Origin: Clostridia bacterium
GTDB taxonomy: Bacteria > Bacillota > Clostridia > Oscillospirales > Acutalibacteraceae
Direction: 5' to 3'
Length of the DNA stretch: 54,258 nt
Assembly (NCBI GenBank): GCA_017521925.1
Contig: JAFXBG010000007.1
Span: 1-54,258 of the forward strand
Below, piece by piece: positions 1 through 54,258 of this stretch. The position numbers and the translations under genes were made by a program. The notes under the pieces are model-generated. The model made no database searches and was not told the DNA's origin. It was given only the letters and a program-made list of their open reading frames with translations. Each line of letters begins with the position of its first letter. Positions within the stretch are counted from its first letter, which is position 1.

Positions 1-1776
1 GGCGTTCGTACTCCTATGCCCATCGCTCAGATGGCTGAGAAGTTCCCCGAGGCTTACGAGCAGTTTGTAGCTGTTTGTGCAAAGCTCGAGGACCATTACA
101 GAGATATGCAGGATATGGAGTTCACAGTTGAGGCTGGCAAGCTCTATATGCTTCAGACAAGAAACGGTAAGAGAACAGCTAAGGCTGCTCTTAAGATTGC
201 TTGTGACCTCGTTGACGAAGGTATGATCGATGAGAAGCAGGCAGTTGCAATGATCGACCCCAGAAACCTTGACACACTTCTCCATCCCCAGTTTGACCAG
301 AAGGCTCTTAAGGCTGCTACACCTGCAGGCAAGGGTCTTGGTGCTTCTCCCGGTGCTGCTTGCGGTAAGGTAGTATTTACTGCTGAAGACGCTGAAGAGT
401 GGAACAACCGCGGTGAGAAGGTTATCCTCGTTCGTCTTGAGACATCTCCCGAGGATATCACAGGTATGAAGGCTTCTCAGGGTATTCTTACAGTTCGTGG
501 CGGTATGACATCCCACGCAGCTGTTGTTGCTCGTGGTATGGGTACTTGCTGTGTATCCGGCTGCGGCGAAATCAAGATGGACGAAGAGAACAAGAAGTTC
601 GAGCTCGCAGGTAAGGTTTACACAGAGGGCGACTACATCTCCATCGATGGTTCAACAGGTAACATCTATGACGGAATCATCCCCACAGTTGACGCTGAAA
701 TCGCTGGCGAGTTCGGCAGAATCATGGCTTGGGCTGATGAGTTCAGAACACTTAAGGTTAGAACAAACGCAGATACACCTGCAGACGCTAAGAAGGCTCG
801 TGAGCTCGGCGCTGAGGGTATCGGTCTTTGCCGTACAGAGCATATGTTCTTTGAGGCTGACAGAATTGCAGCATTCAGAGAGATGATCTGTGCTGATACA
901 GTTGAGGCCAGAGAGGCTGCTCTTGATAAGATTCTTCCTTATCAGCAAGGCGACTTCGAGGCTCTTTACGAGGCTCTTGAGGGCAACCCCGTTTGCATCC
1001 GTTTCCTTGATCCTCCTCTCCACGAGTTCGTTCCCACAGAGGAAGCTGACATTGCAGCTTTAGCAGAGGCTCAGGGCAAGACTGTTGCTGACATCAAGGC
1101 TCTTATCGCTTCTCTCCACGAGTTCAACCCCATGATGGGTCACCGTGGCTGCCGTCTTGCAGTAACATATCCTGAAATTGCAAAGATGCAGACAAAGGCT
1201 GTTATCCGTGCAGCTATCAACGTTAAGAAGGCACACGCAGACTGGACAATCGTTCCCGAAATCATGATCCCCCTCACAGGTGAGGTTAAGGAAATGAAGT
1301 TCGTTAAGGACGTTGTTGTTGCTACAGCTGATGCAGAAATCGCAGCAGCAGGCGTAGAGCTCAAGTACGAAGTTGGTACTATGATGGAGATTCCCAGAGC
1401 TTGTCTTACAGCAGATCAGATTGCTACAGAGGCTGAGTTCTTCTGCTTCGGTACAAATGACCTTACTCAGATGACATTCGGCTTCAGCCGTGACGACGCC
1501 GGTAAGTTCCTTTCTGCTTACTATGATACAAAGATTTACGAAAACGATCCCTTCGCAAAGCTTGACCAGACAGGTGTTGGCCAGCTCATGGAGATGGCTA
1601 TCGCTAAGGGTAAGGCAACTCGTCCTGAGATTCACTGCGGTATCTGCGGTGAGCACGGCGGCGACCCCGTATCCGTTGAGTTCTGCCACAAGATCGGCCT
1701 CGACTATGTATCTTGCTCACCCTTTAGAGTTCCCATCGCTCGCCTCGCAGCAGCTCAGGCAGCTATCAAGGGCTAA
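1..1776 (+). CDS. ppdK: Pyruvate, phosphate dikinase, C-terminal part (5' end outside window)
   Basis: The enzyme interconverts pyruvate, ATP and phosphate with PEP, AMP and pyrophosphate in the cytoplasm, and in anaerobes it often works in glycolysis. The frame is open from base 1, so about 591 C-terminal residues of a protein usually near 880 are visible. The phosphohistidine loop GGMTSHAAVVARG has its His codon at 514-516. The PEP/pyruvate barrel follows, with GLCRTEHMFF, MGHRGCRLA, FCFGTNDLTQMTFG and the catalytic Cys (codon 1645-1647) in CGICGEHGGDP. The ATP-grasp half lies upstream of the window. An in-frame ATG at 16 is internal and is not the start. No active-site change is visible, and a strong terminator follows. 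Confidence 0.97.
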   Translation, partial: GVRTPMPIAQMAEKFPEAYEQFVAVCAKLEDHYRDMQDMEFTVEAGKLYMLQTRNGKRTAKAALKIACDLVDEGMIDEKQAVAMIDPRNLDTLLHPQFDQKALKAATPAGKGLGASPGAACGKVVFTAEDAEEWNNRGEKVILVRLETSPEDITGMKASQGILTVRGGMTSHAAVVARGMGTCCVSGCGEIKMDEENKKFELAGKVYTEGDYISIDGSTGNIYDGIIPTVDAEIAGEFGRIMAWADEFRTLKVRTNADTPADAKKARELGAEGIGLCRTEHMFFEADRIAAFREMICADTVEAREAALDKILPYQQGDFEALYEALEGNPVCIRFLDPPLHEFVPTEEADIAALAEAQGKTVADIKALIASLHEFNPMMGHRGCRLAVTYPEIAKMQTKAVIRAAINVKKAHADWTIVPEIMIPLTGEVKEMKFVKDVVVATADAEIAAAGVELKYEVGTMMEIPRACLTADQIATEAEFFCFGTNDLTQMTFGFSRDDAGKFLSAYYDTKIYENDPFAKLDQTGVGQLMEMAIAKGKATRPEIHCGICGEHGGDPVSVEFCHKIGLDYVSCSPFRVPIARLAAAQAAIKG

Positions 1777-1821
1777 GACCTAAGGAAGTTATATACAATA
1801 GTATAGCTCAGATATAAAATC

Positions 1822-1853
1822 ATCCCCACCCGAGCAATCGGGTGGGGATTTTT
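1822..1853 (+). terminator. Rho-independent terminator after ppdK
   Basis: A perfect 12-bp stem (1822-1833 with 1838-1849) closes a GCAA tetraloop and is followed by a T run. It ends the ppdK transcript just before the next promoter. Confidence 0.93.
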
Positions 1854-1854
1854 G

Positions 1855-1883
1855 TTGACACTTAAAATCGTAATGTGTATAAT
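1855..1883 (+). promoter_or_regulatory. Sigma-A promoter for the acyltransferase
   Basis: A consensus TTGACA at 1855-1860 and a consensus TATAAT at 1878-1883 are separated by exactly 17 bases. The promoter lies immediately behind the ppdK terminator. Confidence 0.85.
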
Positions 1884-1943
1884 TAAAATGTATTTGGCTG
1901 TTATGATATTTGGTTGTTAATTTATGCGAAAGGGGATATATAA

Positions 1944-2912
1944 GTGGTATTTTTTATTACATTTATCAGGGCAATATCTGCAATGATAATCACAAATGCT
2001 CACTATACAGGCGTATATCCCACAGATTTGATTGCTAACGGAGGCCTTCTGGGCGACGTGCTGTTTTTTGCAGTTTCGGGATATTGTCTGGCTAATATAA
2101 AACTTCCGTTTATTAAATGGTTTGCAAAGCGGGTTTTAAGAATTTATCCTCCCGTTATTATTATTACTGCACTGTATGCCGTGTTGGGATTTTACAAATT
2201 TTCGGATATATGGGGATTTTTGAGACTGTTCTTTTATCCCACGTATTATCATTTTGTAGCCTCAATTCTTGTGCTTTATATTCCATTTTATTTCGTAATG
2301 AAATTTGAGGTGTTGAGAACCAGAATCCCGTTGGTGCTGTTGGGTACTTTATCCTTGGAGCTGGTGGCTTACTTTACTGTTTTTGACAGGACAACTTACC
2401 ATATTGATGATGTTTACAGTCCTATGATAAGGTTTTTGTTTTTTGCGGCTATGCTTATAGGCGCATATGTAAAGCAAAACGACTTGAAGTTCAGAACCAA
2501 AAACAGGGTAATAAACATTATAGTTACATTTGTGCTTTGCATTATTTATTTCTGCAGCAAAATGTTGTTTGTTAAGTTCTCTGATGTTTTATGGATCAGC
2601 AATCTTCAGATTCTTAACCAGTTTGTGTTATTGGCTTTGCTGTATTTTGTATTTGTTATGTTTGCAGGTCTTGACTCAAAACTTGAAAGATTGCCAAAGT
2701 GGATTAAAGCGGTAATCACCTTTATCAGCAATATGACATTGGAAATATATCTGGTTCAGTATGTTCTGATTCCGTTATTAAATATAGGACCATTCCCTGT
2801 TAACTGGCTGATTATTACCGCAGGTGTAACAGTGGCTGCTTATGCTTTGCATTTTGTGTCAGGAAAAGCTATTGGCGGTATTGAAAAACTAACAGGTATT
2901 TCAAAAAAATAA
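1944..2912 (+). CDS. Acyltransferase family 3 membrane protein
   Basis: This is an integral membrane protein of 322 residues and about ten hydrophobic segments, matching the acyltransferase-3 (OafA-like) family that O-acylates cell-surface glycans or lipids. Family signatures are the early Arg and the His of ITNAHY, then a GxLGDVLFFAVSGY stretch and a basic FAKRVLRIYPP segment. The start is GTG at 1944, with AGGGG nine bases upstream. The gene is monocistronic, with its own promoter and terminator. The acceptor molecule cannot be told from the sequence, and no glycan gene cluster adjoins it. Family assignment is firm and substrate unknown. Confidence 0.85.
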   Translation: MVFFITFIRAISAMIITNAHYTGVYPTDLIANGGLLGDVLFFAVSGYCLANIKLPFIKWFAKRVLRIYPPVIIITALYAVLGFYKFSDIWGFLRLFFYPTYYHFVASILVLYIPFYFVMKFEVLRTRIPLVLLGTLSLELVAYFTVFDRTTYHIDDVYSPMIRFLFFAAMLIGAYVKQNDLKFRTKNRVINIIVTFVLCIIYFCSKMLFVKFSDVLWISNLQILNQFVLLALLYFVFVMFAGLDSKLERLPKWIKAVITFISNMTLEIYLVQYVLIPLLNIGPFPVNWLIITAGVTVAAYALHFVSGKAIGGIEKLTGISKK

Positions 2913-2923
2913 TTTGTTTTATC

Positions 2924-2960
2924 AGTCTTACTCTGTGCTATGTACGGAGTAAGACTTTTT
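2924..2960 (+). terminator. Rho-independent terminator after acyltransferase gene
   Basis: A 10-bp stem (2924-2933 with 2947-2956) runs into five T residues. Confidence 0.88.
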
Positions 2961-3090
2961 GTTTGGGTTGTATGGTTGAGTACCGCTTAGCAAATTATTG
3001 CTTTTTGATTCCTGTTTTTTAATACAAATGCTTTAGGAAGAAATTATAAAATCCCCGAAAATATAGCCTATATCTCATAAATTATTTACA

Positions 3091-3119
3091 TTGACTAAAT
3101 TCGACAAGAGTTTTATAAT
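3091..3119 (+). promoter_or_regulatory. Sigma-A promoter for small membrane protein
   Basis: TTGACT (3091-3096) and TATAAT (3114-3119) have a 17-base spacer. The TTG of this -35 box is in frame with the downstream gene, but it is promoter sequence and not a start codon. Confidence 0.8.
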
Positions 3120-3219
3120 AATGATGCTGAGCAAAGGCTTTGCGGATTTCTGTATGGTCGGAATTTTGGTCTTTATCAGCTTAATTATAGATATATATTA
3201 TCAGACAGGAGTTATAAAA

Positions 3220-3456
3220 ATGGAAGTTTTAAAGAAGATTTTCCCCTTCTCTTTTAAGTTTGAAACAACAAAGCAGTTTGTATGGACAATTATTCTTTAT
3301 GCTGTTGCATGTGTAGTTCTTGGAATTGTCCTGGGCTTGATGGGTCGTATTCCCTTTGTAGGCTGGGTGTTCAGAATTGCAAACTACCTTACTTATCCCT
3401 ACTGCTGCGGCGGTGTTGTATTCGCAATACTTAACAAGGTCGGCGTAATTAAGTAA
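3220..3456 (+). CDS. Small membrane protein of unknown function
   Basis: The product is 78 residues with two predicted membrane helices: one around VWTIILYAVACVVLGIVLGL and a second near the end containing YPYCCGGVVF. I do not recognise the family and assign no function. The start is ATG 3220, because AGGAG at 3207-3211 sits eight bases upstream. In-frame codons further upstream run through the promoter at 3091-3119 and cannot be translated from it. The gene is monocistronic, with a leader of about 95 bases and a strong terminator after it. Confidence 0.7.
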   Translation: MEVLKKIFPFSFKFETTKQFVWTIILYAVACVVLGIVLGLMGRIPFVGWVFRIANYLTYPYCCGGVVFAILNKVGVIK

Positions 3457-3471
3457 TTCATATTAAAAGCA

Positions 3472-3508
3472 AAAGTTCTCCTACTACTGTTGTAGAGGAG
3501 AACTTTTT
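3472..3508 (+). terminator. Rho-independent terminator after small membrane protein gene
   Basis: An 11-bp stem (3472-3482 with 3496-3506) is followed by a T-rich tail. Confidence 0.88.
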
Positions 3509-3751
3509 ATTTTTGGTATTTAGTTTTCAAAATAAACCCTTCTGAACATATAATAGCCTTCTTTTTTAAAAGTATAGCAATAAATTAATAATATTAAAAT
3601 TACATATTTTAGTGGGAGGATTTTTGGACAGTTTATACTGTAAAATTTATATAAGGTCTGATTTGGAAAGTTATGAATAAACAGGAAAAAATCGGGGAAA
3701 ACAGCCTTGTGAGTTTTATCACGGGCTGTTTTCGTTTTATAAAATCAGGTG
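3509..3751. other. Intergenic region with a possible small-RNA unit
   Basis: No convincing ORF is present. A weak promoter-like pair (TGGACA 3625-3630, TATATA near 3648) is followed by a hairpin at 3697-3706/3723-3733 and a T-rich stretch, so a transcript of roughly 75 bases is possible. The palindrome ACAGT-TTAT-ACTGT is at 3628-3641. The 16 bases at 3632-3647 recur exactly in front of amylase 2, at 22330-22345. Confidence 0.3.
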
Positions 3752-3780
3752 TTGTCATTTTCTTTAAGTTGTGATAAAAT
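3752..3780 (+). promoter_or_regulatory. Sigma-A promoter for the CHAP-dockerin gene
   Basis: TTGTCA (3752-3757) and TAAAAT (3775-3780) have a 17-base spacer, with a TG one base before the -10 box (extended -10). The leader to the start codon is about 70 bases. Confidence 0.65.
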
Positions 3781-3858
3781 ATATATGAATGTGCGTATTT
3801 TAATAAGGGTTTGGGGAAAGAACCCCTTTAAAATAGCTTATTTTCAGGAGTGGTTATA

Positions 3859-5067
3859 TTGGTAAAAAGAATAGTTGCACTGCTTTTGATGCTTATAATG
3901 GTAATAGCTCCTGTGGCAGTTGTTTCTGCGGCAGAAGCATCATTTGCTGAGATTGGTGCAAAGGGTGTGTTTGTTCCAAGGCTTAAAGCACCCGCAAAAT
4001 CAAATAAATATTATTACAGCGACCTTAATAAGTACGAAAGGTTCGGCTACGGTATGCCTAACTGTACGGCATATGCCTGGGGCAGAGCATACGAGATTAT
4101 GGGCTATGAACCTGATTTAAGCCTTAACGATGCCGATACCTGGTGGTCTTACAATAAAACAAACAAAGTTTATCCTTACGGACAAAAGCCTAAGCTTGGT
4201 GCTATTGCCTGCTGGAATTACACCACAGGCGGAGGTCATGTTGCTGTTGTTGAAAAAATCGAGGACGGCGAGATTACTTTTTCAAATTCAGCCTACGGCG
4301 GTAAAACCTTTTATCTGACCTGTGCTGATGTTGATGATTATAATGGCGGAATTTACGACAGCACCTGGGTTTTCAAGGGCTATATTTACATTACCGAGGG
4401 ACAAAGCAAAGAAGAATACTACCAGTCCTTGGGCGGTGATGTTTACAAGGTTGACTCCTATGACGGAATTAACCTGAGAAAAGGAGCAGGGACAAGCTAT
4501 AAAACCCTTACAGCTATTCCCGACGGTACTCAGATTGTTGTAACTCAAACCAAAAAGGCAGACGGTTACACCTGGGGCAAGACAACTTACGACGGATATA
4601 CAGGCTGGTGTGTGCTTAAATACACAGAGCTTGTTTATAAACATCAGAAACCTGAGGCGGCTCCGCCTGTTACAGAGCTGCCCACGGTGATTCCGGAGGA
4701 AACAGTAACAGAGCCGCAGGAAACCATACCTGCAACTTTTGATGAAGCAACTTTTGACGAGGCAACCTTTGACGAGTCTGTGACTGAACCCTCTGAGCCT
4801 GAAGCATCTTCACCTGCAACAAATGACGAAGCAGAAACATTGCCGTCTTTTGGCGGAACCGCGTTGTTGGGAGATGCCAACGGTGACGGCAAAATTTCCA
4901 TTGCTGATGTAACCGTTATTCAGAAATATCTTGCAAAAATCGGCTCTATGTCTGATGATTATGCAGGTCGTGCGGATATGAACGGTGACGGTAAAATCAC
5001 GGTAGTTGATGCAACGGTTATTCAGAAAAAAATAGCAGGATTGATTAAATCATACATATTAAAGTGA
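3859..5067 (+). CDS. Secreted CHAP-domain cell-wall hydrolase with SH3b and dockerin
   Basis: This secreted protein of 402 residues has a signal peptide (1-25), a CHAP amidase/endopeptidase domain (about 55-175; Cys69 in GMPNCTAYAWGRA, His127 in GGGHVAVVEK), a bacterial SH3 domain (about 195-258), an acidic Pro/Thr linker with three TFDEA-like repeats (293-307), and a type I dockerin (337-398) whose loops begin DANGDG and DMNGDG. It should cleave peptidoglycan and bind a scaffoldin cohesin. The start is TTG 3859, because AGGAG at 3846-3850 lies eight bases upstream; the in-frame GTG at 3850 overlaps that site. The gene ends 29 bases before asnS with no terminator between, so read-through is likely. 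Confidence 0.9.
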   Translation: MVKRIVALLLMLIMVIAPVAVVSAAEASFAEIGAKGVFVPRLKAPAKSNKYYYSDLNKYERFGYGMPNCTAYAWGRAYEIMGYEPDLSLNDADTWWSYNKTNKVYPYGQKPKLGAIACWNYTTGGGHVAVVEKIEDGEITFSNSAYGGKTFYLTCADVDDYNGGIYDSTWVFKGYIYITEGQSKEEYYQSLGGDVYKVDSYDGINLRKGAGTSYKTLTAIPDGTQIVVTQTKKADGYTWGKTTYDGYTGWCVLKYTELVYKHQKPEAAPPVTELPTVIPEETVTEPQETIPATFDEATFDEATFDESVTEPSEPEASSPATNDEAETLPSFGGTALLGDANGDGKISIADVTVIQKYLAKIGSMSDDYAGRADMNGDGKITVVDATVIQKKIAGLIKSYILK

Positions 5068-5096
5068 TAAAGATATAGAAATCGGAGGCAATTAAA

Positions 5097-6467
5097 ATGC
5101 AACATATCGACATTAAATGTTTATTTGAAGAAGCAAAATATATCGGCGAGAAGGTTACTGTTTGCGGTTGGGTAAGAACAAGCCGTGAATCCAAGACTAT
5201 GGCTTTTGCTGAGCTTAACGACGGCACAAGTTTAAAGCACCTTCAGATTGTTATTGACAGAGAAAATCTTGAGTATCCCGCTACAGCTCTTCGTCTTGGC
5301 ACAGCCCTTAAGGTAGAGGGTGTAGTTGTTGAGGCTCGTCAGGGCGGCGTTGAAATTAACGCTGAAGTTATCGAGATTTTAGGCGAGTGTCCCCTTGATT
5401 ACCCCTTACAGAAAAAGCGTCACACTCTTGAGTTCTTAAGAACAATTCCTCACCTGAGAACCCGTACAAACACCTTTAATGCAGTGTTCAGAGTTCGCTC
5501 AGTTATGGCAGGTGCCATTCACAGATATTTCCAGACAAGAAACTACACCTACGTAAATGCTCCCATTATCACAGGTTCTGACTGTGAGGGTGCAGGCGAG
5601 ATGTTCAGAGTTACTACTCATCCCTTTAACCACGAGTTTAAGACTGAGCAGGAGTATTACGAAAACGATTTCTTCGGCAAGAAGGCAGGTCTTTCTGTTT
5701 CAGGTCAGCTTGAAGGTGAGGTTGCCGCTATGGCTTTCGGTAAGATTTACACCTTCGGTCCTTCTTTCAGAGCTGAGAACAGCAACACCCCCCGTCACGT
5801 TGCCGAGTTCTGGCATGTTGAGCCTGAGGTTGCTTTTGCAGAGCTTCCCGATATTATCGAGATTGCTGAGGATATGATTAAGACAATTATCAAAGATACA
5901 ATGGATGCTTGCCCCGAAGAGATTGCATTCTTTGACAAGCATTTTGAGAAGGGTCTTATTGACAAGCTCAACAAAATTCTTACAGATAAGTTTGAGGTTC
6001 TTGACTATACAAAGGCTATTGAAATTCTTAAGGAAAGCGGTAAGGAGTTCGTATATCCCGTAGAGTGGGGCAGCGACCTTCAGACCGAGCACGAAAGATA
6101 TATTACAGAGGAAGTTTTCAACAAGCCTGTGTTTATTATCAACTATCCCAAAGATATCAAGTCCTTCTATATGAAGCAGAATCCCGACGGCAAGACTGTT
6201 GCCGCTACGGACCTTCTTGTTCCCGGCGTTGGCGAGATTATCGGTTGCAGCGAGCGTGAAGCTGACCTTGATAAGCTTTTAGATGCTATGAAGGCAAGAG
6301 GTATGAGAGAAGAGGATTATGTGGATTATATCGAGCTGAGAAAGTTCGGTTCAGTTCCTCACTCAGGCTTCGGTCTTGGTTTTGAGAGAATCCTTATGTA
6401 TGTAACAGGTATCTCCAACATCCGCGACCTTATCCTTTATCCCAGAACTGTTGGTAACGTAAGATAA
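5097..6467 (+). CDS. asnS: Asparagine--tRNA ligase
   Basis: This class IIb aminoacyl-tRNA synthetase of 456 residues charges tRNA-Asn with asparagine. It has an N-terminal OB-fold anticodon-binding domain (VTVCGWVRTSRESK...). The catalytic core carries motif 2 (FGPSFRAENSNTPRHVAEFW) and motif 3 (GFGLGFERILMYVTG). The 56-residue segment before motif 3 is typical of AsnRS. The start ATG is preceded by CGGAGG. Its presence means the GatCAB encoded at 24756-27889 is not required for Asn-tRNA and probably serves Gln-tRNA(Gln). Confidence 0.97.
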   Translation: MQHIDIKCLFEEAKYIGEKVTVCGWVRTSRESKTMAFAELNDGTSLKHLQIVIDRENLEYPATALRLGTALKVEGVVVEARQGGVEINAEVIEILGECPLDYPLQKKRHTLEFLRTIPHLRTRTNTFNAVFRVRSVMAGAIHRYFQTRNYTYVNAPIITGSDCEGAGEMFRVTTHPFNHEFKTEQEYYENDFFGKKAGLSVSGQLEGEVAAMAFGKIYTFGPSFRAENSNTPRHVAEFWHVEPEVAFAELPDIIEIAEDMIKTIIKDTMDACPEEIAFFDKHFEKGLIDKLNKILTDKFEVLDYTKAIEILKESGKEFVYPVEWGSDLQTEHERYITEEVFNKPVFIINYPKDIKSFYMKQNPDGKTVAATDLLVPGVGEIIGCSEREADLDKLLDAMKARGMREEDYVDYIELRKFGSVPHSGFGLGFERILMYVTGISNIRDLILYPRTVGNVR

Positions 6468-6485
6468 TTAATTATCATAAAAGCT

Positions 6486-6518
6486 ACACCCCGCAGAAAT
6501 TAATCTGCGGGGTGTTTT
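6486..6518 (+). terminator. Rho-independent terminator after asnS
   Basis: A perfect 12-bp GC-rich stem (6486-6497 with 6504-6515) is followed by Ts. Confidence 0.93.
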
Positions 6519-6526
6519 ATGTTAAG

Positions 6527-6940
6527 TCAGTTTGGTTTTGTTTTACCGCAACCGCAGGTGCCGACGTAGCTTTCATTGATTTTTTTGCAGTCGGGGCATT
6601 GCCATTGGTTTGGCGATGCCTGTGCAGGCTGATTGGTTTCTGTAGTGCAATGGTTTTTCAACACCAAATCAGCAAGCGTACTTAAATTTGAGGTGATTAT
6701 GCATACAAATATTTCGATTGCAATAATCAATAGGCTTAAGGCAACATCCCAGATAAGTATGCGGTAAACTATACCGTCAAGCTCGTAGTAATATCCAAGC
6801 TCTATTGTAGAGAAGATTTTAATTACACATAAAATTGCGGTCAATACTGTTACAATAATACAACCCTGCGACAGCTTGTCAGAGACTTTTATCAGGTTGC
6901 TTAGCTTTATGTTGGTTGGATTTGTTTTGTTTTTTTGCAT
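6527..6940 (-). CDS. Two-helix membrane protein with C-terminal zinc ribbon
   Basis: The product is 137 residues with two strongly hydrophobic segments, one starting near GCIIVTVLTAILCVIK and one spanning DVALSLLIIAIEIFVCII. A Gln/Pro-rich spacer leads to a C-terminal zinc ribbon (WQCPDCKKINESYVGTCGCG). The ribbon would face the cytoplasm if both termini do. AGAAGGAG lies ahead of the ATG. I recognise no named family, and zinc binding by the four cysteines is inference. It converges on asnS and appears monocistronic. Confidence 0.75.
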   Translation of the reverse strand: MQKNKTNPTNIKLSNLIKVSDKLSQGCIIVTVLTAILCVIKIFSTIELGYYYELDGIVYRILIWDVALSLLIIAIEIFVCIITSNLSTLADLVLKNHCTTETNQPAQASPNQWQCPDCKKINESYVGTCGCGKTKPN

Positions 6941-7023
6941 ATTGATTTACTCCTTCTGCATAATATCAATGTTGATTATATACTTAAAAGGATTTTTGTC
7001 AATATACACAGGATTTATATAAC

Positions 7024-7050
7024 AAAAAGGACCTCTCCAAAGAGAAGTCC
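7024..7050 (-). terminator. Rho-independent terminator of the lipoprotein gene
   Basis: The stem GGACCTCTC/GAGAAGTCC (7029-7037 with 7042-7050) contains one wobble pair. A-runs and T-runs on either side make it work in both directions. It is nearly the same sequence as the terminator at 7978-8009. Confidence 0.82.
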
Positions 7051-7064
7051 TTTTTTAATGTTAA

Positions 7065-7739
7065 TTACTCAGCTAATACTGCTGTGCCGCCTTCGTAGTA
7101 GCCCTCAACAATCTTAGTTCCGTCAGCCTTTACAAAGTAACTGCTGAGGTAAGTTGTGTTAGCCTCTAAGCTCTTTCTTAAATCAACAGCATAGTAAGTT
7201 GTGCCGTCAATTTCTTCAACACCTCTGTATGTAAGGAAGCAACCCTCCTCAAAATCGTATGCAGCTTCTACTACTTTTACAGCATTTTCTTCGTTAACGT
7301 CGATAGCAGGCTTTTCGTCGCTGATTACTGCTTCTTCACCATTGATATAACCCTCTTTGATTTCAGAACCGTCAAGTGTTACAAAGTAAGAAGAAATGTA
7401 TGTTGTGTTTGTTTCTAAGCTCTTTCTTAAGTTAACTGCATAGTAGTTTGTGCCGTCAATTTCTACTGTTCCGTTGGAAACGAAGAAGTATTCTTCATCA
7501 AAATCGTAGGTGTTCTTAACTAATTCAAGAGCATCCTCTTCTGTGAAGTCAGGGGCAGAAACTGTTGTAGTAGCTGCTGTAGTAGTTGCGGGAGCAGTGG
7601 TTGTTGCTTCTGTGTTAACTGCTGTAGTAGTTGCAGGGGCAGTTGTGTTTGCAGGTGTGTTTACATTGGTGCCGCAAGCACAAAGTGAAAAAGCTAAGCA
7701 AAGGATAAGTGCAACGGGGATAAACATTTTGATTTTCAT
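7065..7739 (-). CDS. Lipoprotein with two tandem PepSY-like repeats
   Basis: A signal sequence of 224-residue product ends in a lipobox (FSLCAC), so the mature protein should be lipid-anchored at Cys21 or a neighbouring Cys. A low-complexity Thr/Ala linker leads to two clearly homologous units of about 70 residues. Each contains an acidic helix, then EIDGTxYYAVxLRKSLExNT and a TYxSSYFV strand, resembling PepSY-type folds. The duplication is visible directly; the PepSY label and any function are inference. The ATG follows TGGAGG. The gene has its own promoter (7801-7829) and terminator. Confidence 0.8.
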   Translation of the reverse strand: MKIKMFIPVALILCLAFSLCACGTNVNTPANTTAPATTTAVNTEATTTAPATTTAATTTVSAPDFTEEDALELVKNTYDFDEEYFFVSNGTVEIDGTNYYAVNLRKSLETNTTYISSYFVTLDGSEIKEGYINGEEAVISDEKPAIDVNEENAVKVVEAAYDFEEGCFLTYRGVEEIDGTTYYAVDLRKSLEANTTYLSSYFVKADGTKIVEGYYEGGTAVLAE

Positions 7740-7800
7740 TTTAATTTCCTCCAGAATTCTTCAAGTGAATTTATTCAGTCGTTTTCTTGACTGTGGCTAT

Positions 7801-7829
7801 ATAATATCATATGTTTTTCCTGAATTCAA
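7801..7829 (-). promoter_or_regulatory. Sigma-A promoter for the lipoprotein
   Basis: On the minus strand, TTGAAT (7829-7824) and TATTAT (7806-7801) have a 17-base spacer. Confidence 0.65.
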
Positions 7830-7977
7830 CAAATCGGGATAAATCGACAATTTTTGGGATGAAGGATAGTATTTTTTGTTTTTGCAGATGAAGAATCTGA
7901 TGTTTTTCTGTGATTTGCGGTTTCTATGATGAGGGGATGGTCCGGGTAAATAGTGGAGAGTTAATAAGTAATAAGTG

Positions 7978-8009
7978 AAAAAGGACTTCTCTGTTGAGAA
8001 GTCCTTTTT
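7978..8009 (-). terminator. Rho-independent terminator of tRNA-Thr
   Basis: A perfect stem (7978-7991 with 7996-8009) with a TGTT loop and flanking A and T runs begins one base past the CCA end of the tRNA. The preceding stretch, about 7950-7978, holds TAATAAGTAATAAGTG-type repetitive sequence similar to that at 16702-16735. Confidence 0.88.
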
Positions 8010-8010
8010 C

Positions 8011-8086
<76 letters not shown>

Positions 8087-8108
8087 ATATTAAATTTACG
8101 ACCTTAAT

Positions 8109-8137
8109 ATAATACCATATTCTTTTTTGAATTTCAA
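8109..8137 (-). promoter_or_regulatory. Sigma-A promoter for tRNA-Thr
   Basis: On the minus strand, TTGAAA (8137-8132) and TATTAT (8114-8109) have a 17-base spacer. It is divergent from the promoter at 8161. Confidence 0.78.
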
Positions 8138-8160
8138 GACCTTTTGGTAAAAAATAAAAA

Positions 8161-8189
8161 TTGAGATGTCCAAAGGTGTATGGTATAAT
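8161..8189 (+). promoter_or_regulatory. Sigma-A promoter for the amidohydrolase
   Basis: TTGAGA (8161-8166) and TATAAT (8184-8189) have a 17-base spacer. An in-frame TTG at 8189 overlaps the -10 box and is not a start codon. Confidence 0.82.
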
Positions 8190-8221
8190 TGATACAAGGA
8201 TTTTTTGAAAGGGGTATTATT

Positions 8222-9031
8222 ATGATTATCGACACCCATGTTCATATTGGACAAAGTCTTAACTTTGATATGAGAGAAGAGGATGTGCTGTATTCCTTGG
8301 ATAAGTACGGCATTGATGTTGCAATAGTTTCAAATACAGAGGTAGCAAGCCACGACCATGACAGAAAGCTTTTGCCTGATTGTTTTCAGAAAGGTCAGGT
8401 TGAGTGTCTTAACCGTTCCCTTAAATTTGCAAGGGAGAATCCCCGTAAGATTTATCTTCAGCACTGGGTAAAGCCTATGGAGGAAATCACCCCTGAGCTT
8501 AAAAGTCTTATAGAGGCTAACCTTGACGTTATAAAAGGAATCAAGTTTCATCCTTATCACTCAGGTGTATCTTTTACTGATGAAAGCTGTGAAAAATATG
8601 TAAGGCTTGCGGCAGAGTATAACTTACCCGTAATAAGCCACACAGGTACAGAGTTTGACGATAACCCCAAAAGGCTTTTTGAAATGGCTAAAAAATACCC
8701 CGAAACACCCTTTGTTATGGTGCATCTGGGTTTGGGTTCTGACAACAAAGAAGCCATTGAGCTTTGCAAAGCACAAAAAAACCTTTACGGCGATACAACC
8801 TGGGTAAGCGTAAAAAGCACCCTGGAATTTATAGAAAAATGCGGTTCAGAGCGGATTATGTTCGGTTCTGACAGTCCTATAGACGGCAAAGATACCTACG
8901 CGTTTAACGGTACAGGCGACAGAAGTCTTTATCAGCAGTATTTCAATGAGTTCCGCGATATGGTAAGCCGAGAGGTCTATGACAATATAATGTATAGAAA
9001 TGCGGCAAAGCTTTTTAAAATCGATATTTAG
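8222..9031 (+). CDS. Metal-dependent amidohydrolase (amidohydrolase-2 TIM barrel)
   Basis: The product is 269 residues. Metal-site motifs appear in the order expected for the amidohydrolase-2 family: DTHVHIG at the N-terminus, GIKFHPYHSG, PVISHTGTEF, FVMVHLGLGS and MFGSDSPIDG with the terminal Asp. Members hydrolyse or decarboxylate small cyclic or carboxylate substrates in the cytoplasm; the substrate here is unknown. The start is ATG 8222, with AAAGGGG seven bases upstream. The gene is monocistronic. Confidence 0.85.
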   Translation: MIIDTHVHIGQSLNFDMREEDVLYSLDKYGIDVAIVSNTEVASHDHDRKLLPDCFQKGQVECLNRSLKFARENPRKIYLQHWVKPMEEITPELKSLIEANLDVIKGIKFHPYHSGVSFTDESCEKYVRLAAEYNLPVISHTGTEFDDNPKRLFEMAKKYPETPFVMVHLGLGSDNKEAIELCKAQKNLYGDTTWVSVKSTLEFIEKCGSERIMFGSDSPIDGKDTYAFNGTGDRSLYQQYFNEFRDMVSREVYDNIMYRNAAKLFKIDI

Positions 9032-9042
9032 TAGAAAAAACT

Positions 9043-9085
9043 AAGAAGCCCTGTTGACTGTGGTTGTCAGTCAACAGGGTTTCTT
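9043..9085. terminator. Bidirectional terminator between convergent genes
   Basis: A 17-bp stem (9043-9059 with 9069-9085) contains one G-T wobble and ends in T/A-rich tails. It serves the amidohydrolase gene and probably the protease gene on the other strand. Confidence 0.85.
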
Positions 9086-9114
9086 AAGTTAAGAGATGTG
9101 TGTAAAACACTCAT

Positions 9115-11367
9115 TTATTCATATAGCATTACGCTTTGTCCCACATTAGAGGGGGCATCTATAAGTGCTATATATTTCTGGATAAGGGTTGCGTCTTTAA
9201 TAGAGCAACCGCCTGAGCTGTCAACATCTGCCAGCACAAGGGTAACAGCATCAAACTCAATTACTTTGGCAAGATATTTGCGGATTAGTGTAGTATCTTT
9301 GATACTGATTGTATTGTTGTGGTCAGTGTCACCGATTATATATGCCTTTGCAAATTTAGGAGCAGAAGTAGGTTCCGCTGTTGTTTCTATAACAGAGGTA
9401 GTTGTTTCTGTGGGGTCAGTATAGGATGAGCCCGGAGTAACAAACTTGCCGTTTCTTACCTCAACAACAGACTGAGTGGCAATAATGTTGTTGCCTGTGT
9501 CTTTTGCGGTTATCTTGAGCGTGTATACACCGTCTGTTTCAAAGGTTATGGTGCTGTAGTAAACATTTGAGTATGGCTGAAGAATTTCATCGTTGCAGGA
9601 GAATTCATACTCATAAACGCCTGTTCCGCCTCCGGCCAAAGCTATGACAATAACCTGATTATCAGCTACATAATCCAAGGTAATACCCAATGAAAATGCA
9701 GGAGCCTGGGTATAGCTTGCAGTTTCCGTGGTAGTTTCAGTGGTAGTTTCAGTGGTAGTTTCAGTGGGCTCGGTGGACTGGGTTTCTGTAACCTCAGGGA
9801 CAAAGTCGGGGTCTTCGGTAATTGCTTTGATTACTAACGTTCCGCCCATTGGGTCGCCGTAGTATTTGTCGTAAAAGTCCATAAGCTCGTAGGTTTTATA
9901 CTGACCGTTTTCTTGGTACATAACAAAGCTGTCGCCTTTTATACCCTGATTTTTAAAGTAATATCCGCCGCTGAATGCAAGCCATTCGCAAACGCCTATG
10001 CTGTTGGGGATATATTCGTAGTCGGGATTGTCTTTGTTTTCGTTGTAGGTTTTTGTATTGTCTACAGAGACACCTATGGCGCCCTTACCCTGAGGAAGGT
10101 CAAAGTCCTTTGTATCTACTGAAATATAACCTGTGTAATCAACAGTGCCTGAACCAAGCTTTGTCCACAGTGCGGTCTCCTGAGTGGGGGTTTCGCCGTA
10201 AACGGGAATGTAGTAAACTGTGTAATCAGCTCCGAAAGATGTGCTTTCAAAGAGAACACTGTCAAGGTTATCGTTGCCGTCAAAATCAAAAACGTTGATA
10301 TAGGTTATGTTGTTGGTTGGTGCGTAAGCTTCGTCAGTAATATATGAAAACTGAGTTGTTGCACCGTAAATTTCGTTCTGGAGAATTTCCCTGTTACCGT
10401 CAAGTTTTACGTAATCTGTAATAGCAAAGCTGGGGCCGAAAATATGGTGAAAAATCCACGCATCTTCATAAGAAATCCAGAAATAACCGCCGTTTGCGTT
10501 TACATAGGGTCCCCAACTGTTCTTAATAAGCCAGGCACCATTGTTTACAGGGGTGTCGTGTGTAAATGAGGTTGAGAACTTTTCTTTGGGGTAATTATCG
10601 TCCCAACCGATAATGCTTACGGCGTGGCCGTAAAGCTCATTTGTGGCCAGAAGACCGTTGGAACAGTAAAAACTGTCAGAATCAGAATTCATATATCTTA
10701 CGGTATCTGCGTTGAAATTTGCCACAACAGAACCGTAATCCATAATGTATGACTTTACGGTTTCTATGGGGGTTTGTCTGTTAACATATCTGATTCCGGT
10801 TACACCGTAATCCACAGAATACTGAGAGTTTGCATTTTCGTATGCGGTTTTGTCATAAGGATAACCCTGAGCAGACTGAGTTACAGCACCTACGGGAAGC
10901 TCTTTGTCAAGAAGCGGACCGCTCCAGGATGTTAAGTAGCCCATAGGAATATAAGAGTAACCGCCGTCTGACACTAAGTCCTCTCGTTGCCAACCAATGC
11001 CCGACTCCTCGATTAGTCCCCAAATGTTCATATGCTCGGGGGAGAAATGCTCTACCTTTTCACCTGACTTTAAAAGCAGGGTTTCCAGGGTTGAAAGTGA
11101 GCTGTAAGCCCAGCAGGTATTGGCATCCTGTTGTCTTATATCGGTTGTGTATCCTAAGTCTTTTGAGCTGTAGCTTGATGGAAGACTTTCTGCTTTTACC
11201 TCTGAAAGTTCGGTGAAAGCATTAACATTTTCCGATGCGACGGGCTCAATACGGCTCAGTGCCGCTATCTGAGCTAAAGAGTCAAGCTCTTTGGCATTGC
11301 CTGTTATTATAAAAGAACTGAGGATTAGGGCGGCAATCAGGAAAAAAACAAATAATTTTTTCTTCAT
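9115..11367 (-). CDS. Secreted papain-like (C1) protease with lectin-like, Ig-like and dockerin domains
   Basis: The product is 750 residues. A signal peptide (1-25) is followed by a C1-family catalytic domain (about 63-315) with oxyanion Gln79/80, Cys85 (DANTCWAYSSLS), His248 (LYGHAVSIIGW) and Asn283 (WLIKNSWGP). A lectin-like region usual for this bacterial subfamily follows (about 330-517). Next come a Thr/Glu linker with three TTTE repeats, an Ig-like module (558-641), a second linker and a type I dockerin (676-735). The Ig module resembles those of the CBM26 protein at 17127-19547. The start is ATG 11367 with GAGG eight bases upstream; a GTG nine bases further upstream would overlap that site. 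The dockerin implies anchoring on a surface complex. Confidence 0.93.
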   Translation of the reverse strand: MKKKLFVFFLIAALILSSFIITGNAKELDSLAQIAALSRIEPVASENVNAFTELSEVKAESLPSSYSSKDLGYTTDIRQQDANTCWAYSSLSTLETLLLKSGEKVEHFSPEHMNIWGLIEESGIGWQREDLVSDGGYSYIPMGYLTSWSGPLLDKELPVGAVTQSAQGYPYDKTAYENANSQYSVDYGVTGIRYVNRQTPIETVKSYIMDYGSVVANFNADTVRYMNSDSDSFYCSNGLLATNELYGHAVSIIGWDDNYPKEKFSTSFTHDTPVNNGAWLIKNSWGPYVNANGGYFWISYEDAWIFHHIFGPSFAITDYVKLDGNREILQNEIYGATTQFSYITDEAYAPTNNITYINVFDFDGNDNLDSVLFESTSFGADYTVYYIPVYGETPTQETALWTKLGSGTVDYTGYISVDTKDFDLPQGKGAIGVSVDNTKTYNENKDNPDYEYIPNSIGVCEWLAFSGGYYFKNQGIKGDSFVMYQENGQYKTYELMDFYDKYYGDPMGGTLVIKAITEDPDFVPEVTETQSTEPTETTTETTTETTTETASYTQAPAFSLGITLDYVADNQVIVIALAGGGTGVYEYEFSCNDEILQPYSNVYYSTITFETDGVYTLKITAKDTGNNIIATQSVVEVRNGKFVTPGSSYTDPTETTTSVIETTAEPTSAPKFAKAYIIGDTDHNNTISIKDTTLIRKYLAKVIEFDAVTLVLADVDSSGGCSIKDATLIQKYIALIDAPSNVGQSVMLYE

Positions 11368-11396
11368 TACGTACACCTCACTAAAATTCCAATTTT

Positions 11397-11425
11397 ATAT
11401 TAACATTTTTTATGCAAAATGTAAA
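11397..11425 (-). promoter_or_regulatory. Sigma-A promoter for the dockerin protease
   Basis: On the minus strand, TTTACA (11425-11420) and TAATAT (11402-11397) have a 17-base spacer. Confidence 0.65.
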
Positions 11426-11459
11426 GAGTTTTTGAGGCAAATATCGGTGTTTTTTATTG

Positions 11460-11488
11460 GTATAACCAAATTCCTGCCTTCATATATT
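11460..11488 (+). promoter_or_regulatory. Possible sigma-E-type promoter for spoIIP
   Basis: GTATAAC (11460-11466), 14 bases, then CATATATT (11481-11488) resembles the Bacillus sigma-E pattern (ATA core at -35 and CATACAHT at -10). spoIIP is under sigma-E in Bacillus. The -35 match is partial, and this is inference. Confidence 0.4.
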
Positions 11489-11517
11489 TAATATAGCTTG
11501 TTTTTGGAGGTTTTTTA

Positions 11518-12588
11518 GTGAAGAAAGGTAAGGTGAAATCCGTATTTTGCGGCTTGTTGGCATTGTGTCTGAGTGTTTTGGGAATCGGTTCTGTTGCTGA
11601 ACATGCAAAGCAGTGTGACGGATTTTCAGGTGACCTTACTTTAGCCGCCGCGGCCTTTGTAATGCCTGAGGCACTTCGCAGTGTCAGAGATACGTCGGAA
11701 GACGAAGAGGCGGCTGACAGCGAGAAAACCCAGCCTCAAACTACTGAAGAGGCAACATATGACGAAAGACAGACTGAGCCTGTGGACTTGCACGAGGATG
11801 AAACCCATTATCCTGTAATAACATCCCAGTTTGGCGAAAGCGGAGTAAGCTGCAGCAATTTTTACATAAAGGATACTGTAGGAGCAGATACGGATTTTGA
11901 AAAGCTTCTGGACCTGCCTATGGGATTTGAGCTTGAAAACACCGCAGAACCCCAAGTGCTGATTTTTCATACCCACACAACAGAGAGCTATCTTGAATAT
12001 GACGAAGGGTATTATCACGAAAGTTTTTATCCCAGAACTCAGGACAGCACAAAGAATATGGTAAGCGTAGGCGAGGAGCTGGCAAATTCTCTGAGAAAAC
12101 AGGGAATAGGTGTTATCCACGCCACAAATGTTCACGATTACCCTGAATATACAGGTGCTTACGACCGTTCATGGGAAACTATTACGAAATATACAGAGGA
12201 ATACCCCGGTATTAAGGTAGTGCTGGATATTCACCGGGATTCAATAGCAGGAGATAACGGTACTAAGGTTAAACCCACTTTTGAGGTAAACGGCAGAAAA
12301 GCGGCACAGATTATGATTATGGCAGGCTGTGACCCTTATGATGAAATGGGCTTTCCCGATTGGGAGTATAACCTGAGGTTTGCTTTAAAACTACAGGAAA
12401 CCGCCGAGAATATGTACCCCGGCATGACACGGCCGCTGTACTTCGGTTATTTTGCATATAATATGCCTATAAGCCGCGGCTCGTTGCTTATAGAGGTGGG
12501 TACAGATGTTAATACAGTTTCGGAAGCACAGTATACAGGAAATTTACTTGGTAATGTGCTGGCAAGGGTATTGCAAACAGAAGGATAA
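11518..12588 (+). CDS. spoIIP: Stage II sporulation protein P
   Basis: SpoIIP is a peptidoglycan amidase/endopeptidase that works with SpoIID and SpoIIM in the mother-cell membrane to drive forespore engulfment. The product is 356 residues. It has an N-terminal membrane anchor (about 9-28), a low-complexity acidic stretch, and the SpoIIP domain with metal-site segments LIFHTHTTESY (148-158), VVLDIHRDS (234-242) and LLIEVGTDVNT near the C-terminus. The start is GTG 11518 behind TTTGGAGG. It probably forms an operon with the next two genes, and it is direct evidence that the organism sporulates. Confidence 0.95.
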   Translation: MKKGKVKSVFCGLLALCLSVLGIGSVAEHAKQCDGFSGDLTLAAAAFVMPEALRSVRDTSEDEEAADSEKTQPQTTEEATYDERQTEPVDLHEDETHYPVITSQFGESGVSCSNFYIKDTVGADTDFEKLLDLPMGFELENTAEPQVLIFHTHTTESYLEYDEGYYHESFYPRTQDSTKNMVSVGEELANSLRKQGIGVIHATNVHDYPEYTGAYDRSWETITKYTEEYPGIKVVLDIHRDSIAGDNGTKVKPTFEVNGRKAAQIMIMAGCDPYDEMGFPDWEYNLRFALKLQETAENMYPGMTRPLYFGYFAYNMPISRGSLLIEVGTDVNTVSEAQYTGNLLGNVLARVLQTEG

Positions 12589-12634
12589 TTTGTTATAATA
12601 ACTTTATAATTGGGAAGTTTTTGGAGTTTTACAG

Positions 12635-13102
12635 ATGAACAAAGGCAAAATCACAATTAAATTTCTTTTGGCAATGCTTTCTGTTATGGTAGTTTTAGGC
12701 TCGTTTTCCGTTTATTCCGTATTTGCAGAGCCTGATGAAACCTATGCTATAGAGTCCTTCGTTGCAAGTGACGATGAGGCAGTAACAACTGAGGCAGTAC
12801 CTACAACTACCGAGGCTACTGAGCCTTCTTACCGTGCTCCTCTGCCTACACTTGAGGATAATGAGATTACTCCTCCTACAGTAGTGGGTCAGGTTGAAGA
12901 AAGAGAAGAGCCTTCTCTTTTCTGGGGCTTTGTAAGCTGGATACTTATTGGTGTCGGTGTGGCGGTGGTGCTGGCGGTTATGCTTTCTACAAAAGCCAAA
13001 GCTTACCGCGGCGGCAGAGACAGATATTCCAATACTGACAAGATTTCCGGTAAAAAGAAGCTTCTGTCTCAGGAATATTATGACAAAAGAAAAAGACGAT
13101 AA
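12635..13102 (+). CDS. Signal-anchored membrane protein of unknown function
   Basis: The product is 155 residues: an N-terminal signal or signal-anchor segment (about 9-31), a Thr/Glu-rich extracellular stretch, one membrane helix (about 94-115), and a basic C-terminal tail ending KRKRR. I do not recognise the family. It lies 46 bases after spoIIP and only two bases before dus, so it is likely co-transcribed with both. A sporulation role is possible from position only. The ATG follows TTGGAG. Confidence 0.65.
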   Translation: MNKGKITIKFLLAMLSVMVVLGSFSVYSVFAEPDETYAIESFVASDDEAVTTEAVPTTTEATEPSYRAPLPTLEDNEITPPTVVGQVEEREEPSLFWGFVSWILIGVGVAVVLAVMLSTKAKAYRGGRDRYSNTDKISGKKKLLSQEYYDKRKRR

Positions 13103-13104
13103 AT

Positions 13105-14091
13105 ATGAAAATAGGTAATGTAGAGATAAACGGTGTTGCCGCACTTGCTCCTATGGCAGGTGTTGCTGACAGGGCATTTCGTGAGCTTTGTATGAGCTTT
13201 GGTGCAGATTACTGCGTAAGCGAAATGGTAAGCGCAAAAGGCATCACCTACGGAAGTAAAAAGAGTGCAGAGCTTATGGAGCTTTCTGATGCTGAGCGTC
13301 CCTGTGCAATTCAGCTTTTCGGCAGTGAACCCGATGTTATGGCTGAGGCTGTGCGTTTTGCAATGCAGTTTAAGCCCGATATAATTGATATAAATATGGG
13401 TTGTCCCGTGCCTAAGGTTAACTCTAATGGTTGCGGATGTCAGCTTATGACTGACCCTAAGCTTTGTGCAGAAATTGTTAAGGCATCGGTAAATGCAAGT
13501 GACGTTCCCGTAACGGTTAAAATCCGCAAGGGTATTGACAAAGACCACGTAAACGCCGTTGATGTTGCAATTGCCTGTGAGCAGGCAGGAGCTTCGGCTA
13601 TTACGGTCCACGGCAGAACACGAGAGCAGATGTATGCTCCCACCGCAGACTGGGACATTATAAGGGATGTCAAAAGGGCAGTTTCGGTGCCTGTTATCGG
13701 CAACGGCGATGTGTTTAGTGCCTTAGATGCCGCTAATCTTTACGAGCATACAGGCTGTGATATGATAATGGTAGGCAGAGGTGCCTTGGGTAATCCCTGG
13801 ATTTTCTCAGAGATTAACAGCTTTTTTATGACTGATAAGATTCCACCTCGTCCATCAGCTGTTATCAAGGCTACTACAATGCTTCGCCACGTGTCGGCAA
13901 TCTGCCTTTATAAGGGCGAAAAAGCAGGTATGCGTGAAGCCAGAAAACATATTTCATGGTACTTAAAGGGCTTTAAGAATGCCGCCGCTTTCAGAAATGA
14001 AGCAGGCAGACTTGAGACTTTAGCTGAGTTTTCAAACTTGGTAAAAAGAGTTTTAATAGCCCAAAACATAAAGGAAACAATAGAAGAGTAA
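13105..14091 (+). CDS. dus: tRNA-dihydrouridine synthase
   Basis: This flavoenzyme reduces specific uridines in tRNA to dihydrouridine using FMN and NADPH. The product of 328 residues has APMAGVADRAFR at the start of the TIM barrel, SEMVSAKG, the catalytic-Cys loop INMGCPVPKV (Cys100), TVKIRKG and the FMN-binding GRGALGNPW. It is most like the DusB/YhdG (NifR3) group. It starts two bases after the preceding stop codon with only a weak purine-rich site, which suggests translational coupling. Confidence 0.93.
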   Translation: MKIGNVEINGVAALAPMAGVADRAFRELCMSFGADYCVSEMVSAKGITYGSKKSAELMELSDAERPCAIQLFGSEPDVMAEAVRFAMQFKPDIIDINMGCPVPKVNSNGCGCQLMTDPKLCAEIVKASVNASDVPVTVKIRKGIDKDHVNAVDVAIACEQAGASAITVHGRTREQMYAPTADWDIIRDVKRAVSVPVIGNGDVFSALDAANLYEHTGCDMIMVGRGALGNPWIFSEINSFFMTDKIPPRPSAVIKATTMLRHVSAICLYKGEKAGMREARKHISWYLKGFKNAAAFRNEAGRLETLAEFSNLVKRVLIAQNIKETIEE

Positions 14092-14103
14092 GGAGTAAAG
14101 AAA

Positions 14104-15351
14104 ATGGAAATGATGAAGACTATTGACTTCGTAAAAGAGTTTGATGCTGAGGTTGGCGAGGCAATGCTTATGGAGCAGACACGTCAGCAGCAGAATATTG
14201 AGCTTATTGCCAGTGAGAACATCGCTTCTCCTGCGGTTATGGCTGCAATGGGTACTTTGCTTACAAATAAGTATGCTGAGGGTTACCCTGCAAAGCGTTA
14301 CTACGGCGGTTGCGAAAAGGTAGACGTTGTTGAAAACATCGCAAGAGAAAGAGCTTGTAAGCTTTTCGGTGCAGAGCACGCAAACGTTCAGCCTCACTCA
14401 GGTGCACAGGCTAACCTTGCAGTTTATTTTGCAATGCTTAACCCCGGCGATACAATTATGGGTATGAGCCTTTCTGAGGGCGGCCACCTTACTCACGGTT
14501 CACCTGTTAATATGTCAGGTAAATACTACAACTTTGTTCCTTACGGAATTGACGGTGAGACTCACCGTATCAACTATGATACAGTAAGACAGATTGCTTT
14601 AGAGTGCAAGCCTAAGATGATTGTTGCAGGTGCTTCTGCATATCCCAGAGCAATTGATTTCAAAAAGTTCAGAGAGATTGCCGACGAGGTGGGTGCATAT
14701 CTTATGGTAGATATGGCTCACATTGCAGGTTTAGTTGCCGCAGGTGCTCACGAAAATCCTGTTCCTTACTGTGATTTCGTTACTACAACTACTCACAAAA
14801 CTCTTCGCGGTCCCCGCGGCGGTATGATACTTTGCAAAGAGAAGTATGCTAAGGATATCGACAAGGCTATTTTCCCCGGTACTCAGGGCGGCCCCTTAAT
14901 GCACATTATTGCAGCAAAGGCTGTTTGCTTTGGCGAGGCTCTTTCTGATGACTTTAAGGAGTACGGCAGAAAGGTTGTAGAAAACTGTAAGGCTTTGGCT
15001 GAAGGTCTTACCAAGAGAGGCTTAAAGCTTGTTAGCGGCGGTACTGACAACCACCTTCTCCTTATGGATTTAAGAGATATGGACATCACAGGCAAAGAGC
15101 TTGAGAACCGTCTTGACGAGGTAAGAATTACAGTTAACAAGAACACTGTTCCCAACGAGCCCAGAAGCCCCTTTGTTACAAGCGGTATCCGTATCGGTAC
15201 AGCTGCTGTTACAACACGTGGTTTAGGTGTTGAGGAAATGGACAAGATTGCCGAGCTTATCGCTATGGTTATCGAAGATTTTGAGGGTAACAAGGAAAAG
15301 GTTATTGCTGAGGTTGACGCTATCTGCCAGAAGTACCCTCTTTATAAATAA
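14104..15351 (+). CDS. glyA: Serine hydroxymethyltransferase
   Basis: This PLP enzyme interconverts serine and glycine with tetrahydrofolate, the main source of one-carbon units. The product of 415 residues has normal length for the family. The PLP lysine is Lys232 in [14 protein letters not shown], and [12 protein letters not shown] and the [15 protein letters not shown] loop are intact. AAGGAG precedes the ATG. It begins 12 bases after dus, so it may share that transcript. Confidence 0.98.
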
Positions 15352-15362
15352 GATTTAAACTC

Positions 15363-15384
15363 AGGGGCGATTTATATCGCCCCT
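15363..15384 (+). terminator. Hairpin after glyA, possible terminator
   Basis: A 9-bp stem AGGGGCGAT/ATCGCCCCT has a 4-base loop but is followed by TAATTAAAAA and not a T run, so termination would be weak. Its sequence resembles the palindromes at 34117-34135 and 36923-36944. Confidence 0.45.
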
Positions 15385-15410
15385 TAATTAAAAAGAAAGG
15401 TTGTGTATAT

Positions 15411-16682
15411 ATGGCTTCTCCTTTGGCTGACAGGATAAGACCCAATACTATTGACGATATTGTGGGTCAGAAGCATCTTATAGGCGAAAATAAACCTTTA
15501 AGAAAAATTATCGAGAGCGGATATATTCCTAACCTTATTTTTTACGGCCCTTCGGGTGTGGGAAAAACCACCCTTGCAACCTATATTGCAAAAAAGACCA
15601 ACAAGACACTGAAAAAGCTTAACGGTACTACCGCTTCAACGGCTGATATAAAGGAAATAGTAGCTGAGCTTAATACCTTTTCGGGTATGAACGGAATTCT
15701 CCTTTACCTTGATGAGATTCAGTATTTTAATAAAAAACAACAACAGACTTTGCTTGAGTATATTGAGGACGGCAGAATTACCCTTATTGCTTCCACTACC
15801 GAAAATCCCTACTTTTACGTATACAATGCTATTTTAAGCCGTAGCACGGTGTTTGAGTTCAAGCCTGTTGAGCCTGCGGACTTAGCCTTGGCTGTAAGAC
15901 GCGGAGTAAGCATATTAGAGCAGGAGCAGGGGCTTAACATAGAAATTTCCGACAAAGCGGTTATGCATATTGCTACAGCCTGTGGGGGAGATGTGCGAAA
16001 AGCTCTTAATGCTCTTGAACTTTCTGTGGTTTCATCAGATTTAAAAGACGGCACAAGAGTTGTCAGCGACCAGCACGTTACTGAGCTTACTCAGAAAAGT
16101 GCCGTAAGATATGACCGCGACGGTGACGAGCATTATGACATTGTTTCTGCTTATCAGAAAAGTATGAGAGGCTCTGACCCTGATGCGGCGCTTCACTATC
16201 TTGCAAGGCTTTTGAAGGCAGGAGATTTGGCAAGTGCCTGCAGGCGGCTTATGGTTTGTGCCGCCGAGGATGTGGGGCTTGCACATCCTCAGATTCTGCC
16301 AATTGTTAAGGCTTGTGTTGATATGGCTCAGGCAGTGGGACTTCCTGAGGCAAGGCTTCCTTTGGCAGATGCAGTTATTCTTGTGGCAACATCCCCAAAG
16401 TCAAATTCTGCCCACGATGCCATAGCGCGTGCTGAGGCAGATTTGGAAAGCGGCAAGGCGTTGGGAATTCCACGTCAGCTTCAGAATATGCACTATGACG
16501 GCGAGGATAATCAGAATAAAGGTCAGTTTTACAAATATCCCCATGATTATCCCGACCACTATTGCCAACAGCAATATCTGCCTGACAGCATAAAAAATGC
16601 CGAGTACTATATTTATGGCGACAATAAAAATGAACAGGCGTTTAAAGCGTACTGGGAGAAGATAAAAAAAGGTTCCTCTTGA
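15411..16682 (+). CDS. rarA: Replication-associated recombination protein A (RarA/MgsA AAA+ ATPase)
   Basis: RarA is an AAA+ ATPase related to clamp loaders that acts at stalled replication forks. The product is 423 residues. It has Walker A GPSGVGKT (46-53), Walker B LLYLDEIQYF (Asp100-Glu101), sensor 1 ASTTENPYF, an arginine-finger region LSRSTVF and the C-terminal tetramerisation domain ending KAYWEKIKK. The usual DEIHRF of the family is DEIQYF here, a modest variation. The last codons and the TGA lie inside the terminator stem-loop. Confidence 0.93.
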   Translation: MASPLADRIRPNTIDDIVGQKHLIGENKPLRKIIESGYIPNLIFYGPSGVGKTTLATYIAKKTNKTLKKLNGTTASTADIKEIVAELNTFSGMNGILLYLDEIQYFNKKQQQTLLEYIEDGRITLIASTTENPYFYVYNAILSRSTVFEFKPVEPADLALAVRRGVSILEQEQGLNIEISDKAVMHIATACGGDVRKALNALELSVVSSDLKDGTRVVSDQHVTELTQKSAVRYDRDGDEHYDIVSAYQKSMRGSDPDAALHYLARLLKAGDLASACRRLMVCAAEDVGLAHPQILPIVKACVDMAQAVGLPEARLPLADAVILVATSPKSNSAHDAIARAEADLESGKALGIPRQLQNMHYDGEDNQNKGQFYKYPHDYPDHYCQQQYLPDSIKNAEYYIYGDNKNEQAFKAYWEKIKKGSS

Positions 16683-16698
16683 TGAGGAACCTTTTTTT
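16664..16698 (+). terminator. Rho-independent terminator overlapping the 3' end of rarA
   Basis: The left arm (16664-16678) encodes the last residues of RarA, the TGA stop lies in the loop, and the right arm (16684-16698) ends in seven Ts. Confidence 0.9.
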
Positions 16699-16701
16699 AT
16701 C

Positions 16702-16776
16702 AGGTGATAAGTAATAGTGAATAGTGAATAGTGGCGGTGGCACCTTCGGTGCGATTATAGTATTAGAAAACAAACT
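16702..16776. repeat. Short-period repetitive stretch and small hairpin
   Basis: AATAGTG is repeated in tandem (16712-16733), followed by the hairpin GCACC-TTC-GGTGC. A related sequence is near 7950-7978. GATTATAGTAT at its right edge recurs to the left of the element copy at 22143. Confidence 0.5.
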
Positions 16777-16852
16777 GACCCACCGTAAACGAAACGTAAC
16801 TTACATATGAAACCTGCCCAAAGGCGAATTGCCCTGCAGGTGGATAACCTGC
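16777..16852. repeat. Dispersed intergenic element, copy A
   Basis: It shares the core ATGAAACCTG-CCAAAGGCGAATTGCCC with copy B and ends in the hairpin GCAGGT-GGATA-ACCTGC (16836-16852). No ORF. The element family is unknown to me. Confidence 0.7.
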
Positions 16853-16854
16853 CC

Positions 16855-16930
16855 GACCCGCCGTTAATGGGAGCTAATCTTAATATGAAACCTGTCCAAA
16901 GGCGAATTGCCCTCCGAGGGGCTGCCTCGG
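16855..16930. repeat. Dispersed intergenic element, copy B
   Basis: In tandem with copy A. It starts GACCCGCCGTTAATG, carries the core CCAAAGGCGAATTGCCC and ends in the hairpin CCGAGG-GGCTG-CCTCGG (16914-16930). It is followed by GATAAAAAATGAC. Confidence 0.75.
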
Positions 16931-17023
16931 CAGGATAAAAAATGACCATATAATCTGCACACAAAGATAATGGAAACATTGTGCAATATTCAATTAGAAA
17001 TATTCTGAAAAAGAAAAATAAAC

Positions 17024-17051
17024 TTGACAAATTGTAATAAAATTTTATATG
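17024..17051 (+). promoter_or_regulatory. Probable promoter for the starch-binding protein gene
   Basis: A consensus TTGACA (17024-17029) is followed after 16 bases by TATATG (17046-17051). The -10 choice is not certain. The leader would be about 70 bases. Confidence 0.5.
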
Positions 17052-17126
17052 TGAGATAATCTGTGAAAATATGTATTTTTGCAGAAACATTACCTTTATA
17101 TTAAGGTAAAAAAGGAGGAAATTTTT

Positions 17127-19547
17127 ATGGTAAGTAAAAGAAGCAGACTGATGGCTTTAGTGCTTGCAGTTATGACACTTTTAAGTGTTATGGCAGTTGG
17201 TGCACTGAGCACATCAGCAGCAGGCGGCACAGTTTACTGTGAGAATGCCGCAAGCTGGAACGAGGTCTACTGCTATATGTGGAAAGACGGTTCCGGCAAC
17301 AATGGCGAGTGGCCCGGTGTCAAAATGACAAAGGGTGACGGCAACCTTTGGTCATACAATGTTTCAGGCGACTGGAATATGATCATTTTCAACAACGGCA
17401 GTGACCAGGCTAAGACAGGTGATATGAACTATCCTTCTCCTGATGGTAACTGCTTCAACAACTCAAGCAATGGTTGGACAAACGTTGGCACTCCCGACGT
17501 TCCTGATGATCCCAAGCCTACAACTCCCAACAACCCCGTTAACCCTCCCACACCTTCAGGTGATGGCAAGGTTTACCTTAAGGATACTAGCGGTTGGGGC
17601 AACATCCACGTTTATATGTGGAACAGCGGTGATGATTCCAATGCTGCTTGGCCCGGTGAAAAGGCTACAAGCCTTGGCGACGGTGTTTACGAGTACACAG
17701 TTAAGAAGGCTTACAAGAACATTATCTTTAATAATGGTAGTGATGCAAGTAAGACCGGTGACCTTATTTATCCCGGCGAGGGTCAGATTTATGATAACGG
17801 CACAAGCACATGGAGCCTTTACGACACAAGCAAGCTTCATATCAAGAGCTTTACTGCTGATGTAGAATCTCCTCAGTATACAGGTGTTAAGATTAACTTT
17901 ACTGCAGTTGCAGGCGGTGGCGAGGGCGACCTTTCCTACAAGTTCTCTGTAGGCAATACTGTATTAAGCGACTTCAGCTCTGCTACAAAGGCTTCCTGGA
18001 CTCCTGCTACAGCAGGTACTTACACTGTTAATCTTGAAGTTAAAGATACTTTAGGCGAAACACTTTCCAAGTCACTTACATTTGAAATCAAGGATATCAA
18101 AGCAGAAGTTAAGCCTGTTATTCAGGAGGTTAAGGCTACACCTTCAAACCTCGAGGGTACAGAGCTTAAGAAGGGCGTAGAGGCTACTGTCGATGTAACA
18201 GCAGGCGGCGGTAACACAGGTACAAAGCTTCTCTTCTACAAATACACAGTTACAGACCCAAGCGGTGAGACAGCTAATGTTCCCTACTTCTCACTCAAGA
18301 ACCAGTACAAGTTCACACCTAATACATTGGGTACATACAGCGTTACAGCTACTGTAGAGGGTTCTGACAACTCCTTTACAGCAAGAACAGTTGAGTATGA
18401 CTGTGTTGCTGAGCTTTCAAAGCCCGGTGACCTTTCTGCAAACTTTACTGTTAAGGACGCAGGTTCAGGCAAGTACACAGCTACTGTAACAGCAGCAGGT
18501 GGTACTGCTCCCTATACATATGAGTTCAAACTTAACGATAAAGTAGTTCAGGCAGCTTCCGATAAGGCAACCTATACATTTGATGCATCTGCTGATGGCA
18601 GCTATAAGGTAGAGGTTATTGTTAAGGATGCTGCAGGCAAGACAATTACAAAGAGCGAGACAATTCAGGTTGGCGGCAGCCAGCAGCCCACAGATCCCAA
18701 GCCTACTGATCCTAAGCCCACAGATCCCGTTGATCAGGAGATTAAGGCAACTCTTGCTGCTCAGGAGCAGGGTAACGGTATCTTCAAGTTTACTGTAAAC
18801 GCTGAGGGCGGCGAGGGTGCATACCAGTATCAGTTCTCCGCTAACGGTGCTGTTATTAAGCCTTACTCCGCATCCAACACAGTTACTCTTGATTTGAGTG
18901 CAGACGGCACATATACAATTGTTGCAACAGTTAAGGATGAAAATGGTACAGAAGCTTCTGATACCAAGGTTCTTACAATCAGCGGCGGCAAGGTTGAAAT
19001 GCCCTTAGAGGTTACATTAACCTATGATGAAACAGAAATCAATGGCGTAAAATACGTACAGATTACTGCAAATGCAATCGGCGGCGAAGGTGACTATGTT
19101 TACGAATGTACAGTAGACGGCAAGAATATTCCTGCTTATGGTTCTGACAATGTGTTCCTCTTTGGCGTTCCCACAGCTAATGACGATACATATGAAATTG
19201 TTATCAACGTTAAGGATAAATCCGGTGAGAAGCTTGAGGAAACAGGCTATGCATGGGTAAAGGACGGCGTTCTCGGCTATGGTTCCGATGCTCCTGAAGA
19301 GCCTACAAAGCCCACAGATCCTGTAACTAAGCCCACAGACCCCGTTGGTGAATACCTTAAGGGTGACGCAGATTTAGACGGCAAGGTTAACGTTAAGGAT
19401 GCAACCCTTATTCAGAAGCACGTTGCAAAGATTGTGGAGATGAATGCTCTGGCTCAGGCAAATGCAGATGTAGACGGTAACAAGGCTATCAACATCAAGG
19501 ATGCTACAACAATCCAGAAGTTCGTGGCAAATCTTATTAAGTGGTAA
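17127..19547 (+). CDS. Secreted starch-binding protein: two CBM26 modules, five Ig-like repeats, dockerin
   Basis: The product is 806 residues with no catalytic domain. A signal peptide (1-32) is followed by two CBM26-like modules (34-118 and 148-233; Trp/Tyr-rich, each with an IIFNNGSD motif) joined by a Pro/Asn linker. Five Ig-like modules lie near 235-323, 328-432, 433-516, 537-620 and 624-714, with PTDPK linkers. A type I dockerin spans 743-806; its first loop is DADLDG, and its second, DVDGNK, is degenerate. It should hold starch at the surface through a cohesin, as proposed for Sas proteins and the amylosome of R. bromii. The start is ATG 17127 behind AAAGGAGG; in-frame codons upstream lie in the leader. 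Confidence 0.9.
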   Translation: MVSKRSRLMALVLAVMTLLSVMAVGALSTSAAGGTVYCENAASWNEVYCYMWKDGSGNNGEWPGVKMTKGDGNLWSYNVSGDWNMIIFNNGSDQAKTGDMNYPSPDGNCFNNSSNGWTNVGTPDVPDDPKPTTPNNPVNPPTPSGDGKVYLKDTSGWGNIHVYMWNSGDDSNAAWPGEKATSLGDGVYEYTVKKAYKNIIFNNGSDASKTGDLIYPGEGQIYDNGTSTWSLYDTSKLHIKSFTADVESPQYTGVKINFTAVAGGGEGDLSYKFSVGNTVLSDFSSATKASWTPATAGTYTVNLEVKDTLGETLSKSLTFEIKDIKAEVKPVIQEVKATPSNLEGTELKKGVEATVDVTAGGGNTGTKLLFYKYTVTDPSGETANVPYFSLKNQYKFTPNTLGTYSVTATVEGSDNSFTARTVEYDCVAELSKPGDLSANFTVKDAGSGKYTATVTAAGGTAPYTYEFKLNDKVVQAASDKATYTFDASADGSYKVEVIVKDAAGKTITKSETIQVGGSQQPTDPKPTDPKPTDPVDQEIKATLAAQEQGNGIFKFTVNAEGGEGAYQYQFSANGAVIKPYSASNTVTLDLSADGTYTIVATVKDENGTEASDTKVLTISGGKVEMPLEVTLTYDETEINGVKYVQITANAIGGEGDYVYECTVDGKNIPAYGSDNVFLFGVPTANDDTYEIVINVKDKSGEKLEETGYAWVKDGVLGYGSDAPEEPTKPTDPVTKPTDPVGEYLKGDADLDGKVNVKDATLIQKHVAKIVEMNALAQANADVDGNKAINIKDATTIQKFVANLIKW

Positions 19548-19559
19548 GGAGGAATACCT

Positions 19560-21974
19560 ATGAAAAAGCTCACCAGATTAGCAGCTTTGCTGTTAGTGCT
19601 TGTAATCGCTGTAGGTGTAGGCATCGTAGGTATTTCCGCAGCTAATGAGGAAACAGCCGAGGTTTCGGCTGCTTCCGATAAGGCTGGTATTACAGTATAC
19701 TACAAGTGCGAGGGCAAAACCCCTTACATCTACTACTGGAACGCACTTCCCAAAAACTTGGAGACCGCTTACCCCGGTGTTAAAATGGCAAAAGCCGCTG
19801 ACCAGGGTGAGGATTGGTACAAGTATACATTCAAAGACAGTACAAAAGTAAACTTACTCTTTACAGACGGAACCAACACTCTTGAGGGTCAGCTTACAAA
19901 AGAGCTGACAAGAACCTCAGGCGAATGGTGGTTCAAGGGTACCAAATGGTACGGCAAGAATCCTGAAGACAAGACAGAGCCCGTTGACGGTAATTTCAGC
20001 GATATGCGTGAGGATTCCATCTACTTCGTAATGACTACACGTTTTTACGATGGCGACAAGGGCAACAACGTTCATTGCTGGGATGACTCCAAGGCAGGTA
20101 ACCCTGACTCTGACCCTGCATGGCGCGGTGACTTTAAGGGTTTAGGCGAAAAGCTTGACTACCTTAAGGCACTTGGCTTCTCTGCAATATGGATTACTCC
20201 TGTTGTAGAAAATGCTTCAGGTTATGACTACCACGGTTACCATGCTATGGACTTTTCTAAGGTTGACTCCAGATATGAGTCCTCTGATTACACATATCAG
20301 GACCTTATTAACGATGCTCACGAAAAGGGTATGAAGATTATTCAGGACGTTGTATGGCAGCATACAGGTAACTTTGGCGAAGCTTTCTTCTGTCCTCTTT
20401 TTGAAAGAGACTATGACGCTGACCTCAGTAATCTTGAAGAATCTATGATTCCCACAGATTACCTTTTAAATTCCTTCGGTCTTTCTTCTCCTGAGGAATA
20501 TTGGAAGCAGAAGGGTCAGGTACAGTACGACCAGAGACTTAACCTTATGAAGAACACAACTTATACTGGCGAAAACGGTAACAGCACAGGTAATTTACCT
20601 GATGAGAAAGACTACGCCATGAATAAGGTGTCTACAAGCGATAAGTATAACAAAAACAACTACTACCACACAGGTTATTTCCAGAGCCTTAACTGGGACG
20701 ACTGGACCTGTAAATTTGCTCAGATTGCAGGTGACTGTGTTGACCTTAATACAGAAAATCCCGCAGTTGCTGAGTATGTAGTAGATGCTTACAGCCAGTA
20801 TATTGAAATGGGTGTTGACGGTTTCCGTGTTGATACTGTCCGTCATATTCCCAGACTTACTCTTAACCTGATGTATAACCCCCAGTTTATGGAGGCTGCA
20901 TCTATGGCAGGTAATGACTACTTTATGATGTTCGGCGAAATCTGTACAAGATATACTCAGATTTGGTACAGAGACCACGCAGAGGAGTCATCTCCCTACT
21001 ACACATGGAAAGAATCCAACGACAAGTGGGCAAAACAGTGGAATTGGGAATCAACTCCCGAGGCTGTTAACGAGAATATGAATATCATCTTCGACCATTA
21101 CCTTGAAGAAGATAAGACTTCTGATGAGCCTACTTCCAATAACGCATTCTTAAGCGGTATTGAGTATCATACTCCCGACACATCCAAGGCATCAGGTATG
21201 AATGCTATTGACTTCCAGATGCACAGAATGTTCGGTGATGCAAAGAATGCTTACGGCTTTGCAGTTGGTAACGATAAGTACTATAACGACGCTACATGGA
21301 ACGTTATGTACGTTGACTCTCACGACTATGCTCCCGAACAGCCCGACGAAAAGAACCGTTTTGACGGCGGTACTCAGACCTGGGCAGAAAACTTAAGCCT
21401 TATGTTTACATTCCGCGGTATTCCTTGTGTATACTACGGTTCTGAGGTTGAGTTCGTAAAGGGTCAGGTTATTGACGTTGGTCCCAATGCACCTCTTGCA
21501 GAAACAGGCCGTGCATACTTTGGTGACTACCTTGAGGGTACAGTTACTGCTACAGATTTCTCTAAATTCACAGCAACAGGCGAGGTTAAGGCTACTCTTG
21601 AATCTCCCCTTGCAAAGCACATCACAAAGCTTAACGCTGTAAGACGTGCAATCCCTGCACTGCAGAAAGGTCAGTACACATCTGACAGCAAGTATGCATC
21701 AGGCTCAATGGCTTATGTTCGCCGTTATACCGATGCTAAAGAGGGTATCGACTCTCTTGCACTTGTAACAGTTTCCGGCGGTGCAACATTTAAAAACATT
21801 CCCAACGGACTTTATATCGATGCTATCACAGGCGACAAGCAGACTGTTACAAACGGCACACTTACCGCTAACTGCAGTGGTAAGGGTAACGCAAGAGTAT
21901 ATGTTTGCTGTGCATCAGGCTTTGACGGCATCACAGGTGCAGTTGGCGAAACAGACCTTACTTACCTTAAGTAA
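19560..21974 (+). CDS. Secreted GH13 alpha-amylase with N-terminal CBM26-like module (amylase 1)
   Basis: The product is 804 residues: signal peptide (1-28), a CBM26-like module (about 43-133) with aromatic YIYYWNALP, a GH13 barrel (about 150-700) and a C-terminal beta domain. Catalytic residues are intact: nucleophile Asp425 (GFRVDTVRH), acid/base Glu460 (MMFGEI) and Asp589 (YVDSHD). Region I reads DVVWQH, where GH13 enzymes and amylase 2 have Asn before the His; this Asn is a calcium ligand in typical alpha-amylases. There is no dockerin or sorting signal. It starts 12 bases after the CBM26-dockerin gene with AAGGAGG, so the two form an operon. It should cut internal alpha-1,4 bonds; side activities cannot be judged. 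Confidence 0.93.
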   Translation: MKKLTRLAALLLVLVIAVGVGIVGISAANEETAEVSAASDKAGITVYYKCEGKTPYIYYWNALPKNLETAYPGVKMAKAADQGEDWYKYTFKDSTKVNLLFTDGTNTLEGQLTKELTRTSGEWWFKGTKWYGKNPEDKTEPVDGNFSDMREDSIYFVMTTRFYDGDKGNNVHCWDDSKAGNPDSDPAWRGDFKGLGEKLDYLKALGFSAIWITPVVENASGYDYHGYHAMDFSKVDSRYESSDYTYQDLINDAHEKGMKIIQDVVWQHTGNFGEAFFCPLFERDYDADLSNLEESMIPTDYLLNSFGLSSPEEYWKQKGQVQYDQRLNLMKNTTYTGENGNSTGNLPDEKDYAMNKVSTSDKYNKNNYYHTGYFQSLNWDDWTCKFAQIAGDCVDLNTENPAVAEYVVDAYSQYIEMGVDGFRVDTVRHIPRLTLNLMYNPQFMEAASMAGNDYFMMFGEICTRYTQIWYRDHAEESSPYYTWKESNDKWAKQWNWESTPEAVNENMNIIFDHYLEEDKTSDEPTSNNAFLSGIEYHTPDTSKASGMNAIDFQMHRMFGDAKNAYGFAVGNDKYYNDATWNVMYVDSHDYAPEQPDEKNRFDGGTQTWAENLSLMFTFRGIPCVYYGSEVEFVKGQVIDVGPNAPLAETGRAYFGDYLEGTVTATDFSKFTATGEVKATLESPLAKHITKLNAVRRAIPALQKGQYTSDSKYASGSMAYVRRYTDAKEGIDSLALVTVSGGATFKNIPNGLYIDAITGDKQTVTNGTLTANCSGKGNARVYVCCASGFDGITGAVGETDLTYLK

Positions 21975-21996
21975 TATATTATCATAAAACCTCTTG

Positions 21997-22027
21997 TTTC
22001 GGCTCGGGTTTATCGCCTGAGCCGAAA
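21997..22027 (+). terminator. Terminator-like hairpin after amylase 1
   Basis: A 12-bp stem (TTTCGGCTCGGG with CCTGAGCCGAAA, one wobble) has a 7-base loop but is followed by TTACTGAG and not a T run. Confidence 0.55.
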
Positions 22028-22142
22028 TTACTGAGATTAAACTATTTACGGACAGGAGAGCAGTGTTGTGGTATGCGATATGTTTGGTTTGTAAAGTTTT
22101 TGATGGCTTGCTACGCGTGGGATTATAGTATAATCTTAAACC

Positions 22143-22215
22143 GCCCCGCCGTTAATGAAAGCTAATCTTAATATGAAACTTGTCCAAAGGCGAATCGCCC
22201 ACCGTGGCAAACGGT
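22143..22215. repeat. Dispersed intergenic element, copy C
   Basis: It starts CCCCGCCGTTAATG, has the core GTCCAAAGGCGAATCGCCC and ends in the hairpin ACCGT-GGCAA-ACGGT (22201-22215), then GATAAAAAACGAC. It lies in the 404-base gap between the two amylase genes. Confidence 0.72.
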
Positions 22216-22261
22216 TGATAAAAAACGACAATGCAAGATAAACAAAAGGTAGGGGTAAGGG

Positions 22262-22290
22262 TTGGTTACAATGGAGAAAAGCAGTATAAT
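22262..22290 (+). promoter_or_regulatory. Probable promoter for amylase 2
   Basis: TTGGTT (22262-22267) and TATAAT (22285-22290) have a 17-base spacer. Two more TATAAT boxes (22325 and 22345) lie downstream without good -35 boxes. Confidence 0.55.
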
Positions 22291-22322
22291 TCTGTAACAG
22301 AAAATTAAAAATCAATAAAAAT

Positions 22323-22337
22323 AGTATAATTTATACT
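22323..22337 (+). promoter_or_regulatory. Palindrome, possible operator, ahead of amylase 2
   Basis: AGTATAA-T-TTATACT is a perfect 7-bp inverted repeat lying 41 bases before the start codon. The 16 bases 22330-22345 recur exactly at 3632-3647, upstream of the CHAP-dockerin gene. The regulator is unknown. Confidence 0.35.
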
Positions 22338-22378
22338 GTAAAATTATAATGCGGAAATTTGCGAAGGAGGTAGTTTGG

Positions 22379-24640
22379 ATGAAGCATTTGAAGTCAGCGC
22401 TTGCCATTGTTTTATGCCTTGCAACCATAATGGGCATTGGCATTATTTCTGTATTTTCTGCTGAAACAGAAGTGGCACAGACAGGCGCAGATACAGGCAT
22501 TACTATCCACTATTATCACGAAGGCGGCACTCCCAGTATTTATTACTGGAATGCTTTACCTCAGAACCTCGAGACAGCGTACCCCGGTGTCAAGATGACA
22601 GCTGACCCTGCAAGCGGTGCCAACTGGTATAAGTACGAGTTCAAGAGTTCTACCAAAATCAACCTTATGTTCACAGACGGTACCAATACCCTTGACGGTC
22701 AGCTTTCTGCAGAGCTTACCAGAAACACAGGCGATTGGTTTTACAAGAACAATAAATGGAAGAAGAGTGCTGGCAACGGCACTTCAGGCGAAGTAGACCG
22801 CGGCGACTTCAGAGAAGAGTCAATCTACTTTGTAATTACAACACGTTTTTACGACGGTGACAAAGGCAACAACGTTCACTGCTGGGACGACGGTCAGGCT
22901 CAGAACCCTGATACAGACCCCGCATGGCGCGGTGATTTCAAGGGCTTGGCAGAAAAGCTTGATTATATTAAGGCTCTTGGATTCTCTGCCGTATGGATTA
23001 CTCCTGTTGTAGAAAATGCTTCAGGTTACGACTACCACGGTTACCACGCCATGGACTTTGGCACAGTTGACCCCAGATATGAATCCTCTGACTTTACATA
23101 TGAGGACTTGCTTGAGGCAGCTCATTCCAAGGATATGAAGATTGTTCAGGACGTTGTTTGGAACCATACAAGTAACTTTGGTGAAGAATTCCTTGCTGAC
23201 CTCTTTACTAAGGAATACAAAACAATTCAGGATTTAGGCACTGCTGACTGTATGAAGGTTAACCCTGATTCTGACCTTGCAAAGCACTATCCCAACTACG
23301 ACAGCCTTGACCCCGGTCTTCAGTTCCAGGCAAGACTTGACTGCTTAAAGGCTCACAAGACAAGCTCTCTTAACCAGAAGGAGTACTACCACCGTGAGAC
23401 AGGTATGGGTTACGAATCTCCCATTGAGCAGCAGGGTTCTATGGCAGGCGACTGCGTTGATATCAATACAGAAAACCCTGTAGTAGCTAAGTATATTACA
23501 GACACATATATGGAATATGTAAATATGGGCGTTGATGCTTTCCGTCTTGATACAGAAAAGCACATCAACCGTTGGGTGCTTAACTCAGCATACTTCCCCG
23601 TATTCCAGAAGGTAGAAAACTTCTATATCTTCGGTGAGGTTTGTTCCCGTGTTCGTGAAACATGGAACCACAACATTCCTTCCAGCTCACCTGCTTTCTT
23701 TACATGGAAAGAAACAGACCCCGCATGGATTGGTAACTGGGATACTTCAAGCCCCACAGCTAACATCCAGAAGTCTATCAACCATTACGAGGCTTATAAT
23801 AACCCCAGCGGTGCACCCACAAGCAGCAACGCATTCCTCAACGGTATGAATTATCATACTCCCGATTACTCCAAGTCCAACGGCACAGGTGTTATCGACT
23901 TTACAATGCACTGGAACTTTGAAAATGCTCACAATGCTATCCGTGCAGGTTATGCAGAAGACCAGTACATCAACGACTCTACATGGAACGTAATGTACGT
24001 TGACTCTCACGACTACGGTCCTGACGGTATGGAAAAAACACGTTACAGCGAAGGTACTCAGGCTTGGGCAGAAAACCTCAACCTTATCTTCACATTCCGT
24101 GGTATTCCCTGTGTATATTACGGTACAGAAATTGAGTTTGCAAAGGGCTTGCCCATTGATGTTGGTCCCAATGCTCCCCTTGCAAAGACTGGCCGTGCTT
24201 ACCTTGGCGAAAGCCTTGAGGGCACAGTTACTGCTAAGGATTTCTCTGACTATACAGCATCAGGTACAGTAGCAAATACTCTTAACTCTCCTCTTGCAAA
24301 GCACATCCAGAAGCTTAACGCTATCCGTCGCTCCTGTACTGCTTTACAGAAGGGTCAGTACGCAAGAGGAAGCTCTGAGCTTTCCTTCGTCCGTCGTTAC
24401 ACTGCAAACGGTATTGATTCACTTGCTTGTGTAGCAATTACAGACGGTGCAACATTCTCAGGTCTTCCCAACGGTCTTTACATCGATGCAGTTACAGGCG
24501 ACAGACAGACTGTATCAAACGGTACTCTTAACATTCCCTCAACAGGTAAGGGTAATATGAGAGTTTATGTATGCTGTGCTTCAGGCTTTGAAGGCATTTC
24601 AGGTGCTCAGGGTCCCTCAGGCCAGTCTTACTTAAAGTAA
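22379..24640 (+). CDS. Secreted GH13 alpha-amylase with N-terminal CBM26-like module (amylase 2)
   Basis: The product of 753 residues is a close paralogue of amylase 1: signal peptide (1-28), CBM26-like module (about 38-128), GH13 barrel and C-terminal beta domain. Motifs are canonical: region I DVVWNH (258-263), nucleophile Asp391 (AFRLDTEKH), acid/base Glu420 (YIFGEV) and VDSHD (541-545). Compared with amylase 1 it has a shorter loop between regions I and II. Both paralogues end in a similar tail closing with YLK. The start is ATG 22379 with AAGGAGG eight bases upstream; an in-frame ATG at 22349 has no such site. It has its own promoter and terminator, and no dockerin. Confidence 0.94.
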   Translation: MKHLKSALAIVLCLATIMGIGIISVFSAETEVAQTGADTGITIHYYHEGGTPSIYYWNALPQNLETAYPGVKMTADPASGANWYKYEFKSSTKINLMFTDGTNTLDGQLSAELTRNTGDWFYKNNKWKKSAGNGTSGEVDRGDFREESIYFVITTRFYDGDKGNNVHCWDDGQAQNPDTDPAWRGDFKGLAEKLDYIKALGFSAVWITPVVENASGYDYHGYHAMDFGTVDPRYESSDFTYEDLLEAAHSKDMKIVQDVVWNHTSNFGEEFLADLFTKEYKTIQDLGTADCMKVNPDSDLAKHYPNYDSLDPGLQFQARLDCLKAHKTSSLNQKEYYHRETGMGYESPIEQQGSMAGDCVDINTENPVVAKYITDTYMEYVNMGVDAFRLDTEKHINRWVLNSAYFPVFQKVENFYIFGEVCSRVRETWNHNIPSSSPAFFTWKETDPAWIGNWDTSSPTANIQKSINHYEAYNNPSGAPTSSNAFLNGMNYHTPDYSKSNGTGVIDFTMHWNFENAHNAIRAGYAEDQYINDSTWNVMYVDSHDYGPDGMEKTRYSEGTQAWAENLNLIFTFRGIPCVYYGTEIEFAKGLPIDVGPNAPLAKTGRAYLGESLEGTVTAKDFSDYTASGTVANTLNSPLAKHIQKLNAIRRSCTALQKGQYARGSSELSFVRRYTANGIDSLACVAITDGATFSGLPNGLYIDAVTGDRQTVSNGTLNIPSTGKGNMRVYVCCASGFEGISGAQGPSGQSYLK

Positions 24641-24653
24641 TAATATTAAACTT

Positions 24654-24686
24654 AACGGCTCAGAGTTAATGCTCTGAGCCGTTTTT
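24654..24686 (+). terminator. Rho-independent terminator after amylase 2
   Basis: A perfect 12-bp stem (24654-24665 with 24672-24683) runs into five Ts. Confidence 0.93.
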
Positions 24687-24691
24687 ATGCG

Positions 24692-24720
24692 TTGAAATAA
24701 GTGCTGAGCTGTGGTAAAAT
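24692..24720 (+). promoter_or_regulatory. Sigma-A promoter of the gatCAB operon
   Basis: TTGAAA (24692-24697) and TAAAAT (24715-24720) have a 17-base spacer. Confidence 0.6.
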
Positions 24721-24755
24721 CAATTAATAAGGATATAATAGGTGCAGGTGATACT

Positions 24756-25034
24756 GTGATACAGAGAGAAGATATTATGAAAATAGCAAATCTTGCAAAA
24801 CTTGAGATAAAAGAGGAAGAAGTGCCTTTTTATATAAGCGAAATGCAGGCTATGATAGATTTTGCTGAAGCTGTTTGCACAGCACAAACTGCTGAAAGTG
24901 CAGACAAAGTAAAAGCTTTGGACTTTAATGATATGAGAGAAGACGAAGTTATTACGTCTTTTGACAGCGATGAAATTCTCGTTAATGCCAAAGATTATGA
25001 GGACGGCTTTTTTAAGCTGAGAAGGAGAGCATAA
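24756..25034 (+). CDS. gatC: Asp/Glu-tRNA amidotransferase subunit C
   Basis: GatC is the small clamp that holds GatA and GatB together in the amidotransferase. I place the start at GTG 24756, giving 92 residues, the usual size: the product then opens IQREDIMKIANLAKLEI, as in the family, and AGGTG is five bases upstream. An in-frame GTG at 24711 would overlap the promoter. The first helix, the central acidic stretch and the C-terminal DYEDGFFKLRR segment fit the family. gatA follows one base later. Confidence 0.9.
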   Translation: MIQREDIMKIANLAKLEIKEEEVPFYISEMQAMIDFAEAVCTAQTAESADKVKALDFNDMREDEVITSFDSDEILVNAKDYEDGFFKLRRRA

Positions 25035-25035
25035 A

Positions 25036-26496
25036 ATGAGTGAAATCTTAAAGCTTCATAATATGCTTTGCAGTAAAGAAATTTCGGCAAAAGAGCTGAC
25101 ACAGAAGTATCTCAGTGCCATTAAAAGCCTTAACCCTGACCTTAACGCTTATATTAAGATTTCAGAAGATGAAGCGTTGATTTCTGCCGACATAATTGAC
25201 AGAAAAATAGCAGGCTCAGAGGATATAGATTTACTTTCGGGTATCCCTATGACCCTAAAGGATAATATTTCTACCAAGGGTAATGATACCACTTGTTGTT
25301 CCAAAATTTTAGAGGGTTATAAGCCTATATATGATGCAACTGCCTGGCAAAGACTGAAATCAAAAGGAGCGGTGCATCTTGGCAAAACCAATATGGACGA
25401 GTTTGCAATGGGTTGTACCACCGAAACCTCGGTATACGGAAGCAGTAAAAATCCTTATAACAAAAACTTTGTTGCAGGAGGTTCCTCAGGCGGTACTGCA
25501 TCGGCAGTTTCAGCAAATCTTGCTGTTTACGGAATAGGCTCAGATACAGGCGGGTCTGTGCGTCAGCCTGCAAGCTTTTGCGGATGCGTAGGGCTTAAGC
25601 CTACTTACGGTGCAGTGTCACGATACGGACTCATAGCTTACGCCTCAAGCCTTGATACTGTGGGTGTGCTTGCGGGGAATGTTGCAGATACAGCCGTTGT
25701 TTTTGACAGGATTGCAGGCTTTGACCCAATGGACAGCACATCAAGACCTGATTTTTCACCCTGTGCCTTTGATTTTCTGGATAAAGATATTAAGGGCAGA
25801 AAAATCGGCGTGCCTCAGGAGCTTATTGACAGAGCAGACGAGGATGTGAAATATCAGGTTCTGAAGGCTATTAAGATATTTGAAGATATGGGTTGTGTTG
25901 TTGAGTTTTTCTCTATGCCTTCTTTAATTACTGCTTTGCCTGCTTACTATATAATTGCCTGTGCAGAGGCTTCTTCCAACCTTGGCAGATATGACGGAGT
26001 ACGCTACGGCTTAAAGGCAGAATGTTTTGAGAGTATTCATCAGATGATTTGCAAAACCCGCAGTGAAAATTTCGGCGATGAAGTTAAGAAGCGTATTATG
26101 CTGGGTACCTTTGTGCTTTCAGAAGGTTATTACGATAAATATTATGCCAAAGCTCAGCACTTAAGACAGGAGCTTAAGGCTCAGTTTAAAAAGGTTTTTG
26201 AAAGATATGATGCCCTTGTTACTCCCACTTCTCCCAAAACTGCTTTCAGACTCTGTGAGGTTGAGGAAAACAAAGAGGGTTCATTCAATGCTGATTTGTG
26301 TACGGTCTCGGCAAATTTAGGCGGGCTTCCTGCTGTCAGCTTGCCCTGCGGAAAAGATTCAAGAGGCTTACCTGTAGGGTTGCAGATTATAGGCGATAAG
26401 TTCATGGAGAATCGTATTTTGAACCTTGCCAAAAAGTTTGAAGAGTCAAGAGGAGAGTTTGGACTTAAGGATATGGGGGTGAGGTTTGATGTATAA
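25036..26496 (+). CDS. gatA: Asp/Glu-tRNA amidotransferase subunit A
   Basis: GatA is the glutaminase subunit, which releases ammonia and passes it to GatB for transamidation of mischarged tRNA. The product is 486 residues of the amidase-signature family. The Ser-cisSer-Lys triad is intact: Lys75 (MTLKDNIS), Ser150 (AGGSSGGT) and Ser174 (SDTGGSVRQP), with the spacing seen in characterised GatA. It is in an operon between gatC and gatB and overlaps gatB by 8 bases. Because asnS is also present, the main product is probably Gln-tRNA(Gln). Confidence 0.97.
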   Translation: MSEILKLHNMLCSKEISAKELTQKYLSAIKSLNPDLNAYIKISEDEALISADIIDRKIAGSEDIDLLSGIPMTLKDNISTKGNDTTCCSKILEGYKPIYDATAWQRLKSKGAVHLGKTNMDEFAMGCTTETSVYGSSKNPYNKNFVAGGSSGGTASAVSANLAVYGIGSDTGGSVRQPASFCGCVGLKPTYGAVSRYGLIAYASSLDTVGVLAGNVADTAVVFDRIAGFDPMDSTSRPDFSPCAFDFLDKDIKGRKIGVPQELIDRADEDVKYQVLKAIKIFEDMGCVVEFFSMPSLITALPAYYIIACAEASSNLGRYDGVRYGLKAECFESIHQMICKTRSENFGDEVKKRIMLGTFVLSEGYYDKYYAKAQHLRQELKAQFKKVFERYDALVTPTSPKTAFRLCEVEENKEGSFNADLCTVSANLGGLPAVSLPCGKDSRGLPVGLQIIGDKFMENRILNLAKKFEESRGEFGLKDMGVRFDV

Positions 26497-27889
26497 GCTT
26501 ACATCAGGCTTTGAAACTCATGTTGAGCTTAAAACAAATACCAAGATTTTCTGCAGTTGCAGTAACGGGTTCGGCTCAGCACCCAATACAAAGTGTTGCC
26601 CTGTGTGTATAGGGCTTCCGGGAGCTTTACCAAGGCTTAATAAACAGGTTGTGGAGTTTGCGGTTAAGGCGGGACTTGCCCTTAACTGTAAAATAAATAA
26701 TCTGTCATATATGGACAGAAAAAACTACTCTTACCCCGATTTGCCAAAGGCTTATCAGATATCCCAGTTTGATGTGCCTTTGTGTTATGATGGTTTTGTG
26801 GAGCTTTCAGACGGCAAAAAAATAGGCATAACCCGTATTCATATAGAGGAAGATGCCGGCAAGCTTATTCATAATGACGAGGATATTCTTATTGACTACA
26901 ACCGTGCAGGTGTGCCTCTTATAGAAATTGTATCAGAGCCTAATATTGAAAGTGTGGAAGAAGCCAAGGAGTTTGCAGAAAAGCTACAGCTTATTATGCG
27001 TTACACTGGTGTTTCTGACTGTAAAATGCAGGAAGGCTCTATGCGGTGCGATGTTAATATTTCTGTATCGGAAAGCGAAAGTTTAGGTACACGTACCGAA
27101 ATAAAAAATATGAACTCTATAGCAAATATCCGAAAAGCTATGGAGTATGAGGTTAAAAGGCAAACCGAGATTTTAAAAAGCGGCGGTAAGGTTATTCAGG
27201 AAACTTTAGGATTTGACGAAAAGAGCGGCACCACCTATTCTATGAGGACAAAAGAGGATGCCAACGATTATCGTTTTTTCCGCGAGCCTGATTTACTGCC
27301 CATACATATAAGCCATGAGGATATTGAAAAAATCCGCAGAACTATACCCGAGCTTCCTCATAAAAAGCTTAAAAGATATGTCGCGGATTTTGGTATTGAT
27401 AAAAAGGACGCAGAGCTTCTTGTAAAATATCCGAGAGTTGCAAGTTTTTTTGAGGAAGCAGCATACGGTATAAAATCCTCTAAAAAGGTGGCAAATTTCA
27501 TCTTAGGTGTGATTTTTGCATTCCTTAAAAGCGAAACCTTAAAGGAAGAATTTGACCTTAAAATAAGCCCTGAAAGCCTCAGAGAGCTTGTGCTTTTAAC
27601 CGACAGCGGAAAGCTTAACGTGAGCAAGGCTAAGCTTACTTTAGAGCAGATGCTTTTAAGCGGAAAAAGGGCGGAGGAGCTTTTAAATGATGATGACTTA
27701 AGGGGTTTTGATGACGATTCTCTTTTAAGCCTTTGCCAAAAAGCCATAGAGGTTAACCCGAAAACAGTTGCTGATTACAAAGGCGGAAAAGATAAGGCGA
27801 TAATGGCTCTTGTGGGTTTTGTGATGCGGGAGTCAAAGGGTAGGGCAGATGCAGGAAAAGCTAAAGAAAAGCTTATAGAGATTATATAA
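26489..27889 (+). CDS. gatB: Asp/Glu-tRNA amidotransferase subunit B
   Basis: GatB binds mischarged tRNA and carries out the kinase/transamidase step. The product of 466 residues has the N-terminal cradle with GFETHVELKT and zinc-type cysteines (Cys22, Cys24, Cys37, Cys40), MDRKNYSYPDLPKAYQISQ, and the C-terminal helical and YqeY-like domains. The start is ATG 26489 with GGGGGTGAGG upstream, inside the end of gatA, which implies translational coupling. A terminator follows directly. Confidence 0.96.
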   Translation: MYKLTSGFETHVELKTNTKIFCSCSNGFGSAPNTKCCPVCIGLPGALPRLNKQVVEFAVKAGLALNCKINNLSYMDRKNYSYPDLPKAYQISQFDVPLCYDGFVELSDGKKIGITRIHIEEDAGKLIHNDEDILIDYNRAGVPLIEIVSEPNIESVEEAKEFAEKLQLIMRYTGVSDCKMQEGSMRCDVNISVSESESLGTRTEIKNMNSIANIRKAMEYEVKRQTEILKSGGKVIQETLGFDEKSGTTYSMRTKEDANDYRFFREPDLLPIHISHEDIEKIRRTIPELPHKKLKRYVADFGIDKKDAELLVKYPRVASFFEEAAYGIKSSKKVANFILGVIFAFLKSETLKEEFDLKISPESLRELVLLTDSGKLNVSKAKLTLEQMLLSGKRAEELLNDDDLRGFDDDSLLSLCQKAIEVNPKTVADYKGGKDKAIMALVGFVMRESKGRADAGKAKEKLIEII

Positions 27890-27893
27890 AAAT

Positions 27894-27922
27894 AAGGCTC
27901 TCTGTAAAAAGAGAGCCTTTCT
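27894..27922. terminator. Bidirectional terminator between gatB and perR
   Basis: Stem AAGGCTCTC/GAGAGCCTT (27894-27902 with 27911-27919). T-rich flanks on both strands suit the convergent genes. Confidence 0.85.
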
Positions 27923-27923
27923 G

Positions 27924-28295
27924 TTATTCAGAACACTCAGTACAAGTGCCAAAGTATGTAACCGCCACAAAGTCAGTGTTAAAACCCTTAGTATCACCCT
28001 TTAAAGTAAGGGAGGGCATATCAACATCTTCTATCTTTCCGCAGCATTTGCAAACAAGGTGAGCATGGGCGGAAGTGTCGCCGTCAAGGCGTTCTTCGCC
28101 TAAAATATTTGCAACCGCTACAGCCTTGCCGTTTTCTTTAAAAAGAGCAATGTTACGGTAAACCGTGCCAAGGCTCAGGTCGGGGTGGTCTTCTTTAAGC
28201 TGTTCGTAAACCCATTTTGCACTGGGATGGCTTTTTGTAGAGCATAGTGTGGAGTAAATAAGCTCTCGTTTGGAGCTGTAGTTTGAACCCTTCAT
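27924..28295 (-). CDS. Fur-family regulator, PerR type
   Basis: This metal-dependent repressor is 123 residues. It has an N-terminal winged helix (LSLGTVYRNI recognition helix) and a dimerisation domain. The PerR-type regulatory site appears intact: His23, Asp71, His77 and His79 (RLDGDTSAHAH), whose oxidation senses peroxide in Bacillus PerR. Structural zinc cysteines are Cys82/Cys85 and Cys118/Cys121. The Asp in RLD favours PerR over Fur or Zur. GAGGTG precedes the ATG, and the gene has its own promoter. No peroxide-defence gene is adjacent, so targets are unknown. Confidence 0.87.
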   Translation of the reverse strand: MKGSNYSSKRELIYSTLCSTKSHPSAKWVYEQLKEDHPDLSLGTVYRNIALFKENGKAVAVANILGEERLDGDTSAHAHLVCKCCGKIEDVDMPSLTLKGDTKGFNTDFVAVTYFGTCTECSE

Positions 28296-28330
28296 AGAAT
28301 CACCTCAAATCAGTAATTGTTCCTGTTTTT

Positions 28331-28359
28331 ATTTTAGCATATATATTGTCTTTTGTAAA
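28331..28359 (-). promoter_or_regulatory. Sigma-A promoter for the PerR-type regulator
   Basis: On the minus strand, TTTACA (28359-28354) and TAAAAT (28336-28331) have a 17-base spacer. I see no clear PerR box. Confidence 0.7.
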
Positions 28360-28430
28360 TACCGTTCTGCATAATTTCCTTAATTTGTCAGTATATATTA
28401 CTTAGCAAACTTGGAAAGCGAGTGTTTTTT

Positions 28431-28973
28431 ATGCCCAGAATTTATTTAAGTCCTTCTTTGCAGGAGTCTAATCCTTATATTGGCGGCGGTAACGAGGAGT
28501 ATTATATGAACCTTGTTGCAGATGCTATGGAGCCGTACCTGAGAGCAAGCGGTATTGACTTTGACCGCAATAACCCTTCCTCAACACTTTCTCAGACTAT
28601 AGCACAGAGCAACGCGGGGAATTATGATTTACACGTGGCACTACACAGTAACGCATCTCCTGAGGCAACTAAAGGACAAAACAAAGGCGTGCAGGTGTAT
28701 TATTATCCCACCAGCAGTAACGGCAAAAGATTTGCGGATATTGTAGCCGATGATTATAAAGAAATTTATCCCGACCCTACTGATATTACGGTTATTCCCA
28801 CTACAAGTCTTGCAGAGGTAAGACGTACCAAAGCACCGTCAGTATTAATCGAAACGGCATTTCACGATAATGCTGAGGATGCAGACTGGATTCGCTCAAA
28901 TATAGACAACATCGCCCGCAGTGTTTCAAAAAGTATTGCAGATTATCTTGGGGTGCCTTTTGTAACACCTTGA
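28431..28973 (+). CDS. N-acetylmuramoyl-L-alanine amidase (amidase-3) without signal peptide
   Basis: The product is 180 residues and lacks a signal peptide, so it would act after lysis or from the mother cell (inference). Amidase-3 landmarks are Glu in GGNEEYYMNLV, ALHSNAS with the second zinc His, and VLIETAFHDN with the catalytic Glu. The N-terminal strand reads IYLSPSLQE where canonical members have a DPGHGG loop, so the first zinc His is not obvious; I recall a clostridial subfamily with SPSTQ here. I choose ATG 28431; GTG 28422 is only three bases past GGAAAG. The gene stands alone. Confidence 0.8.
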   Translation: MPRIYLSPSLQESNPYIGGGNEEYYMNLVADAMEPYLRASGIDFDRNNPSSTLSQTIAQSNAGNYDLHVALHSNASPEATKGQNKGVQVYYYPTSSNGKRFADIVADDYKEIYPDPTDITVIPTTSLAEVRRTKAPSVLIETAFHDNAEDADWIRSNIDNIARSVSKSIADYLGVPFVTP

Positions 28974-28998
28974 TTTATGATAGGGTTTTATGTATAAT
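28970..28998 (+). promoter_or_regulatory. Sigma-A promoter for the LUD-domain gene
   Basis: TTGATT (28970-28975, overlapping the previous stop codon) and TATAAT (28993-28998) have a 17-base spacer. Confidence 0.8.
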
Positions 28999-29027
28999 TA
29001 AAATATACTTTTTCAGGATGTGAGTTT

Positions 29028-29690
29028 ATGCAGATAAATGAAAACATAATCAGTTCTCTTATGGAAAAATTAGAGAAAAACAATATGAAGCCCTATTTCT
29101 GTAATACAGGTGCCGAGGCTAAGGAGCTTGTTATGAGCCTTATTAAAGAGGGCGACACAGTTACTAACGGCGGCAGTGTTACTATGAAAGAAATCGGCGT
29201 TATGGATGCGGTAAAAGAGCGTAAGGATATTACTTACCTTGACAGAAATGCAGAAGGTTTAACTGCTAAGGAAGTTAAGGAAATTTATAAAAAGGCGTTT
29301 TTTGCAGATGTTTATCTTATGAGCAGTAACGCCATAACCTTAAACGGCGAGCTTTATAACGTAGACGGCAACTCTAACCGTGTTGCGGCACTCCTTTACG
29401 GACCTGAAAGTGTTATCGTTGTTTGCGGTATTAACAAAATTGTAGAAAACTTAGACGAGGCGGTAAAGCGTGTCAAGACTATTGCCGCACCTAAAAACAC
29501 AGTAAGACTTCATACAGGCTCTTATTGCGAGAATGCAGGTGAGTGTATGTCACTTAAAAATGACGGTGCTTTTATGTGTGACGGTTGCTCAGGTACAGGC
29601 AGAATCTGCTGTAACTATGTTGTTTCTGCTCAGCAGAGGCATAAGGACAGAATTAAGGTTATACTTGTAAACGAAAGCTTAGGTTATTAA
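29028..29690 (+). CDS. LUD-domain protein (lactate utilisation LutC/YkgG-like)
   Basis: The product of 220 residues matches the LUD (DUF162) family, found in LutB/LutC and in stand-alone clostridial proteins. Typical segments are GDTVTNGGSVTMKEIG, ADVYLMSSNAITLNGELYN and YGPESVIVVCGINKI. The C-terminal region is Cys-rich (GSYCENAGEC..., MCDGCSGTGRICC) and may bind metal or a cluster. No lutA or lutB partner is nearby, so a role in lactate oxidation is not shown. It has its own promoter and terminator. Confidence 0.85.
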   Translation: MQINENIISSLMEKLEKNNMKPYFCNTGAEAKELVMSLIKEGDTVTNGGSVTMKEIGVMDAVKERKDITYLDRNAEGLTAKEVKEIYKKAFFADVYLMSSNAITLNGELYNVDGNSNRVAALLYGPESVIVVCGINKIVENLDEAVKRVKTIAAPKNTVRLHTGSYCENAGECMSLKNDGAFMCDGCSGTGRICCNYVVSAQQRHKDRIKVILVNESLGY

Positions 29691-29697
29691 AACAAAA

Positions 29698-29728
29698 CTC
29701 TCCTTGCTAAATACAAGGAGAGCCTTTT
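29698..29728. terminator. Bidirectional terminator between LUD gene and Asn/Gln-rich gene
   Basis: Stem CTCTCCTTG/CAAGGAGAG (29698-29706 with 29714-29722). Ts follow on the plus strand and TTTTGTTTT on the minus strand. Confidence 0.87.
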
Positions 29729-29778
29729 GAGTGATAAACCCTCAGTAAAACCTTATCACTTAAAACATGCGGGATTAA

Positions 29779-29928
29779 TTACTTGTTGTTCTTGTTCTGC
29801 TGATTTCTGTTCTGGTTGGAATTCTGATTTCTGTTCTGATTGTTCTGGTTAGAATTCTGGCTTCTGTTCTGGTTAGAATTCTGGTTCTTATTCTGGTTAG
29901 AATTGTTCTGATTTCTGTTCTGGTTCAT
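29779..29928 (-). CDS. 49-residue Asn/Gln-rich protein, possible spore protein
   Basis: The minus strand encodes 49 residues made almost only of Asn, Gln, Arg, Lys and Ser, beginning MNQNRNQNNSNQNKNQ and ending NQQNKNNK. There is no hydrophobic residue after Met1. GGGAGGTG (29943-29936) seven bases before the ATG is a strong ribosome binding site, which argues for real translation. A sigma-G-like promoter lies directly upstream, giving a leader of about 16 bases. Small size, Asn/Gln richness and forespore-type promoter recall gamma-type small acid-soluble spore proteins, but I see no alignable gamma-SASP repeat. Identity as a spore protein is inference. Confidence 0.75.
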   Translation of the reverse strand: MNQNRNQNNSNQNKNQNSNQNRSQNSNQNNQNRNQNSNQNRNQQNKNNK

Positions 29929-29950
29929 TTAAGAGCACCTCCCTTGACAT

Positions 29951-29981
29951 TATTATGGGAAGATGTCAGATGCTTTATTCA
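29951..29981 (-). promoter_or_regulatory. Sigma-G-type (forespore) promoter of the Asn/Gln-rich gene
   Basis: On the minus strand, TGAATA (29981-29976), 18 bases, then CATAATA (29957-29951) matches the Bacillus sigma-G pattern (GHATR, 17-18 bases, CATWHTA). Transcription would start just before the ribosome binding site. Confidence 0.6.
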
Positions 29982-30023
29982 GCAGATAACGTTTATCTTA
30001 AGCAAAATAAAGGAAATTAAAAT

Positions 30024-30884
30024 ATGGAAAGACTATCTGATATAGGCGAGATTAAAAGAATACTGAGTAAACACGGCTTTACGTTTTCAAAGGCTATGGG
30101 GCAGAACTTCCTTGTAAATCCCAGCGTTTGCCCCAGAATGGCAGAGATGTGCGGTGCCGATGATAAAACAGGTGTGCTTGAAATCGGCCCGGGTATAGGT
30201 GTGCTTACAAACGAGCTTTGTAAAGTAGCCAGAAAGGTTGTAGCTATTGAGCTTGATACAAGGCTTCTGCCTGTTTTAGAGGAAACCTTGGCAGAGCATC
30301 AGAACGTTAAGGTTATAAATGCTGACGTTATGAAGGTTGACCTTCATAAGCTTATTTCTGAGGAGTTTTCGGGTATGGAGGTTGTGGTATGTGCCAACCT
30401 GCCTTACTACATTACTTCTCCCATAATTATGAAACTTCTGGAGGATAAGCTGCCTATAAATGCCCTAACCGTTATGGTTCAGAAAGAGGCGGCTGACCGC
30501 CTTTGTGCTGAGGTGGGCTCAAGAGAAAGCGGAGCAGTTACCGTTGCGGTAAATTATTATAGCAGTGCCGAAAAGCTTTTCGGAGTCAGCCGCGGCTCTT
30601 TTATGCCTGCTCCTAATGTGGATTCGGCAGTAATCAGGCTGAATGTTTCAAAAAAGCCGAGAATTGATGTAAAAGACGAAAAGCTTTTCTTTAAAATGGT
30701 AAAGTCTGCTTTTTCACAAAGACGAAAGACCATTTCAAACTCGGTTACTTCAGGACTTTCGCTTTCAAAGGATAGCTTTAAAACAGCATGCGAAAATGCT
30801 GGAATAAGCCCTACCGCACGTGCCGAGGCTCTGACATTGGAGGAGCTTGGCAACCTTGCAAACGCAATATATGATATAAAATAA
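30024..30884 (+). CDS. rsmA: 16S rRNA (adenine1518/1519-N6) dimethyltransferase
   Basis: RsmA (KsgA) dimethylates two adjacent adenines near the 3' end of 16S rRNA late in small-subunit assembly. The product is 286 residues. It has the SAM-binding motif I VLEIGPGIGVLT (51-62), the acidic AIELD end of strand 2, the catalytic NLPYYI (125-130) and the C-terminal helical domain with FSQRRKT. The start is ATG 30024 with AAAGGAA upstream. A good sigma-A promoter is not obvious in the gap before it. Confidence 0.96.
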   Translation: MERLSDIGEIKRILSKHGFTFSKAMGQNFLVNPSVCPRMAEMCGADDKTGVLEIGPGIGVLTNELCKVARKVVAIELDTRLLPVLEETLAEHQNVKVINADVMKVDLHKLISEEFSGMEVVVCANLPYYITSPIIMKLLEDKLPINALTVMVQKEAADRLCAEVGSRESGAVTVAVNYYSSAEKLFGVSRGSFMPAPNVDSAVIRLNVSKKPRIDVKDEKLFFKMVKSAFSQRRKTISNSVTSGLSLSKDSFKTACENAGISPTARAEALTLEELGNLANAIYDIK

Positions 30885-30886
30885 TC

Positions 30887-30930
30887 ACAGCCACTCAAGG
30901 ATAAAAACTTGAGTGGCTGTTAATTTGTTT
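30887..30930. terminator. Terminator between rsmA and argS
   Basis: A perfect 13-bp stem (30887-30899 with 30908-30920) is followed by TAATTTGTTT. It may also stop the convergent argS transcript. Confidence 0.8.
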
Positions 30931-30957
30931 TAAGTTGTGCTATTGTTTATACTCATA

Positions 30958-31031
30958 ACCCGCCGATAATCTAAGGTTTACTCTGTATTTAACTTATCCA
31001 AAGGCGGAACTGCCCTCAAGGGGCTCCCTTG
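30958..31031. repeat. Dispersed intergenic element, copy D
   Basis: It begins ACCCGCCGATAATC, has the diverged core ATCCAAAGGCGGAACTGCCC and ends in the hairpin CAAGG-GGCTC-CCTTG (31017-31031). It directly abuts the argS stop codon. Confidence 0.65.
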
Positions 31032-32768
31032 TTACATTTTTTCGGGGCAGGTTACGTTGAACATTGTAAGAACGTTGTTTATTACAGTCTTAACCGCACC
31101 GCAAAGTGTAAGACGAGCCTGCATTAAGCTTTCATCCTCAACCTTAACACGCTGAGCATTGTAGAACTTGTGGAAAAGTGCTGCAAGTGAAGCAACGTAA
31201 CGTGTAATTCTTGTAGGGTCGTAATCCTTGGCAGCGGCTACGATTTCATCAGTGTATGCACTGAGGTGGTGGATAAGCTCGATTTCCTCAGGGGCGTTAA
31301 GCTTCTGAAGTTCTTCGTTTGTACAAGCTCTGGGCAGGATGTTGTCAGCTGCAAGATTGCGGAAGATACTGCAGATTCTTGCATGTGCATACTGAACATA
31401 GTAAACAGGGTTCTGATTGTCCTGAGTAACCGCAAGGTCAAGGTCAAAGTCCATCTGAGTATTAGCTTCTCTTGTGTTAAAGAGGAAACGTGTGGAGTCA
31501 ACGGGAACTTCTTCCAGAAGGTCAGCAAGCTGAATAGCCTTGCCTGTACGTTTGCTCATTCTTACAACTTCACCGTTTCGAACAAGGCGAACCAACTGCA
31601 TAAGAACAATGTCAAGCTTGTCACCGTCAAGACCGATAGCATCCATAGCACCCTTCATACGTGCTACGTGACCGTGGTGGTCAGCACCCCAGATGTTGAT
31701 GCAGGTGTCAAAACCGCGGTCAAACTTGTCCTTGTGGTAAGCAATGTCAGCGGCAAAGTAGGTGGGGTTGCCGTTGGCACGGATAAGTACGTCATCCTTA
31801 AGCTCAAGCTTTTCAATGTCTGAGTCCTTCATACCGCTTTTCTTAAGTCTTTCGGTTACAACCTGGGCATTCTTGTACCAAAGGGCATCTTCCTTTTCGT
31901 AAGTAAGACCTTTTTCGGTTAAAAGGTCAACAACTGCCTTAACCTTGCCTGAGTTGTGAAGCTCGCTTTCAAAGAACCACTTGTCGTACTGGATGCGGTA
32001 TTTCTTCATATCTGCCTGCATTTTTGCAATGTTCTTGGGCAGAGCAAAGTCTACTAAAGCGGTTTTTCTTTCTGCTTCGTCTTTGTTTACGAAAGAGTCG
32101 CCGTTAATAGTCTCAAACTCTTTTGCAAGGTCTTTGATGTCCTCGCCCTGATAGCCGTCTTCGGGCATAATGAAACTTTCGTCAAAAATCTGCATATATC
32201 TTGCATTTAAGGAAGAAGCAAACTTTTCAATCTGATTGCCTGCGTCGTTTACGTAGAATTCACGCTGAACTTCATAGCCTGCGGCATCTAAAACTGCGGC
32301 TAAGCAGTCGCCCAATGCACCGCCTCTTGCATTACCCATATGCATAGGGCCTGTGGGGTTTGCTGATACAAACTCAACGTTAATCTTTTTGCCTTTGCCA
32401 AAGTCACTTCTGCCAAAGTTTTCGCCTGTTGTGGTGATTTCCTCAATAACATCGGCAAAGTACTTGGGGCTTAAGAAGAAATTGATAAAGCCGGGGCCAG
32501 CTACCTCGCACTTTTCAAAAACAGTACCTTCGAGGTTTATATTTTCTTTAATAGCTTCGGCAATCTTAAAGGGAGGCATACGAAAGGCACGAGCACCTGT
32601 CATGGCGGCGTTTGTAGCAAAGTCGCCGTGACTTCTGTCGGCGGGAGCTTCGATAATAAAGTTACTTAGTTCGCCTTCGGGTAAAGCACCGTTAGAAATA
32701 GCCGTGCTTACTGCGTTTTCGATTGCCTCTCTGAGGCTCATAATAGCGGATGATGAAGTTTTAGACAT
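31032..32768 (-). CDS. argS: Arginine--tRNA ligase
   Basis: This class I synthetase charges tRNA-Arg. The product is 578 residues. It has the N-terminal Add-1 tRNA-binding domain, SANPTGPMHMGNARGG with the HIGH-equivalent HMGN (143-146), the KMSKS-equivalent RMSKRTG and a DALR anticodon-binding domain. It is the last gene of the minus-strand murI-DUF1934-argS operon and starts three bases after DUF1934. The ywiB-argS neighbourhood is also known in Bacillus. Confidence 0.97.
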   Translation of the reverse strand: MSKTSSSAIMSLREAIENAVSTAISNGALPEGELSNFIIEAPADRSHGDFATNAAMTGARAFRMPPFKIAEAIKENINLEGTVFEKCEVAGPGFINFFLSPKYFADVIEEITTTGENFGRSDFGKGKKINVEFVSANPTGPMHMGNARGGALGDCLAAVLDAAGYEVQREFYVNDAGNQIEKFASSLNARYMQIFDESFIMPEDGYQGEDIKDLAKEFETINGDSFVNKDEAERKTALVDFALPKNIAKMQADMKKYRIQYDKWFFESELHNSGKVKAVVDLLTEKGLTYEKEDALWYKNAQVVTERLKKSGMKDSDIEKLELKDDVLIRANGNPTYFAADIAYHKDKFDRGFDTCINIWGADHHGHVARMKGAMDAIGLDGDKLDIVLMQLVRLVRNGEVVRMSKRTGKAIQLADLLEEVPVDSTRFLFNTREANTQMDFDLDLAVTQDNQNPVYYVQYAHARICSIFRNLAADNILPRACTNEELQKLNAPEEIELIHHLSAYTDEIVAAAKDYDPTRITRYVASLAALFHKFYNAQRVKVEDESLMQARLTLCGAVKTVINNVLTMFNVTCPEKM

Positions 32769-32771
32769 CTT

Positions 32772-33206
32772 TTATACCTCTTTTTTGGTTATAGTAATAT
32801 GCAGTTCGTTGTTAGATACAAGACCTGCGTTAAAATCTAAGCTGTACTTAAGGCTCAGCTTACCGCCAACGCCTTCTTTAAGGGTGTTTTTTATATAGTC
32901 GGTGTAAACGCCTACGGATAAGTCACCTGCAATGGTGGTGTAAATGCACTGGTGGCGTCTGCCTTTTTCTAAGATAAGACGGCTCTCTGCACCAAGATTT
33001 CTGATAACAGTAACCTGAGTGTTGCCGTTTACTAAAACCGAGTTATCAATGGCAATGCGGGGGTCGTCATTATCTCTTTCTGTGTATTTAATCAGGAATC
33101 TGCCGTCACGATACATCAGCGTACCTGCTGTGATAATTTCTACTTTATCGCTTTCGCCGTCAATTTCCTGAATACCTGTAACTTTAATAAGATAATCTTC
33201 TTTCAT
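32772..33206 (-). CDS. DUF1934 (YwiB-like) beta-barrel protein
   Basis: The product is 144 residues, rich in beta strands, without signal peptide or membrane segment. It matches the DUF1934/YwiB family (calycin-like small barrel), as shown by VEIITAGTLMYRDGRFLIKY and the C-terminal LSLKYSLDFNAGLVSNNEL. Function is unknown. Its position between murI and argS supports the family call, because ywiB precedes argS in Bacillus. AAGGTAC lies before the ATG. Confidence 0.85.
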   Translation of the reverse strand: MKEDYLIKVTGIQEIDGESDKVEIITAGTLMYRDGRFLIKYTERDNDDPRIAIDNSVLVNGNTQVTVIRNLGAESRLILEKGRRHQCIYTTIAGDLSVGVYTDYIKNTLKEGVGGKLSLKYSLDFNAGLVSNNELHITITKKEV

Positions 33207-33215
33207 AATTGTACC

Positions 33216-34028
33216 TTAATATTTTTCTATATCAATACGTGTAGCTGTGCTTTTCATATTTCTTCCTAAGAAACGCCCAGCAACTGACTCGAAGTTATGA
33301 GGAGTATCGCTGACGTAAAACTCCCTTTCACCTTCCGTTTCACTGGTGCTTAAAAGGTTGTTTTCTTCTAAAAGCTTTTTGGTGTAAATGGCGGTTTCGT
33401 AGCCTGAATCAATAAGCTTGACCTTTTCACCCAAAGCTTCGCCGATAGCGGCTTTTAGCAAGGGATAGTGAGTACAGCCTAAAATAACGGTGTCTACATC
33501 GGTATCCTTAAACTGGCTTACATAACGCTCAACTACACTTTTAACGATTATATCATCTTTGTCGGTAAAGCCGTTTTCTACAAGAGGAACAAACAAGGGG
33601 CAGTCCTGCTCGTAAACCTTTATATTGGGGTTAATCTTTTCAAGAAGCTTTTTGTAGCTGTGGCTGTTTATGGTGGCAGATGTACCTAAAACTGCAACAG
33701 AGCCTGTTTTGGTAGCATTGGCACAGGCTAAGGCGGTAGGCTCTAAAACGCCTGAAAATTTAACAGGCAGGCTTTCGCCTAAATCGCTTGCCACCGAGCT
33801 TACAGTACCGCAGGCGGCAATAATCATCTTGACGTTGTGTTGAAGCAAAAACCTTGCGTCCTGAGCCCCATATTTAATTATGGTGTCTTTACTTCTGGTG
33901 CCATAGGGAACTCTGCCCGTGTCACCAAAGTAAACAATATTTTCGTTAGGAAGACATTTTATAAGCTCTTTAACAGCCGTGAGACCGCCTAAACCCGAAT
34001 CGAAAACACCGATTGCCTTGTTTTTCAT
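33216..34028 (-). CDS. murI: Glutamate racemase
   Basis: MurI makes D-glutamate for the peptidoglycan stem peptide. The product of 270 residues has GVFDSGLGGLTAV (7-19), YFGDTGRVPYGTRS, and both catalytic cysteines: Cys73 in AACGTVSS and Cys185 in LGCTHYPLL. The family motif around the first Cys is usually CNTA; here the Asn is Gly. I start at ATG 34028, where the family begins and AGGT lies upstream; the in-frame codons 63 bases further upstream run through the promoter. It is first gene of the operon with DUF1934 and argS. Confidence 0.94.
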   Translation of the reverse strand: MKNKAIGVFDSGLGGLTAVKELIKCLPNENIVYFGDTGRVPYGTRSKDTIIKYGAQDARFLLQHNVKMIIAACGTVSSVASDLGESLPVKFSGVLEPTALACANATKTGSVAVLGTSATINSHSYKKLLEKINPNIKVYEQDCPLFVPLVENGFTDKDDIIVKSVVERYVSQFKDTDVDTVILGCTHYPLLKAAIGEALGEKVKLIDSGYETAIYTKKLLEENNLLSTSETEGEREFYVSDTPHNFESVAGRFLGRNMKSTATRIDIEKY

Positions 34029-34062
34029 AAATCTACCTGCTTTCAGGGCGTTATTAGTTATT

Positions 34063-34091
34063 ATTTTAACATATTGCTTTATAAGTTGCAA
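34063..34091 (-). promoter_or_regulatory. Sigma-A promoter of the murI-DUF1934-argS operon
   Basis: On the minus strand, TTGCAA (34091-34086) and TAAAAT (34068-34063) have a 17-base spacer. Confidence 0.7.
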
Positions 34092-34116
34092 GGGTTCGTA
34101 TGGATAATATTGATAG

Positions 34117-34135
34117 GGGCGAATATTATTCGCCC
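34117..34135. repeat. Intergenic palindrome GGGCGAAT-ATT-ATTCGCCC
   Basis: A perfect 8-bp inverted repeat lies between the divergent murI and 34269 promoters. It resembles the hairpins at 15363-15384 and 36923-36944. There is no T run. Confidence 0.5.
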
Positions 34136-34210
34136 GAAAAGTTTCATATCAGAGCAACGTATAAGGATAGATTGATAATCACCCATACGATTAAACATCA
34201 TATAAATACT

Positions 34211-34239
34211 TTGACAAAATGTGTTATTGTATGTATAAT
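34211..34239 (+). promoter_or_regulatory. Strong sigma-A promoter for gene 34269
   Basis: A consensus TTGACA (34211-34216) and a consensus TATAAT (34234-34239) have a 17-base spacer. Confidence 0.87.
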
Positions 34240-34268
34240 AAAAGTTAATGCATTTGGAGGTAACGATT

Positions 34269-35054
34269 ATGACTGATATTAAAAAGGCATTTGGAATTAT
34301 TACAGATAAATTAAACGACACCTTAAAGGGTCAGAATTTTAAAAACGAGAAGGTGGAAAGCTCTAACCCAAATGAGCTTGTAAGCCTTTTTACAAGCGAC
34401 ACTGTTGCTTACTCTGTAATTTACTATAAGGATAAAATGCTCTGCGTCTTAAGAAGCTGTACCATGACAGACGAAGGCCCCGACAACGAGTGGAAGACTA
34501 TGGCAACATGGATGTTCAACCCTGAAACCGATACAGAAAAAGAGGCTGACAGCATCGGTAATGACTTTGTTGAGGCGGTTTCTTCTTCTACTGCTGTTAA
34601 ACGTGCAAAGCAGACCAAGAGAAAGAAGAATAGCGACGACGGCAACGCAGACCCTCTTTTCCTTGCAAAACGTTTTATGGTGCTTTTCCCTGAGCTTAAG
34701 GAAGAAATCAAAAGAGAGCAGGACACAAAGGAAGTTTTCCGCGGTGTTTACTTTACACGCACCTTTATTGTGCCCAGAGTAAACGAGCTCCTTGCCCGTG
34801 GTGTTAAGAGTGAGGTAAATAAGCTTTCTCAGATTCTTTCTACTCAGTACACAAACGGCGATATGGATACACGCTCTATCATCACCATTGTAATTCTTAA
34901 CTCTACCGACGAAAAGTACAGAGAAAAGCTTGAGGAGAAAATGAGCGACGAGCTTAAAAAAGCCTGGAAGTTTGCTCTTAAAATGAAGGGCAAAAAGGTT
35001 AAACCCGAAAAGGTTAAGAAAAAGAGCAGTATGTTCTCAGGCTCAAGACTTTAA
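34269..35054 (+). CDS. Conserved-looking soluble protein of unknown function
   Basis: The product is 261 residues with no signal peptide or membrane helix. An N-terminal alpha/beta part (about 1-90, ending ATWMFNPETDTEKEADSIGND) is joined by a basic KRAKQTKRKKN segment to a mostly helical second part, and ends in a Lys-rich tail (KGKKVKPEKVKKK). I do not recognise the family. The lysine-rich stretches could bind nucleic acid, which is speculation. The consensus promoter and TTTGGAGG site imply good expression. It is monocistronic. Confidence 0.75.
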   Translation: MTDIKKAFGIITDKLNDTLKGQNFKNEKVESSNPNELVSLFTSDTVAYSVIYYKDKMLCVLRSCTMTDEGPDNEWKTMATWMFNPETDTEKEADSIGNDFVEAVSSSTAVKRAKQTKRKKNSDDGNADPLFLAKRFMVLFPELKEEIKREQDTKEVFRGVYFTRTFIVPRVNELLARGVKSEVNKLSQILSTQYTNGDMDTRSIITIVILNSTDEKYREKLEEKMSDELKKAWKFALKMKGKKVKPEKVKKKSSMFSGSRL

Positions 35055-35066
35055 TATTTAAAAATT

Positions 35067-35095
35067 AAGGAAGCAGGTACTCTGCTTCCTTTTTT
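35067..35095 (+). terminator. Rho-independent terminator
   Basis: A 10-bp stem AAGGAAGCAG/CTGCTTCCTT (35067-35076 with 35082-35091) is followed by Ts. Confidence 0.92.
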
Positions 35096-35114
35096 GTCCT
35101 AAGGAGGTATAATA

Positions 35115-35594
35115 ATGAATAACGATTTATGTGTGAAAGTTGAGGGCGGAATTCTTAATATCCGCGTTGGTGCAATTATTATGAGGGATGATGAGTTCCT
35201 TATGGTTGAAAATGAAAGAGATGAACATATGTATTCTGTAGGCGGAAGAATCAAATTCGGCGAAACCGCCGAAGAAGCCGTTATACGTGAAGTGCTTGAA
35301 GAAACAGGAGTAAAAATGGAGGTTGAGCGCTTAGGCTTTGTTCACGAGAATTTCTTTCCCGGAGATACACTTGTTAAGAAAGGGAATGTAGTTCACGAGA
35401 TTTCTTTCTTTTTCTATATGAAAGTGCCTGAGGATTTTGAACCTGTGTGTATGAGCTTTACCGAAGATAATGTGAAAGAACGTCTTGTGTGGATAAAAGC
35501 CGACCACCATAAGAAGTATTACCCCGAATTCTTTAAAACAGAGTTTAAGAACCCTTCGACTGAAATAAAGCATTTTGTATCAAGTGACATCTGA
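35115..35594 (+). CDS. NUDIX hydrolase
   Basis: This soluble protein of 159 residues has a complete Nudix box at about 44-66: Gly, five residues, Glu50, then REVLEETG with the metal-binding glutamates. Members hydrolyse nucleoside diphosphates linked to another moiety; the substrate is not predictable here. AAGGAGG precedes the ATG. It lies between a terminator upstream and the PAP2 gene downstream. Confidence 0.9.
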   Translation: MNNDLCVKVEGGILNIRVGAIIMRDDEFLMVENERDEHMYSVGGRIKFGETAEEAVIREVLEETGVKMEVERLGFVHENFFPGDTLVKKGNVVHEISFFFYMKVPEDFEPVCMSFTEDNVKERLVWIKADHHKKYYPEFFKTEFKNPSTEIKHFVSSDI

Positions 35595-35672
35595 TGTTTT
35601 TGTAGATTTTTCAGAATATATGTGTTACAATGTTTTGTATGGTATATGAATATTCAGAAGGTGATAGTTTAA

Positions 35673-36245
35673 ATGGTAGAATGGATTACAAATATTGACT
35701 TTACCGTGCTTTACTGGATACAGGAAAACTTACGCACAGAATGGCTTGACAGCCTGTGTGCCTTTTTAAGCTGGGCGTTTCAGCTTGGTTTGCCCTGGAT
35801 TTTTTTAGGGGTGGTACTTTTCTGTTTTAAGAAAACCAGAGCGGCAGGAGTTATGTTAATAGCGGCGGTGGTGGTTACCTTTTTCTTTAACGAGCTTGCC
35901 GTCAAAAATGCAGTTAACCGCGAAAGGCCTTGCACCATTGACCCTAGCATACCTCTGGCGATAGAAAGACCAACGTCATATAGCTTTCCCTCAGGGCATA
36001 CCGCAAGCTGTTTTGCGGCGGTGGGTGTGCTTATGTTTACCCACAAAAAAATCGGTATACCTCTTATTTTGTTTGCGGTGATTATGGGACTTTCCAGAAT
36101 GTACCTTTTTGTGCATTTCCCTACGGATGTAATCGCAGGTGCGGCTATGGGCCTTTTAATGGCGTGGGTTACGGTGCTTATTTTCCGCGAACTTAAATAC
36201 GACGAAAAACTCAGTAATCTTGATTTGAAGATAAGGAGAAATTAA
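35673..36245 (+). CDS. PAP2-family membrane phosphatase
   Basis: The product is 190 residues with about six membrane helices. The three-part phosphatase signature is complete: KNAVNRERP (78-86), PSGHT (106-110) and SRMYLFVHFPTD (141-152). Homologues dephosphorylate undecaprenyl pyrophosphate, phosphatidylglycerol phosphate or related lipids on the outer face of the membrane; the substrate is not determined here. AGAAGGTG lies upstream. The beta-helix gene begins one base after its stop codon, so the two are co-transcribed. Confidence 0.88.
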   Translation: MVEWITNIDFTVLYWIQENLRTEWLDSLCAFLSWAFQLGLPWIFLGVVLFCFKKTRAAGVMLIAAVVVTFFFNELAVKNAVNRERPCTIDPSIPLAIERPTSYSFPSGHTASCFAAVGVLMFTHKKIGIPLILFAVIMGLSRMYLFVHFPTDVIAGAAMGLLMAWVTVLIFRELKYDEKLSNLDLKIRRN

Positions 36246-36246
36246 T

Positions 36247-36912
36247 ATGAACGAGCTTAGAATCACAAGCCTTTTAAACCTTGACGAAACTATAGCAAGG
36301 GAACTTTTTGAAGGCTATACATACCCTTGGGAAGTTTTGCCTCATATAAGCGAATTTATCCTTAAACTTGGTGCTACACTCAGCGAAGAAAAGTTCGATA
36401 AAATCGGCGAGAATATCTGGGTTGCAAAAAGCGCAAAGGTTGCACCTACTGCTTACTTAAACGGCCCTCTTATTATTGATGAGGATGCCGAAATCCGCCA
36501 TTGTGCTTTTATCCGTGGCAGTGCAATTGTAGGCAAGGGTGCCGTGGTGGGTAACTCTACCGAGCTTAAAAACTGCGTGCTTTTTAACGGTGTGCAGGCT
36601 CCCCATTACAATTATGTTGGCGACAGTATTTACGGTCACAAGGCTCACACAGGTGCAGGTGTTATTGCATCCAACCTTAAGGCTGACAAGTCTTTGGTTA
36701 CCGTTAATTTCAGAGGCACAAAGGTAGAAACAGGTATTAAGAAAATCGGTGCCATTGTTGGCGACTTCGGTGATATCGGCTGTAACACAGTTATGAACCC
36801 CGGCACAGTAATTGGCAGAAACACAAGTGTGTATCCGCTCTCTTTTGTTAGAAGCTACGTTGAAGAAGGTTCAATTTACAAGAAACAAGGCGAAGTTGTG
36901 AAGAGAAGATAA
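36247..36912 (+). CDS. Left-handed beta-helix protein resembling GlmU C-terminal domain
   Basis: The product is 221 residues with hexapeptide-type repeats (for example VAKSAKVAPTAYLNGPLIID, IIDEDAEIRH, AIVGKGAVVG, GTVIGRNTSV), as in the acyltransferase half of GlmU and the sugar nucleotidyltransferases. There is no N-terminal nucleotidyltransferase domain, and the leader contains GYTYPWEVLPHI. Similar solo proteins are often annotated as UDP-GlcNAc pyrophosphorylase-related; pyrophosphorylase activity is unlikely without that domain. AAGGAG lies upstream and spans the end of the PAP2 gene. Confidence 0.75.
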   Translation: MNELRITSLLNLDETIARELFEGYTYPWEVLPHISEFILKLGATLSEEKFDKIGENIWVAKSAKVAPTAYLNGPLIIDEDAEIRHCAFIRGSAIVGKGAVVGNSTELKNCVLFNGVQAPHYNYVGDSIYGHKAHTGAGVIASNLKADKSLVTVNFRGTKVETGIKKIGAIVGDFGDIGCNTVMNPGTVIGRNTSVYPLSFVRSYVEEGSIYKKQGEVVKRR

Positions 36913-36922
36913 TGTTTCTTGT

Positions 36923-36944
36923 AGGGGTGATTTGCGAATCCCCT
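36923..36944. repeat. Intergenic palindrome AGGGG...CCCCT
   Basis: GGGG-t-GATT / AATC-CCCC pairs around a TGCG loop with one bulge, in the 61-base gap before the next gene. It resembles the hairpins at 15363 and 34117. Confidence 0.4.
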
Positions 36945-36973
36945 GCGAAAATGTATGTTTGTGAGGAGTTTGT

Positions 36974-37759
36974 ATGGGGTTAATTAAGTTAGAGTGTCCT
37001 TCTTGCGGTGCTCATTTGGAGTATTCACAAGATAGAGATGTGTTCTTTTGTGAGTATTGTGGTGCAAAGGTTATTAAAGATAAACAGTATATTGAGTTGT
37101 CAGGCAAGATTTCTATTGACGGAGTAGCTACTGAGGAGTCTTTGTTAGAGAGGGCATTCCTGTATTTGGAGGATGGAGATTTTTTAAATGCGGATAAATA
37201 TCTGGAAAGAACGCTGGACATAAACCCAAGGTGTGCCAAAGCATATATGGGAAAGCTGTTGGTTAAGTTCCGCCTTAAGAGTATAGATATGTTATCCCAT
37301 TGGTCAAAGCCGTTGAGCGACTATGATTTTTATAGAAAAGCAATACGGTTCGCCTCTGACGATGAAAAAGCAATATACGAATCCTATAATCAGCAGATTG
37401 TAGAAAGAATAATTCGTAAACAAGAAAATTGTAAGTTTGAAGTCGAGGATATAGAAAAACAGATAGAGCCCATAAAGGTATATTTGCGGGAAAATGCAGA
37501 ACAGTATAAACAAGATAGAGATAAAAAGGGTAGGTTGACAATTTTGCTGGCAGTTTCCTTTATACCGATATTAGTTATTATATTGACTATGGTAGCCATG
37601 GGTAAGCTGGCTCTTGCTTTTTTAGCGATACCCTTTATTGCTGTATCAGCTTTTCTGTTGGTTAAGAATATTTCTATAGATGAAAGAATCAAGGAATATC
37701 GTGATTTAGAAAATGAACTTGCTGAACTTGAGCAAGAAAAAGAAGAAGTAACTGCGTAG
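36974..37759 (+). CDS. Zinc-ribbon, TPR-like, two-helix membrane protein
   Basis: The product is 261 residues. It has an N-terminal zinc ribbon (LECPSCGAHLEYS and FFCEYCGAKV), a helical TPR-like segment (about 55-110: ERAFLYLEDGDFLNADKYLERTL), a charged helical stretch, two adjacent membrane helices (about 189-230) and a C-terminal coiled coil ending LEQEKEE. Similar zinc-ribbon/TPR proteins are widespread in Clostridia with unknown role. The ATG follows GAGGAG. A terminator follows the gene. Confidence 0.78.
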   Translation: MGLIKLECPSCGAHLEYSQDRDVFFCEYCGAKVIKDKQYIELSGKISIDGVATEESLLERAFLYLEDGDFLNADKYLERTLDINPRCAKAYMGKLLVKFRLKSIDMLSHWSKPLSDYDFYRKAIRFASDDEKAIYESYNQQIVERIIRKQENCKFEVEDIEKQIEPIKVYLRENAEQYKQDRDKKGRLTILLAVSFIPILVIILTMVAMGKLALAFLAIPFIAVSAFLLVKNISIDERIKEYRDLENELAELEQEKEEVTA

Positions 37760-37801
37760 TATTTTCTTTATGTAAAAATTATTAATATGTAGCATAAAAA
37801 T

Positions 37802-37837
37802 ACACTCCTCACAGCTTTGTGGGGAGTGTTGCTTTTT
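37802..37837 (+). terminator. Rho-independent terminator
   Basis: A 12-bp stem (37802-37813 with 37818-37829, one wobble) has a GCTT loop and then TGCTTTTT. The next promoter's -35 box overlaps its end. Confidence 0.88.
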
Positions 37838-37857
37838 GCAGTATTTTGTTGTATAAT
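37829..37857 (+). promoter_or_regulatory. Promoter of the small hydrophobic peptide gene
   Basis: TTGCTT (37829-37834) and TATAAT (37852-37857) have a 17-base spacer. The 13-base palindrome GTACA-TAT-TGTAC at 37866-37878 begins right at the predicted transcript start. Confidence 0.6.
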
Positions 37858-37882
37858 GATTTGCGGTACATATTGTACTAAG

Positions 37883-37941
37883 GAGCTACCATAACGGTAG
37901 GCGGTTAGCCCTCATTACAGAGGGTGCTTACCCTCTTGTAA
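37883..37941 (+). promoter_or_regulatory. Structured 5' leader of the peptide mRNA
   Basis: The leader holds the hairpin CTACC-ATAAC-GGTAG (37886-37900) and an 11-bp stem (37915-37925 with 37930-37941) just before the ribosome binding site. GGCGGTTA (37900-37907) can pair with TAACCGCC at the stop codon (38027-38034). GAGCTACC and GGTTAGCC recur inverted at 38072-38094. Such long-range pairing is typical of type I toxin mRNAs. Confidence 0.5.
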
Positions 37942-37957
37942 TAAAGGGGGTGTTGCT

Positions 37958-38029
37958 ATGGAGTATTTAGTTATTGCCTTCTTAATTATAGTTGCAATTA
38001 CAAGTTTATTTTCAAGCATAAAAAAGTAA
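37958..38029 (+). CDS. 23-residue hydrophobic peptide, putative type I toxin
   Basis: The peptide MEYLVIAFLIIVAITSLFSS plus IKK is one membrane helix with a basic end, the shape of Fst, TxpA or holin-like type I toxins. AAAGGGGGTG at 37944-37953 is a strong ribosome binding site. The stop codon lies inside the stem of the shared terminator. The facing minus-strand promoter at 38105-38133 would make a short antisense RNA ending at the same terminator. I infer a membrane-active toxin held in check by RNA. Without the context the peptide alone would be ambiguous. Confidence 0.7.
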   Translation: MEYLVIAFLIIVAITSLFSSIKK

Positions 38030-38058
38030 CCGCCCTCGCCAAAGCACGGTTACTTTTT
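38021..38058. terminator. Bidirectional terminator shared by toxin and antisense RNAs
   Basis: A perfect 12-bp stem AAAAAGTAACCG/CGGTTACTTTTT (38021-38032 with 38047-38058) provides a T run on either strand. Confidence 0.88.
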
Positions 38059-38098
38059 AACTAAGTGTATTGGCTAACCGTCTATCGGTAGCTCTTTC
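38021..38098 (-). ncRNA. Putative antitoxin RNA
   Basis: A transcript of about 78 bases is predicted from the promoter at 38133-38105 to the shared terminator. It opens with a hairpin made from GCTACCG and CGGTTAGC, the same motif as the toxin mRNA leader, and overlaps the 3' end of the toxin mRNA over 38021-38058. It has no ORF of note. Confidence 0.55.
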
Positions 38099-38104
38099 AT
38101 TTAT

Positions 38105-38133
38105 ATTATATGCAAAATGTGCGGTGTTGTCAA
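38105..38133 (-). promoter_or_regulatory. Consensus sigma-A promoter for the antisense RNA
   Basis: On the minus strand, TTGACA (38133-38128) and TATAAT (38110-38105) are both consensus with a 17-base spacer, stronger than the toxin promoter. A hairpin GCGGACC-TTTG-GGTCTGC (38134-38151) lies just upstream and may end gatD. Confidence 0.85.
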
Positions 38134-38156
38134 GCGGACCTTTGGGTCTGCATTAT

Positions 38157-38798
38157 TTATTTCTTGTTATTAATAATAAGCTCTGCGATGTAGTTACAGA
38201 AAGCGGGATTCTTAACCAGCACAGGCCCTACAATCTGAGTGCCGAAAAGGTTCTTTTCGTGAATACCCTCGGTTTCAAAACTAAAGCTCTCAGGCTTCAT
38301 TGTTAAGGTGAAAAGGGGAGAGGTTACATTCTCAACTTCACTGCACTTGTTGATAAAGCCTATCAGCTCATTGTCAAGAAAATCTGCCTTTGCTTTGATG
38401 TCGCCGGTAAGTCGTCTTGCGTTCTGTTCTTTTACCGTAAAGCCAAAAAGGTTAAGTCCCTCTAAAACTCTACCGTCGGCGGTATTGATAGTTTTGCCAA
38501 GCATCTCCCATGAGTTGCCTGTAAAAAGTATTGCCTTACCTGCATCAAAAGCAGACTTTAAGCTGTCCTTGAATTTCTTGAGGTGATTAAGCGAAAAGGT
38601 TCTTTTAGACTCTGTACCTGCACCGCAGTAGATAAAGTCGTACTCTGCAAAATCAATCTCGGTGTCAGTAACGGTCTTCTTATCAAGAATTACTTCACAG
38701 CCTTTATCTTCAAGTGCTTTTGTAAGGAGCCTTACGTTGCCGTATTCGCCGTAAAGGTTCATAAAGTCGGAGTACAAGTGTAAAATTTTAATTTCCAT
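38157..38798 (-). CDS. gatD: GatD-like glutamine amidotransferase subunit, active site degenerate
   Basis: GatD normally releases ammonia from glutamine for MurT, which amidates D-Glu of lipid II. The product of 213 residues aligns along the whole family (HLYSDFMNLYGEYGN, RLTGDI, EGLNLFGF). The catalytic positions are lost: the Cys of the usual CGGxQ elbow is Thr93 in FTGNSWEMLG (codon 38522-38520), and the His of the usual HGP is Val190 in GTQIVGPVL (codon 38231-38229). The NHxGRT-like segment is also changed (INKCSEV). The frame is intact. It follows murT by one base with GGAGAGGTG upstream, so it is still made with its partner. Ammonia may come from elsewhere, or the pair does another job. 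Confidence 0.85.
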   Translation of the reverse strand: MEIKILHLYSDFMNLYGEYGNVRLLTKALEDKGCEVILDKKTVTDTEIDFAEYDFIYCGAGTESKRTFSLNHLKKFKDSLKSAFDAGKAILFTGNSWEMLGKTINTADGRVLEGLNLFGFTVKEQNARRLTGDIKAKADFLDNELIGFINKCSEVENVTSPLFTLTMKPESFSFETEGIHEKNLFGTQIVGPVLVKNPAFCNYIAELIINNKK

Positions 38799-38799
38799 A

Positions 38800-40134
38800 T
38801 CACACCTCTCCTTTCTTTACTATTTCAAGGAACTTGCCTTTGTCAGAGAAGCAGGTGATTACATAGGTGAAGTTTTCTTCATCTTTAAGCTTTGCCATAG
38901 CGTTTTCTACGCTGTCACAGACAATAAGCTTGTCCTTAGGGATGTCGGTTACAGAAAAACGAACATCCAAATCACCCCAATAACTGCCTGCAAGGTAAAT
39001 GCTCTTAACGTTATCTGAGTTGAGTTTTTCAAAGTCAATGTCCCAAAGCCAGCTTGTGTCTTCGGTGTGGTACTTGCGGCTTATCTTGTCAACGATAATC
39101 AGCACCGCTACATCGTTTTTATCATGTGTAACAACATTAATTGACTGGTCGTAGGAAACTGAGTTTTCGTGTTTCGATACTAAAAGTGTGCCCTGAGCCT
39201 TGCCGAATGTAAAGTCCATAATTCTGCCTGACTGCATCTTGTAGCCTGAGAGAGCTTTAACAGCATCCTCTGCTTTAACTCCTGCAATGTCAGCCGCCGC
39301 AAAAGCTACCAATGAGTTGTAGCACTGATAAATGCTTGAGAAGCTAAGCTCAATGGTATGCTTGCCGTTAATGGTAAGTTTCTTGTCCTCTAAACTTGCA
39401 TCGGTGATAGTCCACTTTGTCTCAGGCTTCTTATATCCGCATTTTGAACAGTTGTAAGAGCCGATGTGGTTGTAGTGGTAGTAGTCGTAGCTCATAGGTG
39501 CATTGCAAACAGGGCAGTACTTGCCGTCATCATAAACAGAGTCATTGACATCCTTGTCGAATGAAAGCTTGTCCGCACCAAAGTAAAGAGCTTTTCTGTC
39601 AGTGCCAAAGGTGCTTACCAAGGGGTCGTCGGCATTAAGCACTAAGGTAATATCATCAGAAATCGCATCGTTAATGGATGCATACACCCATTCGGGGTGG
39701 CCGTTACGTGTAAGCTGGTCACGGTAAAGGTTTGTGATAAACAGATAATCGGGTTTGATGTACTTGAAGGTATACTTTGCAAAACGCTCGTCAGACTCTA
39801 TAAGGGCAATTTTGCTTTTTGCTTTGCCCGAAAGGGTAGAGTCGCACAAAAGCATAGTTGTAACGCCCTCAATCTGATTAGAGCCTTCTTTGTTATATAC
39901 TAAGCTTGCACCGCTTTCTATAAGCACGTGGGCAATAAGCTCAACAGTGGATGTTTTGCCGTTGCTGCCTGTTACAGCTATAATCTTCTCAGGGGGAGTA
40001 ATGTCCTTTAAAATGTTTGGGAAAAGCTTTAGGGTCAAAGCACCGGGAAGGCTACTTCCTCTGCCTAAAAGCTTTGCAAAGAAACGGACGGTTTTGCAGA
40101 ATAAAACCGCCAGAAAAACCTTGATTTTTTTCAT
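38800..40134 (-). CDS. murT: Lipid II isoglutaminyl synthase subunit MurT
   Basis: MurT is a Mur-ligase-type enzyme that activates the D-Glu carboxylate of lipid II with ATP. The product is 444 residues. It has a hydrophobic amphipathic N-terminus, the P-loop TGSNGKT (55-61), ESDERFAKYTFK, and the family-specific zinc ribbon inserted in the middle domain (Cys207, Cys210, Cys229, Cys232). A C-terminal DUF1727 domain follows. AAAGAGG precedes the ATG. The ligase looks complete although its GatD partner does not. Confidence 0.94.
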   Translation of the reverse strand: MKKIKVFLAVLFCKTVRFFAKLLGRGSSLPGALTLKLFPNILKDITPPEKIIAVTGSNGKTSTVELIAHVLIESGASLVYNKEGSNQIEGVTTMLLCDSTLSGKAKSKIALIESDERFAKYTFKYIKPDYLFITNLYRDQLTRNGHPEWVYASINDAISDDITLVLNADDPLVSTFGTDRKALYFGADKLSFDKDVNDSVYDDGKYCPVCNAPMSYDYYHYNHIGSYNCSKCGYKKPETKWTITDASLEDKKLTINGKHTIELSFSSIYQCYNSLVAFAAADIAGVKAEDAVKALSGYKMQSGRIMDFTFGKAQGTLLVSKHENSVSYDQSINVVTHDKNDVAVLIIVDKISRKYHTEDTSWLWDIDFEKLNSDNVKSIYLAGSYWGDLDVRFSVTDIPKDKLIVCDSVENAMAKLKDEENFTYVITCFSDKGKFLEIVKKGEV

Positions 40135-40178
40135 AATCTGCCTCTTTCTATATATAAAGGTTTTTATTTCTATTTTGA

Positions 40179-40207
40179 ATTATATAGCCTGACTCACTTA
40201 AGGTCAA
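40179..40207 (-). promoter_or_regulatory. Sigma-A promoter of murT-gatD
   Basis: On the minus strand, TTGACC (40207-40202) and TATAAT (40184-40179) have a 17-base spacer. Confidence 0.78.
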
Positions 40208-40341
40208 TATAATTTTAAGCATTTTTATCAAGATGATGAGAAAAATCGGCTTGTTTTATCAATATTTTGTGTTGTGCAAAATTAACAAAATTTCGTTAAA
40301 AATTTCTCTAAAATTCTACAGTAAAAATTTCGCCGAAATCC

Positions 40342-40370
40342 TTGATTTTGCCCTATATATATATTATAAT
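40342..40370 (+). promoter_or_regulatory. Promoter of the ribosomal protein operon
   Basis: TTGATT (40342-40347) and TATAAT (40365-40370) have a 17-base spacer. The leader to rpsJ is about 295 bases. Confidence 0.75.
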
Positions 40371-40376
40371 TGACCC

Positions 40377-40670
40377 TGCGTGACTGCAATAAATGATATG
40401 CGTTGAAGCGGGAGGTTGCGGCCATTTGGTCGGTTTTTCCGTGGAGTATGTCCGATTTCAAACCGGGCGAAAAAATTTTAAAGCACATTTTTAAGACAAA
40501 GGGGTTGCTATGTCCTAAGTGTGCCATTATGCTTTTCAAGACTTCTCCGGTTAACAAAATATGGTTAACCGTTTTTTAATGAAGGGTGATGAAACACCCG
40601 GATGTGTGTAAAAAAGGTTTAGTTTTGAAGTACGCCCGCCAACTAACAAAATTTTAAGGAGGCGACTTTT
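40377..40670 (+). promoter_or_regulatory. Long structured leader of the S10 operon
   Basis: This ORF-free leader includes GCGTTGAAGCGGGAGGTTG followed by a small hairpin (CGGCC-ATTT-GGTCG), a complete intrinsic terminator at 40548-40577, and a second hairpin GGGTG-ATGAAA-CACCC (40584-40599). The arrangement suggests transcription attenuation, perhaps by a ribosomal protein; the effector is unknown. Confidence 0.55.
40548..40577 (+). terminator. Intrinsic terminator inside the rpsJ leader (candidate attenuator)
   Basis: Stem CGGTTAAC/GTTAACCG (40548-40555 with 40564-40571) is followed directly by six Ts, 93 bases before the rpsJ start and about 180 after the promoter. Confidence 0.8.
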
Positions 40671-40982
40671 ATGGCAGTCAAGGAAAAAATCAGAATTAGA
40701 TTAAAGGGCTATGATCATCAGTTAGTTGATCAGTCAGCTGAGCGAATCGTTGCTACAGCAAAGCGCACAGGTGCAAGGGTTTCCGGTCCCGTACCGCTCC
40801 CCACCGAGAAGCAGGTTGTAACAATTCTTCGTGCGGTTCACAAGTACAAGGATAGCCGTGAGCAGTTCGAAATGAGAACTCACAAGCGTCTTATCGACAT
40901 CTTGAGACCCTCAAACAAAACAGTTGATGCTCTTATGAATCTGGAGCTCCCTGCCGGCGTTGAGATTGAGATCAAACTCTGA
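40671..40982 (+). CDS. rpsJ: 30S ribosomal protein S10
   Basis: S10 is a small-subunit head protein that also joins NusB in transcription antitermination. The product of 103 residues is full length, with the loop [20 protein letters not shown] and the ending [17 protein letters not shown] lies ten bases upstream. It is the first gene of the S10 operon, behind the long leader with an internal terminator. Hairpins at 40981-40997 and 41020-41047 lie in the 91-base gap before rplC. Confidence 0.98.
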
Positions 40983-41073
40983 TAGCTCAGTTATCAACCT
41001 ACAAGCAGACAGGGTCAAGTCGATGAATGACTACATCTTCGTCGACCAATAACCTAATAAGGAGGAAAATAAA

Positions 41074-41706
41074 ATGCAGAAAGCATTAATCGGCAAGAAG
41101 ATCGGTATGACACAGATCTTCGACGAGAAGGGAAATGTAGTTCCCGTAACAGTTGTTGAAGCAGGTCCTTGCGTTGTTTCAATGATTAAGACAGTAGAGA
41201 CTGACGGCTACAATGCAGTTCAGCTCGGTTTCGGCGATGTAAAGGCTAACAAGCTTACAAAGCCTATGAAGGGACACTTTGACAAGGCAAACGTTGCTCC
41301 CAAGAAAACTCTTAAGGAGTTCCGCTTTGACGATTGCGCAGCTTACACAGTAGGCGACATCGTAAAGGCTGACACTTTTGAGGCAGGCATGAAGGTAGAC
41401 GTAACAGGTACCAGCAAAGGTAAGGGTTACGCAGGCGTTATCAAGCGCTGGAACTTCAGCAGATTAAAGGAAACTCACGGTTCAGGTCCTGTAGCACGTC
41501 ACGGCGGCTCAATGGGTGCTTGTTCTTCTCCCTCCAGAGTATGGAAGGGCAAGAAGATGGCAGGTCACCTCGGTGCTGAGAAGGTTACAGTTAAGAACCT
41601 CAAAGTAGTTAAGGTTGATGTTGAGAACAACCTCGTTGCTATCAAGGGCGCTATTCCCGGTCCTAACGGCGGCACAGTTGTTATCAAGGACATCACTAAG
41701 GCTTGA
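41074..41706 (+). CDS. rplC: 50S ribosomal protein L3
   Basis: L3 binds 23S rRNA early in assembly and reaches toward the peptidyl transferase centre. The product of 210 residues has [14 protein letters not shown] at the start and the [20 protein letters not shown] extension. It opens after a 91-base gap behind rpsJ with AAGGAGG upstream, and rplD follows 17 bases later. Confidence 0.98.
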
Positions 41707-41723
41707 GGAAGGAGGAATTCAGA

Positions 41724-42347
41724 ATGCCTAATGTAGCAGTATTAGATATGCAGGGCAAGAAGGTTGGTACAATCGACCTTGCTGATGCAATTTTCGGAAT
41801 CGAGCCCAATACATCAGTTATGCACCAGATGGTAGTTAGCTACCTCGCAAGCCAGAGACAGGGCACACAGTCCGCTCTCACTCGTTCTGAGGTTTCCGGT
41901 GGCGGTAAAAAGCCTTGGAGACAGAAGGGCACAGGTAGAGCTCGTCAGGGTTCAACAAGAGCTCCTCAGTGGACTCACGGTGGTGTTGTATTTGCACCCA
42001 AGCCCAGAAACTATCGTTTCTCTGTAAACAAAAAGGTTAAGAGATTGGCTCTTAAGTCAGCTCTTTCTTCTAAGGCAGCTGCTGAGGAAATCATCGTAAT
42101 CGATTCCATCACAATGGACGAGTACAAGACAAAGACAATGGTTTCCATGCTTAAGGCAGTAGGCGCCGAGGGTAAGGCTCTTATTGTTCTTCCCGAGGTT
42201 AACAACTTCGTTATCGCATCTGCATCCAACATCGAGGGCGTTAAGACAGCTCAGGTTAATACAATCAATGTATATGACCTCTTAAATGCTGACAAGCTCA
42301 TCATTGCTAAGGATGCTGTGGCAAAAATCGAGGAGGTGTACGCATGA
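41724..42347 (+). CDS. rplD: 50S ribosomal protein L4
   Basis: L4 lines the exit tunnel; in gammaproteobacteria it also represses the S10 operon. The product is 207 residues. The tunnel loop [20 protein letters not shown] is intact. The start is ATG 41724 behind AAGGAGG; in-frame codons upstream overlap rplC. Its last four bases overlap the rplW start (ATGA). Confidence 0.97.
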
Positions 42348-42634
42348 TAGCTCAGGATATTATCATCAGACCTATTATCACTGAAAAGAGCATGATTGGT
42401 GCTACTCAGAAGAAGTACACATTCGAAGTTGCCAAGAATGCTGGAAAGATTGAGATTGCTCAGGCAGTTGAAAAGCTTTTCAAGGTAAAGGTAGCAAAAG
42501 TTAACACCCTGCATGTACGTGGTCAGTATCGTAGACAGGGCAGAAGCGAGGGTTACACAAGAAGCTGGAAAAAGGCTGTTGTTACTCTCACTGCTGACAG
42601 TAAGAACATTGAATTTTTTGAAGGCATGATGTAA
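42344..42634 (+). CDS. rplW: 50S ribosomal protein L23
   Basis: L23 sits at the tunnel exit and is the docking site for trigger factor and SRP. The product of 96 residues includes [12 protein letters not shown] and the [16 protein letters not shown] loop. It overlaps rplD by four bases, so translation is coupled. Two hairpins (42635-42658 and 42668-42683) lie in the 79-base gap before rplB and lack T runs. Confidence 0.97.
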
Positions 42635-42713
42635 GCCTGACAAAATAAATAATCAGGCAGAACGTATGGGGACGCCATTCCCCGCAAAGCCATCATGAGG
42701 AGAGTGAAACCAA

Positions 42714-43547
42714 ATGGCTATTAAAGTATACAAGCCGACTACAAACGCAAGACGTAATAGCTCGGTTACAGATTATTCCATTCTTTCCAAGGTTGCACCC
42801 GAAAAGAGCTTACTTGCTCCTCTCAAGAAGAACTCAGGTCGTAACAGCTACGGCAGAATCACAGTTCGTCACAGAGGCGGCGGTAACCGCAGAAAGTATC
42901 GTATTATCGATTTCAAGCGTCAGAAGTTTGACGTAGAGGGCGTAGTTAGAACACTTGAGTATGATCCTAACCGCTCCGCATTTATCGCACTTGTTGAGTA
43001 CACAGACGGCGAGAAAGCATATATCATCGCTCCTGAAGGACTCAAGGTAGGCGACAAGGTTATGGCAGGTGAGAATGCCGACATCAAGCCCGGCAACGCA
43101 CTTCCCCTTTCCGCAATTCCCACAGGTACATTCATCCATAACGTAGAGCTTTATCCCGGCCGCGGCGCTCAGCTCGCTCGTGCAGCAGGTAACATGGCTC
43201 AGCTTATGGCTAAAGAAGACGGTATGGCACTTTTAAGACTTCCTTCCGGCGAGCTCAGAAAGGTTCCTGCAAACTGCATGGCTACAATCGGTCAGGTAGG
43301 TAACACAGACCACGAGAACGTTAAAATCGGTAAGGCTGGTAGAAAGCGCAACATGGGTTGGAGACCTACAGTTCGTGGTTCTGTAATGAACCCCTGCGAT
43401 CACCCCCACGGTGGTGGTGAAGGTAAGTCCCCCGTTGGCCGTCCCGGCCCTGTTACTCCCTGGGGTAAGCCTGCTCTTGGCTACAAGACCAGAAAGACAC
43501 ACAACCGCTCCGATAAGTATATCGTAAAGCGTAGAAACAGTAAGTAA
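42714..43547 (+). CDS. rplB: 50S ribosomal protein L2
   Basis: L2 is needed for subunit joining and peptidyl transferase activity. The product of 277 residues has the [18 protein letters not shown] core and the C-terminal segment [18 protein letters not shown] with the conserved His region. GAGGAGAG lies upstream. It continues the S10 operon, with rpsS next. Confidence 0.98.
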
Positions 43548-43570
43548 GGCAGAGGAAAGGAGCTTATATA

Positions 43571-43843
43571 ATGAGTAGAAGTACTAAAAAGGGTCCTTTT
43601 GTCCAGCCCGTACTGCTCAAAAGGGTTCAGGAAATGAACGCTTCAGGCGAAAAGAGAATCCTCAAGACTTGGTCAAGAAGTTCAACAATTTTCCCTGATT
43701 TTGTAGGTCACACATTTGCAGTCCATGACGGACGCAAGCACGTTCCTGTATATGTAACTGAAGATATGGTTGGTCACAAGCTCGGCGAGTTTGCTCCCAC
43801 CAGAACATTCAAGGGTCATGCAGGTTCTAAGACCAGTAAATAA
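43571..43843 (+). CDS. rpsS: 30S ribosomal protein S19
   Basis: S19 contacts the A-site tRNA region of the head together with S13. The product of 90 residues has [18 protein letters not shown] and the conserved [11 protein letters not shown] ending. AAAGGAG lies before the ATG. It is followed by rplV with 19 bases between. Confidence 0.98.
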
Positions 43844-43862
43844 GCGGAAGGAGATTATTAGA

Positions 43863-44198
43863 ATGGAAGCAAAGGCATATTTAAACTATGTCCGTATTTC
43901 GCCCCGTAAGGTTTGCATCGTTCTGGATCTTATCCGCGGTAAAGATGTTAAGCTTGCAAAGGCTATTCTCGAGCATACACCTAAGGCAGCATGTGAGCCT
44001 CTCTTAAAGCTCTTAAAGAGTGCTGTAGCAAATGCTGAGAACAATCACGATATGGACACCTCTAAGCTTTACGTTGCAGCTTGCAGCGTTAGCCAGGGCC
44101 CCACACTTAAGAGAATCAGACCCCGTGCACAGGGCAGAGCCTTCAGAATTGACAAGAAGACTTCCCACATCACACTGGTTCTCAAAGAGAAAGAATAA
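43863..44198 (+). CDS. rplV: 50S ribosomal protein L22
   Basis: L22 lines the exit tunnel; its beta hairpin is a site of macrolide-resistance mutations. The product is 111 residues and opens [17 protein letters not shown]. The hairpin region [18 protein letters not shown] is normal. The start is ATG 43863 behind GGAAGGAG; in-frame codons further upstream lie within rpsS. Confidence 0.97.
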
Positions 44199-44216
44199 AG
44201 AAGGAGGTAATTAGTC

Positions 44217-44915
44217 ATGGGTCAGAAAGTTAATCCCCACGGTTTACGTGTAGGCGTTATCAAGGACTGGGATTCCCGTTGGTTTGCTAACAAGGCAACA
44301 TTCGGCGATACTCTTGTTGAGGACTATAACCTCCGTAACGCTCTTAAGAAGCAGCTCTACGGCGCAGGCGTTCCCAAGATTGAGATCGAACGTTCAGGCG
44401 ACAAGGTAAGAATCCACATCCACTGTGCAAAGCCCGGTATGATTATCGGTAAGGGCGGCGCAGAAATCGAGAAGCTCAGACTTCAGTGCGAGCAGATGCT
44501 CGGCGGCAAGACTGTTGCTATCAATATTGTAGAGGTTAAGGCTCCCGACCTTAATGCTCAGCTCGTTGCTGAGAGCATCGCACAGCAGTTAGAGAAGAGA
44601 ATCTCTTACAGACGTGCTATGAAGCAGGCAATCGGCCGTGCTATGAGAATGGGTGCAAGAGGTATCAAGACACAGTGTTCAGGTCGTCTCGGCGGTGCAG
44701 AAATTGCAAGAAGCGAGCAGTACCACGAGGGTACAATTCCCCTTCAGACACTCCGTGCTGATATCGACTACGGTTTTGCTGAGGCTAACACAACTTACGG
44801 CAAAATCGGCGTAAAGATTTGGCTTTACAGAGGCGAGGTTCTCAACGTTACTCAGAACAGACAGCGTGAGAACAACCGTCCCAGAAGAAACAGAAGAGAA
44901 GGAGGCAACAAATAA
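44217..44915 (+). CDS. rpsC: 30S ribosomal protein S3
   Basis: S3 forms part of the mRNA entry site and has helicase-like activity with S4 and S5. The product of 232 residues has the KH domain motif [14 protein letters not shown] and the C-terminal domain with [17 protein letters not shown]. Its stop codon overlaps the rplP start by one base. Confidence 0.98.
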
Positions 44916-45340
44916 TGCTGATGCCCAAGCGCGTTAAGTACAGAAGAGTACACAGAGGCCGTTTGACAGGTAAAGCATACCGCGGTAACAAAGTTACTTA
45001 CGGTGAGTATGGCCTTCAGGCTCTCGAACCCACATGGATTACATCTAACCAGATTGAGGCAGCTCGTATTGCAATCAACCGTTACTGCAAGAGATTTGGT
45101 AAGGTTTGGATTAAGATTTTCCCCGACAAGCCCGTAACAGCTAAGCCCGCTGAAACTCGAATGGGTTCCGGTAAAGGTTCACCCGAGTACTGGGTAGCAG
45201 TTGTTAAGCCCGGCAGAATTATGTTTGAGCTTGCAGGCGTTGACGAGAAGACAGCTCGTGAGGCTATGCGTCTCGCAGCTAACAAGCTTCCCATCAAGTG
45301 CAAGTTCGTAAAGAAAGCAGATCAGGAGGTTGAGCAGTAA
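44915..45340 (+). CDS. rplP: 50S ribosomal protein L16
   Basis: L16 organises the A-site and peptidyl transferase region. The product of 141 residues opens [19 protein letters not shown], as usual. ATG 44915 lies nine bases after GGAGG and overlaps the rpsC stop codon. Its stop overlaps the rpmC start as TAATG. Confidence 0.98.
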
Positions 45341-45543
45341 TGACAGCAGCAGAACTTAAGAAATTATCTGTAGAAGAGCTTCAGAAGAAGCTCGGCGACC
45401 TCAAAGAGGAACTTTTCAACCTCAGATTCCAGCTTGCTATTAACCAGCTCGAGAACCCCATGCGTATTTCCGCTGTTAAGAAGGATATCGCAAGAGTTTC
45501 CACTGTTCTTCGTCAGTTCGAGCTTGAGAATACTAAGGCTTAA
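45340..45543 (+). CDS. rpmC: 50S ribosomal protein L29
   Basis: L29 is a two-helix protein near the tunnel exit, next to L23. The product of 67 residues has the family core [21 protein letters not shown]. It starts within the rplP stop codon with CAGGAGG upstream inside rplP. Confidence 0.97.
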
Positions 45544-45557
45544 GGGGGACGCAAAAG

Positions 45558-45812
45558 ATGGAGAGAAATTTAAGAAAAACCACTATCGGTAAAGTAGTTA
45601 GCAATAAAATGGATAAAACCGTTGTTGTAGCTGTTGAGGATAGTGTTAGACACCCACTTTACAACAAAATCGTTAAGCGTACAAAGACATTCAAGGCTCA
45701 CGATGAGAACAATGTTTGCGGCGTAGGCGACAGAGTAAAGGTTATGCAGACTCGCCCTCTTTCCAAGGATAAGAGATACAGAGTTGTTGAGATCGTAGAA
45801 AAAGCTAAATAA
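45558..45812 (+). CDS. rpsQ: 30S ribosomal protein S17
   Basis: S17 is an OB-fold primary binder of 16S rRNA. The product of 84 residues has [17 protein letters not shown] and [19 protein letters not shown], both standard. AAGGGGG precedes the ATG. It lies between rpmC and rplN. Confidence 0.98.
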
Positions 45813-45826
45813 GGAGGGAACACACT

Positions 45827-46195
45827 GTGATACAGCAGCAGACTTATCTTAAAGTTGCCGACAACACAGGCGCAAAAGAAATTATGTGCATTCGTGTTCT
45901 CGGTGGTACAAGAAGAAAATATGCTAACATCGGCGACGTAATCGTAGCTTCTGTTAAAAAGGCAGCACCCGGCGGTGTTGTTAAAAAGGGCGACGTAGTT
46001 AAGGCAGTCGTTGTTCGTTCAGCAAAGGGCGTTCGCAGAGAAGACGGTACTTACATCCGCTTCGACGAGAACGCAGCGGTTATCATTAAGGAAGACAAGA
46101 ACCCCAAGGGTACTCGTATTTTCGGACCGGTAGCCAGAGAGCTCAGAGACAAGGATTATTTAAAGATTCTTTCTCTTGCTCCCGAAGTTCTTTAA
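45827..46195 (+). CDS. rplN: 50S ribosomal protein L14
   Basis: L14 lies at the subunit interface and receives the silencing factor RsfS. The product of 122 residues starts at GTG 45827 behind AAGGAGGG and opens [39 protein letters not shown] near the end is typical. It is the first gene of the spc-type segment. Confidence 0.98.
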
Positions 46196-46210
46196 GGAGG
46201 TACTAAGCCA

Positions 46211-46528
46211 ATGAATAAGCTTCATGTAAAAACCGGCGATACAGTCGTTGTTATCAGCGGTAAGGACAAGGGCAAAAAGGGCAAAGTCCTCGCTGTAAGC
46301 CCCAAAGAGGGTAAAATCATCGTAGAAAAAGTCAACATGGTATCCAAGCACGTTAAACCCAGAAAGATGGGCGAGCAGGGCGGTATCATTAAGGCTGAAG
46401 GTGCTTTCTATGCTTGCAAGGCTCAGGTTTACTGTTCTTCCTGCAAGAAAGCTACTAGAGTTGCACACAAGGTAGACAAAAACGGTGAGAAGATCCGTGT
46501 TTGCGCTAAGTGCGGCGAGAAGCTGTAA
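46211..46528 (+). CDS. rplX: 50S ribosomal protein L24
   Basis: L24 initiates large-subunit assembly. The product of 105 residues has the KOW motif [20 protein letters not shown]. Its tail carries two CxxC-type pairs (CSSCKKATR and CAKCGEKL), which probably bind zinc, as in a subset of bacterial L24. AAGGAGG lies upstream. Confidence 0.97.
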
Positions 46529-46544
46529 GAAGGAGGAACCCAAA

Positions 46545-47084
46545 ATGGCAAGACTTAAGGATTACTATGTAAAAGAAGTTGCTCCTGCTCTTATGAAGAA
46601 ATTCGAGTATAAGAGCGTTATGCAGATTCCTAAGCTCGACAAAATCGTAGTAAGCGTTACTTCCGGTGAGGCTAAGGATAACTCCAAGATGATTGATGCA
46701 ATCGTTAACGACCTCGGTATCATCACAGGTCAGAAGGCAACAATCTGCCGCGCTAAGAAGTCCGTTGCTAACTTTAAGCTCCGTGAGGGTATGCCCCTTG
46801 GTGCTAAGGTTACACTCAGAAGCGAGAGAATGTATGAGTTTCTTGACAGATTCTTTAACGTTGCTCTTCCCAGAGTTAGAGACTTCAGAGGTATCAACCC
46901 CAACTCTTTTGACGGCCGCGGTAACTACAGCTTAGGCCTCAAAGAGCAGTTGATTTTCCCTGAAATCGAGTACGATAAGATTGACAAAATCCGCGGTATG
47001 GACATTTGCTTTGTTACAACCGCTAAGACAGACGAAGAAGCCAGAGAGTTACTTACTCTTATGGGCGCTCCGTTTGCTAAGTAA
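46545..47084 (+). CDS. rplE: 50S ribosomal protein L5
   Basis: L5 binds 5S rRNA and contacts P-site tRNA. The product is 179 residues, opening [20 protein letters not shown]. The conserved [19 protein letters not shown] stretch is complete. The start is ATG 46545 behind AAGGAGG; in-frame codons upstream lie in rplX. Confidence 0.97.
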
Positions 47085-47096
47085 GGAGGGATAATT

Positions 47097-47282
47097 GTGG
47101 CTAAGACTTCTATGAAAATCAAACAGAGCAGAGTGCAGAAGTTCTCTACAAGAGAGTACAACCGCTGCAAAATCTGCGGTAGACCACATGCCTACCTCCG
47201 TAAGTTCGGTATTTGCCGTATTTGCTTCCGTGAGCTCGCTTACAAGGGCGAGATTCCCGGTGTAAAGAAAGCAAGCTGGTAA
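47097..47282 (+). CDS. rpsZ: 30S ribosomal protein S14, zinc-binding type
   Basis: S14 helps assemble the 30S head. The product of 61 residues is the short zinc form, with Cys pairs in CKICGRPH and FGICRICF. The start is GTG 47097 behind AAGGAGGG. A zinc-free paralogue, common in other genomes, is not seen in this window. Confidence 0.97.
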
Positions 47283-47306
47283 TTCATCAAAGGAGGATAA
47301 AAACGC

Positions 47307-47705
47307 ATGCAGATTACAGATACAATTGCTGACCTTCTTACTAGAATCCGTAACGCAAGCTCAGCAAAACACGCAACAGTTGATATTCCTGCATCAAATA
47401 TGAAGAAGGCTATCTGCCAGATTCTCCTTGATGAAGGCTATATCAAGAGCTACACAGTAGCAGAGGATAACAAGCAGGGCGTTATCACAGTTGTACTTAA
47501 GTACGGCGAGGGCAAAATGCCCGCAATCACAGGACTCCGTCGTGTGTCCAAGCCCGGCCTGCGTATTTACGCAGACGTTGAGAATCTTCCCAGAGTTATG
47601 AAGGGTCTGGGTATCGCTATCATTTCTACATCCAAGGGCATCATGACAGACCGTGAGGCTCGTAAGGCTCATGTAGGCGGCGAGGTTCTCGCATTCATTT
47701 GGTAA
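47307..47705 (+). CDS. rpsH: 30S ribosomal protein S8
   Basis: S8 is a central 16S rRNA binder and in Escherichia coli regulates the spc operon. The product of 132 residues has [14 protein letters not shown] at the start and the C-terminal [28 protein letters not shown] lies upstream. Confidence 0.98.
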
Positions 47706-47719
47706 TAGGAGGTGCGAAG

Positions 47720-48259
47720 ATGTCTCGAATTGGAAGAAAACCTATAAATATTCCCGCCGGCGTAGAAGCTAAGTTCGAAGCAGGCGTTATGACTGTTAAG
47801 GGTGCTAAGGGTACACTTACTCAGGCAATTCACCCCAACATGACAGTAGAGATTGACGGTGCAGTTATTACTGTTACACGTCCCAACGATGAGAAGGAGA
47901 ACCGTTCACTTCACGGTTTAACAAGAACTCTCATTTCTAACATGATCATCGGCGTATCCGAGGGCTTCAAGAAGGAGCTTGAGGTTAACGGTGTTGGTTA
48001 CCGTGTGCAGAAGCAGGGCAAGGACCTCGTTATGAACCTTGGCTACTCTCATCAGGTAATCGTGTCCGACAATGAGGATATTACTATTGAGGCTCCCGGT
48101 CCCAATAAGATTATCATCAACGGCATTGACAAGCAGAAGGTTGGTCAGTTTGCAGCTGAAGTTCGCAGCAAGCGTCCCCCCGAGCCTTACAAGGGCAAGG
48201 GCATCAAGTATGTTGACGAAGTTATCCGCCGCAAGGAAGGCAAAACCGGTAAGAAATAA
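47720..48259 (+). CDS. rplF: 50S ribosomal protein L6
   Basis: L6 lies by the factor-binding site near the sarcin-ricin loop. The product is 179 residues, opening MSRIGRKPINIPAGVEAKF. PEPYKGKGIKYVDEVIRRKEG near the end is typical; I note it in shortened form as PEPYKGKGIKY. The start is ATG 47720 behind AGGAGG; in-frame codons upstream overlap rpsH. Confidence 0.97.
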   Translation: MSRIGRKPINIPAGVEAKFEAGVMTVKGAKGTLTQAIHPNMTVEIDGAVITVTRPNDEKENRSLHGLTRTLISNMIIGVSEGFKKELEVNGVGYRVQKQGKDLVMNLGYSHQVIVSDNEDITIEAPGPNKIIINGIDKQKVGQFAAEVRSKRPPEPYKGKGIKYVDEVIRRKEGKTGKK

Positions 48260-48277
48260 TTTAAGGAGTGAACAAGA

Positions 48278-48637
48278 ATGGTTACTAAGACCGATAGAAA
48301 AATCGCCCGCGTTAAGAGACATAAGAGAGTACGCGGTAAGGTTAGCGGTACAGCCGCATGCCCCCGTCTTTGTGTATATCGCTCCACAAATAACATCTAC
48401 GCTCAGATTATTGATGACGTAAACGGTGTTACACTGGTTTCTGCATCCTCACTTGATAAGGCTATTGAGGGTAACGGCGGTAACAAAGAAGCTGCTAAGG
48501 CAGTTGGCAAGCTCGTTGCTGAAAGAGCAAAAGAAAAGAATATCACCGATGTTGTTTTTGACAGAGGCGGTAACATTTATCACGGCCGTGTTAAGGAATT
48601 GGCCGAAGGCGCTCGTGAGAGCGGCCTCAATTTCTAA
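48278..48637 (+). CDS. rplR: 50S ribosomal protein L18
   Basis: L18 binds 5S rRNA with L5. The product of 119 residues has a basic N-terminus ([19 protein letters not shown]), [18 protein letters not shown], and an ending with [26 protein letters not shown] lies upstream. Confidence 0.98.
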
Positions 48638-48655
48638 GGAAGGGGAGGAATTACT

Positions 48656-49156
48656 TTGGCTAACATTATTGACGCAGCTACAATGGAGCTTACAGAGCGC
48701 GTAGTAGCTATTAACCGTGTATCTAAGACCGTTAAGGGCGGTCGTATCTACAAGTTTGCAGCACTTGTTGTTGTAGGCGACGGTAACGGAACAATCGGTT
48801 TCGGTATCGGTAAAGCAGGCGAAGTTCCCGATGCTATCCGCAAGGGTATTGAGGATGCAAAGAAGAACCTCGTTAAAATCGCTTTAAGAGGTACTACAAT
48901 TCCTCATGAAGTAATCGGTGCATATGGCGCAGGCAGAGTTTTACTTAAGCCCGCTGCTCCCGGTACCGGTGTTATCGCAGGCGGTGCAGTTCGTGCTGTT
49001 GTTGAGACAGCAGGTATTAAGGATATCAGAACAAAGGCTCTTCGTTCTAACAATCCCTGCAACGTTGTTCGTGCTACATTCCAGGGCCTTATGTCCTTAA
49101 GAACAGCAGAAGAAGTTGCTGCTGTTCGTGGCAAGTCCGTTAAGGAAATTCTTTAA
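48656..49156 (+). CDS. rpsE: 30S ribosomal protein S5
   Basis: S5 supports decoding accuracy and mRNA unwinding. The product of 166 residues starts at TTG 48656, chosen because AGGGGAGGAA lies at the right distance and the family's [19 protein letters not shown] follows with a short N-terminal extension. The loop [20 protein letters not shown] is complete. An ATG ten codons in has no matching ribosome binding site. Confidence 0.96.
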
Positions 49157-49172
49157 GAGGAGGCTTTTAGTT

Positions 49173-49340
49173 ATGAAAATTAAGTTAGTTAAGAGCCTCA
49201 TCGGCGCAAAGAAAGATCAGATTGCTACAGCTTATGCTCTTGGTCTGAAGAAAATCGGTGATGTTACAGAGCAGCCCGATAACGCTTCTACAAAGGGTAA
49301 GGTAGCAAAGATTATCCACCTCATTGAGGTTGAAGCTTAA
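49173..49340 (+). CDS. rpmD: 50S ribosomal protein L30
   Basis: L30 is a small rRNA-binding protein of the large subunit. The product of 55 residues has [20 protein letters not shown] and ends [10 protein letters not shown]. The start is ATG 49173 behind AGAGGAGG; in-frame codons upstream lie in rpsE. Confidence 0.96.
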
Positions 49341-49356
49341 AGGAGGTGCGAGAGAA

Positions 49357-49797
49357 ATGAAACTTTACGAACTTTCTCCTGCTGCTGGCTCCAAGAAAGA
49401 GGCTAGAAGAATCGGTAGAGGTCACGGCTCAGGCTGGGGCAAAACTTCCGGTAAGGGCCACAAGGGCCAGAAGGCAAGAGCAGGCCGCGGTATGAGAGTA
49501 GGCTTCGAAGGTGGTCAGATGCCCCTTCAGAGACGTCTCCCCAAGCGTGGTTTTAACAACATCTTTGCTAAGAATATCGTTTCCATAAACGTAGGCACAC
49601 TCGAGAAATTTGAAAACGGTGCAGTAGTTACAGTTGCTTCTTTGGTAGAGGCAGGCATCATCAAGAATTCTTTTGACGGTGTTAAGATCCTCGGCAATGG
49701 TAATCTCACTAAGAATTTAACAGTTCAGGTTTCTGCTTTTTCTGAGTCTGCTAAGGCTAAAATCGAGGCCGCAGGCGGAAAGGCAGAGGTGATCTAA
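49357..49797 (+). CDS. rplO: 50S ribosomal protein L15
   Basis: L15 is a late-assembly protein of the large subunit. The product is 146 residues, opening [20 protein letters not shown]. The Gly/Arg-rich N-terminal extension with [20 protein letters not shown] is typical. AAAGGAGG lies upstream. secY starts immediately after the stop codon. Confidence 0.97.
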
Positions 49798-51129
49798 TTG
49801 TTTAAGACAATTAAGAATGCATGGTCAATTCCCGATTTAAGAAAGAAGATTCTCTTCACACTTCTTATTATCGTGATTTTCAGAATCGGTTCAGTTATTC
49901 CTGTTCCTTTTCTTGATATGACTGCATTAAGCCAGCTTACTTTCGGTGGCGGCGATGCTGCCACAAACTCCATTTTCGCATACCTCAACACAATGTCCGG
50001 CGGTGCGTTTGGTAACGCAACCATCTTTGCGATGGGTATTACACCTTACATCAACAGCTCCATTATTATGCAGCTTTTATGTGTAGCTATCCCCGCACTT
50101 GAGAGACTTTCAAAAGAGGGCGAAGACGGCAGAAAGAAGATTGCTACAATCACTCGTTATTTAACAGTAGTTCTTGGTCTTATCCAGGGTACAGCTTACT
50201 TCTTCTACCTCAAGGGTCAGAGAATTCTCACCGGCGATGTAGCAGTATGGTTTGCAGCTATTGTTATTATCCTTATTTTCACAGCAGGTACAGCATTCAT
50301 GATGTGGCTCGGTGAGCAGATTAACACAAAGGGTATCGGCAACGGTATTTCCATTCTGCTCTTCGCAGGTATCGTAGCTCGTCTTCCTATGACAATCTAC
50401 TACCTGTTCCCCCTCAACAAGAATATCCCCAGCTACTGGTCTATGGCTTCTCAGTACGGCCAGATTCAGTACTATTTCCTTGTTCCTGCATTCATCATTC
50501 TCTTCCTCATTGTTATTTGGATTATCAATTTCATGCAGGATGCAGAAAGAAGAATCCCCATTCAGTATGCAAAGAGAGTTGTAGGCAGAAAGATGTATGG
50601 CGGCCAGTCCAGCCATATGCCTATTAAGGTTGCTCTTGGCGGTGTTATGCCCGTTATCTTCGCAACTTCTATCCTCTCAATCCCCAGCACAATCAGAGCA
50701 TTCTGGACTCCTGCAGCAGGCAGCTTCTGGGATGGTTTCTTCAGAGCACTCAGCCCCTCCGGCTGGCTCTACATCGTGCTCGAGTTCGTTCTCGTTCTCG
50801 CATTTGCATACTTCTACACTCAGATTCAGTATAATCCTGTGGAGATGGCCAACAACCTCAAGCAGAACAACGGCACAATCCCCGGCATTCGTCCCGGTCA
50901 GCCCACTGCTGAGTTCATCCGCAAGATTTTGTCCAGAATTACCTTAATCGGTGCATTATTCCTTTCCTTCATCGCTATTGTTCCTTCCATCTTCACAATG
51001 GTAGGCAATATGCAGAACCTCTCTATGGGCGGTACTTCCGTAATCATTATGGTTGGTGTTGCTATTGAGACAGTTAAGCAGATGGAAAGCCAGATGATGA
51101 TGCGTCATTACAGAGGTTTTCTTGACTAA
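49798..51129 (+). CDS. secY: Protein translocase subunit SecY
   Basis: SecY is the channel of the Sec translocon in the cytoplasmic membrane, the export route for the secreted enzymes in this window. The product of 443 residues has ten membrane helices, the plug/helix-2 region with GITPYINSSIIMQLL, and the C-terminal GTSVIIMVGVAIETVKQME. The start is TTG 49798, directly abutting the rplO stop, with GAGGTG upstream, so it is probably translationally coupled. Confidence 0.97.
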   Translation: MFKTIKNAWSIPDLRKKILFTLLIIVIFRIGSVIPVPFLDMTALSQLTFGGGDAATNSIFAYLNTMSGGAFGNATIFAMGITPYINSSIIMQLLCVAIPALERLSKEGEDGRKKIATITRYLTVVLGLIQGTAYFFYLKGQRILTGDVAVWFAAIVIILIFTAGTAFMMWLGEQINTKGIGNGISILLFAGIVARLPMTIYYLFPLNKNIPSYWSMASQYGQIQYYFLVPAFIILFLIVIWIINFMQDAERRIPIQYAKRVVGRKMYGGQSSHMPIKVALGGVMPVIFATSILSIPSTIRAFWTPAAGSFWDGFFRALSPSGWLYIVLEFVLVLAFAYFYTQIQYNPVEMANNLKQNNGTIPGIRPGQPTAEFIRKILSRITLIGALFLSFIAIVPSIFTMVGNMQNLSMGGTSVIIMVGVAIETVKQMESQMMMRHYRGFLD

Positions 51130-51152
51130 TTAACCGCAAGGAGGATTATATA

Positions 51153-51785
51153 ATGAATATTATTCTCTTAGGTGCTCCCGGTGCCGGCAAAGGCACACAG
51201 GCAGCAGTTATTTGTGAGCATCTTTCAATTCCCACAATCTCTACTGGTAACATTATCAGAGAGGCACTGAAAAACGGCACAGAGATGGGACTTAAGGCCA
51301 AGTCCTTTATGGACAGCGGTAAGCTGGTTCCCGATGAAGTTGTAATCGGCATCATCGAGGAAAGACTTCAGAATGATGACTGCAAAAACGGTTTCATTCT
51401 TGACGGCTTCCCCAGAACCATTCCTCAGGCCGAGGCTCTGGATAAAATGGGTATCGTAATCGACAAGGCAATCAGTATTGAGGTTGCCGACGAGGTTATC
51501 GCTTCCAGACTTTCCGGACGCCGTGTTTGCGAAAAGTGCGGCAGACCCTACCACATTGTGGACTTAAAGCCCCGTGTTGAAGGCGTTTGCGACGACTGCG
51601 CAGGCACCCTTGTTCAGCGCAAGGACGATCACATTGATACAATTAAGGCACGTCTCGAAATCTATCACAACGAAACAGAGCCCCTGAAGGACTACTATCA
51701 GGCTCAGGGCAAACTCTTCATCGTTGAGGGTCAGGACAAGGTAGAAGATACCACTGCCCTTACTTTAAAGGCATTAGAGGCGTAA
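51153..51785 (+). CDS. adk: Adenylate kinase
   Basis: Adenylate kinase balances AMP, ADP and ATP. The product is 210 residues. It has P-loop GAPGAGKGTQ (7-16), DGFPRTIPQAEAL, and the long-form lid with a zinc-type four-Cys set (CEKCGRPYH and CDDCAG). AAGGAGG lies upstream. It follows secY by 23 bases and precedes map by four. Confidence 0.98.
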   Translation: MNIILLGAPGAGKGTQAAVICEHLSIPTISTGNIIREALKNGTEMGLKAKSFMDSGKLVPDEVVIGIIEERLQNDDCKNGFILDGFPRTIPQAEALDKMGIVIDKAISIEVADEVIASRLSGRRVCEKCGRPYHIVDLKPRVEGVCDDCAGTLVQRKDDHIDTIKARLEIYHNETEPLKDYYQAQGKLFIVEGQDKVEDTTALTLKALEA

Positions 51786-51789
51786 GCTG

Positions 51790-52557
51790 ATGATAGTAAT
51801 CAAGTCTGCACGCGAGCTTAAAGCCATGGAGCTCGCGTGCAGGATATCTGCAAATGTGCTGAAGCTTGCAGGCACAATGGTTGAACCCGGTGTAACAACC
51901 TGGGAAATCGACCAGGTTGTACGCAAATACATCGAGAGTCATGGTGCAACACCTTCTTTCCTCGGTTATGGCGATTATCCCGCAAGCTCCTGCATTTCTG
52001 TAAATAACGTGGTTATCCATGGTATACCTTCTAAGAACTGTATTCTCAAAGAGGGCGACATAGTTTCAATTGACGTCGGTGCTTTTATCGACGGCTTTCA
52101 CGGCGACAATGCCTACACCTTCCCTTGCGGAGATGTAAGTGATGAAGCCAAGAGACTTATGGACGCCACAAGAGAGTCGCTTTATGAGGGAATAAAAGCG
52201 GCACAGGCCGGCAAAAGAGTCGGTGATATTTCAAGCGCAGTTCAGAAGTATGTCGAAGATCGCAGTTACTCGGTGGTACGAGATTTTGTCGGCCACGGCG
52301 TAGGTGCGAAGTTACACGAAGAACCCAGCGTACCTAATTTCGGTACTCCCGGCAGGGGACCGAGACTTATTCCCGGTATGACTATTGCCATTGAACCTAT
52401 GGTCAATATGGGCGACTATAAGGTAAAGGTGCTTAAAGACGACTGGACTACCGTTACTGTTGACGGAAGTTTAAGTGCTCATTTCGAGCATACCATTGCC
52501 ATTACGCCCGACGGCCCCAAGATTTTAACAATAGCTGACGACGAGGTGCATTTATGA
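51790..52557 (+). CDS. map: Type I methionine aminopeptidase
   Basis: This enzyme removes N-terminal Met from new proteins. The product is 255 residues of the pita-bread fold. Metal ligands are visible: SIDVGAFIDGFHGDNAYTF (two Asp), FVGHGVGAKLHEEP (His), TIAIEPMVNMGD (Glu) and the final Glu in SAHFEHTIAIT. No long N-terminal extension or SEC-C zinc motif is present. The stop overlaps the next start as ATGA. Confidence 0.98.
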   Translation: MIVIKSARELKAMELACRISANVLKLAGTMVEPGVTTWEIDQVVRKYIESHGATPSFLGYGDYPASSCISVNNVVIHGIPSKNCILKEGDIVSIDVGAFIDGFHGDNAYTFPCGDVSDEAKRLMDATRESLYEGIKAAQAGKRVGDISSAVQKYVEDRSYSVVRDFVGHGVGAKLHEEPSVPNFGTPGRGPRLIPGMTIAIEPMVNMGDYKVKVLKDDWTTVTVDGSLSAHFEHTIAITPDGPKILTIADDEVHL

Positions 52558-52790
52558 TACCTGTTGGTGCAATCGTTAAAGCCAAGGCAGGCCGTGACAA
52601 AGAAGGCTTCTTTGTAGTTGTAAAAAGTGATGAAAAATGGGTATTCATTGCTGACGGAAAACGCCGTAAGGTGGAAAGTCCTAAGAAGAAAAACCCCATG
52701 CACCTCACAGTTACAAACACAGTTTTGTCCCATTCAATGGACACTAACCGCAATATAAGAAAAGCCCTGAGAGATTTCAGGGAGGATTAA
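52554..52790 (+). CDS. KOW-domain RNA-binding protein
   Basis: The product of 78 residues has an N-terminal KOW/SH3-like part ([20 protein letters not shown]) and a basic [12 protein letters not shown] loop. Genes of this type commonly sit between map and infA in Firmicutes and are called KOW-domain or L14e-like proteins. An RNA or ribosome partner is inferred from family and place. It overlaps map by four bases. Confidence 0.88.
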
Positions 52791-52807
52791 TTTTCGGAGG
52801 TTATCCT

Positions 52808-53026
52808 ATGTCAAAGCAGGATGTTATTGAAATAGAAGGTACAGTTGTCGATGCTCTTCCCAACGCACAGTTTACGGTTGAGCTTCCTAACGGTCACAAA
52901 ATCCTGGCTGTTATTTCCGGCAAGCTGAGAATGAACTTCATTCGTATTCTTCCCGGCGATAAGGTTACGGTTGAGATGTCTCCCTACGACCTTACCCGCG
53001 GCAGAATTACATGGCGTAGTAAGTAA
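52808..53026 (+). CDS. infA: Translation initiation factor IF-1
   Basis: IF-1 occupies the A site during initiation. The product of 72 residues is a full-length S1/OB-fold protein, with [20 protein letters not shown] and [20 protein letters not shown] lies upstream. It is in the usual place between map and rpmJ. Confidence 0.98.
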
Positions 53027-53069
53027 GAAATATAAATTTACCTAACTCTAAGAAAGGAATGATTAACTA

Positions 53070-53183
53070 ATGAAAGTCAGACCTTCAGTAAAGAAAATCT
53101 GCGAAAAGTGCAAGGTTATCAAGAGAAAAGGCAGAATTATGGTTATCTGCGAGAACCCCAAGCACAAGCAGAGACAGGGCTAA
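53070..53183 (+). CDS. rpmJ: 50S ribosomal protein L36
   Basis: The product of 37 residues, [20 protein letters not shown] followed by [17 protein letters not shown], is the zinc form of L36, with Cys11, Cys14, Cys27 and His32. AGAAAGGA lies upstream. The 84-base gap after it holds a small hairpin (TGCAGA-AGAA-TCTGCA, 53213-53228) without a T run. Confidence 0.97.
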
Positions 53184-53267
53184 TAAATACTGATTAGCAA
53201 AGTCTTTACCAATGCAGAAGAATCTGCAAAAATTTAAATTTAAGCATTTTATGGAGGTGCAACCAAT

Positions 53268-53636
53268 ATGGCTCGTATAGCAGGTGTTGACTTGCCCAGA
53301 GACAAAAGAATCGAAATCGGTTTGACCTATATTTACGGTATCGGTAGAAAGACAGCTAACGATATCCTTGCATCCACAGGTGTTGATCCTGACATCCGTG
53401 TTAGAGACCTTACCGAGGACGATGTATCCAAACTCAGAGAGTATATTGACCACAACTGCCGCGTTGAAGGTGATCTTCGCCGTGACGTTGCTTTTGACAT
53501 TAAGAGACTTATTGAAATCGGCTGCTACCGTGGTGTTCGCCACAGAAAGGGCCTGCCTGTAAGAGGTCAGCGTTCTAAGACAAACGCTCGTACCCGTAAG
53601 GGTCCCAGAAAGACCATGGCCAATAAGAAGAAGTAA
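53268..53636 (+). CDS. rpsM: 30S ribosomal protein S13
   Basis: S13 forms inter-subunit bridges and contacts P-site tRNA. The product is 122 residues, opening [20 protein letters not shown]. The helix-two-turn-helix region and the [13 protein letters not shown]-like tail ([20 protein letters not shown]) are standard. GGAGG lies upstream. It opens the alpha-type segment. Confidence 0.98.
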
Positions 53637-53650
53637 GGAGGAGAAAGCAA

Positions 53651-54052
53651 ATGGCAGCAAAAGCTACAACTAAAAAGACTGTACGCCGTCGCCGTGAGAG
53701 AAAGAATATCGAGAAAGGCGCAGCACACATTCAGTCTACTTTTAACAACACAATTGTTACTATCTCCGATGTTCACGGTAATGCAATTTCTTGGGCAAGT
53801 GCTGGTGAGCTTGGCTTCAGAGGTTCAAGAAAGTCCACTCCCTTCGCAGCTCAGTCCGCTGCAGAGACAGCTGCAAAGGCAGCTATGGAGCACGGTATGA
53901 AGTCCGTTGACGTTTACGTTAAGGGTCCCGGACAGGGCCGTGAGGCAGCAATCAGAGCATTACAGACAGCAGGTCTCGAGGTTACAATGATTAAAGACGT
54001 AACTCCGATTCCCCACAACGGATGCCGTCCTCCCAAGAGAAGACGTGTATAA
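53651..54052 (+). CDS. rpsK: 30S ribosomal protein S11
   Basis: S11 forms part of the platform near the E site. The product of 133 residues has [39 protein letters not shown] and the typical ending [22 protein letters not shown] lies upstream, and rpsD follows 15 bases later. Confidence 0.98.
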
Positions 54053-54067
54053 TAGGAGGTAAAGAAT

Positions 54068-54258
54068 ATGGCAAAGAATATGCAGCCTATTGCTAAGCGT
54101 TGCAGAACACTTGGCATTTCCCCCGCTGTTATGGGTTACTCTAAGAAGACTTCTAACAAGAACCCCGGCGGTAATATGAGAAAGAAGAAGAGCGAATACT
54201 CAATGCAGCTTACCGAGAAGCAGAAGGTTAAGTTTATCTACGGCATCCTCGAGAAGCA
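54068..54258 (+). CDS. rpsD: 30S ribosomal protein S4, N-terminal part (3' end outside window)
   Basis: Sixty-three codons are visible, opening MAKNMQPIAKRCRTLGISPA and reaching MQLTEKQKVKFIYGILEK. The second segment matches the conserved S4 stretch before the S4 RNA-binding domain. TAGGAGG lies upstream. The N-terminal zinc cysteines seen in some S4 proteins are absent. The gene order S13-S11-S4 supports the call; rpoA and rplQ would be expected next. Confidence 0.92.
   Translation, partial: MAKNMQPIAKRCRTLGISPAVMGYSKKTSNKNPGGNMRKKKSEYSMQLTEKQKVKFIYGILEK

What the first reader, a model, noticed from the sequence alone, without database searches (positions are those of the whole stretch)
37829..38133. 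Candidate type I toxin-antitoxin locus with a convergent antisense RNA and mirrored 5' motifs
Seen in sequence: a 23-residue membrane-helix peptide gene with a strong ribosome binding site (37958-38029); a promoter on each side pointing inward (TATAAT at 37852; TTGACA-17-TATAAT on the minus strand at 38133-38105); and a perfect 12-bp bidirectional terminator (38021-38058) that contains the toxin stop codon. Both predicted RNAs begin with the same GAGCTACC...GGTTAGCC hairpin motif, so the DNA ends form an inverted repeat. In the toxin mRNA, GGCGGTTA (37900-37907) is complementary to the stop-codon region (38027-38034), and an 11-bp hairpin sits before the ribosome binding site. Family knowledge: convergent RNAs sharing a terminator, membrane peptides and 5'-3' mRNA pairing are hallmarks of par/fst-like and hok-like type I systems. 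Inference: this is such a system, possibly of a type not yet described because both RNAs carry the same and not complementary leader motif.
Basis: partly seen in the sequence, partly recalled or inferred. Interest (0 to 1): 0.82.

Follow-up and report, generated by a model that had tools for sequence, protein, structure and literature searches.

The report
Mirrored-leader toxin–antitoxin locus
A tiny membrane-peptide gene sits face to face with a small antisense RNA, and both RNAs start with the same hairpin; the same arrangement recurs in many Clostridia, so this looks like a widespread self-poison/antidote module with an unusual control element.

Summary
An RNA model of the antisense half (R1) hits 12 of 30 genomes of the genus, 87 of 393 of the class and 36 of 398 of the phylum, often in several copies. 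Of 262 candidate loci parsed, 177 (window included) have a Shine-Dalgarno (SD) site and a short membrane ORF ending at the shared terminator. The sister ORFs are under purifying selection (pN/pS 0.22 in frame, 1.36 and 3.0 shifted). 7 of 60 diverse sister peptides match Pfam Hol_Tox; the window peptide does not. Most likely a type I toxin-antitoxin module with a 3'-3' overlapping antisense RNA.

My idea that the two leaders pair with each other was not supported, nor did the 5'-3' mRNA pairing show clear covariation. Toxicity and transcription are untested.

The parts
37852..37857 (+). -10-like TATAAT of the predicted toxin promoter; TSS would be near 37864 (uncertain)
   Evidence: no -35 found by the scan; region scores 9 of 12
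37883..37910 (+). toxin-RNA leader GAGCTACC-ATAACGGTAGGC-GGTTAGCC; alternative stems CTACC 37886-37890/GGTAG 37896-37900 and GAGCTACC/GGTTAGCC
   Evidence: counterpart in relatives
37900..37907 (+). GGCGGTTA, complementary to the stop-codon region TAACCGCC
   Evidence: 84 of 102 loci can pair 8 bp, GU allowed; no clear covariation
37929..37952 (+). predicted hairpin that pairs the Shine-Dalgarno sequence (37929-37937 with 37944-37952)
37958..38029 (+). 23-aa membrane-helix peptide gene (predicted toxin)
   Evidence: best 19-residue hydropathy 2.48
38021..38058 (.). bidirectional terminator, 12-bp perfect stem, contains the toxin stop codon; here the two RNAs are fully complementary
38027..38034 (+). 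TAACCGCC stop-codon motif
38072..38094 (-). antisense-RNA leader GAGCTACCGATAGACGGTTAGCC; hairpin 38092-38086/38080-38073
38105..38133 (-). antisense promoter TTGACA-17-TATAAT (12 of 12)
38019..38098 (-). predicted antisense (antitoxin) RNA, about 80 nt; ends inferred
   Evidence: R1 match 38017-38099 at E 7e-14 (the window is one of the 25 sequences R1 was built from)

Best explanation
A type I toxin-antitoxin module of a widespread family in Clostridia and some relatives. The plus RNA encodes a short membrane-spanning peptide (inferred toxin) and is predicted to be born with its SD paired. The about 80-nt minus RNA, made from a strong facing promoter, is fully complementary to the last about 40 nt of the toxin RNA (stop codon and terminator). 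It would start pairing at its terminator loop, where U-turn motifs are common, and trigger double-strand cleavage (RNase III) and/or a translation block; if the module is lost or the antisense RNA decays first, the peptide is made. Both RNAs carry the same 5' hairpin leader, kept alike by selection or homogenisation. I think it most likely acts as a matched 5'-end element that sets synthesis or lifetime of both RNAs, so that their ratio stays fixed. Shown computationally: anatomy, recurrence, frame selection in sister loci, leader co-change, terminator covariation. Inferred: toxicity, transcription, RNase III, the role of the leader.
For: Anatomy. Over all sources: 81 strict, 23 loose, 30 none of 134; 102 of 130 with SD plus sORF. 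177 of 262 parsed loci had a toxin-like ORF. pN/pS 0.223 in frame against 1.36 and 3.0 shifted; 38 of 39 disjoint pairs dN<dS. Without the large GY..G peptide group: 0.40 against 1.14 and 1.50 (47 pairs, 34 loci). 168 of 169 peptides have K/R in the last five residues. Terminator helix: 8 pairs changed on both sides in 25 sequences; 0 of 500 shuffles. Promoter-like sites of 9 or more of 12: antisense 130 of 172, toxin 120 of 170 (mean scores 8.41 and 9.05 against 4.48 and 6.82 shuffled). YUNR in the antisense terminator loop 156 of 172 against 115 in shuffled loops. Hol_Tox in 7 of 60, 3 of 10 above Pfam's cut-off; PepG1 weakly in 4 of 60.
Against: No expression or toxicity data. The window peptide matches no family and has no close relative in my set, so selection on it was not tested. 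85 of the 262 loci gave no toxin (5 were skipped as truncated); the 12 such loci I printed from an earlier set include remnants, an insertion and unusual start codons, and some weak R1 hits look like chance. Hydrophobicity and an SD were selection criteria of the parser, so they are not independent evidence. The leader helix showed no pair changed on both sides in A1. The 'matched 5' end' role has no direct test.
Confidence: 0.8

Rival explanations
1. par-like double contact: the two leaders, being imperfect palindromes, pair with each other (toxin 5' arm with antisense 3' arm and the reverse) as a second contact besides the terminator, replacing the DRa/DRb direct repeats of par.
For: Leaders co-change within loci; leader-leader complementarity slightly above non-cognate (z 3.0, 98 of 20,000); par needs contact at both regions (review PMC7472228, passages).
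Against: Cognate cross-pairing energy is no better than non-cognate (-16.5 against -16.3, 3008 of 10,000 permutations; 38 loci), and cross is better than self pairing in only 16 of 38, equal in 4. The predicted co-fold of the window pair leaves both leaders folded on themselves. Copies in one genome have similar leaders (0.85 against 0.66 between genomes), so leaders would give little specificity.
Confidence: 0.15
2. The mirrored leaders are DNA-level sites: a host or element-encoded regulator binds about +1 to +25 at both promoters and co-regulates toxin and antitoxin.
For: The shared segment begins close downstream of the -10 in many printed loci; copies in one genome tend to share the leader type.
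Against: The antisense leader folds as an RNA hairpin with changing stems (123 of 125; mean energy z -2.35 in 45 loci). Different leader types appear in loci of one genome (G200: L255 and L258 against L261 and L266). None of the five neighbouring proteins scanned is a regulator by Pfam, one of them having no hit. A palindromic DNA site could also show paired changes.
Confidence: 0.15
3. The leader sharing is only homogenisation: gene conversion between the inverted repeats keeps them alike, without function.
For: In a few loci similarity reaches into the promoters (seen by eye in L234 and L245); promoter control weakly raised (z 1.8 for 45 loci, 2.9 for 18).
Against: Where seen, the toxin leader keeps an insert (such as GGTAGGC) that the antisense leader lacks. 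In the 45-locus set the own promoter flank is the best match in 1 locus, while the leader arms are best in 12 and 11.
Confidence: 0.2
4. Not a toxin: a conserved small membrane peptide (signal or regulatory peptide) with a regulatory antisense RNA.
For: No toxicity shown; NCBIfam also lists weak similarity to the competence inhibitor ComI (4 of 60).
Against: Hol_Tox and weak PepG1 similarity, charged tails, SD pairing, antisense overlap, patchy distribution, remnants.
Confidence: 0.13

Closest known systems
par (RNA I/RNA II, Fst) of pAD1, Fst/Ldr family
   Same: Convergent promoters, shared bidirectional terminator, short membrane peptide, SD-sequestering hairpin and a 5' upstream helix (review PMC7472228, passages)
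   Different: No DRa/DRb-like complementary repeats detected; instead leaders that are alike; the window peptide has no proline, so no PXXXG motif
TxpA/RatA, BsrG/SR4, BsrE/SR5 (B. subtilis) and Hol_Tox peptides PF16935
   Same: Hol_Tox peptides in part of the family (7 of 60; that these B. subtilis toxins are Hol_Tox-like is recalled); 3'-3' overlap and SD paired in the toxin RNA (review PMC7430163, passages)
   Different: Shorter overlap (about 40 nt against 114-120 nt in that review) and shorter antisense RNA (about 80 nt); shared leader; the window peptide is not Hol_Tox by profile
SprG/SprF (PepG1) of Staphylococcus aureus
   Same: Weak peptide similarity for 4 of 60 sisters
   Different: Scores seen were below the curated cut-off; locus anatomy not compared here
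C. difficile CD2517.1-RCd8 and similar modules
   Same: Convergent type I modules in a member of the Clostridia (review PMC6563280, its sections 2 and 3; PMC7699646, passages)
   Different: Peptides of 34-59 aa without reported homology to other systems; no shared-leader feature in the parts I read; sequences not compared here
hok/sok
   Same: Possible 5'-3' pairing in the toxin RNA (hok features recalled)
   Different: There the antisense RNA covers the 5' leader (recalled); here it covers the 3' end

Membership tests
Type I toxin-antitoxin (general) | Small ORF under protein-level selection, hydrophobic with charged tail | tested here: met
   In sister loci; not testable for the window peptide itself, which has no close relative in the set
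Type I toxin-antitoxin (general) | Antisense RNA gene overlapping the toxin RNA | tested here: met
   By sequence and model only, no transcript data:
Type I toxin-antitoxin (general) | Peptide toxic; antisense RNA neutralises | not testable with these tools
   needs an expression assay
par / Fst-Ldr | Convergent promoters and shared bidirectional terminator | tested here: met
   the plus promoter of the window is weak
par / Fst-Ldr | Direct repeats (DRa/DRb) giving complementarity near the start site | tested here: not met
   (45 loci): antisense spacer against SD/start z 1.1, antisense leader against SD/start z 0.5; leader against leader z 3.0
par / Fst-Ldr | Fst peptide with PXXXG(C) motif | tested here: not met
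   Window peptide has no proline; no Fst-named family among hits for 10 and 60 peptides
par / Fst-Ldr | Hairpin that sequesters the SD | tested here: met
   Predicted:
Hol_Tox (PF16935) / TxpA-BsrG group | Window peptide matches the profile | tested here: not met
   7 of 60 peptides scanned match at E 0.01
Hol_Tox (PF16935) / TxpA-BsrG group | RNase III-dependent decay from a 3'-3' duplex | not testable with these tools
   needs RNA decay assays
hok/sok | 5'-3' intramolecular pairing of the toxin RNA | tested here: inconclusive
   Possible in 84 of 102, no clear covariation, only in the 3'-trimmed fold
Rfam families | Match to a described RNA family | tested here: not met
   gathering score, whole window; E up to 1, one chance-level hit far below its cut-off

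The most novel reading that the evidence does not exclude
A large, undescribed superfamily of type I toxin-antitoxin modules in Clostridia whose RNA frame (alike, co-evolving 5' hairpin leaders on toxin mRNA and antitoxin RNA) is the constant part while unrelated toxin peptides are exchanged on it; the shared leader is a new control principle that couples the fate of both RNAs through the same 5' element.
Probability: 0.4. Interest if true: 0.82.

Novelty: new variant of a known kind. Interest (0 to 1): 0.66.

Why it matters
Type I modules are hard to find because their peptides and RNAs diverge quickly. Here an RNA frame, not the peptide, defines the family: one covariance model finds it in 87 of 393 genomes of the class, whereas a 2019 review says that experimentally validated type I modules in Clostridia were restricted to C. 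difficile (PMC6563280, its section 2). 169 distinct peptides fall in 46 clusters at my threshold, so the model is a route to many toxin candidates. The co-changing leaders raise a testable question: why should a toxin mRNA and its antitoxin need the same 5' end?

Tried and rejected
Reciprocal leader pairing as the reason for shared leaders: tested and not supported. 5'-3' mRNA pairing as a covarying helix, 118 loci: X1/n1 103 paired against 102.2 shuffled, X2/n2 102 against 98.1 (14 of 2000 shuffles as high, relatedness not removed), X3/n3 27 against 25.5; not clear support. par-type direct repeats: not found. Known RNA family: none. Plasmid and phage BLAST: only partial matches (5 and 4 records), but five of them, when read, looked like true loci. 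Exact motif search in the family: 3 of 200 genomes, the own one included; the other two (L003, L005) were not looked at. First parser of the toxin leader misplaced several leaders (own antisense leader ranked first in 12 of 25, 0 of 10,000 permutations); replaced by a blind region score. A wrong orientation for some of L214-L251 was corrected; the count (75) was not used, and one search used a motif filter that lost loci (71 found). Literature: searches. and one search returned 0 papers; (motif letters) returned 717, 20 listed, none of which looked relevant by title; the others listed known systems, and I saw no description of this family in the listings. Subscription papers were not searched. 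PMC11318856 (passages) concerns other toxin types. No structure prediction: the peptide is below the 30-residue limit.

Full report
Check of the observation. The sequence shows the elements named, and the minus promoter is a perfect consensus. The paired motif occurs twice in the assembly, both times here, with 0 in the control. The weak points are the plus promoter (no -35 in the scan; 9 of 12 by my scorer) and the '11-bp hairpin', which in the predicted fold gives way to a 9-bp hairpin that pairs the SD.

Relatives. A pattern scan of viral contigs with the paired motif gave 65 stretches, four of which carry a facing pair of motifs with a short ORF between. The viral scan gave 19. For the 119 genome stretches, 112 hits had 300 nt upstream: 63 strict plus leader, 22 loose, 27 none. 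Over all sources: 145 hits in 141 loci, 134 with 300 nt upstream, 81 strict, 23 loose, 30 none; about a dozen of these loci had been fetched by scans that used the plus leader or by BLAST. Of 130 unique upstreams 102 had an SD and a short ORF and 28 did not (87 of 111 for the genome scan). The 12 I printed of those 28 include antisense-only remnants, an insertion inside the ORF (L170), a leader joined to the terminator (L087) and ORFs with unusual starts (L118, L184).

RNA model. R1, made from 25 antisense RNAs, has 93.4% of cells paired and 8 pairs changed on both sides, all in the terminator helix; the leader helix in that alignment has none. It matches 12 of 30 genomes of the genus, 87 of 393 of the class (83 of 381 of high quality), with 1 to 11 matches per genome and tandem runs, and 36 of 398 of the phylum, 28 of them outside the class. 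Of 14 phylum matches that I read, 7 looked by eye like whole modules with a mirrored leader (L372, L374, L376, L377, L380, L381, L384), 3 like remnants (L371, L373, L375), and 4 were unconvincing or partial (L378, L379, L382, L383). So the phylum figure includes chance or degraded hits.

The peptide. The criteria include an SD and a hydrophobic stretch. In 323 pairs pN/pS is 0.223, against 1.36 and 3.0 when the frame is shifted; in 39 disjoint pairs 38 have dN<dS. Without the GY..G peptide group it is 0.40 against 1.14 and 1.50 (47 pairs in 34 loci). The window's own ORF has no partner above 50% nucleotide identity among ORFs of equal length, so it is not in these pairs. The 169 distinct peptides form 46 clusters at my threshold, the largest with 72 and 32 members. 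Seven of 60 peptides match Hol_Tox and four match PepG1 weakly at E 0.01. The window peptide matches nothing.

The mirrored leaders. Taking one locus per antisense-leader type (45 loci), the antisense 5' arm resembles the toxin leader region of its own locus more than those of other loci (16.76 against 12.39, z 11.9, 0 of 20,000), and so does the 3' arm (16.78 against 12.86, z 10.3, 0 of 20,000). The promoter flank does so much less (z 1.8, 910 of 20,000). With a stricter set of 18 loci the figures are z 7.7, 5.8 and 2.9. Own is the single best match in 12 and 11 of 45, so the signal is strong on average, not in every locus. Among 125 unique antisense leaders that carry the element, 123 fold with the CGG(U/C) element paired, with many different outer stems.

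How it may work. The antisense RNA is fully complementary to the toxin RNA over the terminator and stop codon, and the predicted co-fold joins them there (-122.4 against -80.6 kcal/mol apart). U-turn motifs are common in its terminator loop (156 of 172 against 115 in shuffled loops). The SD is predicted paired (mean 0.86; 170 of 172 above 0.5; control with shuffled 5'UTR 0.68 and 141). This fits decay or block through a 3'-3' duplex, as in B. subtilis modules (PMC7430163, passages). RNase III is inferred.

Why the leaders are alike. I tested reciprocal pairing and it was not supported. par-like complementary repeats near the start site were not seen. Copies in one genome share leaders more than copies in different genomes (0.85 against 0.66), while terminator loops differ almost as much as between genomes (0.69 against 0.60) and peptides 0.68 against 0.39 (39 pairs in 17 genomes). 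So the loop, more than the leader, looks like the specificity element, and the leader like a common 5' element. A matched 5'-end role (synthesis or decay) is my preferred inference; a DNA site or mere homogenisation is not excluded.

Local history. In the closest relative found with the same neighbours (G225, GatD 85% identical), the hexapeptide-repeat gene is directly followed by gatD: the window's 1.2-kb stretch with the 261-aa gene and the module is absent, and R1 finds no copy in that genome. The module is therefore patchy at this site, by gain here or loss there.

Novelty. I saw no description in the listings of the open-access library, no match in Rfam and, for the window peptide, none in Pfam or NCBIfam. 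It works like a type I module; it fails two defining features of par/Fst that I tested, and the Hol_Tox profile for this peptide. Hence: new variant of a known kind.

Noticed in passing
36974-37759: 261-aa protein with an N-terminal stretch with two CxxC pairs and two C-terminal hydrophobic stretches, no Pfam family; absent together with the module from the closest relative (L347), so the two may have come or gone together.
   Followed up: partly
L072 (Monoglobus plasmid); G363:C1:2362174-2363736; G570:C1:290982-292415: Tandem arrays of three or four copies of the module within about 1.6 kb.
   Followed up: partly
L205, L103, L138, L176: Antisense halves without a whole toxin, in L205 a second antisense half behind a complete module: possible antitoxin-only remnants or decoys.
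   Followed up: no
L170: Toxin ORF interrupted by an inserted stretch while the antisense half looks intact.
   Followed up: no
L124, L147, L149 peptides: Weak profile similarity to the competence inhibitor ComI, for two of them also to PepG1.
   Followed up: no
40394-40473: S10-Clostridia ribosomal protein leader (Rfam RF03136) in front of ribosomal protein genes.
   Followed up: no
L093, L207, L211, L212: Subgroup with a different terminator sequence (stop region GAACACT) but the same antisense leader; its reading frame was not resolved.
   Followed up: no
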